DNA of 64,000 nt from Membranipora membranacea (lineage: Eukaryota > Bryozoa > Gymnolaemata > Cheilostomatida > Membraniporidae), in assembly GCA_914767715.1 (NCBI GenBank), contig OU612067.1, positions 12,155,001-12,219,000 of the forward strand. The letters run 5' to 3'. How positions within the stretch are numbered: position 1 is the stretch's first letter; every line of letters begins with the position of its first letter. The notes below the pieces were generated by a model, which was given only the letters and a program-made list of their open reading frames with translations, searched no databases and was not told the DNA's origin. The position numbers were made by a program, and so were the translations under genes. Below, piece by piece: positions 1 through 64,000 of this stretch.

Positions 1-195
1 CCGCGTCTGATTCCCGTGCATGTCCCCTGGTGTTACCTGAGAAGCCGAGTTCGGTAGGGTGTTCCAATGAGTACCAGCTCTTCAATAGTCAGGGTTGGCT
101 ATGGAGTGCTTGGACCCAGTGACCAGGCGGTAATGATGTAGTGTTCACCGCTTAGAAGTACCCATTGTGGCTTACATTAAGCGGTATATTAAAAA

Positions 196-226
<31 letters not shown>
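1..226 (+). repeat. 3' end of a SINE/LINE-type retroelement with (ATT)n tail
   Basis: The stretch ends in a run of ATT units at 201-226, preceded by a short A-rich segment and a GCGGTATATTAAAA-like motif. That arrangement is typical of the 3' ends of many invertebrate SINEs and non-LTR elements. No ORF is visible. The 5' end lies before the window. The assignment rests on this tail pattern only. Confidence 0.4.
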
Positions 227-227
<1 letters not shown>

Positions 228-1370
228 AATTTCGGTACAATAAACCATTAATATTCTATCCGCTGCAGCCTCCTGTGTTAAGCATTGCACTAGGGGCATT
301 GGGTTGGTTTTAAAATAAATGAATACACCGCTCTGTTTCAGGGTCACCATGCAGTGTTCACCAGAATTGAAAATAATTAGCAATGTGTCTCATGGTGAAG
401 AGCCATTACATACTTTCGAATATCTTCATTGAATATGGACAAAAAAGGCCCTTTGGTAACTTCCCAAGTACACTAATGTCTGGCTGCAACCTCTAAAACA
501 TGACCTAGTTGATGAAGGGTAACCATGATGCACCCATTTTCCTGATTCATGATCGTACAATGTATAGCGTGTACTGAGTCCCTTTTTGCAAACAACTGAG
601 CAAAAGTTGTGTGACCTTTTGGCTATAATGACTTGTTAAAATCAGTTCAAAGATAGTTTAATTTGTTATCCAGAATTTGTCGGTGAATTTGAGGTGAGAA
701 TTCAAACATATATGATGATTATAGGATTAAGAGGATTATATATTCAAGTATTTAAATTACCGTGGTTTAGTAAACAGTTTTGGATACTTGTAAATAACCA
801 GTAATTTGGTAAGACCAGCTTGTTAGCCAATACATACTTGGTATAAATGGTACATATTAGCATGAGGTGAATAGGTGCATAATCAGTAGCTTTTGTTAAC
901 TAAGGCATGCTTGCGAGACTGCAGCTAGATATGGGTGTATTTGAGATGCCAAGGGACCCCTATTAGTTCAAATGCAGTGAAATTTTTTGTAGGTATGTAA
1001 AATTACTGTTCCGCATGATATGGTTAATGATTTGTCTTCTTTGAGGAACTTTCAGTGTGTTGGCCAAAATTGGCTCGAGCCAATTAATGGTCAAACAGCC
1101 ATACAAAAATCTGTCCACCAAAAGTACCAGGAATTGAACTTTTTAAATGATTTACCTTGAATCGCACAAATTCAATTATTGTGAATTAAATCATTTATGG
1201 CTTACATGTGTGAAGCTGATCCTCTTCCATGTTCAATTTTCCTTTAATCATCAACATCGGTATTCATCAACTTTTTTTAGGATGACACAATTGAATGATG
1301 ACAAGTTCATTAAGTGTATTATGCTGACATATCAAGAAATTTGAAATAGTATTCTGCTCTGTATTATCAG
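227..1370. other. No supported gene; intron or upstream region of the receptor gene
   Basis: The first confident receptor exon starts at 1371 in phase 1, so this stretch is most likely intron. An open stretch from 1056 (after a TTTCAG acceptor-like site) runs to about 1139 without a stop, but I see no convincing donor and no domain match, so I do not call an exon. Confidence 0.4.
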
Positions 1371-1577
1371 GTTTCCCTCATGATCTTCCCGGAGTTAGTA
1401 TAATAGTATCGGAGAATAGTGGAGCTAGTGATGAGGAGATACAGTACACAAGAGATCCAAACAACCGCATCACACGTCATGATCTCCAATATGTGAGATA
1501 TTTAAAATATGTGAGACTCAAAACAACCCTGCCAACGGACGGAATAATATTTGATGAGGTGGAGGTGTATGCTTTCA
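1371..1577 (+). CDS. Receptor exon: end of an F5/8 type C (discoidin/fucolectin-like) domain
   Basis: The translated exon ends with YVRLKTTLP followed by IIFDEVEVYAF. This resembles the closing strands of F5/8C and fucolectin-like galactose-binding domains (YVRI.L followed by L.EVEVYG). The exon is 207 nt and starts and ends in phase 1, as expected for a shuffled extracellular module. It suggests that the missing N-terminus carries a glycan- or lipid-binding module. The rest of the domain was not found in the window. The family call rests on the C-terminal strands only. Confidence 0.5.
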
Positions 1578-4500
1578 GTAAGTCAGTTGGGCCCTTCTCA
1601 TTTGTTCTTATAGTAATTGTCTGAATTGATTCCAAGTATTGTGATTACTATTGTTCACAAGCAGCACAGTGAACTCAGAGTCATCGTATTTCAATTCAGC
1701 CCGCTTGATGTATAATGTGATATATATATAGCAATAACTCATGTAACTCAGTGATCTCAAAGTGTTAATCACTTTGTTTGCAGTTTTTTTTCTCTCAGTG
1801 CACCTTGCTACAGTTACAGGTGCTTGATTGACGTTTACCATTGGACCATTTTAGACACCCAGCAGTTTATTCCTCGGCAGGTTTCAGCCACTGGTATTAG
1901 CACTAGTGAGGTGAGGTTAAACTGGATTCGCCCTGTGTCGGCCAATGGTTATTCTATGAAATACCAGGTGAGCTCATTGCTTGCTATGATCATCTTGTTG
2001 TCGTTTTAATTTTCTCCTAAAGTATATGAAGACAAGGAACATTTGGTTTTTTCTTCTTGTCCTGTGCGAATCAAGTATGTTACCAACAAGTGCAGTGTCA
2101 CTTTTTTCATTTGTTGACTAAATCTTTCATCACTGTAGGATGCAAATTTGTTTTACCAAACACCATAATTAAATGACTTCGGAAGTCAATTAATACCTAA
2201 TCGGTGTGATAGTGAAACTGACTTACTTCCTCAAGGGCAGATTGAAGATAACTATATCCTGTTTAAAAGGAAACTTTTCACTGATTTTTGATAGTACAAA
2301 TGTGGTGATAAAGACTGGAGTACCACGCTGAAGAGTACAAACCTACAACACTCAGCTACAGTAAGCGGTTTGAATGGCAGCTGGCGTCACACTTGTTCTG
2401 TAAGAGTGCTCAAATCACCAGGGAATCCGATTACAGATGTTGGAAATACTTGGTGTGCAGGTACAATTGAACAATCCTCAGTGATGTGGCCGCTAGATAA
2501 ATCAAAACATGCATCGAACCACAATGGAAACAGCTCATGACAATGATCTCCTTTGCCATATTTCTCCTAGATTTTCAGAGTAAAAAATTCAGAATAACTT
2601 CAAACGAATTAGCATGCCACGCCTTCGGTACCAATTATGGAAGAGAATAATAATCAATAATCACAGACTAATGTTGCAGCAGTATAATAAATTTACCTAC
2701 AAACTAGGAGCAATTTGGCGCAGACAATGAAGTTTTGCCCTTAACACACGCACTATTTTGCGGTCCATTCTTGGAATGTGTTGAGTGACTGAATCCATTT
2801 CAACGTACTTTTTGTTTAACCTACATCAATTTTCCTATTTCAATTCCAAGGAAATGTCCGCCCACAACCAATAACGCTATCAGCTGGGATTCCGACACAG
2901 ACTACTAATGCTGGGAGAGAAAGATGGAGATATGTCATCACCTGGAGTGTAAGAATTTATGAGCTATCTTCTCTGTACAAAATCTCAAATAAACAACAAC
3001 AACTTGAACAATAACTTTGAGCTGTGTAGCAACTTTATTTAACATGCTTCCCAACCATGCAAGGTAAGGAGAATTTCCTACTGTCTGTCATGTATTTATG
3101 AGGTCATACAAACCTCTTTAGATAAGATTTATCATTTCATGCTTTCAGTCGAGAGACTCATAAAAAGAGTAAATCATTTCTATCGAGCTGGTATTATATT
3201 CAAATTTGCTCACCTAATATTTTCTTTATGCAGCGCTTCTGGGGCTGGTACTACATGCCAAGTGTGGTGCAGAGCTCATTGATTGATACATCATCGCACT
3301 GTTTTCTTTTGATCTTTTAGATGCCATCTGATTATATACTTGATTGTTTGACCATTATAAATGGAAAATATCAGGTCGAAGTGGACGGTGTAGTTCAAGC
3401 TAATCAACCATTGACAAGCTACACATATTACACTGATGGGAACGTAAACCTGAACATAACAATAAGGTCACGCAACAGAGATGATGGTCTCTCCTCACCA
3501 GCTGAAAGTTCCTTTACGACACCAACAGGGTTACGTGAGTTCTACGCATCATCCCATTTGACAATTTAATTGGATTATGAGAATAATGATAAATAACTAT
3601 TCGTCATCTATGACCAAATAAGTTCATTTTTTTAAAGAAGGTGCTTTCAAGGTGTGATTTTAGCCTAGGGAAGACTAATTTCTTATCTTTCATTTGTATC
3701 AATTTCCAATTGAACACAATTAAAAGTCTAAGACAACGATAATGTTATACATATATATATATAAATTTATGTGTTTTCAAATTGTTGCTGGCAGTTTGGT
3801 TGTTACTTTTCTTGACAGAGGTCACAAATTGTTTTTCAGCACCACACGGTAAACCACTCAGTGTCTCTCTTACTGGTCCCACTACAAGCTGTATTAAAAT
3901 ATGGTACACAGGAGTAGAATACCCAAATGCACCTACCACACAGATCACCTACCAGGTACATTATCACAACATGTGCATGTCATCAATATTCATGTTTTAA
4001 TCGAGAAAGCTGAGTCATACTTTGGTAACACTCACAGCTTTATGATGATCTATGATGCCAGAAAGCACTCATTGAGAAAACGCATGATGAAGTATATTTT
4101 ACAATTCTTTGCCTATCCTCTTAGCCTCATATGATTGTTTCTCATAGTTTTCACTCTGACATATATGGGGAATATGAGCACATTTTATAAAAATAGCTTA
4201 TAGTTTTGTCTTGTTTATTTTGCTCTAGTACAAATGTACATCAATGACTGACTGGCAGAATATCCCCTCTGACAAAAGAAGATGTGGTTACTCAGCTTAT
4301 CAGATGGTTACATGTGAGATCAGAGCACGTAATAATAACAACAACAACAATAAGAACAGTCTGACTGAGACTACTTCTGGCTACACAAAATGTGGAAGTA
4401 AGAATTACACTGCTAGTATAAACCCGTCAATTCATCGCCAGTGGAGAAAATCTGGTTTGTTGCGTGTTCTTAGCCTATGCTTATAACGTCATTGGCTTCT

Positions 4501-7500
4501 TTCAATTTATACAAAACTGTGGTTAGTGCAGTTTCAAATTGGAAGTCTAAGTTCTACTATCAGCTGTCATGGCCTATGTTTGTTATTATACGACATCAAA
4601 CTTGATGATCAGCCTGCTTATTTAAAACATTTCAAGAATTTAACATTCCCACACACAGCGTCAGCATCCTTAGATTGTCTTTCTTGAATGTAACAGATAC
4701 TGACCTCAATGTCACAGAAAAAATCAACATGTTTGAAGTATGAATTTATTTAACAAACAGGTCCAGATAAAGTTATAAATCCACAGCACAGTAAGTCAGG
4801 GTCACCAGAGATGAACGAAGGAAGGCTTCGCTGGAAATACACAGTCACTTGGCAGGTGAGAAAAGAGCCAGTTTTAATGATTTCAATGCAGGTTTTAATA
4901 TATGACACTTCATCCCCTGCAACTACCAGAATCTCTATATTTTGTTTTACCTAGTTCGCTAGGAACAACGCAGTCAAAATTTATAATTGTTTAATCAGTT
5001 TTTATTGAATATGTTCATAAGAAATCAGAAATTAAAGTTCATGAATAAAATAGGCCTTACATTATCACTCTGAAAAACCTCAAGCCATCAGTTATATCTT
5101 CCAGAATCCAAGTAACATCAGATGTGCGAGCATCCGTGTGGTTAACCCATACCAGATAAAAGGTGGTTATCTTACAAGTTGGACTTATTTGGCAAACAGC
5201 AGATATGAGTTCTACACTGATGGAAATGAGTCGATCTCACTTCAGGTCAAAGTTTACAACAATGATGACGTCGGTTCATCTGAAAAGACAATAACATTTA
5301 CATCAAGCAGGCTTCGTGAGTTCAAAAACTGACCATAACCATAGCCTACAACCACAGTCAATGCATTATAAAAAAAACTCATGCTCTTAACCTAATAATT
5401 GATCAAATTGAATTGAATTTCTTCGGACTGGCAATATTATTGCTCATCTGATGAGATATATATATTCATCTATATATATATATATGTTTATTTTTTAACA
5501 TTTTATTCTCAGGTCCGCAGACCGAACCGCTTAATGTGGCTTTGATGTCCGCCTCAGCCAACTGTGTCGCCTTATCTTGGGATGCTCCAGAATATCTCAA
5601 CTCACCGACATCGGAGGTATATTACCAGGTAACTTATTATATATCGAGTCCTAGTTGGTAGTCTCTAGTTTAAATCGATGAATGCATTTAAATCTGATTG
5701 TTTACATCTCCCTCACCTTTCATTTCTTTCCCTATTCTTCTTTGCTCCTCTTGCTAGTTCTTTCTCCCCCACCATCCTCTGTGACTTAGTCTTGCTGCTC
5801 TCTGGTGCTGTCATATTAAATGTTTTATTGTACTTACCTAGTAGGTCTATTGATAGTGCTGAAAAAGTAAAGATAGCTGGATGCTTAGGAACCATGGTGT
5901 GTTTAGTATTGAAACAGATAAAGGCAGCGCGAGTCTCTCACGTAGTGCTAGCGTTACAAAAACTTTGTGACCAACTCAACCTTCGAAACTAAAAGCCAAA
6001 ATAACGTGGCAGTATTTTTAATTGAATTAAGATTAGTGGTCAATGGTGATGACCAACCATTGATGACAAGAGTAATTTAGCAATTAGTCCAATACATCTT
6101 AATTAACAGCATAACTGTGAGTCTGGTGGTTGGGAGACAGTTAACAGCGCTAAAGTAGTATGTGGATTTTCACCGTACACCGATGTGACATGCCAACTAA
6201 GGGCAGCAAATGGTTTCGGTGAGAGTTCTTCAGGGACGGCAACAACAAAGACCGAATGTGCAGGTAAATTAAAGTCCTTTGAATGAACGTGCCTGCTGTC
6301 TTGGTGGCAGTTGAAACTTGATGAAAATTAGAGACAGGCGGATTTCTGATATACAGACCTACTGACTAAGTTTTAAACTATTAAGTGTCTAGGTTTATGC
6401 AGATATTGTTATCATTAGTTTTTTGTTAATCGGCGGCAATATCTGATTTAATGGCATACCGTTCTTGCCTACTTCGTTTCCACAATAGAGTGGATATTTG
6501 TGATTAAGATTAATTACCACAGTCCACTGTTCTGACTTTGAATTTATAATTTTTGACATGTCTAAGATTCGAGTTTTCTTCCAAATCGTACTATATTTTA
6601 GTTACTGCAATATCTTCTCAAAGTTCTGATACTTGATAACACTACAGATTATTGCGTGTAGATTTATGGTACTACTCATAATACTAATGCCAGATAGCAA
6701 ATTGTTTATTTTCTAGTTGAGTTTCCTAAATTGCATATTTCTATTCCAGAATGTTTTTTTAAATGGATGATCTTATTGATAACCAGTGGTCTTTTTTCTT
6801 GAAACGTAATAAAGCTCCTTTGTCGAAGCAGCTGAGCTGACAATCTTTTTTCTATTTTATGTTCGCTTGAGTTCCATTCTAAAAATGGTATACTGGATTG
6901 TAACAAATACTCAATGAGTTACAAAGTAGTATATGAGTCAAAATTTACTCACTAAACTCAGTAATTGTTTTATATCTTCAACCGTCTTAGGCCTTAGCAC
7001 CCAAACACTAAAAGAAGTTCATACTACGATCCTACAGAAGCGAGCTCCAAATACCATTCTATGAACCTCCCATTTGACTTTTCATGAATACTCAAAAAAA
7101 AAAAAAATATTAACTGATAATAAAACTGAAGTAATATATTGCGATTCCAAATCTTTAGGAAATCTAGGAAGTTTTCCTCATGCAATGAACTTAAATTGAT
7201 TACACTAGTGTTTTCTTGTTATTTGTTTAGCACCATCTGCTCCTAGAAGTATCATGTTTGCTGACGAGGGTACTGATCAAGATTCTGGACGTATAAGACG
7301 TAAATACAGTGTAAGCTGGACTGTAAGTGTTGATCTCTTCCAACTTACCAACATGTTTTGATTTATTTCCCCTTGGGCGACATCATTTATGGTTCGTACT
7401 GACATGATGATGAATTCAGCAAAACATAAAGCGGTGCTGTTTTATGTTTCACAGGAGCCAGAGACGAACAACTGTAACTCTCTAAGATCTCCCAGCAGGT

Positions 7501-10500
7501 ATTCATTCAGAGATCCTGGTGGACAATGGCATAACACTGATAACACATATTATACTATTTTCACTGAGGGGAATGTTGAGGTAACTGTAGGAGTTACAGC
7601 GGCTAATAACCAAGACATTGTGTCAGCTGAAGCGAGCCGCACTATCACAACGAATCCGTTACGTAAGATGATTATTTTCTAGGATAGATTTAGATAGATC
7701 CATGGATTGCAGAAAGAAACTTTCAAATCAAGATTAAATGTGCCAACAAAAATACTACCGCTAACCATTTTTAATTCTTTGTTGTTTCAATCAGAAGTGA
7801 AATGTCAAATTATTATTTATTCTCTTTCTGTAGAAATTATATCATTCGGTATATTGTGTTCTCGACACCATATTTCCAACACCGATTTCTGACGCAGGCG
7901 GTTGAACAACAGACGAGACAAAAATTTGTTGTCAAAATACTGTTAAATTCAAGTTCTCTAGCATCATTTGCTATGTCACATTTATGATATAAAGATGTGT
8001 ATAACCTTAAAGGGTCAGTCCTATTAGAAAAATGGATATATTACCCCAGTAAATCGAATATTGTAAGTTCATAGGATAAATACAAATAATTAAAAATTGA
8101 AAGTTGTGGAAAATAGCAATTAGTTTTCTTTTAATATTTCAGCAAGGATCATAGTGGATCATAGTGATCAGGAGGAGGCAATAAATCACTATGATCCGCT
8201 ATGATCCCAATTTTCAGACTTTGCGGCAGTTTTATTGTAATTAGGTTCACAGGCTGTTTTTTTCATATGCCCTAATGACTATTCAGCCTGAGATCTTTAA
8301 AACCATACCAAACATGGCCTAGTATTACTGTCACTTTAAACTACTGCTGCCACTCAGGCAAATTTGTGCTCTTTGAATTCTGTATAGCTCTTAGATGACT
8401 AATTGAGAGTTTAATCTCAGAATTGTCACCTAAGTGATCAATTCATTCAATTTTTTAGGACCACAGAAAGCACCACAGACGGTGCGGATTGTATCAAACA
8501 CACCTCAATGTGTGACTCTGTCCTGGATACCCCCTCAGTATGTCAATGGACCAATCGAATACTATCAGGTATAACAAAACATGCTGATTCACTCGCTTAT
8601 GAGAATGGTTGTTATGTTGTTATAATAGATGTGGTGTGAAATAACATAATACTATGTACCTATCTCAAGGAGCTGCTTTATTTTAGCATAAATGTGCTGG
8701 ATACAGTGACTGGGTGAAAATTGATGGTGATGGGACTGTTAGAAGTGTTACAGTATGCAGTTACAATCCATACTCTCAAGTCTCCTGTGATCTCAGAGCC
8801 CGAAACGGTGCAGGATGGAGTGATCCAGCTTCTAGGGGTCCAGCAAGGACATTGTGTGGTGGTGAGTAATAATCAGTTTAGGATATTATCACTTTCTCCT
8901 CCTGTGAATGAGATGCAGGGACCCCCAATCTTAATGAAAAAACAGTCAACTCAACATCATTTCAGCAAGCCATGACAGAACAATATGTCAAAATTAAACA
9001 ACAGAAAAAGGAAAACAGTAGGTCTTAATAAGGTGACACATGCGCGCATTTTCTAACAGGTCCGTTTTGATTTCTAGAGCCTACGAGTCCAAATAATGTA
9101 CAGATAACTTACCTGGGACTGGAGGAAAATGAAGGAAGAACAAGATTGAGATATAGAGTCAGTTGGGAGGTAAACGCCATTGCCTTTGTCCCTCGGTTGT
9201 AAGATCAGAAAAAATGAGGAGCGCCAGAGTCATGTGATAATTCGACAGAAGGGAGTTTTGAATCCATATAATTAGTACTTGAATGTGGACAAGAGTTTTA
9301 TGGTAGAATGTTACTCAATACAGCCTTGGAGAAAACGCATGACTATGACATTTATACACCATTGGAAAGCTGGAAAGTTACTTTCTTTGGATATCCAAAC
9401 TAATTTTTTTAATTAAATAATTGTTGAGGTGGTTTCTTGTCATTTATTATGCAACAGATAAATGGTAAATATGTTCTTGGCACTTTTCTTTACTTTTATT
9501 CCAGAGACCTACATCACATCATTGTGCTTACTTGAGAAGCTCACTAGCATTTCGGATCACCTCTTCTACTTTTGACAACGACAGGCACACAAGTAGAAAC
9601 ACTTTGTTCACTGACGTGTATGCAGACGGGAATACTGTCATCACTGCCTCTGTTGAGGCATTCAATAATAATGATAACAAATCACTGGCAGAAACAAGAT
9701 CAATCACCACTCAACCAATCAGTAAGTACCTTTAAAATTAGTCAAAGCCATTGTTTATATTTGGAAGTCATGCTACTTTTACTGGCAATAGTATCATTTT
9801 TTGACACTCATACTTATTTGAAAGCCATCACATATACACTGATTAAGCCCTCACTCAGAGAAGGGAGTGATACATTTATCAAGATCAATGATCAAGGAAC
9901 AAGCTCTGAATTTCAAAAACGCCATAATCTATCTATCTCAGCATAGTAAACCATTATTTTATTTGCAAATTGTCTCCCTAAGAGAAAACATATATCATCC
10001 GGCTAAAATTTTATTTACTTTACTGTAATTGAGTCAATGATGTTGGCTGCCCAAAGTTTATCTACAGAAGGCCAAACAAAATCTGTAATTGAGACAACCT
10101 CAGTGGTTTTGGTAATATCCTATATGTACAATTTTTGAAAATTTCTGATATTATGGGTCTTTTATATCGCAGGGCCTCAGACAGCTCCACAGGGATTCAA
10201 TATACAAGGAAAGACATATCAATGTATAACATTATCATGGAGAGCACCGCAGTACCCAAACGGCATCATTTCACATTATCAGGTTTGTAAATGATGATAT
10301 GTTATTGACCTCATACCATACATGAATATATTTGTATGGCAATTCAGTTCGAAATAGTATACACATGAAATCTCAATTATGCTTTTGTTTGTTGATCAAA
10401 TTTGATCCTAACTCATCCCATAGCTATTCTAAATGAAAAGACTATAGTCAACAGACGGTGCTAGGAGGCTAGTTTGAAAACTAGTTCGGGATGTATACAT

Positions 10501-13500
10501 CTCCTCTACATAGGAATCAATTGATAATGAAAATTAAATCTCTGTTCAAAAGTTTCAAACACCAAAACCTGAAAGTATAAAATAGTTGGCTACTTAAACA
10601 GGTAAATGGGTAGTTCCTTTGCAGCAATAAGATACCTTGTTCTTTTCGTTTGAACCTGGTTGCTACCTATAAATGTTTCTATTCGTGTAGTACAAATGTA
10701 CAGGAATTGATAATTGGACAAATACTAGTGGGAGTAGCCTGACACAAGACCTTTGTGGTTATGATGCATACGAGCTGGTAGAATGTCAGATAAAAGCAAC
10801 CAATCAGATAGGAGATAGTGATGAAGCTTCCCAAGAAAACAGAACGCTATGTACATGTAAGTTCAGGGCCTCTCGTGACCTCTTAACCTGACCTGTCCAT
10901 AAATTGTTATGTTTATAGAAATTAGATAAAACCATCTAGTGAAAAACCTTGATCAAAACGTTGAGAGGGGTTACCATAATAAATCAGGGAAAATTGTCTC
11001 ACATGTCGTTACTTTGTACAAACACAGATACATTACAAAAATAATAACCCATGCTGAAAGAAAAACATATGGTGGACGTCATTTATAATAGCGCTTTAAG
11101 CGGCCGCCGGTTTACATAGATATATCATCAATGAACACATAATTTGCATCCCGCTCCTTTCAGTTCCCGTGTTGCCGATCAACCTCATCAGATTTTTCAG
11201 CGATGATATAGACAACTCTTCAGGCACACCAAGGAGAAGAATACAATTCAGTATACCACCACAGGTGAGAAAACTTCAAATGATTGATATTCTCACTATA
11301 GAGTCTAAACCTGCACATCGGAGATGTAACGAATCAGTGTCATAATGAGTTTTGTTTCGAGCTATATTCTGTTCTGAAAAAATGATTGAAACTTCACCTA
11401 TTTTCACGGCTTCACAAAAAATATGCATCCTCCATCTGCATTGACAAAAATAGCGTTTTCTGCCTCTTTTCCTCCCTAAAAGGACACTATGTCATCGAAT
11501 CAAGTTTTTGTTCAGGCATTCATTTTCAGTAACTTTCCAACGGTATATGATATGTTGATATTCGGATCAGTCTTTGACATAACCTTAATGGTGGATCGAA
11601 TTGACAAAATTACTTTTTTAAACTTGTTTCATCTCAGGAAATAATCCCAAAATGTAAGGAGGTGAAGAATGATGGAATATCATTCAGGGTCATTGGAGTG
11701 GGAGCAGAGGTTGGCAACATGCAATCTGTCAGTGATTTGAATGCTGTAACAAACTATTCAGTACACATCATGGTGAGAAATGATCAAGGATTCCAGACAA
11801 ACACCAGAATAACATACACCACCGGAGAATTAGGTATGTTAGAGCTGGTATCATACTCCTGAGGTATCACTTCATTAAGGTCTAATTCTCTCCCAAGTTA
11901 TGCAAATATTGCATTTAAAAAGTGCTTGTTTCAAAGTAAAATTGATCATTAATCATTGATTGTTATTGATCATCTCATCTTAGACATGCTAGATTTCTCC
12001 TCATCTCTCTGCTAAAAATTACCACTTCGATGAATAGATCTTGCAGCACATTGAATTTGTGAGAAGGTGGTCATATTCATCATCAACACATCATCGAATA
12101 TAAGAGTTTATTAAATGTTTTACCTTCTCCAAACCTTACAGCTCCTAGTACACCACCAAGAATGTTACTAGAATTTACCAGTTCATGTGTTATACTGTAT
12201 CTAGAGTCACCTAATGAGTCTAATGGGGATATCACACACTTTGAGGTATGTTAAAGTAGTAATGGAAATTTTTAATTAGTCAAGTTTGTAAGTCAGTTAA
12301 TACTGTTTGGTGCAGATGTGTTACAAAAGTAATTGCAGTCGAAACCACTTCAAATATCAATTTAGATCACGATACTATTTTTTGGTGTCAATTTTTAATG
12401 AGGTTCAGGCATGCAGTGTGAAACACACTGCAGTGAATGCAAGATTTCAGCCCTCTGTGTTGAATGGCAACACATTTTCCATATCTTACAGTATGGCTGT
12501 TGGGAGTTTGGAGGTTTGCAAATTTCGAACAACACAGTGACTTTATCTCAACTTACTGAAACTGGAAACATAACAGAGATTTGTGGGTTCGAATCAGCTA
12601 CCCATATCCAATGCGGAGCTTCAGCTGTAAACACCATTGGTTCTAGCCCACAAACCAAGAAAAATGGTTTCACAGTTGTTTCAGGTCGGTATTAATAGCT
12701 CATGCTTGCCTGTGTTCCAGTTCAAACCTATTTGATGATAGTTCACTGAACTGAAGTATTAGAGATAGATTGAAGATATTATTATATAATATCTTCAATC
12801 TATCTCTAATACTTCAGTGCAGGGAACTATCATCAAGTAGGTTGATGATGTTAATTCTGATTGGAAATTACTCTGAATAGCCAACCTAGGCTCTCAGACC
12901 CAAACGTGTCATCTCATATGTTTTGCGCCACAATATGTTTGAAAGTCAAGCTTCGCCATTCAGGGCGTTTGTATTCTAGGGAAGCAGTAAAATTACTAAA
13001 TTTAATAGATTTCGACCATAAAAAAATCAGAATGTGATCATTTTACAATATAGAGACACCATGACACATCATACTGAAAAGTATGATGGATATTACAGAA
13101 AGTCTGCGTCAGCAACTTCTGAGATGGCATTACTAATCACTCACACAACCATGTTTTCCCATTTGTTGCGAGATTTAAAAATTCAACTTATAGTGAGAAG
13201 TCTAGCACCAGAGATAGAGTCAATAGATGATACCACTGGAACTGCAGTTATCAGAATATATCCTGTCCATCCAGAAAGTGATCACGTGACCATAAGGTAA
13301 GAACTTGTATACTGGAGTTAGACAATTATAGCCATTTTTCTATGACACACCAACAACAGCATGTGATAAATGGTGCCATGAAATGTCGCAATGTCTATCC
13401 TCTATTATGGATGGATGGATGGATTTATTACTATCATAGACAAAAATTTGTGACGAAATACGTTGTTAATACTGACAAGAAAGAAAAACATGGAAAAATC

Positions 13501-16500
13501 AGATCTCTGTTGTATAAAAAGTTTTTTTAGAATAGTATATTATTAAGTGTATGTATGAGATGTCTTAAAAAGCTGTCTCTACCCCATGTACCCTGATGTA
13601 TAACGGTGCGGTAGCGACCTGAGGGGCATTTAGTTAGAAAGTCATTGATAAAGTGCTCTTCATCGTGTATGTACCGTAGTCCAAGTGTCTTGATCTGGTT
13701 GGCCACCAGAGCATCTATATCGGGGTGCTCAATCCCTAACTTGGCGGCATCTTTAAATATTTTGCGTAAGGACTTCTTGTCGCTTGCATGGATGCTTGTA
13801 AAAAGTATGGGGAGACAGTAAGTGATGAGGGATACAATAAAACTCTTGAATAACATATGAGAAAGGGGCTTTGAGCTATAGTATACAAAATTTTTCACAA
13901 TATACATGCGTTGAGATGCAGTAGTCACTATGGATTGCACATGATCATGATAGCGGAGTTTATCGTCAACAGTAACACCAAGGTATTTTACTTTGTCACA
14001 AAAATCAACTTCCGTGCCGTTAAGGATAAGAGTAGGGGTAATGGGCCTAACAAGCTGAGTAGAAAAAATCATTTCTTGAGTCTTGGAGGCGTTTAACAAT
14101 AGGTTTAAATCACAACATTGCTTTGAAATTCTACTAATCTCATCAAGATAGGCACTAAGATCTGATTGATTTGATATGCATCCAATTATACAGGTGCCGT
14201 CTGCGTATTTAATGACAGTAATATTGCTAAAGTCTGAGGTAATCCTATTGGTATATATTGAAAACAAAAGTGGAGATAAACAGCAACCCTGGGGAGTGCC
14301 AGTGTTGGTTATGATGGGTTTTGAGATATTGCCATCTACTATTGTTCTTTGGGTGCGATTCGTTAGGAAGCTGTATATCCACTCAGTGACATTGGAGTTG
14401 AGATGTGATAGTTGCGAGATTAAGTCTGGAACATGTATTGTGTTGAATGCAGAAGAAAAGTCAAGGAACAGACACCTGGCATAATTTGAAGCTTTCTTGT
14501 CAATGAAATCTGTGATGGTAGTAGTGAGGCATAAAAGGGCATCTTGAGTTGAACGGTTTGCACGATAAGCAAACTGAAGGTGGTCCATAGCTGTATGAGT
14601 AATAATGTAATGTTTAACAAGTCTCTCCATCATTTTGCACAGGCAACTGGTGAGCGCTATTATAAATATAGTTAAAATATTATATACCAATAATTTGTTT
14701 TCCTAGTTCCAAGATGTAGCAATATAATCATTAATGATAAACGTTGGGCATTTGGCATCTGCTTCTAGCTCGCTTAGACTTTTGTCGATTCTAATGATAG
14801 ATTGAATGGAAGCAAAGATAATGGAAAGTTTGACGTAAAAATTCTTTTCAGAAAACCTGCAGTGTGAATGCATAGCCATCTAAACTAGCTGCTTATAGAA
14901 GGGAATGACAGCTATACTAGCATTAACATTTAGGAGAGTTGGGAATCATGTTATCTAAAGTTGGTATTGATACATTGTGGCACTTCCTTCCAGTTGCAAA
15001 TTTTGTATGGTCTGATTCACTCAGTGATCCCAAGCGTTATTTCAAGTTCTTCTAAAAAACAACTCATTAATGTATTGCAGCCAATACATGATTGTAATCA
15101 GTCTAGATGAAGGTGGGACAACAAAGGACAAAAAGAAGAGATCACTGCCTTCGCAGTGCAATATTGATGAGTTGTATAATTCAGAATATGCAGCCGCTAA
15201 CAACCTGACATGCTACATAACAGCTACAATTGATTATGGAGAGATCAGTGAAAGTGGCCTGGTAGTCACAGTTGGTGATGGAAAGACTACAAAAGGATAC
15301 TATAACCAGCCGCTTACAAAACATCAAACATACACCGTCCACGTCGTATTCGAAGGCACTATCGAGGTTAGTGATATGTTGCTGTATTTAAGGATATCCT
15401 AGCCTCATCCTCAACCTCAACCTCAACAGATTGACCCACATTCTAAGGCAGGGTTCACTTTAACTTTATGCACAAAGAATGCAGAAATTGGACCAAAAAT
15501 CACACCTGGACTCTCCCTTCTCACAAGCCAATATTGGAAGTTTGACTTCAAAACCTCATTACTCAGTTTCAAGGTCAGTTTTGAGCTTGGGTTGAAGCTG
15601 AGTGGATAGAGAAACAATTTTGGCTAATTACAATCATCTTAATTTCATTATGCTTTCAACAGAAGTTATTCTAACAGCAAAATAATCAATGGTTTCTCTC
15701 TCTTTTGTCAGGGTGAAATGAATAGCTTCAGGCAGTTCACAGATTCACAATCATTTCATGGTTAGTAAGCCCTTTGATAGCAAAGGTTATGAAAAGGAAC
15801 CATGGGCCATATAAGCTTTAATGATAATTTTGAGGATGATCAGTTTCACATTCAAGTCTGTAACAAATATTGGACAATCAGGACGTTAAACAAACAGCTG
15901 ATAGTCAAAATTCCTCTTATTATTAAAAAAATTGTTAGCTTAATTGTTGCGCAACAAATTCCTACACACTATAATTAACATATCACAAAATCATGGGAAG
16001 GATCATCCGTTTTTTTTTTGTATCTTACTGCTTTCTATTTTTGGCCCATTTCTTGTCAAATCTTTGAGTAAATGACATAACATAACACTGGTGTGGAGTA
16101 CCAAGAGATGTTGAAAACGCTCACATTCTTGACTTGTCCGAAGACTACAAGCTAGGTGCTCAGGTGTTTTACCAATGTGATCCTAACGCCGGGTCTGGAG
16201 AAGGTCTGTCAACATGCAGAGAAACACCAGAAGGACTCGGCTGGTCTGAGAGTACTCTTGTTTGCAAAAAAGCAAAATATTGGTGAGTATGATTTAGAGA
16301 AAGATAATATGTCTAGGAAATTCAAAACTAGAAATGTCCTTGGGCAAACCTAAAATTAATCTCCTCTCTGATCATTGATTCATTGTGATTGATGAGGTTC
16401 TTGTATGCCAATAATTTTGATTGAATTCCAATTGTATTTGAATTATATATTTTCTGATACTTTTACCTTTTCATAATGTTTTTCGTTTACCAAACACAGA

Positions 16501-17193
16501 TATCAATAAGCATACAGATATGGGATAGCTGACCCTAAAGTGTTTTTATGGCAAAATGATCAATGTGCTATATTTATGGCAAAAATATAACTTACCAAAC
16601 ATTATGCTATGTTTGCAAAAATAGAAAGAGGCTATAATTTTTAAATGGGTATTGAGAGAGGTTACTCAAAAAAACAAAACTCGCGATTGTACTATATTTC
16701 ATCGCTAGCATTTGTAGACAATAGACTTGACACAGATCTTGAAAAGACTCAATCATAAATATCTTATTCATTGAATTCTCAATCAATGTTTCTCTTCTAT
16801 ACAGTTCAAATTTTGGTCGGCGTGTTTGTTCCAGCACTGGTAATTATGGCGATATTGCGGCTTGTTAACCATCTAAGAAAGAGGTCTTTACTGCCACAGC
16901 CGAACCCTGGGTCAAGCAACCAACTCTCTAATGCTGCTGTTGTGAGTATGAATGAGGATTCACTGTATTTGCCTCCGTACGAAGAAATACAGTTAAGATC
17001 AAGCATTGTTTCCAAAACCGAATATGCAGAGGTTACCGAAATGACATGGAGGCAACAACATGAGAAGATATATGAAAACTTTGAACCCCAACTGAAAGAC
17101 GATCAAAATCAGTATGAGGCACTTCAACCACTTACTGATGCTAGTGTGACTGACAATGACCATCTTTATGCTAAGGCTCAGCCAAGATACTAA
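1371..17193 (+). CDS. Multi-FN3, sushi-containing transmembrane receptor (partial at 5' end)
   Basis: This is a type I membrane receptor whose ligand is unknown. Exons read from splice sites: 1371-1577, 1855-1967, 2295-2460, 2851-2948, 3321-3534, 3840-3955, 4229-4397, 4761-4855, 5105-5315, 5513-5628, 6110-6263, 7231-7322, 7455-7662, 8459-8568, 8687-8861, 9078-9169, 9505-9721, 10173-10282, 10691-10856, 11164-11264, 11638-11833, 12142-12245, 12492-12684, 13194-13296, 15081-15366, 15712-15760, 16099-16282, 16805-17193. Phase is consistent through 15760. The start codon and signal peptide lie before the window. Two problems remain near the 3' end: the sushi exon has no good acceptor before its first cysteine, and its donor (phase 2) does not match the transmembrane exon (phase 1). 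The introns hold repeats but no other supported gene; an open 104-codon stretch in the intron at 5678-5992 looks like chance. Confidence 0.8.
1855..3534 (+). CDS. Receptor FN3 cassette 1 (FN3 domains 1 and 2)
   Basis: Domain 1 uses exons 1855-1967 and 2295-2460. It shows the FN3 B-strand tryptophan (VRLNWIRP), the NGY turn, and a second exon opening with YKC. Domain 2 uses 2851-2948 and 3321-3534, with VITWS and a YTDGN motif. Each domain starts and ends in phase 1 and has one internal phase 0 intron. The odd (A) domains carry several cysteines that recur in the other A domains and may form extra disulfides. The even (B) domains share a GR.R.RY.V.W motif instead. Confidence 0.75.
3840..5315 (+). 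CDS. Receptor FN3 cassette 2 (FN3 domains 3 and 4)
   Basis: Exons 3840-3955 plus 4229-4397 form an A-type domain; its second exon opens YKC and ends with a cysteine near the border. It contains a run of seven asparagines encoded by an AAY repeat at about 4330-4350, probably a loop expansion. Exons 4761-4855 plus 5105-5315 form a B-type domain with GRLRWKYTVTWQ and FYTDGN. Phases are 1-0-1 as in cassette 1. Confidence 0.75.
5513..7662 (+). CDS. Receptor FN3 cassette 3 (FN3 domains 5 and 6)
   Basis: Exons 5513-5628 plus 6110-6263 form the A-type domain (CVALSWDAPEYLN; second exon opens HNC). Exons 7231-7322 plus 7455-7662 form the B-type domain (GRIRRKYSVSWT; FTEGN). All junctions keep the 1-0-1 phase pattern. 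The intron between the two domains, 6264-7230, is among the longer ones and holds no recognisable element. Confidence 0.75.
8147..8208. repeat. Short perfect-arm hairpin in a receptor intron
   Basis: The arms (GGATCATAGTGGATCATAGTGAT-type and its complement) are about 23 bp, separated by about 16 bp. Each arm is itself a partial duplication of GGATCATAG. It is probably a tiny fold-back element or a structured intron segment. Confidence 0.6.
8459..9721 (+). CDS. Receptor FN3 cassette 4 (FN3 domains 7 and 8)
   Basis: Exons 8459-8568 plus 8687-8861 form the A-type domain (CVTLSWIPPQYVNG; second exon opens HKC; later CDLRARNGAGWS). Exons 9078-9169 plus 9505-9721 form the B-type domain (GRTRLRYRVSWE; YADGN). 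The phases again are 1-0-1. Residues such as ARNG.G.S match the F-G strand region of canonical FN3 domains. Confidence 0.75.
10173..11833 (+). CDS. Receptor FN3 cassette 5 (FN3 domains 9 and 10)
   Basis: Exons 10173-10282 plus 10691-10856 form the A-type domain (CITLSWRAPQYPNG; second exon opens YKC). Exons 11164-11264 plus 11638-11833 form a more divergent B-type domain. Its first exon lacks the usual W of the B strand (ends FSIPPQ), while its second exon keeps the YSVHIMVRNDQG strand. Phases remain 1-0-1. Confidence 0.7.
12142..15760 (+). CDS. Receptor FN3 cassette 6 (domain 11) and membrane-proximal FN3 (domain 12)
   Basis: Exons 12142-12245 plus 12492-12684 form the last A-type domain (second exon opens YGCW). 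The final domain uses 13194-13296, 15081-15366 and 15712-15760. Its internal intron is in phase 2, unlike all other domains, and it contains GYYNQPLTKHQTYTVHVVF and FRQFTDSQSFH. These resemble the membrane-proximal FN3 of receptor-type tyrosine phosphatases and sponge receptors. A truncated LINE lies in the 1.8-kb intron 13297-15080. Confidence 0.65.
12729..12841. repeat. Fold-back (MITE-like) hairpin in a receptor intron
   Basis: Two inverted arms of about 50 bp meet at an AT-only loop near 12780-12787. The arms differ at only a few positions, so the insertion is recent or the structure is maintained. There is no coding capacity. Confidence 0.65.
13409..14700 (-). mobile_element. 5'-truncated CR1/jockey-like LINE, reverse transcriptase fragment
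   Basis: A 387-codon minus-strand ORF (13527-14690) encodes reverse-transcriptase motifs in order: LTSCLCKMMERLV, QFAYRANRSTQDAL, LFLDFSSAFNTI, GTPQGCCLSPLLF, then KYADGTCIIG, and VKYLGVTVDD. The catalytic box reads YADG instead of YADD, so the copy is probably inactive. The endonuclease region is missing, consistent with 5' truncation. On the minus strand the ORF is followed by an AT-rich segment and a (TCCA)n-type tail at about 13409-13422. The element lies antisense in a receptor intron. Confidence 0.85.
16099..16282 (+). CDS. Receptor exon: sushi/CCP-like domain with unresolved splice sites
   Basis: The open frame from TGT at 16092 reads CGVPRDVENA, then YKLGAQVFYQC, a middle cysteine, and WSESTLVC. 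This is the four-cysteine, one-tryptophan spacing of a sushi (complement control protein) module. No AG acceptor precedes the first cysteine in frame. The nearest in-phase AG (16097-16098) would delete that cysteine. A better pyrimidine-rich acceptor at 16067-16068 leads to a stop within six codons. The GTGAGT donor leaves phase 2, whereas the next exon needs phase 1. The module is clear; its use in mRNA is not. Confidence 0.55.
16805..17193 (+). CDS. Receptor transmembrane segment and tyrosine-rich cytoplasmic tail
   Basis: The exon opens with a hydrophobic helix (VQILVGVFVPALVIMAIL) followed by a basic stop-transfer HLRKR, then a tail of about 95 residues ending in TAA at 17191-17193. The tail has at least five spaced tyrosines in signalling contexts: PPYEEI (Src-family SH2 consensus), TEYAEV (ITSM-like TxYxxV), KIYENF (pYxN, Grb2-type), NQYEALQPL and HLYAKA. 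No kinase or phosphatase domain is present, so the receptor would signal by recruiting SH2 proteins after phosphorylation. Motif meaning is inferred from animal consensus sequences. An AATAAA at about 17668 could end the transcript. Confidence 0.75.
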
Positions 17194-18229
17194 CCAACTT
17201 CCATATATTTTATAGTTGAAACTGACTTGATACAAATCTCAACAAATTACATTTACAATCCACAAAAAATAACATCCAATGTCCCTCATTTGGATTTGAT
17301 TTCTCATAGAATTTTTTTCATATGTTGTTAGAATTTCTAAACAGGATCTGAAATTTGTATCAACGGTTGTGACCATGTTAGCACCACCAGTGGTTATCAT
17401 GTATATAACCTGACATGTGTTGTCTGGCATCAACTCTGGTTGGATATTTTAAAAACCTAGACAGGACACTGTATGACGCATTAGCATTTAGGCCATGTGA
17501 TATTAGACTATGTATTAGAAATGGTTGTATCATTGATTAGTAGCCAATTTTTCAGGTTATTGGTTGTCAATCATCAATCTTGAGTAAATTCGACAGCTTA
17601 TGAAAAACATAGACTCAAATTGAATTTAAGAACATGCTCAATCTATGACATTTCCAACTCAAAACATAATAAATATTATCAAAATGATCAACAAGAAACT
17701 TGAACCCTGACTACAAATCGATGATAGCCCTTACAAAAAATCAATGTCCTGTTACATCACCCACAATATAGTACCTCACAATAGGAGCATACGGTGTACT
17801 GTCTAGGTTTATTTTTAAGTTTAACATCACATAATATTGTTTTTCACACCCTCTAACTCTATTAATACCGCTTCTGTCATTACTAGCTCTAACTGCCCAA
17901 TACGGCAAATGCCATTCGCGAGAAGTTTGAGGCTGCTTTTACATATAAACTTGTTGAACTCCCTGGATTTGACTCCGCTACAGACCAAAAACTACTTGGC
18001 TCTTTTCGTTCCCCAGATGAAATCCGACCGTTCCAAAACTGACTGTCTCCGCACAATCATGTCAGCCTCACCTCTAATGAAATATCCAAAATATTTTTGT
18101 TAATTTGTAGACTTCTTTTCAATATGCTGTACTCATCGATGTGAAAAAAATATTCAAATTATCTTAACTTTTTGTCACAGAAATTGTTTGCCTTGCAGGA
18201 GATTGTAGACCTCCAAGATATTTTGTATC
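17194..18229. other. Receptor 3' UTR and intergenic DNA, no gene seen
   Basis: After the receptor stop there is AT-rich sequence with a possible polyadenylation signal near 17668. An 88-codon open stretch at 17837-18103 has no recognisable domain and lacks support as a gene. Confidence 0.5.
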
Positions 18230-18800
18230 TTAAATCTTATGTCCACAACTTGAAGATTTAGTTTGAGGCTGCTATTTTGTATCACATCTTATCCTCCATA
18301 ATCTATTCTATCATGTCAGCGATTTCCAGCTTTAGATACCAAATATTGAGGAATTTATGGCTTCTCAAATTTCTAAGGTGACGGCAGTCTATCGGCAGTA
18401 AGAATCAGCGGCAATCCCAGTGTGGCGTCACAACCATCATACTTATTATGATATACTAATAAATAGGATGATGATCAAAATTTTCAGGGATGTAGAGGGT
18501 CTCGAACCCAGGTCCAAATGGCTATGCAGGCAACGCCGCTAACACTGAGCTTTATTGTCTACAGGCTCACATACCTGGACCTAGGTATGTAGGTATGTAG
18601 GACCAAGGTTCGAGCCCCACCTAGGTCTGAATTTTGATAAGTCTCTTATCTGTGTGATTATTAGTGTAATAACTCATAATAAGTATGACGGTTGTGACGT
18701 CACACTGGGATTGCTTCCGCTGATTTCCAATTCGCTCGCATGATAGAATAAAATATGGAGAATAAGATGTGATACAAAATAGCAGCCTCAAACTTAGTCT
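18230..18800. repeat. Inverted-repeat (fold-back) element containing tRNA-like pieces
   Basis: The left arm (about 18253-18440, TTTGAGGCTGCTATTTTGTA, then GGCAATCCCAGTGTGGCGTC) reappears inverted at about 18680-18800 with modest divergence. The core holds a minus-strand stretch with a B-box-like GGGTTCGAGACC (about 18490) and a second GGTTCGAGCCCC on the plus strand (about 18608). This suggests tRNA-derived SINE material inside a MITE-like fold-back. Confidence 0.55.
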
Positions 18801-19884
18801 TTAAGACAAAAAAATTGTTTTGGTGTCGGAGGAAGTTTTTAATATTTGGGACCTAGGCTGTCAAACAAAAATGACAGACTCACTTTGTACTATGGAGTCA
18901 GACAACATGGTTCCTTTTTTTCTGAGACAACACAATGCACTGAGATGGACAGATCATTGATATGGTTGAAATGATCAGAGTTTTGATGGTGAAGCAGGCT
19001 TGTTGTAGGGTTAGATTTGTAAAAATTAATCTTAAAATCATAGGTGCACATACATGGCTATTGATACTTAGCAAAAGAGTGTAGCATGTAATCCTATTGA
19101 TGGTAACATAAAGAATAACTGGAATATAGTGTGTTGAGAATTTTACTATCTTTTTCTGTTAGAACTATAACATAAATTGAAGTTGTATGCCTTTGTCAGG
19201 AAGTTAGACAACTCTGGTATTGTTTATTTTTGTGAAACAAGTGTATTATCAGTTGAGAATTGTACTCGATTTTGTAGTTTTACATCAGGATATTTTTTAC
19301 ACATTGCTTTTTTCAGAGATGCTGATATCTGAATTTACCTTCAGTTTTCAAAGTAACCCTAAGCTTCAGTCAATTCAAATATGATATGCTGCAAAGGTTT
19401 TCCCTATAGAAGCACTGCGCCAGACACATAGTACTACAGATGTAATAAGCAGAATTTGCCTTCCGTATTCCCCAAAAGACTTGGCACTTGCCCTCGAGAG
19501 AATAACAAGCTAGCTAACTCTGAAAATTACGAATACCTAGCACTCTGAAATTCTACCAGCGATTAGAGTTCCATGTGAAGTGATTGATGCGCTGTTGCAA
19601 ATTAAAACCCAAAGCAAGCTATAATTTTTTATAAACCCAGGCAAGTAAGTTATATTGAAAGTGGTTGCACATTACAAATTTGATAAGGTACTTTTGTTTT
19701 ATACAGCTAAATTATTTGGAATTAGCATGTTGTTAAGATTTACTGCAGCAAAAACTCAAAGTTTAAAACCCAGACAGGGCGAAGATCAGACTCAATTGCT
19801 TGTGCTATGAACATAGTTAATTAATACTAAACTTTTAGATCAAGCGTCTGAAAATTAGCAAAGTTAAAACTCAATTTATTCACT
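18801..19884. other. AT-rich intergenic DNA, nothing recognised
   Basis: I see no ORF of useful length, no tRNA and no clear repeat in this kilobase. Confidence 0.5.
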
Positions 19885-19939
19885 TAAAGCTGCGTTTACA
19901 TGTGTGACAAATCGGCTAATAATAACAACTCCGACACAG
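19885..19939 (+). repeat. 55-bp terminal inverted repeat, left copy
   Basis: The sequence beginning TAAAGCTGCGTTTACATGTG is matched, inverted, by 43281-43335 with very few differences over 55 bp. The two copies bound the whole 23.4-kb nest. They are either the tips of the outer element or the halves of an older MITE that the nest entered. Confidence 0.7.
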
Positions 19940-20247
19940 ATTATTAATCTGCTCTATAATCGTTGTCTGTCAACATGTCAACAATACGCTATTTAAACAC
20001 TGTTCATGCCTAACCGATTTCAACACAAACTTCCAACTCAACTTGTCTCTGATTGGCTAGTGAAACAACTAGTTGGTTTATTCAGTAGTAGTATTAGCTA
20101 GTAACTAGTTAGTAATTCATAGCTGGAGAGTGAAGACTGGAGACTCCTTCACTAGTCTCCCTAGTTGAAAGGCTACTAAAAGATTTAACTAACTAACTAA
20201 CTGAAAGGCTACTGTTGTGCCCCTGCAGACTGAGACTGACAGAGAGT

Positions 20248-20281
20248 CATGTATAGTAATGATTCATCATTACTATACATG
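20248..20281. repeat. 34-bp palindrome beside the inner element boundary
   Basis: The arms CATGTATAGTAATGA and its complement are separated by a few bases and abut the 26-bp inner inverted repeat at 20279. It may be a footprint or part of a terminal structure. Confidence 0.5.
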
Positions 20282-20287
20282 CTCTGT

Positions 20288-20764
20288 CTAATTCGTCAAT
20301 AATGAGGGGAAGGAATATTTTGAGTTATTGTAACCACTTGATAGAGAATTTTCTACAGATTCCAAATATATCTTTATTTTATTCCTAGCACAGAAATTGG
20401 TCTTTTTAAAGCCGAAATAGTGCACCGGATTCGCGGCGCGGCATGAAACAGCATTTTGAACAATGGCCGCCCAAAGTTCACGATCACGGCAAAATTTGAT
20501 GCAGTTTTGCGTACGTATTGTACTTCCTAGCAACGGAGGTGTAATTCTACGACAGATATCTAAAAAACATGTTTCTAGGACAAAAAACCATGCTGATTGG
20601 AATGGTGATATTCTTTTATTGGTCAGACTGCTTGAAAAAATGTTAGCAAATGTCAAACTTTCAATTTCTTGAGGTGTATACCAAGCACCATTCACTTCAA
20701 CAGTTGCATTGTCATTTTCTTGATAATCTGTTATTATAGTCTGATTTAATCCATTATTCCACTG
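20288..20764 (-). other. In-frame open stretch after the DUF7869-like stop codon
   Basis: Directly after the TAA at 20765-20767 the same frame stays open for about 158 codons, ending at 20288 inside the inner inverted repeat. It contains segments such as WYTPQEIESLTF and ICRRITPPLL. It could be a former C-terminal extension cut off by one stop mutation, a 3' UTR, or chance. No domain was recognised. Confidence 0.3.
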
Positions 20765-23700
20765 TTATTTTGGTCTAGCTTTCTTAGTAGCAGGCTGTGT
20801 TTCCTCTGGTGGTTCTGGGCACACTAGGTCTCTAGTGCCTGGTGTACAAAACTCCCGTATCTCTTTAAACAGATACTTTCTGCGGGCTTCATCTAGACCT
20901 GATGGTACGATCTCTTTAGGATGACCTGTTGGACGTTGATGGAGAACAGTGTCTGTTCTCCCTGTCTTCTCTTTGCAAAAGAGCCTGGATATCACTTTAC
21001 CTGTAATAAAAGAATTGAATCCCAATGTGATAACATAAGTAGGCTCCACAATCAATACAGTCAACAGAAAACTTACAACTTTTGTTATGCCTATCATAGT
21101 CTATTGGCTTCTTCAGTATCCCACACAGTCCCACAATTGCCTACCTTGCATACTTTGAGAGAATGAGAACTGCTGTCTCTCTTTGATTCCTTGGATCCTC
21201 ACACCATTGCTGAAAAACCCACTCCAATCATACTGGGTGACAATAACCTTCCCATCCTGGTCACCCACTAGCTGCGCCTTGTTCTTCTCGCCATAGCAGG
21301 ACTCCCTGACAACCTTTTTCAATAAACAATAGGCACAATTATTTGCATTATTCTGTATCCCAGATCACCAATGACAATATTAACTATGTTATCCTGCAAA
21401 TACAACACTCAGGGCATATAAGGTAATTTTGTGAACCCGAGTTATCTCCACATCTCGAAAAGGCCAAAATTCATATAAATTATAAAGCGAAAAACTTCTT
21501 TTGTGGCTGGCATAAAAAGTTATCAAGCTACAGACCTCAAATTTTCAGGACGCACTCACAAACTGTGTATTTCTTTGCCCCCCATGAAAGTGGAATAATT
21601 ACATACATAAGCCGGCAGCAGGGCAGCAATTTATATCATTTTTTAACCGTTTTCCGTAAAGCTTTCGATATGTTGGTAGATAATTTCCTTGTTTACTAAA
21701 GAAAATAACCACTATGTTCCTCAGAAGATGAGCAATCCAATGATATAAAAATTTGTGGTGTCAGACCATTTGAAGCCATGCTGCTGCTCAAAAGAAAATG
21801 TGCTTCTACATAATTTTATTGATTTGTGATGATTTAGCTGTGCACAAATATGCTGATTGTGTGTGTATTCATCATCAGTAATGTAATGTAATTATTGTAA
21901 TACAGAATTCATGCTCCACTAAATTTAAGGCAGACACTCTTATTTTGATACAACATGTCTGTGTAGCTCAGTGGATAATTCTCTATTTCGTCAACGCAGA
22001 GCTCTGGGTTGGAATTGGTGCCAAATTATTTATACTCTCAATATGGCTATAAATCATAATGATTGTAAAGAGGAAGCCTTTTTTGTTGCAAACAAAATAA
22101 GTTGTCGAGCTACAGACCTCAGATTTTCAGATCATACTCAAAAAATGCCTGCCATGAAAATGGAGTAGTTGCATACATATGCCGGCAGCAGGGCAGCAAT
22201 TTTATCATTTTCAAACTGTTTTCACTAAAGCTCTCGAAATGTTGGAAGATGTTTTCCTTTTTTACTAAAAAAATTAACACTATGTTCCTCGGGAGATGAG
22301 GAATCCAATGATATAAAAATTTGTGCTGTCAGACCTATAGAGGTTATGCTGCTGCTCAAAAGATAATTTGGCTAAACATTGTTTTACTGATTTGTGATGC
22401 TTTAGAAAAAGCTTCTTTTGTAGCTGGCATAAGAAAATATTGAGCTACAGACCTCAGATTTTCAGGACACACTCACAAACTGTGTATTTCTTTGCCCCCC
22501 ATGAAAGTGGAATAATTTTATACATAAGCCGGCAGCAGGGCAGCAATTAATATAATTTTTTAACTGTTTACCATAAAGCTTTCGATATGTTGGTAGATAT
22601 TTTCCTTGTTTACTAAAGAAAATCACCACTGTGTTCCTCAGAAGATGAGCAATCCAATGATATAAAAATTTGTGGTGTCGGACCATTCGAAGCCATGCTG
22701 CTGCTCAAAAGAAAATGTGCCTACACATTATTTTACTGATTTGTGATGCTTTAGAGAAAGCTTCTTTTGTAGCTGGCATAAGCGATTATTGAGCTACAGA
22801 CCTCAGATTTTCAGGACACACTCACAAACTGTGAATTTCTTTGCCCCCATGAAAATGGAATAATTGCATACATAAGCCGGCAGCAGGGCAGCAATTTATA
22901 TCATTTTTTAACTGTTTTCCATAAAGCTTTCGATATGTTAATAGATATTTTCCTTGTTTACTAAAGAAAGTAACCACTGTGTTCCTCAGAAGATGAGCAA
23001 TCCAATGATATAAAAATTTGTGGTGTCAGACCATTCGAAGCCATGCTGCTGCTAAAAAGAAAATGTGCCTACACATTATTTTACTGATTTGTGATGCTTT
23101 AGAGAAAGCTTCTTTTGTAGCTGGCATAATAAGCAATTATTGAGCTAAAGACCTCAGATTTTCAGGACATACACTGAGTTTCATGCCTGTTACACCCACA
23201 AGTGTAATAATTTTCAAAACTTGTAATAACACCCACAAATGTAATAATCTCTTCCCTCAAATGTAATAACCAACCACAACTGTAATAACTTCTTCCCTCA
23301 AGTGTAATAAAATGCTTCACCCACAAGTGTAATAATCTGTTCCCTCAAATGTAATAAAAAAAAAATCACCCACAAGTGTAATAATCTCTTCCCTCAAATG
23401 TAATAATTTTATTCGCCGTTAATTGTATTGGAGAATAGAGAGGTAAGATCATCTGACAGCGCTATTACTGTGTTATATGCGCCTTTTGGTGTTTTTGTTG
23501 CACTCCAAATTGTCATAATAGGGCTTCAAATCATATGAAAATCCATCCGTTTGAGTTGTATAGGGGAGACAACGTAATTGTAAATGGCTAAAAATTTAAA
23601 TCCTATGAAAATCAATCCATCATTCATCCATCCATGTAATCATTTTTCACCATACCTATTCTGCAGCTAGGGCCATTTTTTTTCTTAGCTTTCAATAAAT

Positions 23701-26700
23701 CTCCTAAATTTGACCTGCAGTGGAGCACACCTAGTTAGTAGCACCGCAATGGGCCGGAGGAAAAGGTTATGAGTTATAGGCCTAACTCATTCTAGAAATA
23801 AACCTATTGATTTATATCATAAGCAGGTGTGCAAAATAACCAGATTTGTTTGGAATGTGTTGGAATAACATGGGCATAGGCTTAGTGCAAGGAAGACAAA
23901 GCTGATAAAAATTACACTACCCACTGTCAGTGGATGAAGCACAACTTGAGTTTTAGTGATGAGTTAATATGTCCACAATTTTTTATCAAAGGCTGCGCCG
24001 GCACCCAGTCATGGTCGTAGTAAGGCAAAAAGTCTCAACGGTACTTTTTTATATACTGCTCATTACCAATAACATTAATTTTGCAAATGCTTGCAATAGT
24101 TTTTAATCAAGCAATGGAACCTATAAATTTCCTAGCTATCTCTGCGCATGTCCTTGGTGTCAAGGGTAAGCGGTGCCAAACCTGATGATTTAGAAATAAA
24201 ATGAACATTATGTGCTGGCAGCCCACCAGACAGCACTACCGAAGACTATAAATAGACTAAAAATTCATCTAATAATTTATATATATATACATTATTATGT
24301 ACATTGTACCTTTATTGACATAAGAGTGCTGCTTATAAAAGTACAGGAATATAGACGAGTAGGTGTTGGACAGGCCAGTACAGAAATTTAAGACATAATT
24401 TTTGATTATGGAACGGTAATAAGAGTATGAAAATAAATGCTACATGATGTATGAGACCTATGACCTGACTTCTATTTTAAAAGATGAACAGGAAGTCAGT
24501 ACTACTAATAACTAATCTACAGTTTAATCCACACAAGCACACAGCATGATATAATGATTGAAGTAAGAAAGCTAAATGTATAGTATCGAATCAGGGAAAA
24601 AACATACATCGGATTTAATTAGATTAATTAATTCCAGTGTATGTTTATGACTCGATACCACCCGAATCTTAGTTTCTCCAAAGTAATGTAACCGTTTATC
24701 CAGCCAGTGCCGTAGCCCTGCAAAATTTCTCGCAATTCTATCGCCACTCCACTGCCTCTTCCACAATGTTGCATGATCGTTCTAACACCGATCACTGGGT
24801 TTAGTTCCAACTTCAGCGCTCTCTCATCCATTAGATTGAAATATACCTGTGGGCATGACTTACGGGATTCATACACACACACAGGAAATTGAGTTCCAAA
24901 GACGGTCTTTATATTGAGGAAATCATATATGCTGCCTCTGGCAGCATACCGGAATATGCGCTCAATATCAGCACTTTTCAAGTCGGAAAACTTGCAACGA
25001 GGCTTCCGGCGCATGTTGAGGGCTAAATCACGCCACAGCCGACACACACTTCGTATCCTTGTCAGACTTCTGAGATCGACGGAACATAACTGAAGTAGGA
25101 GGATAATCACTAGTAGAGGCAGTTCATTGATATGAAGTGGAGATCTATAAAATATTAGACAGAAAAGATGAATCACACTTTCATATCGTAATCAGATCGG
25201 TATAAATCTCCCTCCCAGTGAAATGCATTCTTATAACCCTAATCACAATGATGAAGTAGCCCTACATACACACAAAACATATCACTTCCTACCATATATC
25301 TTCTTATTTCCCTGATGGTAATTTTAAAAGTAGCAATATAACATCAAGTGGATTCGGTATAGATATTGTAAATGAATAGTGCCATTTACGTACCGTTCCT
25401 CAGCTGACTCCTTCGATGATGGAGTTTCCTTATCACTGTCAGTGGTCTTTGGCAGACCGGTTGCTTTTCGCTTCACTTCTACAGTGCTGGTACTGCAATG
25501 GTAGAAATCAAAATACATGTTATCAAGAACGTAATGCATCTTTGCCCTTGATCAAGAAACAGGTATCGACAATATATAGGCAATGACGGTCAGAATAAAT
25601 AGTCTTTACTTTGCTCTTTGTCTTTGATAAGTATGTCTTCAGGGGCCGCGCAGCTTACCATATTTTCAAGCTCCTGTACCGAGCTTGATGAATTTATTCA
25701 CTGTTATTCTGACTTGGCAAGGAAAACCTACCAAGATTTTGAACCTGAAAGCTGGAAGCGACAATAGGAGTTATCCTTCCATGTATTTAGGCCTTACCTG
25801 ATATGAAATGCTGAATTCTGTGCTTTAATGCGGCTGCTGTTAGACTCGATAATTGTATGATTGATGGGAATGTCTGTTGCTTCTGATGTACTGGCGCTAC
25901 AACCATTCAAAGAAAAAGAAAATTTAATCATCGGTTCTATCACTGCCCCGGTTTACACAGTCTTAATTTTGCAACATATTCATATAGGTGATTGAAGTTA
26001 TTTGTAAACCAGGAAGCATCTCTAGTTTGTCTCCTGTCCACTACTCATTGTATCACATGCCATTTATACTGTATAATTGAGTCATCGTGGCTTGCACAAA
26101 ATAAGTTTTACTATGTTTGGGTTTGAACATTAATGATCATGCGATTAGAATGAATCAATGGAAACAAAATTAAATACCTGGTTGTAGGGGAGGGTCTTGT
26201 GGAATCTGTCGTAATCTGCCTTGAACTCTCAACGATTTGATGTATGTCCCTCATGTCATTCCTAAGGACTACATAATGGGTACCTCTCGTCTCGTCTTGA
26301 TGGCCAAGTACAATCGTGGGCAGCGCTCTATTAAATGCTCTGCTTCCACTTGGTGTTAGTATTGTTGATCCATGTTGAATAGTAGAATCAATGAGTATCT
26401 GCACATTGAAGATTTCTGCAGCTACCTGGAGCGTTAGATGGTCGCCAAATTCCGCATTTTGGCTCATCCGTGTGATGTATTCGTTTTCATCCTCCCCAAT
26501 TGCTTCAGTCCACAACACGCTGTTTTGGATTCCGACATACCTGTTTCTCATGAGATATTCAATAACCTCACTTCTGAGTGTGTCCGCCGAACGGTATATT
26601 CCTAACTGTTGAATAGCGTACGCTATGGCCGCAAATTGACAGTTCCCATCCGGTGCTGGGTTGAAAATGGTCGGCGAGGCAAAGAGTTGAGAGCTGTTGC

Positions 26701-29700
26701 TTATCAGCACGTCCAATCTGGTTTGCTGCATTCGTTTCTTTTGGAGACTAAGTGTACTGCCAGTCAGGTCCCTGACTGAAATCCACTTTGTTTTGGCATT
26801 GTTATTTAAGTGATATTTTACTTTATACATGTACAGTTTTTCATTTCTCTGGATTACATTTCCCATCACAACCTTTGCCTTGGATATTCTTTTGTTGCCT
26901 GTCCTTAGCCGTATCAGGACTCTGTCATTTATTTCATATGTCGGTGTTTTTAATGACTTGATTGAGCGTCTTATAACTCTCTCATTTTCCTTTCCACTGG
27001 CTATTCTTGCCTCACTTCCAATTCTCTCAGTTGTGTTCTCGGATGTTGTGAGGAACTTCTCCCGTCCGTAATACACATTTAGTGGACTCCACCAGGCTAG
27101 TTCTCCTCGTGGCATATCGTTCAACTGGAGTTCATATGTAGGAAGCTCATTTACCCAGTTTGTACCATTGGGATTCGAGATGAGGTCGTACTGCATTTTG
27201 TACTTCAACGTACGGTGGGACCTCTCTACTTTCCCCTGCGACTCTGGGTGATATGGGCTGCTGAATATTTGTCGAATGTCTCTTGCCTTCAGCAGTCTGG
27301 ACACATCCTGCTTAAATTCTGTACCTTGGTCATTCTGGACTATCTTTGGGTTACCAAACGTGTCAAATATCGCCTTCAGCTCCTTTGCCACATTTTTTGA
27401 AGATTTTCTGGTCAACGGTCTCAGCCAGGTGTATCTAGAGAAGACATCGAGCACAGTCAGAATATATCGATATTCTTTACCATTATGATACGCCGGGTTG
27501 TTACGAAAGTCAACTAAGTCAATTTGTACTCGCCACATGACGGTCCTACAGCATATCAGTGTAATGGGAGCCTTGTTGCTGAACCTAGCAGACAGTCTTT
27601 GCCGGGTGGTTGAGTGTTGTAATGCAGATGCAATAGTTGCCTCAGAGAATCCTATGTATGTGCCTTTCATTTTTGACTGCAAACGTCGTGGTCCAAGACC
27701 CTTCTCAATATCAAAGTGTTTAGCAATCACCGGTGCCTTCTCGGATTGTCGTATCACTCGTAATCCATCTGCAAAAAATCAGTAAAATATGGCATTACAG
27801 TCTGAGACATATTGACAATGTAGTATGCAGATGCTTTGTGTTGTGTGATTAAACACCTAGGGACTCCAATCAAAGTCATGGAGATATGTTCTTGTTCAAA
27901 TTCACACCAAATTTCATACACCTGGAGTTGTCTTCTATGTATTTTGATATCAATTGACTCCAACAAAAAGGGCGGACAACTCCAATATTCCACACAAACT
28001 ACATTAGCTACTGCTATTGATATGAATGCAGTATGAATGAGTAAAGTCATAGTGTATGCACCAAGGTTATTTCAATTAAGTTTCATTGCCATCTTCTTGT
28101 TTCATGAATGAGGATGTGGAGACAAGAAAATTCATCACAATTGATCGTACTTCAGCGTAATAGCCAATTAACACTAGGGGTGGAATGAGACAGTTTTTGA
28201 AAGTCAAAACAAGATGAGAAGGGACAGCATGAAGTAAGGACAAAGTAGGAACAATTCTATCATTTTCTTCCCGCTTCGAAAATAAGAATGGGGAACTTAG
28301 TTTTGTGTCAACGAGACTGCGTCACCCCGCCTCGAAACCCATCTCGAAACGGAGGGGCCTCTCAATCCTAATGAAGACAATTAATAGTCATGCGTTACCA
28401 AAAATAAACATTACCCGGAGAGACAGGTAATTCGAAAATGCTGTGCTACAAATTGGGCTGTGTGTAATGAAATATTCAATGAGTACATTGTGAATTAGGC
28501 TCTGTTTACCAAGGAGAAGAATCTGTTCTGAGTCTTTGATTGCCACGCTCCAACGTCCCCTGTAACGCCAGTGATGAACGTATGCAGAACGCTCCAATTT
28601 ACTGCGGTCCTTGACTGCGGATTTAAAGTTTCCACTCTCTATTTTCATAATCACATCATATATGCCATCATTCATCACAGTAGGCTTTCTCTTTCCTCTA
28701 GCATACACACTGTCGCAGCATATGAATATCGAAAAAACGAGTAGTAACATCACTCTGAAAAAGAATAAACAAATTTCATTGATGACAAGTCAAGTTATAG
28801 GTTTCATCAATGACTTAGATCATTGGTTTCATGTATAATACTATTATTTGTAGCCGAACCGCTTAACATCCGAAACCTGGTAACTATTGTCAGTTCCTTG
28901 CCAGGATTGATGATGGAATGCCAATGACAGGCAGTAACTTTAAAATGCTTGTAGAAACAATGAGATGTAAATGAGATGTAAATGAGATAGTGATTGTTTT
29001 TGCTCACCTGAGGAGTGAAGTTGACATCTTGGTCGCTGCAATGAAGAGCAATAACTGATGAAAAATTCTACTTTCTTTTACACTGTGATATATTGGGGTA
29101 ATAATGTCCAGCTGTGTCTGTTTATTTTTGACTTCAAGCTTTTGTTCAAGTTATGAAACATTATGATTGATATTTTGTGCATAAAAAGAGAAGTAAAATT
29201 AACACGTATTTATTAATTGGTTGAATGTACAGTAGAATTAGAACGATCAAAGTCAACTGTGACTATCCTATGCTACAACGTTTTTCACACATAAGCTTGT
29301 ATATCTCTTTCATTACAACTATTTGAAACTCTCTCCGTAAAAATAGTTCACATGATTGTCCGAGTTTATGTAAATCCTAGCCACCCTAAATGACGGCTCC
29401 AAAAAATAATAAGGTGGGAAGCATCAGTAATATCATAATTTGACCATCGTGAATCTTGATGTGCTCTGGCTGGCTTAATCAATACCATGACTCTTCATAC
29501 TAGACATATAAAGTTTGGTAATACTGTAGAGTACAATGAGATTAATTGTTAATACCCATATAAAATTTGTTAGAGATGATCTCTCTAAGTGGAAGCTTCT
29601 TATCAGTTTCAAAGTTTATAATTAAGTTGTCTCCCCTACACAACTCAATGCCTTTGCATGGATTTTCATAGGATTTACATTTAAAACCCTATTATGACAA

Positions 29701-32700
29701 TTCGGAGTGTAAAAAAACACCTACAGGCGCACATTACACATTAATAGCGCTGTCAGATGATCTGACCTCTCTATTCTCCAATACAATTGCCGGCAAGTAA
29801 AATTATTACATTTGAGGAAAGGGATTATTACACTTGTAGGTGATTTATTTTTTATTACATTTGAGGGAAGAGATTATTACAATTGTGGGTGAAGCATTTT
29901 ATTACACTTGAGGGAAGAAGTTATTACACTTGTGGGTGGTTATTACATTTGAGGGAAGAAATTATTACATTTGTGGGTGTTATTACAAGTTTTGAAAATT
30001 ATTACACTTGTGGGTGTAACAATGCCCCATATATCATTACCCAACCAGCAACATTATTGTATAATTAACCCTGCCTGCCAAATAAACTACATTCATTATT
30101 GCTAATGTATTGTTATAGTATAATCCTTTACAGTTCTAGCCCAGTTCTAGTCAATATTATATAATTGGATTGACATTGTATTCAATGAGTTTGTATTTAG
30201 ATGACCAGGGAAGTTAGCTGCTACAATGAAAGCATTCCATTCGAATTGTCCTCCTCACAATTTTTGTAAGCACAACTCTTAGTATTGAGTATGATGAGCC
30301 CACAAAATACCTATGTTCAACTCTTCTGTGTTGTACTGTAGGCCTACCCTAAGCTATATCTTGTGCAATCTGAGAATGTAGGCAGCAACTGCATAAATAG
30401 AATACATCAGCTAAATTATGCTAGCAGAATGATCACAAAACTTTGCTACTAATAAAAAAGTACAACATCGCTCACCAGTTGAGCGAGGATCGACTTTGTA
30501 TTAATCGCCCTACATGCCTAAGTGGAGAAAAGTGATATGCGAATGAGGCCATATTCTCCACAGAACTAACGAAAATATGCTGACTGATGCTAGAAACAGT
30601 GGTGTATATTAGCACTCATATTAGCTCAGTGTGTAGAGCGTCTGCCTAATAATCACTGTTAATAAGATTGTTGTGGGTTCGAATCCCTTCGGTGTCAGCT
30701 TTTTTTCAAATGGGTGCTTTATAACTGGAGCATTTTTGAAATATTGAAATACCTCTCTGCTTGCACTATTTTGCTACCGATATGCAAAAATTTCACTCAC
30801 TGACTTTTTAGAGATGAGCATAATGATCGGGCACAGCCCGATCCACACGCCGTAGGCGTGGCGGGGAGGGTGTGGGAGGGGCGCTTAAGCGCCCCTCCCA
30901 CACCCTCCCCGCCACGGCGTGTGGATCGGGCGTGTGGATCGGGCTGTGCCCGATCATTATGCTCATCTCTAAAAAGTCAGTGAGTGAAATTTTTTAGAAT
31001 ATACGCCCCTGGCTAGAAAACATACTTGGTGTCAAAGCATGCAGTATTAATACTGATTATTGGCATAGTCTTAATCTACGCTCCTTGGGATTTTTGAGAT
31101 TGAATGGCTCTGAGCAAGGATTTAGCTCTGAATGCTATGGTATGTGGGTAAAATGAGGCAAAGGTAAATCTATTGTAAACCTGATATACATTCATTACCT
31201 GTCTACAAAGGAGCTCTTGATGTTAAACTTTATCATTCCCAGCCATCTCAGTTATATGGTGTACAGGAAGCAATTGTGGCATTTTTCTCTCTCACTCTTG
31301 GATGGTAGTTCCCTAGCAGGTGTTGGCACTAGTACAGATAGTATTTAAATGTTAGGCTAGTGACAAGACAACAACGTTTACAGTAATACATTTTAAGCTG
31401 TCAGCTTGTGTGCCACAAGCAGGGAGGTTAGCCTTTAACAGGCATAATGACTTAATTACCTCAATATTCCTTATCAAAACTTTTAATTATCGAATTAATT
31501 GTCGCTGGTAGTTAATCCTACACACACATTCCATTGCACTTGTAACAAGTCATCATGACACACTTGTGGAATTAAAGAGACAGGATGTCATCGTAAGCTG
31601 ACCTAACTTCCTGTCTTTTGCCGCTGATAATGAATGCGGTGAGTTTTTAATTTTGCGAATGTACATGTTTACAATGATGGTTGTTTTGGTGAAAGTACAA
31701 TCATGATCATTCTTTGACAGAAGAGTGAGGGGGCGGGAAGTTTTAACCTTTTATGAAAAATACTAGATGGTTGACCAAATTCTATTTGTATATTTTCATC
31801 AAATTATTTCACCAAACTCTGCTTCCAAGCTCATCATAGTACAGAGTAACTATGCCAAAAATGAGATTGCTTTGCAAAAAAATCTCTTGTGCCCTTATTA
31901 TCCGGTGTTTCATTGATTTTCCTCTGCTACTTGGTCAACTACAAGAGCTGAGCCCGATACAACATACAGTGGTTGTATCTGGCTCAGCTCTTGATAATCT
32001 GCTGCTAGCTCATTACGATAATCTGTGTGTTTACCCAAAGGGTTAACCATTTTTAAATCTACTGGTACCTTTTAAGTTCTGTGCAGGTTGCCTATGAATG
32101 CCAATGTCAACAAAATTAACATTCTGACTGGCTTATCTTGATTATGACTTCAGATACAACATACAGTGGTGCGCGTACCACTGCACAACACACAGGTCTT
32201 CAGCTAGAAACCATGAGTCAAACGCTGTTTCGAGGCCTTCTCTAGTACAACCTCCTCATGGCCGGCCCCAGCAGCATGAAGCCACCCCTGTGTGTTGCTG
32301 AGCATCTCAATCAATCTCATCGATCCCTCAGTGCATTTTGTCAGTTTCGGTGGTTTGACATAATTGGTGTGTTTACGCTGTTGCGCAACCAGGGAGGCTG
32401 CCAACTCTTCATTGTTTCAGTGCAACAATGTTCGCCCCATCACTCTCATGCTTATACTCTAAGCCAAACCAGTGCAGGGAGGTTTGCTTTCCATCAACTC
32501 ATCGGCGCAAAGTCGCTATCGTCAAGGCACCCGCCCCTCGTGCCACTTGTTCACTACTCAAATTCACCACATTGAGCATAGTACAACTCATACACAAGTC
32601 AGAGAGATGACTTGTTTGCGCTACAGCCAGTGGGCTGACTGTGATTTCCTGTCTCGCTCTGCCTGCCTTTTATGCGAGGGCCAAGCTTTTAATCCTATGT

Positions 32701-35700
32701 TTGTAAAACCTTAGATCTAACTCAGACTCACTTTGATTTTCACTCTGCAGAGATTAAACTACTTTAATTTGAGTATTAAAGGCATAATCTTGCTTAGCCT
32801 TCTACCCCAAGCAATTTGCTTATCATCACTTAATCCCCTCATTCTAATCCTTACAAGGATTATAACAAAAGGAATTAAATGCTGGCCAACTCCACAAAAC
32901 AAAGTGAGTGTGTTAAACCCCAGCTTACAAGTAATAGGATTACTTAGCTTTTGTCTTCACACAGTGCTGTTGCCATATCCATGCAGATGCGCTTTCTGCC
33001 TCATGTACTATGCTTTTTGTGGCTTGTTTGAGTGCTCTTCCTGAGCAACTTGGATAAACAACTTCCTAAACAACTTGGATAACAACAATACATCCAATTA
33101 TGCTTGAACTCAGCTGCTTGGCTAAGATGTTGATGTCAAGTAAAAGGTAAACAATTGGCAAATAGACACTGAGAATCTTGTTCAATTCAATAAGCTAATC
33201 CCATTGAAAGTGATCAGGCAGATTGAACTGTACATTGTAGCCATTGAATGCATGCATTGAAAAGTTTGGTATGTTGAAAGTTCTTTCAACCTAAAGGTTT
33301 ATCAATGAATATCAAGACTGATTTCACCAACCTACTCCAGATTAATACAATTTTCAACTAAAAAGGTTTAATTTTTTTAGCATTTAATTTCAAATCAATT
33401 GCATGTAATTGAGTGATATTGCTAGTATCGGGCAAAACAACATCGATGCATCAGTTCCATGTGGTCTACCAAATACATTTCCTAGAAGTTTCGACCATTA
33501 CGACAGGATTTCCACAATGCAGCTATAGTCTGGAGTTCCAATCAAGGAGAACTTTTACTCCTTGTTCCAATCATTTCAACAAATTCCTGCCAAAGGAATA
33601 CCCACACTGATATTTATTCTGTTATATATGAGACCGGTAGCTTAGACGGGCGGCTGGGTTGCCAGATAAGGGGCTTGTAGGGCCATTACATCAGTTAAGA
33701 TTTAGAGCGATAAATAATTGCCTGGACAGTCTTGTAGCAGATAATCTTTCAAAGCTATCAGCTTAATATTATCGCCTGCATTTATATATTTAGAATTTAC
33801 AGTGACCATCAGACATTCCGTACAAACGAGTTCTATTGTGTCATTGAACTATAGGTCTGTTTGGTCAAGAAGTAACAGGGGAAGCTGTTACTCCTTGGTT
33901 TGATTTACCCTTGCTTCTCTCTACCCACATTCCATAAAATTCAGAGCTTGCGCTCCATGCCCAGAACATCTTCATCCAACAAACAGCTAATGAAAGCCAT
34001 CCACGCTAAAAAATCCCAAGGAGCGTAGATTAACCCTTAGTGTGTCATCTATATAATCCCTCTGGTTAGCTATTCTTGTTGAAATTCCTAAAAATGATAA
34101 GGGGTTGTAAAAATTGATATATCTTAAAATCTAGAGGGTGTAGAAGGAAAGTTTAAATAAACTTCTTCTAAACAAGATTCCTGATCTATCTATATAACTT
34201 TTAACCACCCAGCAATAACTGAAATGATTGATGAGGTGTTGAAACACACAAAAAAGTGTACAACTATACTTATTTTGTATATATCTGAACACAAATACTC
34301 TCACACCGGTCTTACAGAATCATAATTTGTACCACTGGACAGGGAATTTTGTTTAGATGAGAAATAAAAAAATAACTAACTCTTTACGAGCAATGATACT
34401 ACCATGGTGATGATTATAGCAAGGAGGGTTCAATATTAGCAAATTTTATGCAAGCAGTGCCATCGTACTATAATCCTCTATCAATTGGTAAGCTGCTTTG
34501 TACTAGTTTCTAAAAATTATTAAACTGCCTTGTACTAACTACTAACCAGGATAGTAGTCTTGGACCTCACTAACCAAAAAATGTGTACTAGCAGCACCGA
34601 TTCCCACCTAACTGCAACCCTCTATGAGCCATAAGAAGCTTAACACAGGGATAAACCGACTTGTAAATTTGCCTGCCATTGCTAAACACAATGCCTGAGA
34701 AACCATTCTGTGATCAATGAAGAGGGAGTTCATTGCTGTGATCAAACCTCAATATGTATGTGTGCGCTATACAAATGACACTTCTTGTTTCGGACATACA
34801 GAGGTAGACCGACCCTCTCACCAACCTCAACCGGACTCACCCACACAGTTCAGTGACAACCGACAACCAAATGTATCATGTAATGATATATGACAAGATG
34901 TAAGATCAGTGCATCAACATGAACCTAGTGCTCAGCCTATTTGTCGAGTGATGAACCTTTTGATCATGTTTTGGAAATGAATTGAAAGCTGTTTATTTTA
35001 AAAAACAAGTCGTACTCATTGTACTCTTAAATATAACTGATATACATGTTAATCCACAGTAGGAATACCTGCATTGAACTAAAGTTCACTGATACCTGAA
35101 TAGGATGCAAAGCATTGGAATGAAAAATTATGAATAATCGACGAGGTGAGAACAATAAACAGTCCACAAAAAAAAATTGAATCAGAAGAAAATACTAAAA
35201 AGTTTAGATGTTATTCTTGCATATGTTAACCCACAAAACATTGGCATTCACAATCAACAACCCTAGAAGGCCTCCTGCGATTGTCAACAGGATTATAAAA
35301 TACCATTAGGCGCAAGAAATGCCCTAAAGTCAATTGATATATCAATACAAATGTGAACACTGAACAGCTTGAAACTTTGATAAAATGAGAGCATGTGCCC
35401 ATCCCTATCAATTATCATATGGGGAAAGTTTATGTGGCGCTACTTTTTGATCTATCGATTCAACAGTGTGCAGTGACAACATAGTGCTGCGCAGATATAA
35501 GAGTGTGACTTTTGTGACAGTTCACTATCGGAGGAGGTGCTTATCGTGCATATTTGATGTGTCATGACTGGTGTCCGCTCTATACCACCATAAGTCTCAA
35601 TTATAGTCTGAAAAGTAGAAAAATGTATATCAATCACCGTGTCATACTTTCAGAGCGATTGTGGCTAAATTAGGGGGAGGGTGTCAACGTGTCGCTGGCT

Positions 35701-38700
35701 AAAGTATCCTCAATTTGATATATTTGGTATATTCGATATTTACCGCAACCCATCACCAAAAAAAACTATATATAATACGCGTCTAAGTGATGTAGCAACA
35801 ATCATGAATCAGAGGATAACATTGTTTGACATAATAATTTTGCTGGTGACTCCCAAAATATTGATAGATAAGCATTGGTGATCATTCAAGCCCATACATA
35901 CCTTGGGTGGGGGGGGGGGGGGTATTTGTCCCTGGTGTCTTCACAACTTCAGTTCCAAGTGTAACAAAGAGAGCATCAGCAGAGTGTGCTTCTTTGAAGC
36001 TGGAGTTATTGGTGGTGGGTGACAAGGTGTGAGAAAACTGCTGAGTATGATCCTCTGTCGTATATCTTCTGAGTCACTGCCCCCATTCTACGTTCACTCC
36101 TCCAAATAGTAAAACTGTAAAAAATAATCTTGTATGTAGAAATTTCATGATGTGAAGTAAAAAAACGGTAAGATTGTTGTAGAAAAAAATTATGTGCGGA
36201 GTTTGGGACACCATATATGAGTATATCTGTGAGAAATGACCTCCTGACAGCTATCTATTTTATGCCGTCTATAGAATATGATGAAGCTATGACTGTCCAC
36301 TAAACTCCGAATTGAGATGTATGTAGGCCCACGCGGCCACATCAAAACAGCACTTTTTGAAGTACCGTAATCCCTCACCTATAAGTCACCGGACTTACAA
36401 GTGAATCACCCCCCTCAGAAAAAATAAAAATGCTCCAGCTATAAGTCACCCCACAGCTATAAGACACCCCATCGCTCTAAGACACTCACTACACTACACT
36501 CACTACAAATGAACTAAGTAGTTTTGGGAAAAAAACTGCCCTCAGTGGGTTTCGAACTCACAACTCCATGCTTACAAGTCGAACGCTCTACCACTGAGCT
36601 ATTCATCTTCGGTGAATGTGATAGGTTTTGGTCCAAACTAAATATAATAATGCTTCAAATGATAGTCGCGTCTATATACTACTCTCTTATAGCCGCCTTC
36701 ACTTATATGTCGCGCGATCTATAGGTGAGGGATTACGGTACCATACTATCACAAAAGACAAAAGTATGCAAAGCGAAAGCAGATATAATATATAAAAGCT
36801 CAGTGTCAGGCCCAAGGTGAAACAACATTAGCAAATGCTCACTCCGATGGTTTGTTCAAAAGCTTCAGGTGTCATACAATAACCCCCCCCCCCCCCCTAA
36901 TTCCCTTCTAACAGAGGCACTGTTGAAGTTTGACTCTTTGTTAGGTTATTTACTGAGCATGGTGACAAAAAGTAAAACATTGTCTACCTCAAGAAAAATT
37001 TTAATCTAATTTGCATATATTTGGAGCTGCTCCCCCTCCAGCCATCAACACAAGACAACATCGTTTTACTTGGATTTTACTAGGATTGGAGCAACCGGAA
37101 ATGCAGGGGTGAAAATATTTTAATTGACATACAACTTATATTATAATCATGTGGGAATTTGCCAACAGCATTTACAGCCATGCTTTTTTTATTGTTATTC
37201 AGCAGACTGTTAGTATTGCAATGGCTGTCTGCACTTAGTTTTTGTAATAGAGGTGAACTCCGAAGGCACTTGGGTGCCTTTCTCAAGAATTGGATGTGAC
37301 AACCCTGTCACAACCATCCAATCAGCTCATTAAAACCCAAGTATCTTAAAACTTTGAACGTGAGGTCACCCACTGGAAGTTAATGCCAAGTGACGGAGTT
37401 GAGAAAATGTTGGCTAGCCATAATTTTATTACTTCAAGCCATTTTCTCGAAATGCACACTTTTCCTATTGAACTAACATTACTCCACTAGAGTAATCCCA
37501 TCATTGAAAGTGGGGTCCAATGGTATTGAAGTAACTCACATTTAATCTTCTGGCAATTTCTGGCGGGAAGCCATGGTTTATTAGCTACTGAATACCATCA
37601 AATCATCTTCTGATCTAAAACCACATATTATATATATATACGGGTGTGAATAATGAGTTTTTTGAGATATTCATATATCACTCTAAATACAATAGGACGA
37701 TAAACTTGATCTTACATAATATTCAGGATAGTTGTCTAAAGATGATTTGCAGTAAATTACTCTTCTAGCGGAGTAGGGAGTCTATATGAAGAAATGAGAG
37801 CAAATGTTAGCTTGCTTTAAATGTAGCTATTTGTGAATTTTCCCTGCTGCAAATACTTAACTCTCTTAGGGTATACACATTGTTACATTGACTGCCAGCA
37901 ACTCACATTTCGGCACATATTATATAACATATTGACTATGGACCAATTGTTTCCCCTGAAACAGCTGAGGTCGGCTCAACAAATATGAATGGCTGAGGAT
38001 GAATTTTTTTCGCAATTCTTAGTTTTGGATTTTTTTACCAGATGTATTATTACTGATGAAAACCATGTAAGCCCTCTTTCTTTCACCCTATCTAGATATG
38101 AAGTTAGGGCACTGAGATCATTGCATTTGGAGCCGGATTCTAACATTTTAACAAATTACAAATAACACAACACTTAAAAACCAAAATCACAATCTGATCG
38201 CTCACCAGGTGAGTGAGCAATACCTGCTAGGGGATAATAACTAACAGTTACTAGCTAGACTTCTTAGTTAGTCTACTCATCACGACTGAGTAGTAGAGTA
38301 CTACTCTACTACTCAGTCGTGAAGAATGAGTAGACTTACAGAGTAGTGTGAGAGTAGCTTACCACTTTATCTGATGAATACTTGTTCTTCCTACACTAAC
38401 TGCCTTCAAGTTGTTTGACGCGGTAGTCAAATGTCAATAGGTGCCAACATCCTGCTAATCCAATGCCTCAGGTACGTTCTAAAATGTAAGGTACAGTAAT
38501 CAAAATCAAGCAGATATAATGTTCATAAAAAGTTCCATAGAGGAGTAAAGTATTCATAGGAGGAAATTTTCTTCATTTTGCGCAGGCTTGAAAAAGCTAA
38601 CTTCAAGAGTAGCAAACATACGCCCACCCTTTTTTTCTTCTTATGGACTTCAACCTTCACTAGCCAAAATTTAATGCTAGCTTACATTAAGTCATCTCAA

Positions 38701-41700
38701 GACTAGCTAAACTAAACTTTAGCTAATACTTACTCCCAAGGCTATACGTTTAGTTGACTATAAATTAGAAACAAGTTTTATGCTGTTTAATTTTATTTAG
38801 GGCCTGTGACCTAGAATTACCCACACACCAACATATGTTGGGAAGTTAAATGCCCCATGATAACCACATTCGAACAATTGACAATACTTTAAGAGACAGA
38901 TTTCATTATCATTTCATTCACCCCCCCCCCTTCCTTCACCTGCAATCTACCTTATCAAACTAATTAGTTAACCACTAATTGGGTTGATAAGGTAGATAGC
39001 AGGTGAAGGGAGGGAGAGAGGGGGGTCTTTCAATGAGTATGAGATATGGTTACCAATTAGGCTACCGATGGTATCCTTGATTTGGACAATCAAATACAAA
39101 TGATCACTGCGTCAGGGTAGCGAAGAGTATATCATGACCCATCATGAATCATAATAATGTAACTATTTGACACTCAGACACTCACTCGGTACATCAAGAT
39201 TTCTCAGGACAGAATTCAAACCACCAAAGGTTCTGATGCGTAACTCTGCCATTATCATGCCATACTGAATCAGTCTTTCTCCTGTATTCTCTGCAACAAA
39301 TATTTAGTTGATGATGTGATAAAGTATGAATATAATACATTCCAATGTCCTAAGTACATTATTTGCATTCAAATTATTTGCAGTCTTATAACATGGCTTT
39401 GCTGCTACAAGGTTCATCCCTGGACCCTTCAATTTTCTCTGCATTGAGAGCCTGATTCTAGCATGTTGCCAAATTACAAATAACACAACACTTAAGGACC
39501 TATGATGGAAACAGATTTGCCAGCCGTTGGTGAAGAAGTTTGTGAAATTTTATATCTGGTGTCTTGGAATGAAAACACTCGATCTATAGGTTTGATCAGC
39601 ACATAACGCCAGCAAATTTGTATCTAAAATGATCATTCAAGATAATGAGCTGTGGCAAGGAGGGTGGAATATAGGGAAGAGGTGACTTGATGTTGCGAGA
39701 TGGAATGAGTTGTTCCCTCCATGAAAAAAAGAGCACAACTCTGATAGTCACTGAACTCCTAATTACACTAACTGGCCGGCTTCAATGATAAATTCTTGCT
39801 GAGGCCTGCCAGTGTTCAAGCAGTTTTTACCAAATTTATGCCATGATACTTCAACGATTACACCGACGCAATTATCATCAGTTAGCCTACACATATCACC
39901 TGACATTTATATCATTATATTACTAACGATGCTCGATGCAAGTGTAACAGTGGAGATATCGATGCTTATAACCCCAGCCATCTCAAGCCTTTCTGGGTCA
40001 GTTCCCTGCTGCAACTCAATCAAATTTTACAACCGAAATTGAAAATTTGATTGTCTGCTTACCTGTTTGAATTGAGTAAGCTGAACGACTATTGATACTA
40101 CGAGTTGTATCACATCTGCTATAAACCACCCAAACACTCTCTTCTTCATTGTACTGTTCTCAGTACTATTCTGCGGTCTGTGTTGCTTTACAATGTAGAC
40201 TATAATACAAAAAAATCTGCAATCAAAAGGAGTCATTTCTTGTATCTAGGCCTATCTACTTTTTTCCCAAATTAACAAGACGAATAATTAAACCAGCGTT
40301 ATACTCTAGAGAGCTAGTACCGCTACAACACTTGAATACACCATTCTATTGATGAAGATTTACATTTGGGAAACTTTTGCAATTGTGTGCAAGCTGGCAA
40401 TGGTCTAGTTTCTCTCAGTAACCAATTTCTCTACTCTCCAACAACAGACCACTAGAACCAATGGTTGTCAGTGGTTGACCTTGAATTAAGGCGAAGTACA
40501 TGCTTGCAACTCAAAGAGCCCACACATGTAATATTATATGCAATCCGCCCCCCTCCCCGATCACTGCTTATTATAATGAAATGACCACTGTGATGCAGTT
40601 GAGACTCTGTACAGCCAACAAATCATTTGAATTCAATACCATTGGCAAAAGGCGAGGTCTGCACTGGTTTCCTTCCTCTGGTGATCGGGGTTGGTATATT
40701 CTTTATTACATTATAGACCAGGGAATATTTCAATTAGCATGAGCTGTGCTTTGTAAACCAAAAGATCATTACAACTTAAATGCTCAATATCCTCGCTCCT
40801 TAGATAAATTTGTTCGCAAATAGTTCACACAAGAGTGAGCATAGTTCAATTGATTAGTGGCCAATTCTCGAACGAAGCTAAAAGCAGGTCTCGCCTACTA
40901 AGCTAGATGATGATGTACCACTTGGTCTTATATGCGCATGCTTGATCAGTAAATAAAGTGTATACTAATATGTATATAGTTTTGCTGTTTGTATTTAAGG
41001 GTGACCCCACCAGTCTCAGACAGTTGGGAATGGTTGACATAAAACAATAATGATCCGTCAGTTGCGCCGAGGCAAAGCCTATGCACAGACTTTATACAAA
41101 TACAAGACCCAGCCTACATAGGCTGTAGTGTAGTTGTAGTAAAGAGAGGGGGCATTTCCTTACAATGTAGAGTATGTAGGCCTACATGTAGCCATAGTAG
41201 ATTAGCAATAACAGTTCTAGACAATTAGTTGCACGAGAGTTGCCCACCTAAACATGCCACCACCAACAAACAACAAAGCGAGGAGTAAGGAGTAAACTCC
41301 TTGGACTTGTATGAGCCTTCCCCCCCCCCTCTTACAACTCTTAGGAGTCCTTCTCCTTGCTTGATATTACACTGCACATGTACATTGGACTGGTACCATT
41401 GGCAAACTACAGAAAGCTACTAGTAGTGATAGTAACTAACAGTTACTAGCTAGACTTCTTAGTTAGTCTACTCATTTTTCACTCACAACTGAGTAGTAGA
41501 ATAGTAGTGTACCAAATATAAATACTAAATAACATTTATTTACCTGAGAGCTACAACAAATTGATTCAATCAAGTCCATTCACAGCTGTTCTAATTTCAT
41601 TCTTCTTCTTCTTGTGAAGCTGAGTTGGCTCATCATCTCTTCATCGTGGTCTTATGTGTCTGTGAAGTAACTGATTGGTGCCACTGAGTCTGACTGCTGT

Positions 41701-42828
41701 TCAGAAAGTTGACTACTAGCAATATCGATAACTAACTCAGTGTTCCCCAACACAGATATTGTAATCAGTATGAAGTTATTGAACAGGCCAATAAGAAAAA
41801 AGTAAGATGTAATGGGCCAATCATATCAAAGCCTGTGAAAATTCGAAGAGAGAGGGCAACTCTTCATTTTGGAAGGTTTAAACGTGAGAGGGCAATTCCG
41901 AACCAGTTACCTTATTACCCTGGAGCAGTAATGTGATTATTGTTGTAATCTAGTATAGTACCTTAGCTATATCATCCAAACAGGACACCATCGTTTGTCG
42001 AAACTTCTTTTTGAAGATACCGAACATCTGGTCGCACATAAATTTTGTTTGACCAGCTATCAGGAAGTTCAGCTCTATTCTGTATTTCGCTTCGTCATCA
42101 CCCTCCTCGGGTATTATTCCTAGCACACAAAGGAGTTCACAGCTAATTTGATCTGATAAAGAAACATGAAACAGTTTTTGTAACTAACCTTCATGTGCGT
42201 AATCACAGCGTGTACGCTTTCTCTCCTGATCTTTGTGCTTGTGAGTTTTGCCATGTGTGGCACTCATGTTTATCACAACAGACACTTTACTCAAGATCAT
42301 TATATCTCTCTCTGATGTAGTAAGGCTTTCATAGAAGACCATCTGATCCAGCAGACTGGAGATGTCAAAATTAGTGAGGCAGTTTGTAGCACATTTGCAT
42401 CGGAAAGTTGACAGCACATTCTGCCTTTTAGAGATGGTCTCATCTCCAGTGTCACCTGAAGGACTTGAAGGTCCATCCCCACTGGATGTTGGAATAGATT
42501 GTTGGGTAGGCCTGGTAGGCTTCTTTTTGGTAACCAACACCCTTGAATCACTACTTTTATCCCCCTGCTTTGTTTTAGTTTTGCCTTTTTGAGTTTGACT
42601 TGTGCTAGGCTTATCAGCTTCTATTTTCACTAAAACATCTTCATCCAGCTGTTCTATACCTTCTGGGTGGCCTAACTGTTCATGTTCCTCATCACTATCT
42701 ACATCTCTGCTCGCAATATCAAAGAATTCAGAATCTACTTGACTCAGAAGTTCATTCAAATCAACTAATCTTCCAGTGTCAGCCATCTTTGTGTTCTTCC
42801 GGTGTGCCCTTAGTAACCACTTTGACAC
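20765..42828 (-). CDS. DUF7869-like transposon protein, four exons with one 20.6-kb intron
   Basis: Minus-strand exons 42189-42828, 41962-42152, 21145-21313 and 20765-21000 join in phases 1, 0 and 1, giving 1,236 nt and 411 residues. Exon 1 is acidic and Ser/Thr-rich at first, then has a cysteine-bearing segment (FRCKCATNCL) and a basic KDQERKRTRCDY stretch. Exon 2 has FLIAGQTKF followed by FGIFKKKF. Exon 3 has NKAQLVGDQDGKVIVTQYDW. Exon 4 has IVPSGLDEARRKYLFKEIREF. These segments recur in this order in a large family of invertebrate transposon proteins that I associate with DUF7869. The usual middle part of the family is missing between exon 1 and FLIAGQTKF, so this copy looks internally deleted. 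The first intron is only 36 bp. The family name comes from memory. Confidence 0.7.
21488..23170. repeat. Tandem array of about 350-bp units
   Basis: A unit containing AGCTTCTTTTGTAGCTGGCA, GAGCTACAGACCTCAGATTT, ATAAGCCGGCAGCAGGGCAG and GAGCAATCCAATGATATAAA recurs about five times (starting near 21488, 22080, 22405, 22749 and 23106). The second unit is preceded by extra sequence at about 21830-22060, which holds a tRNA-like GTAGCTCAGTGGATA segment at about 21965. The last unit is cut short where the Ginger element begins. Confidence 0.75.
23188..23445. repeat. Subterminal repeat array of the Ginger element (left end)
   Basis: About a dozen short units ending in GTAATAA, preceded alternately by CCCACAA and CCCTCAA, are spaced roughly 16-30 bp apart. 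The mirror array is at 29800-30021. Arrays like this are the usual form of transposase-binding sites near transposon ends; binding here is inferred. Confidence 0.65.
24628..29027 (-). CDS. Ginger transposase: integrase + OTU protease + F-box-like domain (856 aa)
   Basis: Exons, in order: 29008-29027, 28510-28754, 26178-27768, 25798-25896, 25394-25492, 24628-25144. All junctions agree in phase and the total is 2,571 nt. Residues 1-25 look like a signal peptide (a run of VMLLLVFSIFICC). Residues about 30-150 match the N-terminal integrase region. The integrase core has D172 (QIDLVDF), D235 (NDQGTEF) and E270 (GKVERSHR). A beta-rich segment follows at about 365-425. An OTU cysteine protease domain spans about 455-590 with DGNC (C465) and THY (H586). 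After a Ser/Thr-rich linker comes an F-box-like segment at about 690-735 (INELPLLVIILLLQL, DLRSLTRIRSVCRLWRDLA) and about 120 unassigned residues. Integrase and OTU are sure; F-box is probable. The role of OTU and F-box (ubiquitin control of transposase or host factors) is inference. Confidence 0.85.
30615..30699 (+). repeat. tRNA-derived (SINE-like) sequence
   Basis: An A box (TAGCTCAGTGTGTAGAGCG) and a B box (GGGTTCGAATCCC) are spaced as in a tRNA with a long insert. No acceptor-stem partner is seen at the 5' side, so this is a tRNA-like remnant, not a working tRNA gene. Confidence 0.55.
30788..30998. repeat. About 210-bp near-perfect palindrome with GC-rich core
   Basis: Arms start with AAAAATTTCACTCACTGACT and run through GATCGGGCACAGCCCGATC to the centre GCGCTTAAGCGC near 30880. 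One arm has a short tandem duplication of CGTGTGGATCGGG that the other lacks. The core is far richer in GC than anything around it. The outer arms are AT-rich. It looks like a young fold-back element. Confidence 0.85.
31073..34031. repeat. Region bounded by 23-bp inverted repeats, non-coding
   Basis: AATCTACGCTCCTTGGGATT is at 31073 and its complement ends at 34031. The 2.9 kb between holds only short ORFs and a hairpin at about 31948-31994 (AGAGCTGAGCCCGATACAAC and partner). It may be a non-autonomous DNA transposon, but no target duplication is clear. Confidence 0.45.
34032..36362. other. No supported gene; possible isolated minus-strand exons
   Basis: Most of the stretch is featureless AT-rich DNA with a G-run at about 35905-35922. 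A minus-strand stretch after a TTTTCAG site at about 35612, reading TIIETYGGIERTPVMTHQ and ending at a stop near 35452, could be a terminal exon of an unknown gene. I cannot tie it to a gene. Confidence 0.3.
36363..36740. mobile_element. 378-bp MITE with 21-bp terminal inverted repeats and an internal tRNA-like sequence
   Basis: TACCGTAATCCCTCACCTATA at 36363 pairs with its exact complement ending at 36740. The TA at both ends suits a mariner/pogo-type target duplication. On the minus strand, about 36536-36612 reads like a tRNA (TAGCTCAGTGGTAGAGC, then GAGTTCGAAACCCA). The anticodon loop would read TGT. Acceptor stems do not pair, so it is a tRNA-derived insert. Confidence 0.65.
38281..38321. 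repeat. 41-bp perfect palindrome and dispersed repeat copy
   Basis: CACGACTGAGTAGTAGAGTA meets its complement at 38301. The surrounding 38238-38340 (AACTAACAGTTACTAGCTAG, GTCTACTCAT) recurs at about 41425-41515, so this is a member of a small repeat family. C-runs (36883-36897) and other low-complexity tracts lie nearby. Confidence 0.6.
38931..39012. repeat. Hairpin next to a poly-C tract
   Basis: CTTCACCTGC, then ATCTACCTTATCAA, pairs with TTGATAAGGTAGAT and GCAGGTGAAG across a 20-bp loop. It looks like a small fold-back element. Confidence 0.55.
39163..39490 (-). CDS. Unassigned membrane-protein-like exons, copy 2
   Basis: A minus-strand stretch 39426-39490 reads VVLFVIWQHARIRLSMQ. Exon 39163-39290, after a TTGTTGCAG acceptor, reads NTGERLIQYGMIMAELRIRT and continues to a TAG. 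The second exon resembles the 39928-40008 exon (G..ERL...G.I...I.T), so these look like duplicated exon pairs. The donor after 39426 is weak (GTCCAG). Family unknown. A decayed copy of the hydrophobic exon lies near 38130-38170. Confidence 0.3.
39928..40216 (-). CDS. Unassigned membrane-protein-like exons, copy 1
   Basis: Exon 40063-40216 begins after GATTGCAG in phase 2. It encodes FFCIIVYIVKQHRPQ, then a hydrophobic helix RVFGWFIADVIQLVVSIVVQ, and ends at CAG|GTAAGC. Exon 39928-40008 follows in phase 0 (GTDPERLEMAGVISIDISTV) and ends at GTTAGT. Splice sites and phases agree, which argues for a real gene, but start and end are not found. It lies inside the large transposon intron, so it may be captured host sequence or transposon cargo. 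I do not recognise the family. Confidence 0.35.
40217..41961. other. Intron of the outer transposon gene; no further gene supported
   Basis: Apart from the repeat copy at 41425-41515 and a donor-like site at about 41543 on the minus strand, nothing is recognisable here. An 80-codon plus-strand ORF at 40500-40742 has no domain. Confidence 0.4.
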
Positions 42829-43014
42829 CTGATTGGACCACTTAACTTGCTAGTTGCCAATTAAAAATGTGATATTCTGAATCAGAAGATGTTGATTGGT
42901 CAGAATCAAGCAAAATATAAAAATGTAAACATTGTTCATAAAATCACATGCCCAGCTTTAGATGCTTATTACTAACAATAGTCAATGCCGCGTTATTGAC
43001 AAATTAGACAGAGC

Positions 43015-43101
43015 ATGCCACCTGATGAAGATGTTATAATAGCAGCAGCAGCAATAACTGTTATAACAGCTGTACAAGTTGCTGCTAAGGACAAGGAAAG
43101 G
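43015..43101 (+). CDS. Possible first exon of the Harbinger transposase
   Basis: An ATG at 43015 opens MPPDEDVIIAAAAITVI and reaches a GTGAGA donor at 43102 in phase 0. The next acceptor (TTTGTAG at 43600) reads on in phase 0 through four codons into the ATG at 43613. Short acidic-then-hydrophobic N-termini are common in Harbinger transposases. However, the 55-bp inverted repeat lies in the implied intron, and a GCA repeat drives part of the coding look. Confidence 0.3.
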
Positions 43102-43171
43102 GTGAGAGATATATAATGACCATCATTACTTATACTCATTTATTGGCTGAACCATTCATAATCGTTAAGAT

Positions 43172-43209
43172 CTGTCGTTCACTTGTGACATTGTCACAAG
43201 TGAACGATT
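43172..43209. repeat. 38-bp hairpin
   Basis: ATCTGTCGTTCACTTGTGAC-type sequence folds on itself (CGTTCACTTGTGACA / TGTCACAAGTGAACG). It lies just inside the right 55-bp inverted repeat. Confidence 0.55.
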
Positions 43210-43280
43210 TTGAACAATACAGATTTAAACACCGATTTGAACACAGATTAACTGTTTACACGGTCAGTCAAATCGATGAA

Positions 43281-43335
43281 CTGTGTCGGAGTTGTTATTA
43301 TTAGCCGATTTGTCGCACATGTAAACGCAGCTTTA
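43281..43335 (-). repeat. 55-bp terminal inverted repeat, right copy
   Basis: Inverted partner of 19885-19939, ending CGCAGCTTTA. See the left copy. Confidence 0.7.
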
Positions 43336-43612
43336 GACTTGCAAAAACTAGAGTAGGTAAATTCGCGGCCTTGGTATTTATATTAAATAATCAATAAATA
43401 ATCAATGGAAATCCCATTTTCATTGGGAAATCCAACTGAATAGATTTTATTATAATAAGCCCTATGCGCGACATGAATTATATTGTGTGGACCTGTTCTC
43501 TCATTGGTCAACTTGAAAGGGTAGTTGCCCAATTAGCTTGTCAGAGCCAAAGCCCTTTGCCTAAGGCTTTGGTCAGAGCCACTCAACAGTCAATTTGTAG
43601 CCATCAATCAAG

Positions 43613-46600
43613 ATGAATGGGGAATCTGCATCATCTAAGGCATCATCTTCATTGTCTGCACTGCAATCCTTCTTCATAACAAGCAACCCTCCCCCTGTAC
43701 CTGATATCAACCCTGAGCTATTAGTGACTGTGAAGCCAAAGGATCATAGGCCAGTACGTGATCAGCTCTATGTTTCTCTATCTCAGTGGAGTAACAGCAG
43801 ATTTCAAAGCTCCTTCAGATTATCACGAGGTAAGTTATAAATACTAAATAGTAAGCAAATCAATCAACAGTATTCACATTGCACATACTCTCTCCCTCCC
43901 TCTCTCTCTCCCTCCCTCCCTCTCTCTCTCCCTCCCTCCCTCCCTCCCTCCCTCCCTCCCTCCCTCCCTCCCTCCCTCCCTCCCTCCCTCCCTCCCTCCC
44001 TCCCTCCCTCCCTCCCTCCCTCCCTCCCTCCCTCCCTCCCACATTCTGTCAGTCCATGTTGTTACCTGTTTAGGGGTTATAGCAGTACTCTGCCTCTTCA
44101 CCCTTGGTGCACATGTGTTAGTCGAGATGTTACTGAAGTGATTGACTGAAAACAACACTGTACATTTAACCAACCGTTATGTCAAATCGTTCCAATCTAT
44201 TCCTTCATTCTCAAGGTAGGTAGATTTTATGGTAACAATCTGACCACTTTTTTACTTTTCAGACTCCTTTGAACTTCTCCTAAGTCAATTGAAGGAGACT
44301 ACCAGTGGAAAAGAATGGCTACGGGACTATAGAGAGCCATTTATGCCACCAAATACCTTGGCGAGTGGTCACAGACTCGTGATTGCTCTGCACTATTACT
44401 CCACAACTGATGCTATAGCGTCAATCGCAACACAGTGAGTAGGCCTACTAGAGCTTGCTTTATTGTATAAGTGTAATTTGAATTATCTTGAGACGTATGC
44501 AATTAGGGTGCTGAGATGTGTTTTGATTTGTTGAGGCCCTACACTAATAGCATGCTTTGTCGATTGCGCTATCTCAGCTTTCCCAACCTATTGGTAGTTT
44601 TTGACAGCTAAGTTAGCTGTATAAGCCAGGATATAATGGAAAATTTCTCGAAGTCCTGTCTGTATTTCCTCAAATTGACAGAGGTGTTGCGTTTATGCAT
44701 ATGACCTGTAAATAAGTTTAGATTACTGTTAGGTATTACCTATACGGTGTAGGCCTTCTCATCTGGGAAACAGTATGAATCATGTAGGCTACATGTATCT
44801 ATTTTGTTAGCGAATATCAATTTACCCTGCAGTGACCAAGTCCGAATCCTTCTGTCTGTTATTATGAGAGCTTTGGTTTGATGTCCGCATAACATCATTA
44901 TACACATAGAGAAGACTTAATGTCAGTAATTTATGAATTCATGTTTCCTCATCCAGCTTCAATGTCACTGAGTCCACCGTTCACGAGAGCATAACCAGGA
45001 TCACTCACGCTCTCCTGGAGCTTGAACCAAAATACATCAGCTGGCCAACTCGTGAAGAAATGGAGGTAGAGGAAGCCACATTCTTCACCCGATATGGTAG
45101 GTGCTTTTGTCCACAGACACTCAAGCTAGATTTGGCCTGGATCTATATCATTTGTTGTCGAGCAATGCATCCCTAACAGCTAAGAAAACCAGTGCTTGTG
45201 GTAATGGTCTTAGGCCCTGAGCACACTAGTCCGTTTAACGGATCCGTTTTTGGCCTGTATCTATATCCTGAAGGATCACTTCAGTCAACAGAATCATATA
45301 AGCAAAAACGGATCCGTAAAACGGACTAGTGTGCTCAGGGCCTTAGGCAATAGATGTAGTTGAAGTCTGTAGTAGACCTGAAATATTGTTGTGTAATCAT
45401 TTAATGTGATGATTCACGTTGTATTGTTATTGCCTTTCCCAACAGGTTTCCCAGGTGTCATTGGCCTAGTTGATGGAACTGAGGTGAAGATTGCTCAGCC
45501 TTCTCAACACTCAGAGGTGAGTGCTGTTTCTAAAGCTGTTACCATATACTATCATGTCAGTCACGAGTTTACTCTCTGGCCTTAGTCAATGCACCATAAT
45601 AATGTTAAGCCCTGTATGTTCAAGGATAATAGACCCACCTATCATGCTTGGCATGTTCATGGCATCATGGGTGATGTGTGCATGTTGCTGACCATTGGCT
45701 ATGTCTATTTGCCTCTGTTGCTGCCAAAGCCCTCTATAAGGCTTTGGTTGCTGCGTTTATCCCTGCAGTGAAATGCCCAAACTCATAACAGACATTGATT
45801 ACTCATCTATACTATGAAGCCGACTAGCACCACTGCAGTGGTAGCAATTGCTAATTTAGTTAATATCCTATTAAAATTGTTACAGACATACTTTAGTCGG
45901 AAAAAGAATTACAGTTTCAACTGTATGCTGGTAGTAAACAGCGCAGAGGAAGTTATTTATTATAGTGTAGGCTCTCCAGGATCCTATCATGATGCCAGAG
46001 TCCTGAGACGCACAGACCTGGTGGAGAAACTCAGTACACTGCCTGCCCAGTATCATTTACTTGGTAAGTTAGTAGTAATTTGTGATTCTTGTGTCTTCTT
46101 TTTCCATTGTATGTCTGTGGTTGCTTCAGCTCACCCAGAATGAGGTACTTAGCTTGGATTTCAACCTTCATGTCCTCCACAACAAGATGTTTCAATAAGA
46201 AAAATCTATGATAAATACTTAAATTTGACAGCAAAATTTGATAATTTATGAGCTTAATATTACCCTACTACTTGGCTAAACCAATCTAAACAGGGCTGGT
46301 GGTATGGCTAGGCTTGTAATCATCTGCAAACATGTTATTGATTTTTTATATGATGTTTACAAGTTCAATCTGACCCCATCTTGCCCAGAGTAGACTTGTT
46401 AACTGTGCAGCATTGCTGAATGGAAAAGTACATGTAACTTTAATACCAGCTGGCTGAACTAGAATAAAATACCCAATATTCTGCATCCAATGTTTATCTG
46501 ACTATATCTACATATGTTATGCCCACTTCCACGTTGTGGGTAAAGTGAAAATGCATGATTAAACATAAATTTATATTCAGGCGACAGTGCGTACAAGCTA

Positions 46601-46954
46601 GAGAGTGGAATGATGAAGCCATACAGAGATACACGTAATAATCCTCGGCGGGTGAAGAAATTCAACAAGGCCAACAGTGCCACTAGAGTTCTAGTAGAAC
46701 ACACAAACGGCCGCCTAAAGAACATTTGGCAAAGACTCAAACAAGTTGATGTACGCTCAAGGGAGAGGGCGAGAGCAGTGATAAGGTGCTGCCTTATCCT
46801 ACACAACTATATCCTACGACATGATTGTGTAACAGATAGGGAGCAGTGTGGCCGAGTGATGACTGAGTTGAGGTTTGACTCTGCGATATCGAAACGAGAG
46901 GCCATCTGCAAGACATACTTTAAGCAGGGGGTTGATGACACTTTTAATGATTAA
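43613..46954 (+). CDS. PIF/Harbinger transposase, six exons, 383 aa
   Basis: Exons 43613-43829, 44263-44434, 44957-45096, 45446-45516, 45886-46063 and 46581-46954 join in phases 1, 2, 1, 0 and 1, totalling 1,152 nt with a TAA stop. The N-terminal part is Ser/Pro-rich, then a helical region (SFELLLSQLKETT, TESTVHESITRI) resembles the helix-turn-helix of the family. The DDE_Tnp_4 catalytic residues are in VIGLVDGTEVKI (first D), GSYHDARVL (second D) and LVEHTNGRLKNIW (E), with GDSAY before the last. This enzyme cuts and inserts Harbinger DNA at TTA/TAA targets. The length is close to the family norm and the frame is intact. Element ends were not located. Confidence 0.88.
43889..44040. repeat. 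(CTCC)n microsatellite, about 150 bp
   Basis: An almost pure CCCT tetranucleotide tract lies in the first intron of the Harbinger gene, with a less regular TCTC lead-in. Long reading frames across it are artefacts of the repeat. Confidence 0.95.
45213..45341. mobile_element. 129-bp MITE with TTA duplication inside a Harbinger intron
   Basis: The ends GGCCCTGAGCACACTAGTCC and complement form arms of about 38 bp including ACGGATCCGTTTTTG. TTA flanks both sides (45210-45212 and 45342-45344), the target preference of Harbinger transposases. It sits between exons 3 and 4 of the Harbinger gene, on neither splice site. Confidence 0.85.
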
Positions 46955-47214
46955 ATTTCCTGTTTTGCCTTTGTGTCCCTGGTGTGCTCCGATTTGTCCG
47001 GAGACTGTTGTTTTGACTTATTTCATTCGTAAATTCAGTGCCATAACTCCTGGTCTCTCCCTTGCCTTATAAAAGATAACTTCTATATAACTGCCATAAC
47101 TGTACTGGGCCTTATGCCACAGGTGTGCTCCGAGCTATCTAAAGACTGATTGTTTGCCATGATCTACTTTTTACATAATTTGAAGACAGGCTCATTGTCC
47201 GCACTTTTGCTGTA
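46955..47214. repeat. Direct repeats flanking the large inverted-repeat element
   Basis: The segment at about 47096-47175 (CTGTACTGGGCCTTATGCCA, GTGTGCTCCGA) recurs in the same orientation at about 49390-49470, on the far side of the inverted-repeat element. A weaker copy (GGTGTGCTCCGATTTGTCC) is at about 46981. Confidence 0.5.
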
Positions 47215-49370
47215 TAAACGCAGGCTCGGTAAAGCTCGCAGAGACGGCGATAGGCAGTTTCCATTCTGTAGACCTATAATACGGCGATATTGACAAGAAA
47301 GAACTCGCATACACATGCCCACAGTCAGTACGGAGGATCACCAGATAAGTATTGTGAAGCTAACTTGTTACCAATTGCAATCAGTTTGTAATTTAGGTTG
47401 CATAAGCGAGTATGTCCCGATATCATTGCCCTGTTTAGTGAGAGAGAAGGGACCAGTACGAACCCCTCGCACTTAATTTGGAAGTAGAAACTCTGGGCAA
47501 ACCAAAGATCTAGCTAGGATACATGTACTGATACCGGTTTCATGGTATGATATAACAGAATCTCACTCTTTTTGATGGGCGAAGTTAATTTTGACTGATT
47601 TGCAGGCTGTGTGTCATTGTCTAGACACTGAACCTGAAATATACTTACACTTGAATTTCAAATCCAACACACAACCCCTTGTTCTACCATTTAGTAAATC
47701 ACAGAATTTCTTGTTTTTGCCATATTGATAAAATACATCGCTTGTCGTTTCAACCATTAGTTTGTCTAAGCAAGAAATTCTGTCTTTTACCAAGGGGTAA
47801 AGCAGTTGAGATAATACAGAATTCCTTGTTTTACCAATTTACTGATTGGCAAAACAAGGAATACTGTATTATGTCAATAAGTGGGGCCAGGAATTCTGTG
47901 TTTTACCTGTTGGTAAAGCACGGAATTCTGTATGTTACTAATCGGTAATGCAAAGATCTCTGTGGTTTACCGATAAGTAAAACAAAACCTCATTGTTCTT
48001 CCCATCGGTAAAACGAGAAATTCTTTAGTTTTAGTGCTAGAACAGAAGTTGTCTTTTGTTTACAGCACAAGCGTTCAACAGAATCAACTGTTGACTCTGT
48101 TGAACGGTTGCTCCACGAACAGAGGACAGCTCCTCTTTAAGCAATAAAACTAGCAGTTTTATCTTTCGTTGTAGTTTAAGTGCTAAAACCAAGGGTTGTC
48201 TTCCGCTGTGGCGCACGCTATTCACATAATGACACCAAGGGGTCATTCCATGGATAGCGTGCGCCGGAAGACAACCCTTGGTTTGAGCACTAAAACTACT
48301 TTCGTTGCAGTCATAACTTCCATCCTTTACTCATTGGTCCAGCATTCAATTCTTTGTTTTTGCCAACGGCTAATGCAAAGAACTCCGTGGATTACCAATA
48401 GGTAAAGCAAGGAACTGTTTGTTTAACCATCGGTAAAGCAAGGAATTCTTTTGTTTTAGTGCTAAAACATTAGTTGTCTTTTGTTTACAGCACAAGCTTT
48501 CAACAGAATCAGCTGTCAATTCTGTTGAACGCTTGCTTCACATGTAAAGGACAACTCCTTTTTTAGCACCAAAACTAGCAGTTTTACCATTGGGTGCAGT
48601 CATAATTTCTGTCCTTTACTAATTGGTTTGGCAATTATAAACAAAGAACTTTTTGCTCTGCCCATCTTTAAAGCAGGTAATTCATCGGGTTTTAGTGCTA
48701 ACACAGGTTGTCTTTTGTTTTTTTGGCACAAGTTTTCCACAGAACCAACTGTTCATTCCATTGAACGCTTGAACCTCAAACAGAAGACAACTCCTGTTTT
48801 GTCACTAAGCTAGCAGTAAGGCTTTCCTTGTTTTACCGATTGATAAATGATTAAATTCCATGTTTTACTAATTGGCTAAGCAAGGCTCTTTGTGTTTCAT
48901 CAGTTGCTAAAACATTTGGATTTGACATTCAAGTGTAAGTATATTTCAGGTGCAGTGTCTAGACAATGACACACAGCCTGCAAATCAGTCAAAATTAACT
49001 TCGCCCATCAAAAAGAGTGAGATTCTGTTACATAATACCATGAAACCGGTATCTGTACATGTATCCTAGCTAGATCTTTGGTTTGACCAGAGTTTCTACT
49101 TCCAAATTAAGTGCGAGAGGTTCATACTAGCCCCTTCTCTCTAACTACACAGGGCAATGATATCGGGACAAACTCGTTTATGCAACCTAAATTACAAACT
49201 GATTGCAACTGGTCACAAGTTAGCTTCACAATACTTATCTGGTGATCCTCCGTCGACTGACTTGTAGGCATGTGTATGGAAGTTCTTCTTGTCAATATTG
49301 CCGTCTTTTAGATCTACAGAATAGAAACTGCCTATCGCCACTTCTCCGCGCTTACCAAACCCAGTTTAAA
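47215..49370. mobile_element. 2.1-kb fold-back element with about 450-bp arms
   Basis: The arm from about 47230 to 47675 (GGCGATAGGCAGTTT, GGATCACCAGATAAGTATTG, TATCATTGCCCTG, ATACATGTACTGATACCGGT-type) returns inverted at about 48925-49370. The middle 1.25 kb is built of smaller palindromes, such as GTTCAACAGAATCAACTGTT paired with GACTCTGTTGAAC, and of AATTCYTTGTTTTACC units in both directions. No protein is encoded. It is a Foldback- or MITE-like element, family unknown. Confidence 0.7.
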
Positions 49371-49475
49371 TGTTTATTTTCATAACCACTCCTGTACTGG
49401 GCCTTCATGACACAGTTGTGCTCCGATCGGTATAGAAACTGTTGTGACATGATTCATTTTTGTCAATTCTTTTGT

Positions 49476-50141
49476 TCCTGGCTTCGCTTGCTGTTTCGTT
49501 GTTTATATATAGACTGCCAAGATAGTTCATGTGAGAGGCTGATGCTTTTCAGTCAGTTAATTGTTGTGTGATAACCATTTTTAGTTTGTTTTTAAACACA
49601 TCTTTATATTGTTGTGTAACTGTCCACTGAACCAGAGAACTTGATTCCAGTTCTCTGACTGAACTTATAAAAATTAGTTTATTTTCGTTCTACGTACCGT
49701 GTAAAGCAAGATAAAAGGCACTGTAACCGATCATCGGTCAAAATGAAATGCCAAACGCAGGATAAGTATCCTCAGGAATATAATGAATACTGAGGTGTAG
49801 CCTAGTGCATGAAAATAGTAGCAGTACAAATAAAAAGACTGTATCAAAACAGCTGAGAACTGAAGCTGTGTCTACTGCATCAAACTGTTTGCACGGAATT
49901 AATGACCAGGGACTGTTGTGAAGTATATAGGACATGAAAATAGCAGTATGAATAAAAAGTTCTGGCTACTACATAATAAGTGTATAAGTGTCTGTAGGAA
50001 AGAATTGAAATAACAAGACGCGGAAGAAAAGTATAGCACACGAAAATATAAATACGTATAAACAGACAGTATCATGACGATCAAAGTTGTGTTGTAGTAG
50101 TTGTGTAGTGTGTTGTAGTTAGTTGTTAAGTCCTATCAGTT
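49476..50141. other. Intergenic, AT-rich, nothing recognised
   Basis: Only short chance ORFs are visible, and no repeat or RNA stands out. Confidence 0.4.
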
Positions 50142-53100
50142 CTATTGGCTAGTAATGTGATTCACGAGTTTTTCTAAGAGTTCTATTTTTTTGTTATCGT
50201 TTTCTAGCATTTTCTCCATATATGCTACCTTCGATTCAACTTCCATTTTTAACAACTGGAGCTTCTGCTGTTCTGTGTCGTTTGTCTTCTTTCCCCTCGG
50301 ATGCTTCCTAGGCTGCATTGTAGATGAAGCAGCAGGTCTGAAATGGAATGAAAGCAGATGTTAGTATGGCTTTTGGCGATCACATAAAATACTTCAATGA
50401 CTTCAATGATTGTTAAACAATGATGCCTGCAACAATGAGGCCGTTCCCTACAAATAATGCAAAGCGTATTTATTATTGGGTAGAACTTATGTCTATAAGA
50501 AGTTGAAATCTCTCCTGCTGCTTAACAGAAATTCTAGCTATGGTATGAGCGGTGAATGAATCTCAAAAGGCGCTTACTGAGTGTATATACCAGGCTGATT
50601 TGCATACAGATCATATGTCTCACTGAAACATCTTGCAATCGAGATAATGAATTTAAAGATATTTCTACTTACTCTGTTCCAACATCACGGTCACATCCAC
50701 CTGAGGGGCGTCTTCTTTGGCAACGTTGATGGCATCGTAAAATGCCTCGGAGTACTTGAAACTTCTCCTATTTCTTCCTAATAATCACAGAATGCAATTT
50801 TGTATCATCCAAGGAATTTGAGTCATGAAAAATGCAGGTTACAAGCATATGACACATGAGCCAGTTTTCAAAATACCAAGTACAGGATACAAGCAATTCC
50901 TAAGGGCTGTGATCAAGTTCTATTATTGCTTTCACCAACAACACATGCCGAAATCAAGCGATGATCAGTTGCTTTTGCACTCAGGCATCTTATCTTCATT
51001 GTTAGGTATATAAGACAGGGAAATCATGTTGGTTAAAAGGGGGCAAAAGAAGGCCTAGTTTATATCCAGCAGTGGATGATTACGCAACGGCAACATACCA
51101 CTCTGGCAGTTCCAGTCCTCTATCTCTTTATGGGTTTTTAGTAGACTCAGATACTGCCTCCGGAGATCCTTGCCTCGTCCTTTAATCATACCAGGGAAGC
51201 CCTTCTCTATAAGATTACCTTCGATGTCTTCCCAAATCTACAAAAAAAAAACAGTGTTGACATGATGATAAAGCTGTAGGTGTGCAACAGAAATTATGAA
51301 AAAGAAACAGTTTTCTGCTGCCGGTTAATAAGAAGACAAATCCAAACAAAAAACATCCGGAAAGGTGAATTTTACACAAATATCAAAACAATGTTTATGG
51401 AATTTAACATTCAATGATAGTTTATGGAGCAGACTCATAGGAAAGTGTTTCAACGATCCCAAGGACGAGTAACAAGCTCATCACATGATGATAGATTTCA
51501 TTTCTAGCTATCCTTCCTTATCATCAAGAGTAAACGTAGTATGATAGGTAGCAAGGAATTTTCTTTCCAACAAAACTTTGTCCGCTAGTCTGGATGGTAT
51601 GTGGCTGCTCCATTTTCGAACATTAAGCCTTTGCAAGTTGCATCAATACAAATAGCCTCCAAAATCAATCAGTAATTATTGGATTCCCCTTACCCTCTCC
51701 TTTTCGGCTTTTGATTTCGCCAGGTTGTACCCCTTTATAGCAGGCAGGCAGACTTTAATGAGAACCTCTTTCAGTTCCCTCGTATATGGAATAGGTTCTA
51801 CAAATAAAAAAATCTCAAAGCTGGCAAACAGCACGGACAATACTATCAAAGTAGAGACATGACATATTTCTTATGGGTTACAGTACTGTCGGAAAAATAC
51901 GGTCTTGCGTCATCATTAAGGCCTTTATTACAATTATTAGGGTTAACATATCATTACTACTATTAGGGTTTAAATATCATCTGTTATGGACAAGCATGTG
52001 GAAACATACAAGTATATCAGTGACCATTACCTGTTCCCTCGCCCTCATACAGCTCCCTCTGTACATCATCAAAATCCGACTCAGACTCAACATCTGATAC
52101 TGGGACTGGTACTTCTACTGGACTGGGAGGAGACACTAGCAGATTCCTAGCAAATAACCCTCCAGCAGCTTTTGGTGTTACCTGAGAAGAGGAAATATAT
52201 TCTATCAAAGTCGTATTCATTGAATAGAGAGGCAAAAGTCAAATTCTTACAACAGCGAAAAGCAGGATAGCAATGCAAAAATCAGACAGAGCATGGCACT
52301 ATGTATTGGGATGTAATAGTGATGAAGCGAGTCAATAATCCTTATACAATTAGAATTTTACTGGAAATAAACATGACTATTACTTCTTGTCTCAAAACTT
52401 AAATACATCAGCAGGTAACCAAATACATATAAGTAGGAGCTATCAAATAATTCTAGGCCGAAAATACTGTGATATATCAGGAATGAGTGGGTGGAAAAAG
52501 CTGTGTTCACACTGTGTCAGCTTCGTGTAATGTATTAACACACATCCAGGTGATGTGTGCATATCCCTTAAAAAAACCCAAAAAATGCCGACTGCATGGT
52601 AACGCAGCGTTTACATAAGTCAATATTGTATTTCCTACCACTTACCTCACCAGACGAAGTGGGTGTGGAAACTTGATATCGTTTTGGTTTTGTTTTTGTT
52701 TTTGGCGAGGGTGTCTTCATAAGCTACAATTATCAATACACCTTGATAGAAACAACATGGCCTCAATATATCAATAATTGTAGTGACTTTTGCGGCCTAT
52801 ACATGCACGGTATCCGGACTAAGTCCCGTAGATCAAAATCTGTGTTTTGATTAGGGGTTTTGGTGTGTGTTTGGGGTAACTGGTTGTGGTTTTTGGGCTA
52901 CGCTTTCTCTATGACTTTGTCCCTGACTCACTTGGACACCAGTACAATGCTATTGTCCACGAGTAGGGCCAGTTACACCATTAAAAAATGAGTCTTACTA
53001 ATGCATCTTACCGAGTGCTTCTTAGCCTTAGCAACAATCTTCCGTGATGCCGCCTTTACCTTATTCTTAGAACTCTTCGGTCGACCCCTCCGTTTTTTGG

Positions 53101-55041
53101 TGACAACAACCTCACTACAAATATAAAAAAGGTAGCTATTAAAACTTGAAAATGAAGCTGAGTGATGAAAGCAAAGTTATTTTACTTTTAGCCCCAGCCT
53201 TCTCATGACTTGGTGGCATTGGTGCATCATGGGTAGTGATGGCAAATTGTCAGATTTTGGCGAGACGGGACGAGACCGAGACAGCAAGAAAATTCGGGAC
53301 GAGACCGGGACGAGACCGAGACATATAACGATGCCGATAAAACATTCTTCAGATATCACAATTTAAAAGAATGGTGGATATTCATTCACTATCACTAGTG
53401 CAATCAGCTTATAGTACATTTGATTCAAGTTGTAACTTATGATCTATAGCAATAAGGATCTATGTTGAAACCAACTCCTTGTTGAAACCAAGTTTCATCA
53501 AATTCTGTCAAGTATTTATTGAATTATAGAAAGCCACACGCTCGTGCAGATTTCCACTAATTCTTGAAAATTAAATTTTGTATGAGTATCAGCCTGCCAC
53601 ACATGATTGTCATTGCCCAAATTCATACTCATGATTTATGGGTGTAATCCTTCTGTAATCCTCCTCAGCCAATCTAAAACATAGGCCTATAGTGATAACT
53701 AAATAAAATAGTTAAACCAAGGAGAAGCTGTTTCTTCTTGTTTATTATACCAACCAGTCCAGTGATTCAGCTTCTGGATATGCTTAGGCTCAACTATCTC
53801 CTCATATTTATACAATTTGATACCCCATTAATCATTGTATCCCTTCTCCCTCTTGCCCCAGGTCCAAATCAATGAGAAAGCTCCACATGATCATCCATTC
53901 CATCTTTTTAACAGAAGTTGTTTACATAGATATGGCCTTGACTTATCAATCAAAACAGACAGCCAATCAATCAAATCTGACAGCCAATCAGATAACATTT
54001 CCGTTAAATAATTGCAGCAAAAGCATGACTAAAAACTATCATTCCATTATATCATAGTCAGAATTTCATGCGATATCATATAATAACCGTGGTGTAGTGG
54101 GTAAGAGCATGGACTGCTGATCACTAGGTCCCTGGTTCGAGTCTGGGTGAAGGCAATGTTTTGACCAGCTACTACCATTTATAATGCCAGTAGTCTCGAC
54201 CTGTAGTAAGAGTTGTCTGTCTCGACGAGACGAGATACTGTCTCGAGGAGACAAGTCTCGCGAGACCGAGAATTGTCTCGTCTCGTTGCCATCACTAAAT
54301 GGGAGGCCAACAAAACTGTTGTTTGTTTTTTGTCGGTGCTGCCTTAGGTGGTATGATCAGGTGGAAATAAAAAGCCTTATTAAAAAACTCAACAGCCGTA
54401 CTTACAGCTGAAGTAAGACCAATCCAATGACTGGTGGCCACAGCACCTGCAGTGTCTATACGGCCATAGAATAATGCCGAAACTTTTACATATACGCGGC
54501 TCGGACCGGCAACTTTTCAACATGAACAAAGCAGAACAATACAATTCAAAACAATAGCAGGCGAGCTCTGTTCAGTAGTCAAAGTCCAGTTTGCAATCAT
54601 TAACACAGAAGGGCAGTCTTTGAAGACACACCAAACTTTTGGGCCAACTCAACCCTAAGATGAAGTAGTCTGGACTTTAACCACTGAACTAAGGAAAGGA
54701 ACAATAAGCGGTATCAAACCTTTCAGTGTCAGCCTGTGATGAGGGTGCATTCATCATGACTGATGAGGGACAGGGAAAAGCAAGATTATACACCAGTACA
54801 CATCTTTAACTCATTATAAAATCATATGCTTTACGGGCGGTGTAAACACATAAACTTAATCACAATAGTTATCAGTGACCGGTTATTGCCTGTGAAATGA
54901 GTGAAGCGTCCATGACTGACACCAACAAAGCTGAGCAATTTCTGCATGTACCATTTAAGATCGTAGTATACATAATTCAAATCCCTTTTTCAAACGTACC
55001 TTCTTCCTTCAGCCCATGCTGAATAGGATTCGGCATTTCTT
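50142..55041 (-). CDS. Myb/SANT-like DNA-binding protein with AT-hook and coiled coil (partial)
   Basis: Minus-strand exons: 55000-55041, 53012-53114, 52646-52723, 52031-52181, 51694-51797, 51099-51237, 50673-50777 and 50142-50337. Phases agree except at the last junction. The protein has an AT-hook (KKRRGRPK), a Lys/Pro-rich part, an acidic part (SDVESESDFDDVQRELYE), then a Myb/SANT-like trihelix region (ERIWEDIEGNLIEKGFPGM, LRRQYLSLLKTHKEIEDW, FKYSEAFYDAI). It ends in a coiled coil (LQLLKMEVESKVAYMEKMLE) and a TAG. This resembles Myb-like partner proteins of Harbinger-type transposons and host trihelix factors. The coiled-coil frame needs phase 2 while the donor gives phase 1. The first exons lie to the right and were not found. 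Confidence 0.6.
53234..54297. mobile_element. About 1.06-kb non-autonomous element with TAGTGATGGCAA ends
   Basis: The left end TAGTGATGGCAA and right end TTGCCATCACTA are exact complements. Internal to each is a cluster of GAGACGGGACGAGACC-like motifs (inverted on the right as GTCTCGTCTCG). No protein is encoded. The tip resembles hAT-type ends, but I could not confirm an 8-bp duplication (ATGGG occurs on both sides, offset). It lies in an intron of the Myb/SANT-like gene. Confidence 0.55.
54088..54165 (+). repeat. tRNA-derived SINE head inside the TAGTGATGGCAA element
   Basis: The A box (TGGTGTAGTGGGTAAGAGC) and B box (GGTTCGAGTCTGG) are spaced as in a tRNA. The ends do not pair as an acceptor stem, so a working tRNA is unlikely. 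Confidence 0.55.
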
Positions 55042-56635
55042 CTGTAAGGATACTTAGATCTGGTATGACATCATCCACAAACAAAGAATCTTGTCATGGG
55101 GTGCACTGAGTAACGATACATATGGCAGGCAAAAATGGTGAGGTTTTTGTATCAAAATCTTCCCTATGCTTCATTATACACAAAATATCAAATTGCTAAG
55201 TAAATTGCTAGTAGTTTTGAGTTCACAGCCTCTTCAGCCAAGGATGGGTCGAATTACACCCAGCCGGCAATGAATAGCCAGCAACCTTTTCACAACATTG
55301 CCAATTGGGAGCTGTATAGGTGCCAAAGTTCCTCTCCAAAACTCCGTTTTGAAGAGGTAGCTTGCCTGGAGCCAAATTATCGTTTCTGTGGCAACATTTT
55401 CCAGAAGTTGTACACACTTTGGTTGTCCAACTGGATACTTTGCAAATTTCTTGTCACATATCTTCACTTATGCGTTGAAAGAAAGATTGATGGTACACTT
55501 CTAAACTTTGGATGATAAAAAATAATCAATGAATTTGAGAGCAAGAGCTGCTATTTTTTTCCTCCACTACAAATTTGAACTTGGTCGTGGTACCGAATGA
55601 ATTAGCCTTTTTTCAGACATATGACATACATTTATATGTAAATATACATATTTGTGTGTCAATCAGTCTGTCTAAGGATGAAAAAGTCTAGTCTATTCCT
55701 TACTGATTGACCTAACAACTGAAGGCTTTCTCATGAACTCTAGGCAAAGTTGTCAAGAAGGATGATGATGGCAGATCTCTGTTTATTTATAAATTTATGT
55801 GATTTACCTGCCTTACAATCTTGTACTAAACTGACACCAATATCTATTTAGTAGTCAATTGTCGTTGTATTGTAATATTATAGTCTGTTGAATGCAATTA
55901 CTAGCACGATGGGTCTTTGTTTTGTAAGGAGTTATCTGTCCTTAAATTTCGATCTACTGGCCAATCGTGTTACAGGTCAACAGTTCAAATGTTTATAATA
56001 AATATTGGAGGCAAGTTTGAAAATTCTTCAGACAACATTTAAAACTATTTTTGGAAAGAATCCTATTTCAGCACACACCTATCGCATCTACAACAGCAAA
56101 ACCTACTGAACCTCTGCTAGATATTGCTTACTATCTATTTTCTGCTGATGAGCTTTGTTAGCCAGTGTTAACCTGTCAACCTGCTGTTATTAGTTACTGG
56201 AGAAGAGTAGTAACCAGACACACCAACAATCAATCAACAACTTATCAACTATACTGTTGACTGTGAGTACTTTTCTTTCTCTGCTGTACCATTATGACTA
56301 CTTCAGGAAATGCAGGGGGTCTTTCAAATAGAAAGAGCGATGCTTTACTAAAGCAAGTTATCACAACTATCACATTGCTCAAAATTAGACACAATTTCGT
56401 TCCCAAATTGCTCACTCAGAATGTAAATAGTTCCATCTATCTATGGCTGAGCGATTTGAGAGTGAGAGCCTGGCAGGGATCACTCACTCACTGAGTGAGC
56501 AATCAGTTGGTGATTTTGGCTGTTTCTAATTGAAAGACCCCATAGGTAGTCCTATGACAGTACCACTCTGTCTGTTTATTTATGAATAATTATTTATTAT
56601 ACATGAAACTGATGTATCTTATACTTGTGTGTTAT
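55042..56635. other. No supported gene
   Basis: Overlapping short ORFs on both strands at 55223-55515 have no recognisable domain. A short CACTCACTCACTGAGTGAG palindrome lies near 56484. Nothing else stands out. Confidence 0.4.
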
Positions 56636-58010
56636 TAAGGCCCAGTCCGCAGTCAGTAGAATATAAGTAGGCCTATCTTTTATTGGTGTCAAACCAAGTG
56701 TGCAGACAGTAGTATTTTATGTATCTTATTCTTGTGCCCTGAAGGCCCAGTCTGCACATACACTCAGTAGAATATTAGGTATTTTGTAATTGTGTTGATA
56801 GCCAAGTCTGCAGTCAGTAGTATTTTATGTATCTTGTACTTGTAACATAGAGGCCTAGTCTGTATATGCACTCAGTAGAATATTAGGTATCTTGTAAGTG
56901 TGTTGATGGCCAAGTTTGCAGTCAGTAGTATTTTATGTATCTTGTACCTGTGCCCTGAAGGCCCAGTCTGCACATACACTCAGTAGGATATTAGGTATCT
57001 TGTAAGTGTGTTGAAGGCCAAGTCTGCAGTCAGTAGTATATTATGTATCTTGTACTTGTAACATAGAGGCCTAGTCTGTATAAGCACTCAGTAGAATATT
57101 AGGTATCTTGTAAGTGTGTAGAAGGCCAAGTCTGCAGTCAGTAGAATAATTAGGTATCTTGTAAGTGCGTAGAAGGCCAAGTCTGCAGTCAGTAGAAAAT
57201 TATGTATCTTGTACTTGTAACATAGAGGCCAGGTATCTTTTAATTGTATCATAAAGGCCCAGTTTGCATATGCACTCAGTAGAATATCAGGTATCTTGTA
57301 AGTGTGTTGATGGCCAAGTCTGCAGTCAGTAGTATATTATGTATCTTGTACTTGTAACATAGAGGCCTAGTCTGTATATGCACTCAGTAGAATATTAGGT
57401 ATCTTGTAATTGTATCATAAAGGTCCAGTTTGCATATGCACTCAGTAGAATATTAGGTATCTTGTAAGTGTGTTGATGGCCAAGTCTGCAGTCAGTAATA
57501 TTTTATGTATCTTGTACCTGTGCCCTGAAGGCTCAGTCTGCACATACACTCAGTAGAATATTAGGTATCTTGTAAGTGTGTTGAAGGCCAAGTCTGCAGT
57601 CAGTAGTATTTTATGTATCTTGTACCTGTGCCCTGAAGGCCCAGTCTGCACATACACTCAGTAGAATATTAGGTATATTGTAAGTGTGTTGAAGGCCAAG
57701 TCTGCAGTCAGTAGTATATTATGTATCTTGTACTTGTAACATAGAGGCCTAGTCTGTATCTGCACTCAGTAGAATATTAGGTATCTTGTAAGTGTGTAGA
57801 AGGCCAAGTCTGCAGTCAGTAGAAAATAATGTATCTTGTACTTGTAACATAGAGGCCTAGTCTGTATATGCACTCAGTAGAATATTAGGTATCTTGTAAG
57901 TGTGTTGAAGGCCAAGTCTGCAGTCAGTAGTATATTACGTATCTTGTACTTGTAACATACAGGCCTAGTCTGTATATGCACTCAGTAGAATGTTAGGTAT
58001 CTTGTACTTG
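56636..58010. repeat. Dimeric minisatellite, about 108-bp higher-order unit
   Basis: Two related half-units alternate. One reads CAGTAGAATATTAGGTATCT, TGTAAGTGTGTTGAAGGCC. The other reads CAGTAGTATTTTATGTATCT, TGTACTTGTAACATAGAGGC. Together they repeat about a dozen times with substitutions and half-unit slips. The array lies upstream of the CACTA-like gene and may be its subterminal repeat region. Confidence 0.85.
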
Positions 58011-59463
58011 TGCCCTGAAATCTGCTGCTAGTATTTTACCAATCATCAACCATTGTTAGCTGCATATTATGGGAATAGGGAAAACATTAATTAAAATGAT
58101 TGTCCTACTGCGCATGATCATTTTTAAAATGCACATGAAGACCCATAGAATGGCAGGTAATTTTTCTATGTAATAATCGTCAGTAGCAGTAGATAAGCTT
58201 CAATTCGCCAAAAGTCTTGTAGTGCTACCCACAAATGCTGGAGCCAATGTTGACCTTCTCTGCCCCCTCCCCTAAAGATATTTCGGTGCCATTTCATTAG
58301 AGTAAAGTGATTTGATGATTTGAAGCTTTGTTTATGACTTTGGCACTTGTAATGTTTGTATGGTCTGTAATAGTTATTGGAGACACTAGCAATGTTTCCT
58401 TTTATCCATAGGAAAAAGTATTGTTGACTCTCTGGGCCAGCTGTGGTGTGGCTTGTCTAGAGGTAGAATGCCATGAACGCCGCTTCTTCACAAAGTCTAA
58501 GCAGTTAATTCACTCAGTGTCACTCAGTTTTGGATCGGTGGCACCATTACTCTCTTGTTTGACACTAAGAGAAATGTGATGTTCTTCAGAAAATCAATCC
58601 TTTTGTCTTTTCTTGAATGGAAAGTTGCATAACTTACCAGCATGTGTACCTATGTTTTGAAAGTCTGTAGACAAAAGTTTCACTCAGTTATTGTCATTGC
58701 ATTATCCTGGAATTTTATCACTGACAATAAACAAGGTCTGGGTGAGCTATAGTAGCAAAGATTATAAGTAGTAGGCGTATGATTTTAAGTTTCAACTAGT
58801 TTGATTATAAACTGGATTACATAATACTCTGTTCTGCTTGTTATTATTCTGTCCATCATTTCCTGGTGAAACATAACCTGAGCTGTGCAACACTTTCTAT
58901 GTCAGGAATTGAAAAATTTAAATAACATGGTGCAACCTGCTCTAAAAGACAGTCATGCCGCAAGAGGAGATAAAATTCTAAACAAAACACTCAAATTTAT
59001 ACAGTATCCACTCTATATTTTGGTGAATTCCTTTAATTTAATCCCTGGCATAGTTGATAACATATCAGTCAGCAGGTGATGGATCAAAATTTTACCTCTG
59101 AGTGGCCTGAATTTGTATATTCAGCTCTGTTACTGCATTCGGAGGCAAGGGAACAAATGAATTTAACCCGCAGCAAACTGAGCCGACAGATCATTTCTGA
59201 ATGGTGGATTTCTTATGATACCTAACGATCGCATTATACCCCTGGTTTTTTTTTCTCTGAATGCAAACATACCCCCCCCCCCCCAGACTACTCCATACCT
59301 TACAGCCAATCTGGCTTGATGTGGGGTCCCTGAATCTTCAGTTTATTTGAGAGCACTGGTTTCTTTCGATTTCAGGTTACATCAGTGGAGTGGTGTATGT
59401 ACTGTTCTTAGAAGGTTGCCAGAGATTATAGCAGACAGTCTATATTACGCCTAATATCATAGT
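58011..59463. other. Leader or upstream region of the CACTA-like element
   Basis: There is no convincing ORF. A poly-C run occurs at about 59271-59284. The 3' part probably contains the 5' UTR exon ending at the ATG|GTAAGT site at 59464-59468. Confidence 0.4.
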
Positions 59464-59476
59464 ATGGTAAGTGATC

Positions 59477-61426
59477 ATGTTGAAAAATAAAAGAAAGAGG
59501 GAGTGGCATGCTTATAATGCGGCTGCCAAGAAGCTATTTGAATCTGCTGAATTGGACGAATCTGTCATAGCTTTATTTGCAGATGAGGCTGATCATGAAC
59601 GATTAGTATCAAATGTTGTTGAGCATGAGCAAGAGACATTTCCAGCTGATGTTGATTCACCAACGGAGGATTTTTATTTCTCTGATGGAAATTCTGAGAG
59701 TAGTGAGGACTTAGATGTCCAGCTTGATGATGGGCAGGAGCCAGCTTGGGAAGATTTATTTCGTGGTTGCAAGAATGTTTTTAGTGAACAGCAGCAGTTG
59801 GTTATTCGTGATAAAGTGGCTGACTGGGCAGCCCGCTACCGTGTTACTCGTGATCAAGGAAATAGTATTCTGAAAATATTGAATACCATATTCCCGTTGG
59901 TACCAAGGGATGTGCGGACGTTGTTACAGACTACTGTGTCGGTCAATGTTGTTCAAAAGGTTGGCGGTGATTACTCTTACTTCGGGATTTTGAAAAGTTT
60001 GATTAACAACAACCTCCTTGAACCAAATGTAACCAAAATCAACATCCAGCTGAATGTTGATGGTGTACCACTGTACAACTCTAGTCCTGAGGGCTTTTGG
60101 CCCATACTGATGTCTGCTAATGGGTCCAATCCTGTGGCTGTTGCTCTATATTATGGATCTGGAAAACCCTCTGATGTAACTGGCTTCATGGCTGATTTTG
60201 TTGAGGAATATTCACAGTTATCACAGGGCTTTGATCATGAAGATACAATCTATTCCGTGACACTACATAGTTTCATCTGCGACGCTCCAGCCCGCGCTTT
60301 CTTGAAATCGATAATCAGTCACAACGGCATAGATGCATGTGAGCGGTGCTGCACCAAAGGGATATGGAAGGCTGGTAGAGTTTGTTTCAATGATTTCACT
60401 GCACCACCAAGGACAGATCAAGAATTCTCTCAGCAGCGCTATGAAGATAATCATCAGACTGGCATAAGTCCGCTTTCTACAATATTTGGTTGTGTCACTG
60501 GGTTTCCGCTCGATTACATGCATTTGGTCTGCCTCGGAGTTATGAAACGCATAGTAAAATTTTGGAAAACCGAGAAAACCTCTACAGGCAGACTTTCTCA
60601 AGTGCAGCTGGCTCAAATATCCACTTCTCTTGAACAGCTCAATGGTCAAATGCCCTCTGAGTTTGCTCGACAGCCTCGTTCGCTCAAAAAATCTGATAGG
60701 TGGAAAGCTACTGAGTGGCGACAGTTTGTACTGTATACAGGGATGGTAGTCTTGAAAAATGTTGTCAGTCTGAGTTGTTACCATCATTTCATGTGTCTCT
60801 GCATAGCTATGTCAATTCTGTTGGATGAGGATGATGATTTTAGAAATCACTACCTTGAATTTGCTCATCATTTACTGGTGACTTTTGTAAAGGAAGCGAG
60901 ACGTCTCTATGGTGAAACGTTCCCTAGCTATAATGTTCATTCCTTGATTCATCTGGTTGATGATTGTAGGCATTTTGGTACGAGTCTAAATTCTCTATCT
61001 GCTTTCCCATATGAAAACTTTTTAGGTCAGATGAAGAAGCTAGTAAGAAATAAGAATAGCCCTATAACCCAGGTTGCTAGAAGGCTGTCAGGGCGACAGG
61101 ATCTTGTTGGGACAAAGGAAATTAAGACAAAATTAGTGGCCAACTTACGTAACGGTGTTGTTAAGTTGCTCTCGGGTGAGATAGGTTTCATATTGGAAGA
61201 GAGTGGTGATTTGTTGAATGTCAGAGTTGTACCTAGGGAAAGGCTTCAGAGTTCCTTTACAGTGCCGCTCGATTCCTTAGATTTAGGAATCGGTCTACTT
61301 CGTAGATCAATTTTAGCTGAGATGCCGGTTCGTGAAATAAGAAGAGGAGATGTGCAAAAGAAAATGATTTGTCTGTCACTTACAGGAGAGACAAGCTTGA
61401 CAATTTTGCCAGTTCATCATTGTTAA
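59477..61426 (+). CDS. CACTA-like transposase, single exon, 649 aa
   Basis: The open frame begins upstream with GTG at 59471; the first ATG in it is 59477, which I prefer as start. After a basic start (KNKRKREW) and an acidic region come blocks typical of a large invertebrate transposase family: LVPRDVRTLL, NVDGVPLYNSSPEGFWPIL, CDAPARAFLKS with CERC just after, RTDQEFSQQRYEDNHQTG, and FPLDYMHLVCLGVMKRIV, ending with YPFENF-like FPYENFLGQMK. I link the family to CACTA/En-Spm from memory. The frame is uninterrupted, so the protein may be functional. It lies wholly inside the predicted first intron of the next gene. Confidence 0.75.
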   Translation: MLKNKRKREWHAYNAAAKKLFESAELDESVIALFADEADHERLVSNVVEHEQETFPADVDSPTEDFYFSDGNSESSEDLDVQLDDGQEPAWEDLFRGCKNVFSEQQQLVIRDKVADWAARYRVTRDQGNSILKILNTIFPLVPRDVRTLLQTTVSVNVVQKVGGDYSYFGILKSLINNNLLEPNVTKINIQLNVDGVPLYNSSPEGFWPILMSANGSNPVAVALYYGSGKPSDVTGFMADFVEEYSQLSQGFDHEDTIYSVTLHSFICDAPARAFLKSIISHNGIDACERCCTKGIWKAGRVCFNDFTAPPRTDQEFSQQRYEDNHQTGISPLSTIFGCVTGFPLDYMHLVCLGVMKRIVKFWKTEKTSTGRLSQVQLAQISTSLEQLNGQMPSEFARQPRSLKKSDRWKATEWRQFVLYTGMVVLKNVVSLSCYHHFMCLCIAMSILLDEDDDFRNHYLEFAHHLLVTFVKEARRLYGETFPSYNVHSLIHLVDDCRHFGTSLNSLSAFPYENFLGQMKKLVRNKNSPITQVARRLSGRQDLVGTKEIKTKLVANLRNGVVKLLSGEIGFILEESGDLLNVRVVPRERLQSSFTVPLDSLDLGIGLLRRSILAEMPVREIRRGDVQKKMICLSLTGETSLTILPVHHC

Positions 61427-61783
61427 TTTATTGTTTATTTTTATATGTTATCAACCTGTTCAGCTTGTTGAGTGTGTTATCAAAGAAGCTGGTACTCACT
61501 AAAAGTTTCACTTCATACTTCTCGGTACAACTTTGTTTGGATTATCAACTCACAGTATTTTATTATATAAATTATAATATAAATTTCAACATTATATGCA
61601 TCATCAGGTTTTCGAAAAAAACAACCTGAAAATGAGCCATATATATAAAATAATATTATATATCATGTGATTAAAATCACATAGTCATTTAAGTTAATGA
61701 TTTTTTGAGGATGCATGTGTAATCCCAGCAAGCTTGCGTCATATTGAGATCATACCTGGGTGCTGTTCTTTTTGTATCTTCAG

Positions 61784-63922
61784 CCTAAATGGTGTGTTGC
61801 CCAGTTTGTGGAGGATGAAAGGATTGTTGATATGACAGTGCCGTCTCATTGGGTTGATCGGCAGAACAAACAACTTTTATGGCCGCTGTTCAACGTAATG
61901 GATACATACAAAGAGGCCCGGCCACCTACCAGTGACTGGTCAACACGTGTCTTAATAAAGGTCAAGTACGAGAATGGTAAGTTTGTTTTTTGGAGTAAAC
62001 GAATATAGAACAAAATCAGTGAACCATGTTTGTGTCCGATTGTATATGAATGAGGAGCACACTCACCGTCACAAATCAATTCTAAAAAAATTGTGATTTT
62101 GAATACTGTGTAAGTCGTAGAATTGTGTCGTTTTAACTTATTAATTTGACCTCCCTTAGATGCTCTCACTTTTTAGTCTATTCCAGTGATTTGTACGAAT
62201 AAAAACATGTCCTTATCATTCTGTGGTACGCTAACAAAATGGCTCAACCTCTCAAGCAACATCCGATTTACAACACAATACTTTTCTCTTTCAGATTTGA
62301 AGTCTAAGTGTGACTTATATGACGAAACTTCTGCGCAAGAAGACAGCGACAGCGAGCACCAGCCCAAACAAGATCAGAAAAGACAAAGGAAATCCAACCC
62401 AAAATATGCATCAACAAGCTTTGTGTCTGGTACGTGATAACAGATTCGTGAAAATGTCTTGGCACGTTATGTTTCCATTTTCTTCCCTTTTAAAAAGATG
62501 CCTCAACCACTCTCATTGATACTACGTTAGGTACGCTGGCTAGATTCACAAGTCTCCGACTTTTTAATTCATATTAACCAAAGCAATCATTGCTTGTGTG
62601 GCTACAGGTCCTTTGATTTGTCTTCACTATGTCTAGGTGTGGGCAACTCACAATCTTATGCGATGTTTTAATTCAAATGTTTGAGATGAAAACATTTATT
62701 ATCTTTCAATTTTGTTTTTGGGTTCTCCCTAGATCAAACTATTCGCAATAGTTAAAGTTTCAAATGAAATTGAAAAGTTATTGGTTAGCTAACATTGAGT
62801 AAAGCCCAGACTAATCGAACTAAAGTTTTAGGAATCACTCCTCGTGTATAATCAATTTCCCCTCATATTTTGTTGTAGACTTCAGATCAGATGCAGAGGA
62901 AGCATCGTCCATAGCCACAGCCATCGCCAAAGTAAAACCCCCTAGGAAAGGAAAGAACTCCCATACAAAGCAGAAAGAAAGTGAACCTCTTACTCCGAGT
63001 CTTGCCTCGACTGGTCAGAGTGCTGTCCCTTATCCTCCAACCCCTGCCTCGCCTACTCCTATCTTTTTAGCTACGAGCCCTGTTCCATCTGCTCAGAGCC
63101 CTGTGCCATCTACTGCGAGCCCTGTTCCATCTGCTCAGAGCCCTGTGCCATCGGCTTCGACATCTGTCACAACTCCTGCCTCGTCTCTTGCCACCAACTC
63201 TGCTGTGACTGCTTCATATCTGTCTGCTCCAAGTCGTGCCTCATCAATACCCACCTCCACCTCTGCTAGGTCTGCTATGCCTGCTCCAAGGTCTGCCTTA
63301 TTTGCTTCTAGTCGTCCCTCAACTTCATCTGCTGTCTCCCATGCTATGTCTGCTGACGCTGATGTCGCCGCCATGTTGGAACATCCTGACACAGAAGTTT
63401 CCAATGAAACTTTACAGAGTGAGTTACTGATTTGATTATTTCAAAGCACAAATACCATTGTCCATGGTACCAGAAAAGCCATTTGAGACACTAGAAATAT
63501 AGCTGAATAATGAGTGTGAAATTTGATCAACTGGATTTGCCCGCATCACTTAGTTGCATAATCTGATATGAGACTATGTAGTATGTTTTAGTTCTCAAAG
63601 ATGTAGCATTCAGACAAAGGGAGGAAGCTATTTAGTTTGTAGTGTAGTTTCTGTAGAGTCATGGTGTAGATATTACCTACCTACCCTGATGTAGACCTGT
63701 TTGATACTGTTTGATTTTCTCTTACATATTCTGATTTTCTATCATTCCAATATTGTAGAAAACATTTTTAAACTGGGTAAACAGCTGTTAAAGTTAACGG
63801 ATATGGTGGCACTATTGACGGCGGAAAAAAACGTACAAAATGGATCGGGAATAATCCCATACTTCCAGTTCGCAGAGGAAGTAGTCGAGTTTAACCCAAG
63901 CGAAAAAGAGAGGAAAGAGCTG
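61784..63922 (+). CDS. Second protein of the CACTA-like element, spliced, runs past the window edge
   Basis: Exons 61784-61976, 62295-62429, 62879-63418 and 63759-63922 join in phases 1, 1, 1 and end in phase 0 at a GTAAGA donor, so the gene continues beyond 64,000. The first exon reads KWCVAQFVEDERIVDMTVP and SHWVDRQNKQLLWP, like the N-terminus of accessory proteins next to such transposases. Then come a charged region, a long Ser/Pro/Ala/Thr region with SPVPSAQ repeats, and a helical part (KNIFKLGKQLLKLTDMVALL). The start codon may be supplied by ATG at 59464-59466, which ends exactly at a GTAAGT donor. That would place the transposase ORF in intron 1. The function is unknown; a DNA-binding partner role is a guess. 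Confidence 0.65.
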
Positions 63923-64000
63923 GTAAGAAATTAATCTCATTAATGCAACCTCATACATAGGCTTCACTGCCTGTGAGTGCAGCAAAACAGTGAATGGAAA

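Follow-up and report, generated by a model that had tools for sequence, protein, structure and literature searches.

A transposon of Membranipora membranacea with predicted integrase, OTU and F-box-like parts in a single protein

Ginger1 DNA transposons use a gypsy-type integrase as their transposase, and some of their families encode an OTU domain (Bao, Kapitonov and Jurka 2010, PMC2836005). In that account, a number of transposases were noted to bear proteases for ubiquitin or SUMO, for reasons that were only guessed at (PMC2836005). The term "F-box" is absent from the main text of the Ginger paper (PMC2836005), and our literature search found no account of an integrase-OTU-F-box-like transposase architecture. 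Here we describe such an element from a 64,000-nt stretch of the Membranipora membranacea genome (GCA_914767715.1, contig OU612067.1, positions 12,155,001-12,219,000, forward strand), hereafter the window. With confidence that is evenly balanced, we propose that it belongs to an old animal family of gypsy-integrase-like cut-and-paste transposons. The transposase of this family is ordered as integrase (INT), OTU domain, a flexible linker, the F-box-like module and a conserved C-terminal domain, and it would bring in a ubiquitin ligase of the host and edit what the ligase does.

A predicted six-exon gene for integrase and OTU domains

The six minus-strand exons (Table 1) join in phase into 2,571 nt encoding 856 residues with a single terminal stop under predicted splicing, and all five introns of the model, inferred from the sequence, are GT-AG. 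The first-pass annotation had proposed this join, which was borne out; it had also placed D172, D235, E270, C465 and H586 correctly in the joined translation. Full-length relatives, among them P0015 and P0018, cover 96-99% of the joined protein in alignment, and the genome also holds a sister family in which a single frame of 739 codons spans everything from the integrase to the C-terminal domain. The identical order in these proteins rules out chance joining of the exons. The six-exon integrase-OTU-F-box-like observation is confirmed, its open frame and its domain order, with the F-box-like segment after the OTU domain, being supported by the join, Pfam and the relatives.

Table 1. Features of the element, in window positions
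Feature	Position	Strand	Basis
Complete DNA transposon	23188..30021	-	6,834 bp; ends TGTTA...TAACA; 12 further loci aligned to it
Terminal inverted repeat, 397 bp	23188..23584	.	89.7% identity with other arm
Terminal inverted repeat, 407 bp	29615..30021	.	89.7% identity with 397-bp arm
Target site duplication ATGCC, left copy	23183..23187	.	sequence
Target site duplication ATGCC, right copy	30022..30026	.	sequence
Exon 1, has ATG	29008..29027	-	exon join
Exon 2, N-terminal region after a hydrophobic start	28510..28754	-	exon join; relatives align
Exon 3, integrase and OTU	26178..27768	-	exon join
Exon 4, linker	25798..25896	-	exon join
Exon 5, linker	25394..25492	-	exon join
Exon 6, F-box-like unit(s) and C-terminal domain	24628..25144	-	exon join, Pfam, relatives' profile
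DDE integrase core, residues 169-281 (D172, D235, E270)	27191..27529	-	Pfam rve, rve_3
OTU cysteine protease domain (C465, H586), approximately residues 461-590	26264..26653	-	Pfam OTU
F-box-like unit 1, residues 691-731	25006..25128	-	Pfam F-box-like, under its cut-off (19.1 bits, E 0.0011)
Possible F-box-like unit 2 (degenerate), residues 738-790	24829..24987	-	weak: 2.4 and 2.0 bits
Conserved C-terminal domain, residues 804-855	24634..24789	-	50.2 bits against profile of 19 relatives

In the joined protein, Pfam rve passed its cut-off over residues 169-263 (E 3e-14), and rve_3 matched residues 252-281 below its cut-off. The catalytic D, D and E are conserved in 115/117, 137/140 and 143/143 of the sequences with a letter at the respective position. 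Pfam OTU passed its cut-off as well (E 5e-10); the catalytic Cys is kept in 125 of 126 sequences and the His in all 103, and at the Asp position of DGNC only 85 of 125 sequences carry Asp, with Asn in 30. With its catalytic Cys and His in OTU context, the domain is a predicted deubiquitinase.

The F-box-like segment and the conserved C-terminal domain

For the Pfam F-box-like model, with a gathering cut-off of 24.3 bits, the joined protein scored 16.1 bits (E 0.0097) and exon 6 by itself 19.1 bits (E 0.0011); for the F-box model, with a cut-off of 20.5 bits, the scores were 16.1 and 15.4 bits, respectively. Among the domains claimed by the first-pass annotation, rve and OTU pass the Pfam cut-offs, whereas the F-box stays below, with 19.1 versus 24.3 bits at best. 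Unit 1 scored 13.4 bits against the relatives' profile and weakly, 4.7 bits, against a larger family profile; it matches FBXL17 at 17.0 bits (E 0.05). Downstream, a stretch aligning with the second LP... unit of the sister family scored 2.4 bits (relatives' profile) and 2.0 bits (larger profile), and on these weak scores the M. membranacea genome may encode two tandem F-box-like units. The structure model of window exon 6 is poor (pLDDT 49.6), and Foldseek returned weak unrelated matches only with it.

We built a profile of the C-terminal domain from 19 training relatives, leaving the window sequence out, and exon 6 matched it more strongly than expected by chance (50.2 bits). This domain of about 50 residues, lying after the F-box-like segment, had been missed in the first-pass annotation. 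It occurs in 64 of 140 related proteins; many, not all, of the 76 without a visible domain are short. In 63 of the 64, 44 of them outside the training set, the F-box-like segment precedes it, and none of 13 Gypsy-like or other matches has either part. These 63 relatives contradict the earlier view of the F-box as an addition to this element and rule out an F-box restricted to this copy. Proteins of corals, of a sea star and of a fish show the same layout, and because of this recurrence the integrase-OTU-F-box-like layout looks ancient, not accidental.

Among 37 tails outside the training set, Pfam F-box-like matched 16, F-box 15 and F-box-like_2 two, the other 22 families listed giving one match each; with reversed tails, no F-box model matched (0/37). 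No scanned member passes the Pfam F-box cut-off, the best relative reaching 24.1 against 24.3 bits, and in the 20 tails scanned with Pfam the C-terminal domain matched no family above cut-off. A tail-profile search gave four matches, including P0063 and P0065, which are near-identical copies of exon 6; the five pattern matches of a viral contig scan included no relative. Since the 63 relatives, the tail matches and the sister family carry it, the F-box-like part is, judged by sequence, old and family-wide, and it is followed by a conserved C-terminal domain. An F-box-like segment with a ubiquitin role, as claimed earlier, stands as far as a segment after the OTU domain is concerned, but no scanned sequence exceeds the Pfam F-box cut-off.

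Profile-profile comparison with three known F-boxes aligned in register with a score of 19.8 (P 7e-4), against a maximum of 15.4 in 60 column shuffles; its probability was only 27% locally and 6% globally. As a gauge of F-box distance, a search with part of FBXL17 recovered FBXW7 at 16.3 bits (5ibk) and, in longer chains, at 13.2-13.3 bits, and FBXL2 and SKP2 at 27-44 bits. The predicted structure of P0015 has helices at residues 735-750, 754-765 and 769-781, then a beta-alpha-alpha-beta-beta arrangement, with pLDDT 79-95 in blocks over 731-847. Integrases filled the Foldseek and VIA-align lists for P0015, with one OTU among 50 VIA rows, so the missing F-box in these lists is uninformative. 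When the 37 tails were used in a PDB profile search, the sole match was to a ribosomal protein (E 0.55) and none was to an F-box protein; in another PDB profile search of tails, an MDA5 match (E 0.0086, positions 72-101) was taken as probably chance.

The module could instead be homologous to, or resemble, an F-box and yet bind no SKP1, forming with the C-terminal domain a dimerisation or targeting unit and leaving the OTU domain alone to act on ubiquitin. We consider this a serious though lesser possibility. The F-box scores below cut-off and the low local profile-profile probability agree with it, as do the linkage of the module with the C-terminal domain, seen in 63 of 64 relatives, and the Trp of window unit 1, where 18 of the 19 training relatives have Phe. 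However, the LPxE start and the three predicted helices fit an F-box, and true F-boxes can be equally distant from each other, FBXL17 and FBXW7 matching at 16.3 bits as compared with 17.0 bits for the window exon and FBXL17.

Copies of the element and the proposed role of its protein

Exon 6 is whole, nearly whole or rearranged at 13 genomic places including the window, and a 51-bp fragment lies at one more; copy C7:27021779, outside this list, matches the N-terminal and integrase parts only. With exon 6 at 13 places, family copies mostly do not lack the last exon, in agreement with the first-pass annotation. Five-bp duplications of variable sequence (e.g., GACCA, CAGGC, AGGAC) flank 9 of the 10 copies with both ends readable, or 8 of 9 without the window, the exception being L010. 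Of the 12 other copies, 10 retain the AG and GT sites of exons 4-6, one of these 10, L015, lacking the donor of exon 3; exons 4 and 5 are gone from L014, and L019 has altered splice sites. Stops occur in 11 of the 12. Pairwise pN/pS over 11 copies was 0.35 for exon 2, 0.57-0.60 for exon 3, 1.68 for exons 4 and 5 together and 0.70 for exon 6. Despite these values, we make no claim of selection within the family, because a redistribution test over 13 genomic copies found no synonymous excess in any exon, the integrase included.

Exon 3 alone forms an open frame that reads past its donor and stops 67 bases beyond it, so that an integrase-OTU protein without the F-box could be made. That most transcripts end in or just after exon 3, with exons 4-6 being a minor isoform or a separate gene fused by the model, is nevertheless improbable in our view. 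The Lytechinus gene models P0004, P0009 and P0010, ending in repeats after the OTU domain, fit such a division, but P0015, P0016 and P0018 (contigs of 3.5-4.4 kb, which may or may not be spliced) and the sister frame hold the parts in one protein, and the kept splice sites of exons 4-6 likewise oppose it.

We return to the proposed single ubiquitin-editing transposase. The sequence itself gives the open frame, the terminal inverted repeats with their 5-bp duplications, the conservation of DDE and of the OTU Cys and His, and, in many relatives, the F-box-like segment and C-terminal domain; that the transposase steers ubiquitin is what we infer. The integrase part would cut and join DNA, and the F-box-like part would bind host SKP1, thereby docking a CUL1 ubiquitin ligase. 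In ordinary F-box proteins, the target-holding part is WD40 or LRR; the C-terminal domain may hold the target in their place, most likely a factor of the host's chromatin, repair or silencing machinery where the element inserts. The OTU domain could strip ubiquitin off the transposase itself, which would then survive the ligase that it recruits. Several observations weigh against this reading: F-box scores that stay under the Pfam cut-off, low profile-profile probabilities, the poor exon 6 model, the weak fit of unit 1 to the larger profile, the variable Asp of DGNC, the stops and the lack of synonymous excess in the genomic copies, the open frame of exon 3, and the 76 relatives without a visible C-terminal domain. 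More tentatively, with belief short of even, we suggest that an animal-wide transposon family encodes its own F-box receptor and deubiquitinase, making the intasome a mobile ubiquitin editor that directs SCF to the target of the C-terminal domain and shields itself. For the window element itself, the most likely reading is a transposase that draws in a ubiquitin ligase of the host and modifies the outcome through its own OTU domain. A predicted deubiquitinase and an F-box-like receptor in one protein would offer a direct test of why transposases carry ubiquitin proteases. Also added are a gypsy-integrase-like transposon group for which our searches detected no zinc finger and a short conserved C-terminal domain that, in the 20 tails scanned, reached the cut-off of no Pfam family.

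Comparison with Ginger and other known systems

The first-pass annotation called the element Ginger-type. A gypsy-type DDE core (rve, E 3e-14), a TGTNR end (TGTTA), terminal inverted repeats and a C-terminal OTU domain (E 5e-10) agree with this. However, the window protein gave no match to PF17921, the H2C2 zinc finger, with E values up to 10 allowed, and the HHCC pattern occurs in the first 200 residues of 0/144 sequences, many of which lack the N-terminus. GPY/F was found nowhere in the window protein and in 0/144 within residues 331-460, YPYY in 0/144 in the first 200 residues, and the 4-bp CCGG/CCGT target duplication is replaced by the variable 5-bp one in 9/10 readable copies. Because these tested hallmarks are absent, the label holds only loosely, and an ordinary Ginger1 is rejected on four tested features (zinc finger, GPY/F, YPYY and target duplication). 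An ordinary Ginger1 with a chance F-box resemblance is thus disfavoured as highly improbable: OTU is known in Ginger1 (PMC2836005), and the integrase and ends fit, but F-box models match 15-16 of the 37 tails outside the training set and reversed tails never.

Ginger2/TDD elements likewise have an integrase-like transposase without GPY/F or YPYY, and the duplications of TDD-4 and TDD-5 are 5-bp (PMC2836005). Unlike our element, Ginger2 has H2C2 and prefers AT-rich targets, with no C-terminal protease in the table of that paper (PMC2836005); its pairing of H2C2 with an AT-rich target is not seen here, where H2C2 was not found and duplications read GACCA, CAGGC and AGGAC. The OTU- and VTD-bearing Helitrons (PMC9741609) are likewise transposons with predicted or tested deubiquitinases, but they are rolling-circle Rep/helicase elements, and "F-box" occurs 0 times in the main text of their description (PMC9741609). 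F-box genes with captured transposon domains (PMC12062965) similarly join an F-box and a transposon-derived domain in one protein; they differ in that they belong to the host, carry segments of Mariner HTH or KDZ CxC7 and are not mobile elements, and "OTU" occurs 0 times in the main text of that paper. Ginger1, as described in PMC2836005, shares the gypsy-type DDE integrase transposase, the C-terminal OTU domain (some families), terminal inverted repeats, TGTNR ends and introns. Its H2C2, GPY/F and YPYY were not found here, and its 4-bp CCGG/CCGT duplications and inverted repeats of 40-270 contrast with variable 5-bp duplications and repeats of ~400 bp in our element, which carries the F-box-like module and the C-terminal domain in addition.

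The transposon and its copies

The window holds a complete DNA transposon on the minus strand, for which the first-pass annotation had proposed a six-exon transposase gene. This join was reproduced exactly, with GT-AG boundaries at 5/5 introns and a product of 856 residues. As for the proposed domains, integrase and OTU are clear in a Pfam search, whereas the F-box lies below the Pfam cut-off.

Coordinates of the transposon and of neighbouring or related features
Feature	Position	Remarks
Complete transposon	23188-30021	Ends TGTTA; terminal inverted repeats of 397 and 407 bp, 89.7% identity; ATGCC on both sides
Repeated units in terminal repeats	23193-23427; 29803-30016	Short, like TTATTACAxTTGxGGG
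Palindrome outside the element	30820-30990	GC-rich, long, near-perfect (by eye)
Open frame	13527-14702	Resembles mobile-element protein by eye; presumably reverse transcriptase
Open frame	45799-46954	Resembles mobile-element protein by eye; presumably Harbinger-like
Open frame	59471-61426	Resembles mobile-element protein by eye; presumably unknown transposase
Relatives of the OTU-F-box part	G000:C3:21757121-22444196	About ten, all in one direction

The presence of the last exon in other copies had been named as a check. A DNA search with exon 6 across the 339 Mb genome (18 contigs), giving lower bounds, found it whole, nearly whole or rearranged at at least 13 places, window included, and once more as a 51-bp fragment. 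An additional copy, C7:27021779, is not among these places; its match is confined to residues 14-405 within a 6-kb stretch. We compared the 12 loci besides the window that were fetched from the exon 6 matches. Ten of the 12 retain the AG and GT sites of exons 4-6; one of these ten, L015, lacks the end of exon 3 together with its donor. Exons 4 and 5 are missing from L014. In L019, exon 4 contains an insertion and splice sites are altered, and L020 carries approximately 83 extra bases within exon 6, an inverted piece among them. Counted over loci other than L015, L019 and L020, 5-bp duplications of variable sequence flank 9 of the 10 copies with both ends readable (window included); no flanking duplication was seen at L010, where both ends are readable.

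In the frame projected onto the 12 other copies, insertions disregarded, 11 contain inner stops. The window has none; L020 has none either, but its exon 6 carries the extra bases. Across the 13 copies, the substitution pattern appears neutral for all exons, including the one with the integrase, as expected where copies died after insertion, and this pattern is evidence neither for nor against a function of exon 6.

The F-box-like segment and the C-terminal domain

Related proteins came from a first search (61), a tail profile (4) and the best 120 of 162 from a full-length profile, 157 in total; the first and full-length-profile searches scored the 8000 candidates with most shared words. Removal of 13 weak, mostly Gypsy-like matches (P0049-P0061) and four short tails left 140 relatives, among which P0138, with an additional reverse transcriptase domain, was retained. 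The pattern SVRxL...GxxSGL...LR.II...WxxAWL...GW..I..I.W marks a C-terminal domain that occurs in 64/140 among the matches listed (E up to 1e-3), and the F-box-like segment directly precedes it in 63/64 among those listed (E up to 0.1). Members outside the profile-building set number 45 for the domain and 44 for the domain with the segment. Carriers of both include the corals Oculina patagonica (P0023) and Montipora capricornis (P0036), the sea star Patiria miniata (P0034) and, with the C-terminal domain cut short, the fish Epinephelus moara (P0030). Two further relatives have the segment without the domain, and the 76/140 without the domain include many short frames as well as Lytechinus gene models ending in repeats after OTU (all among the matches listed). 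Window exon 6 reaches 50.2 bits with the C-terminal profile, from which the window was left out, and 13.4 bits with the F-box-like profile; these scores link it to the transposase family, regardless of the splice model. The C-terminal part shows a weak match, probably by chance, to MDA5 (E 0.0086; A3 profile positions 72-101).

Pfam on 20 tails returned F-box in 11, F-box-like in 7 and each other family in 1 (E up to 10). Removal of near-duplicates from the 45 domain carriers not used for training left 37 test tails. Of these, F-box-like matched 16/37 and F-box 15/37 at E up to 1, and neither matched the same tails reversed; P0022, close to the training member P0012, and P0043, without an F-box match, were kept. 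The family profile aligned to a profile of FBXL17, FBXL2 and SKP2 with the LP start in register (score 19.8, P 7e-4); the highest score among 60 column shuffles was 15.4. The structure model of P0015 has three helices in the segment; that of window exon 6 is of poor quality. Three results count against an F-box: the profile-profile probability is 27%, no scanned sequence passed the Pfam F-box cut-off of 24.3 bits (best, 24.1), and the PDB matches of the 37-tail profile included no F-box protein. The window exon scores 17.0 bits against FBXL17; an FBXL17 stretch reaches at most 16.3 bits against FBXW7 in a search of the same kind, so low pairwise scores do arise between true F-boxes.

Sister frames and other relatives in the genome

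The genome also contains a sister family (L001, L002, C7:739966) with a single frame of 736-739 codons that starts near residue 82 of the window protein and encodes INT, OTU, a pair of LP... units and the C-terminal domain. Its two units score 7.6 and 11.8 bits, or 9.2 and 6.6 bits in a second profile run, against the F-box-like profile; the three sister frames aside, no protein among the 157 searched has two stretches above 5 bits. Window residues 738-790 align with the second sister unit, are degenerate and score 2.0-2.4 bits. The window protein may contain two tandem F-box-like units, a lead with weak profile support.

Among the sister loci L001, L002 and L021-L025, the frames are near-identical at three places, suggesting a recently mobile or duplicated family. 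Upstream of L025's point of divergence, these three copies have flanking sequence in common, and self-comparison found no long terminal inverted repeats. The relatives on contig C3 look as if carried by a large tandem array, with 7/9 spacings of 58-74 kb. Two of them, L026 and L027, have broken frames and, by eye, an LPVEIL... segment, and matched neither the F-box nor the C-terminal profile at E 0.05.

Possible function and relation to known genes

At the sequence level, the architecture, the open frame, the conserved catalytic residues and the conserved module are established. The F-box-like module would dock SKP1, the C-terminal domain would choose the target, and OTU would protect the transposase itself. 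The main alternative is a docking unit without SKP1 contact.

Our literature search found no paper joining transposase, OTU and F-box, or Ginger1 and F-box; it did not extend to Repbase reports and most subscription papers, where an earlier description is possible. The nearest screen reports host F-box genes that captured transposon pieces (PMC12062965).
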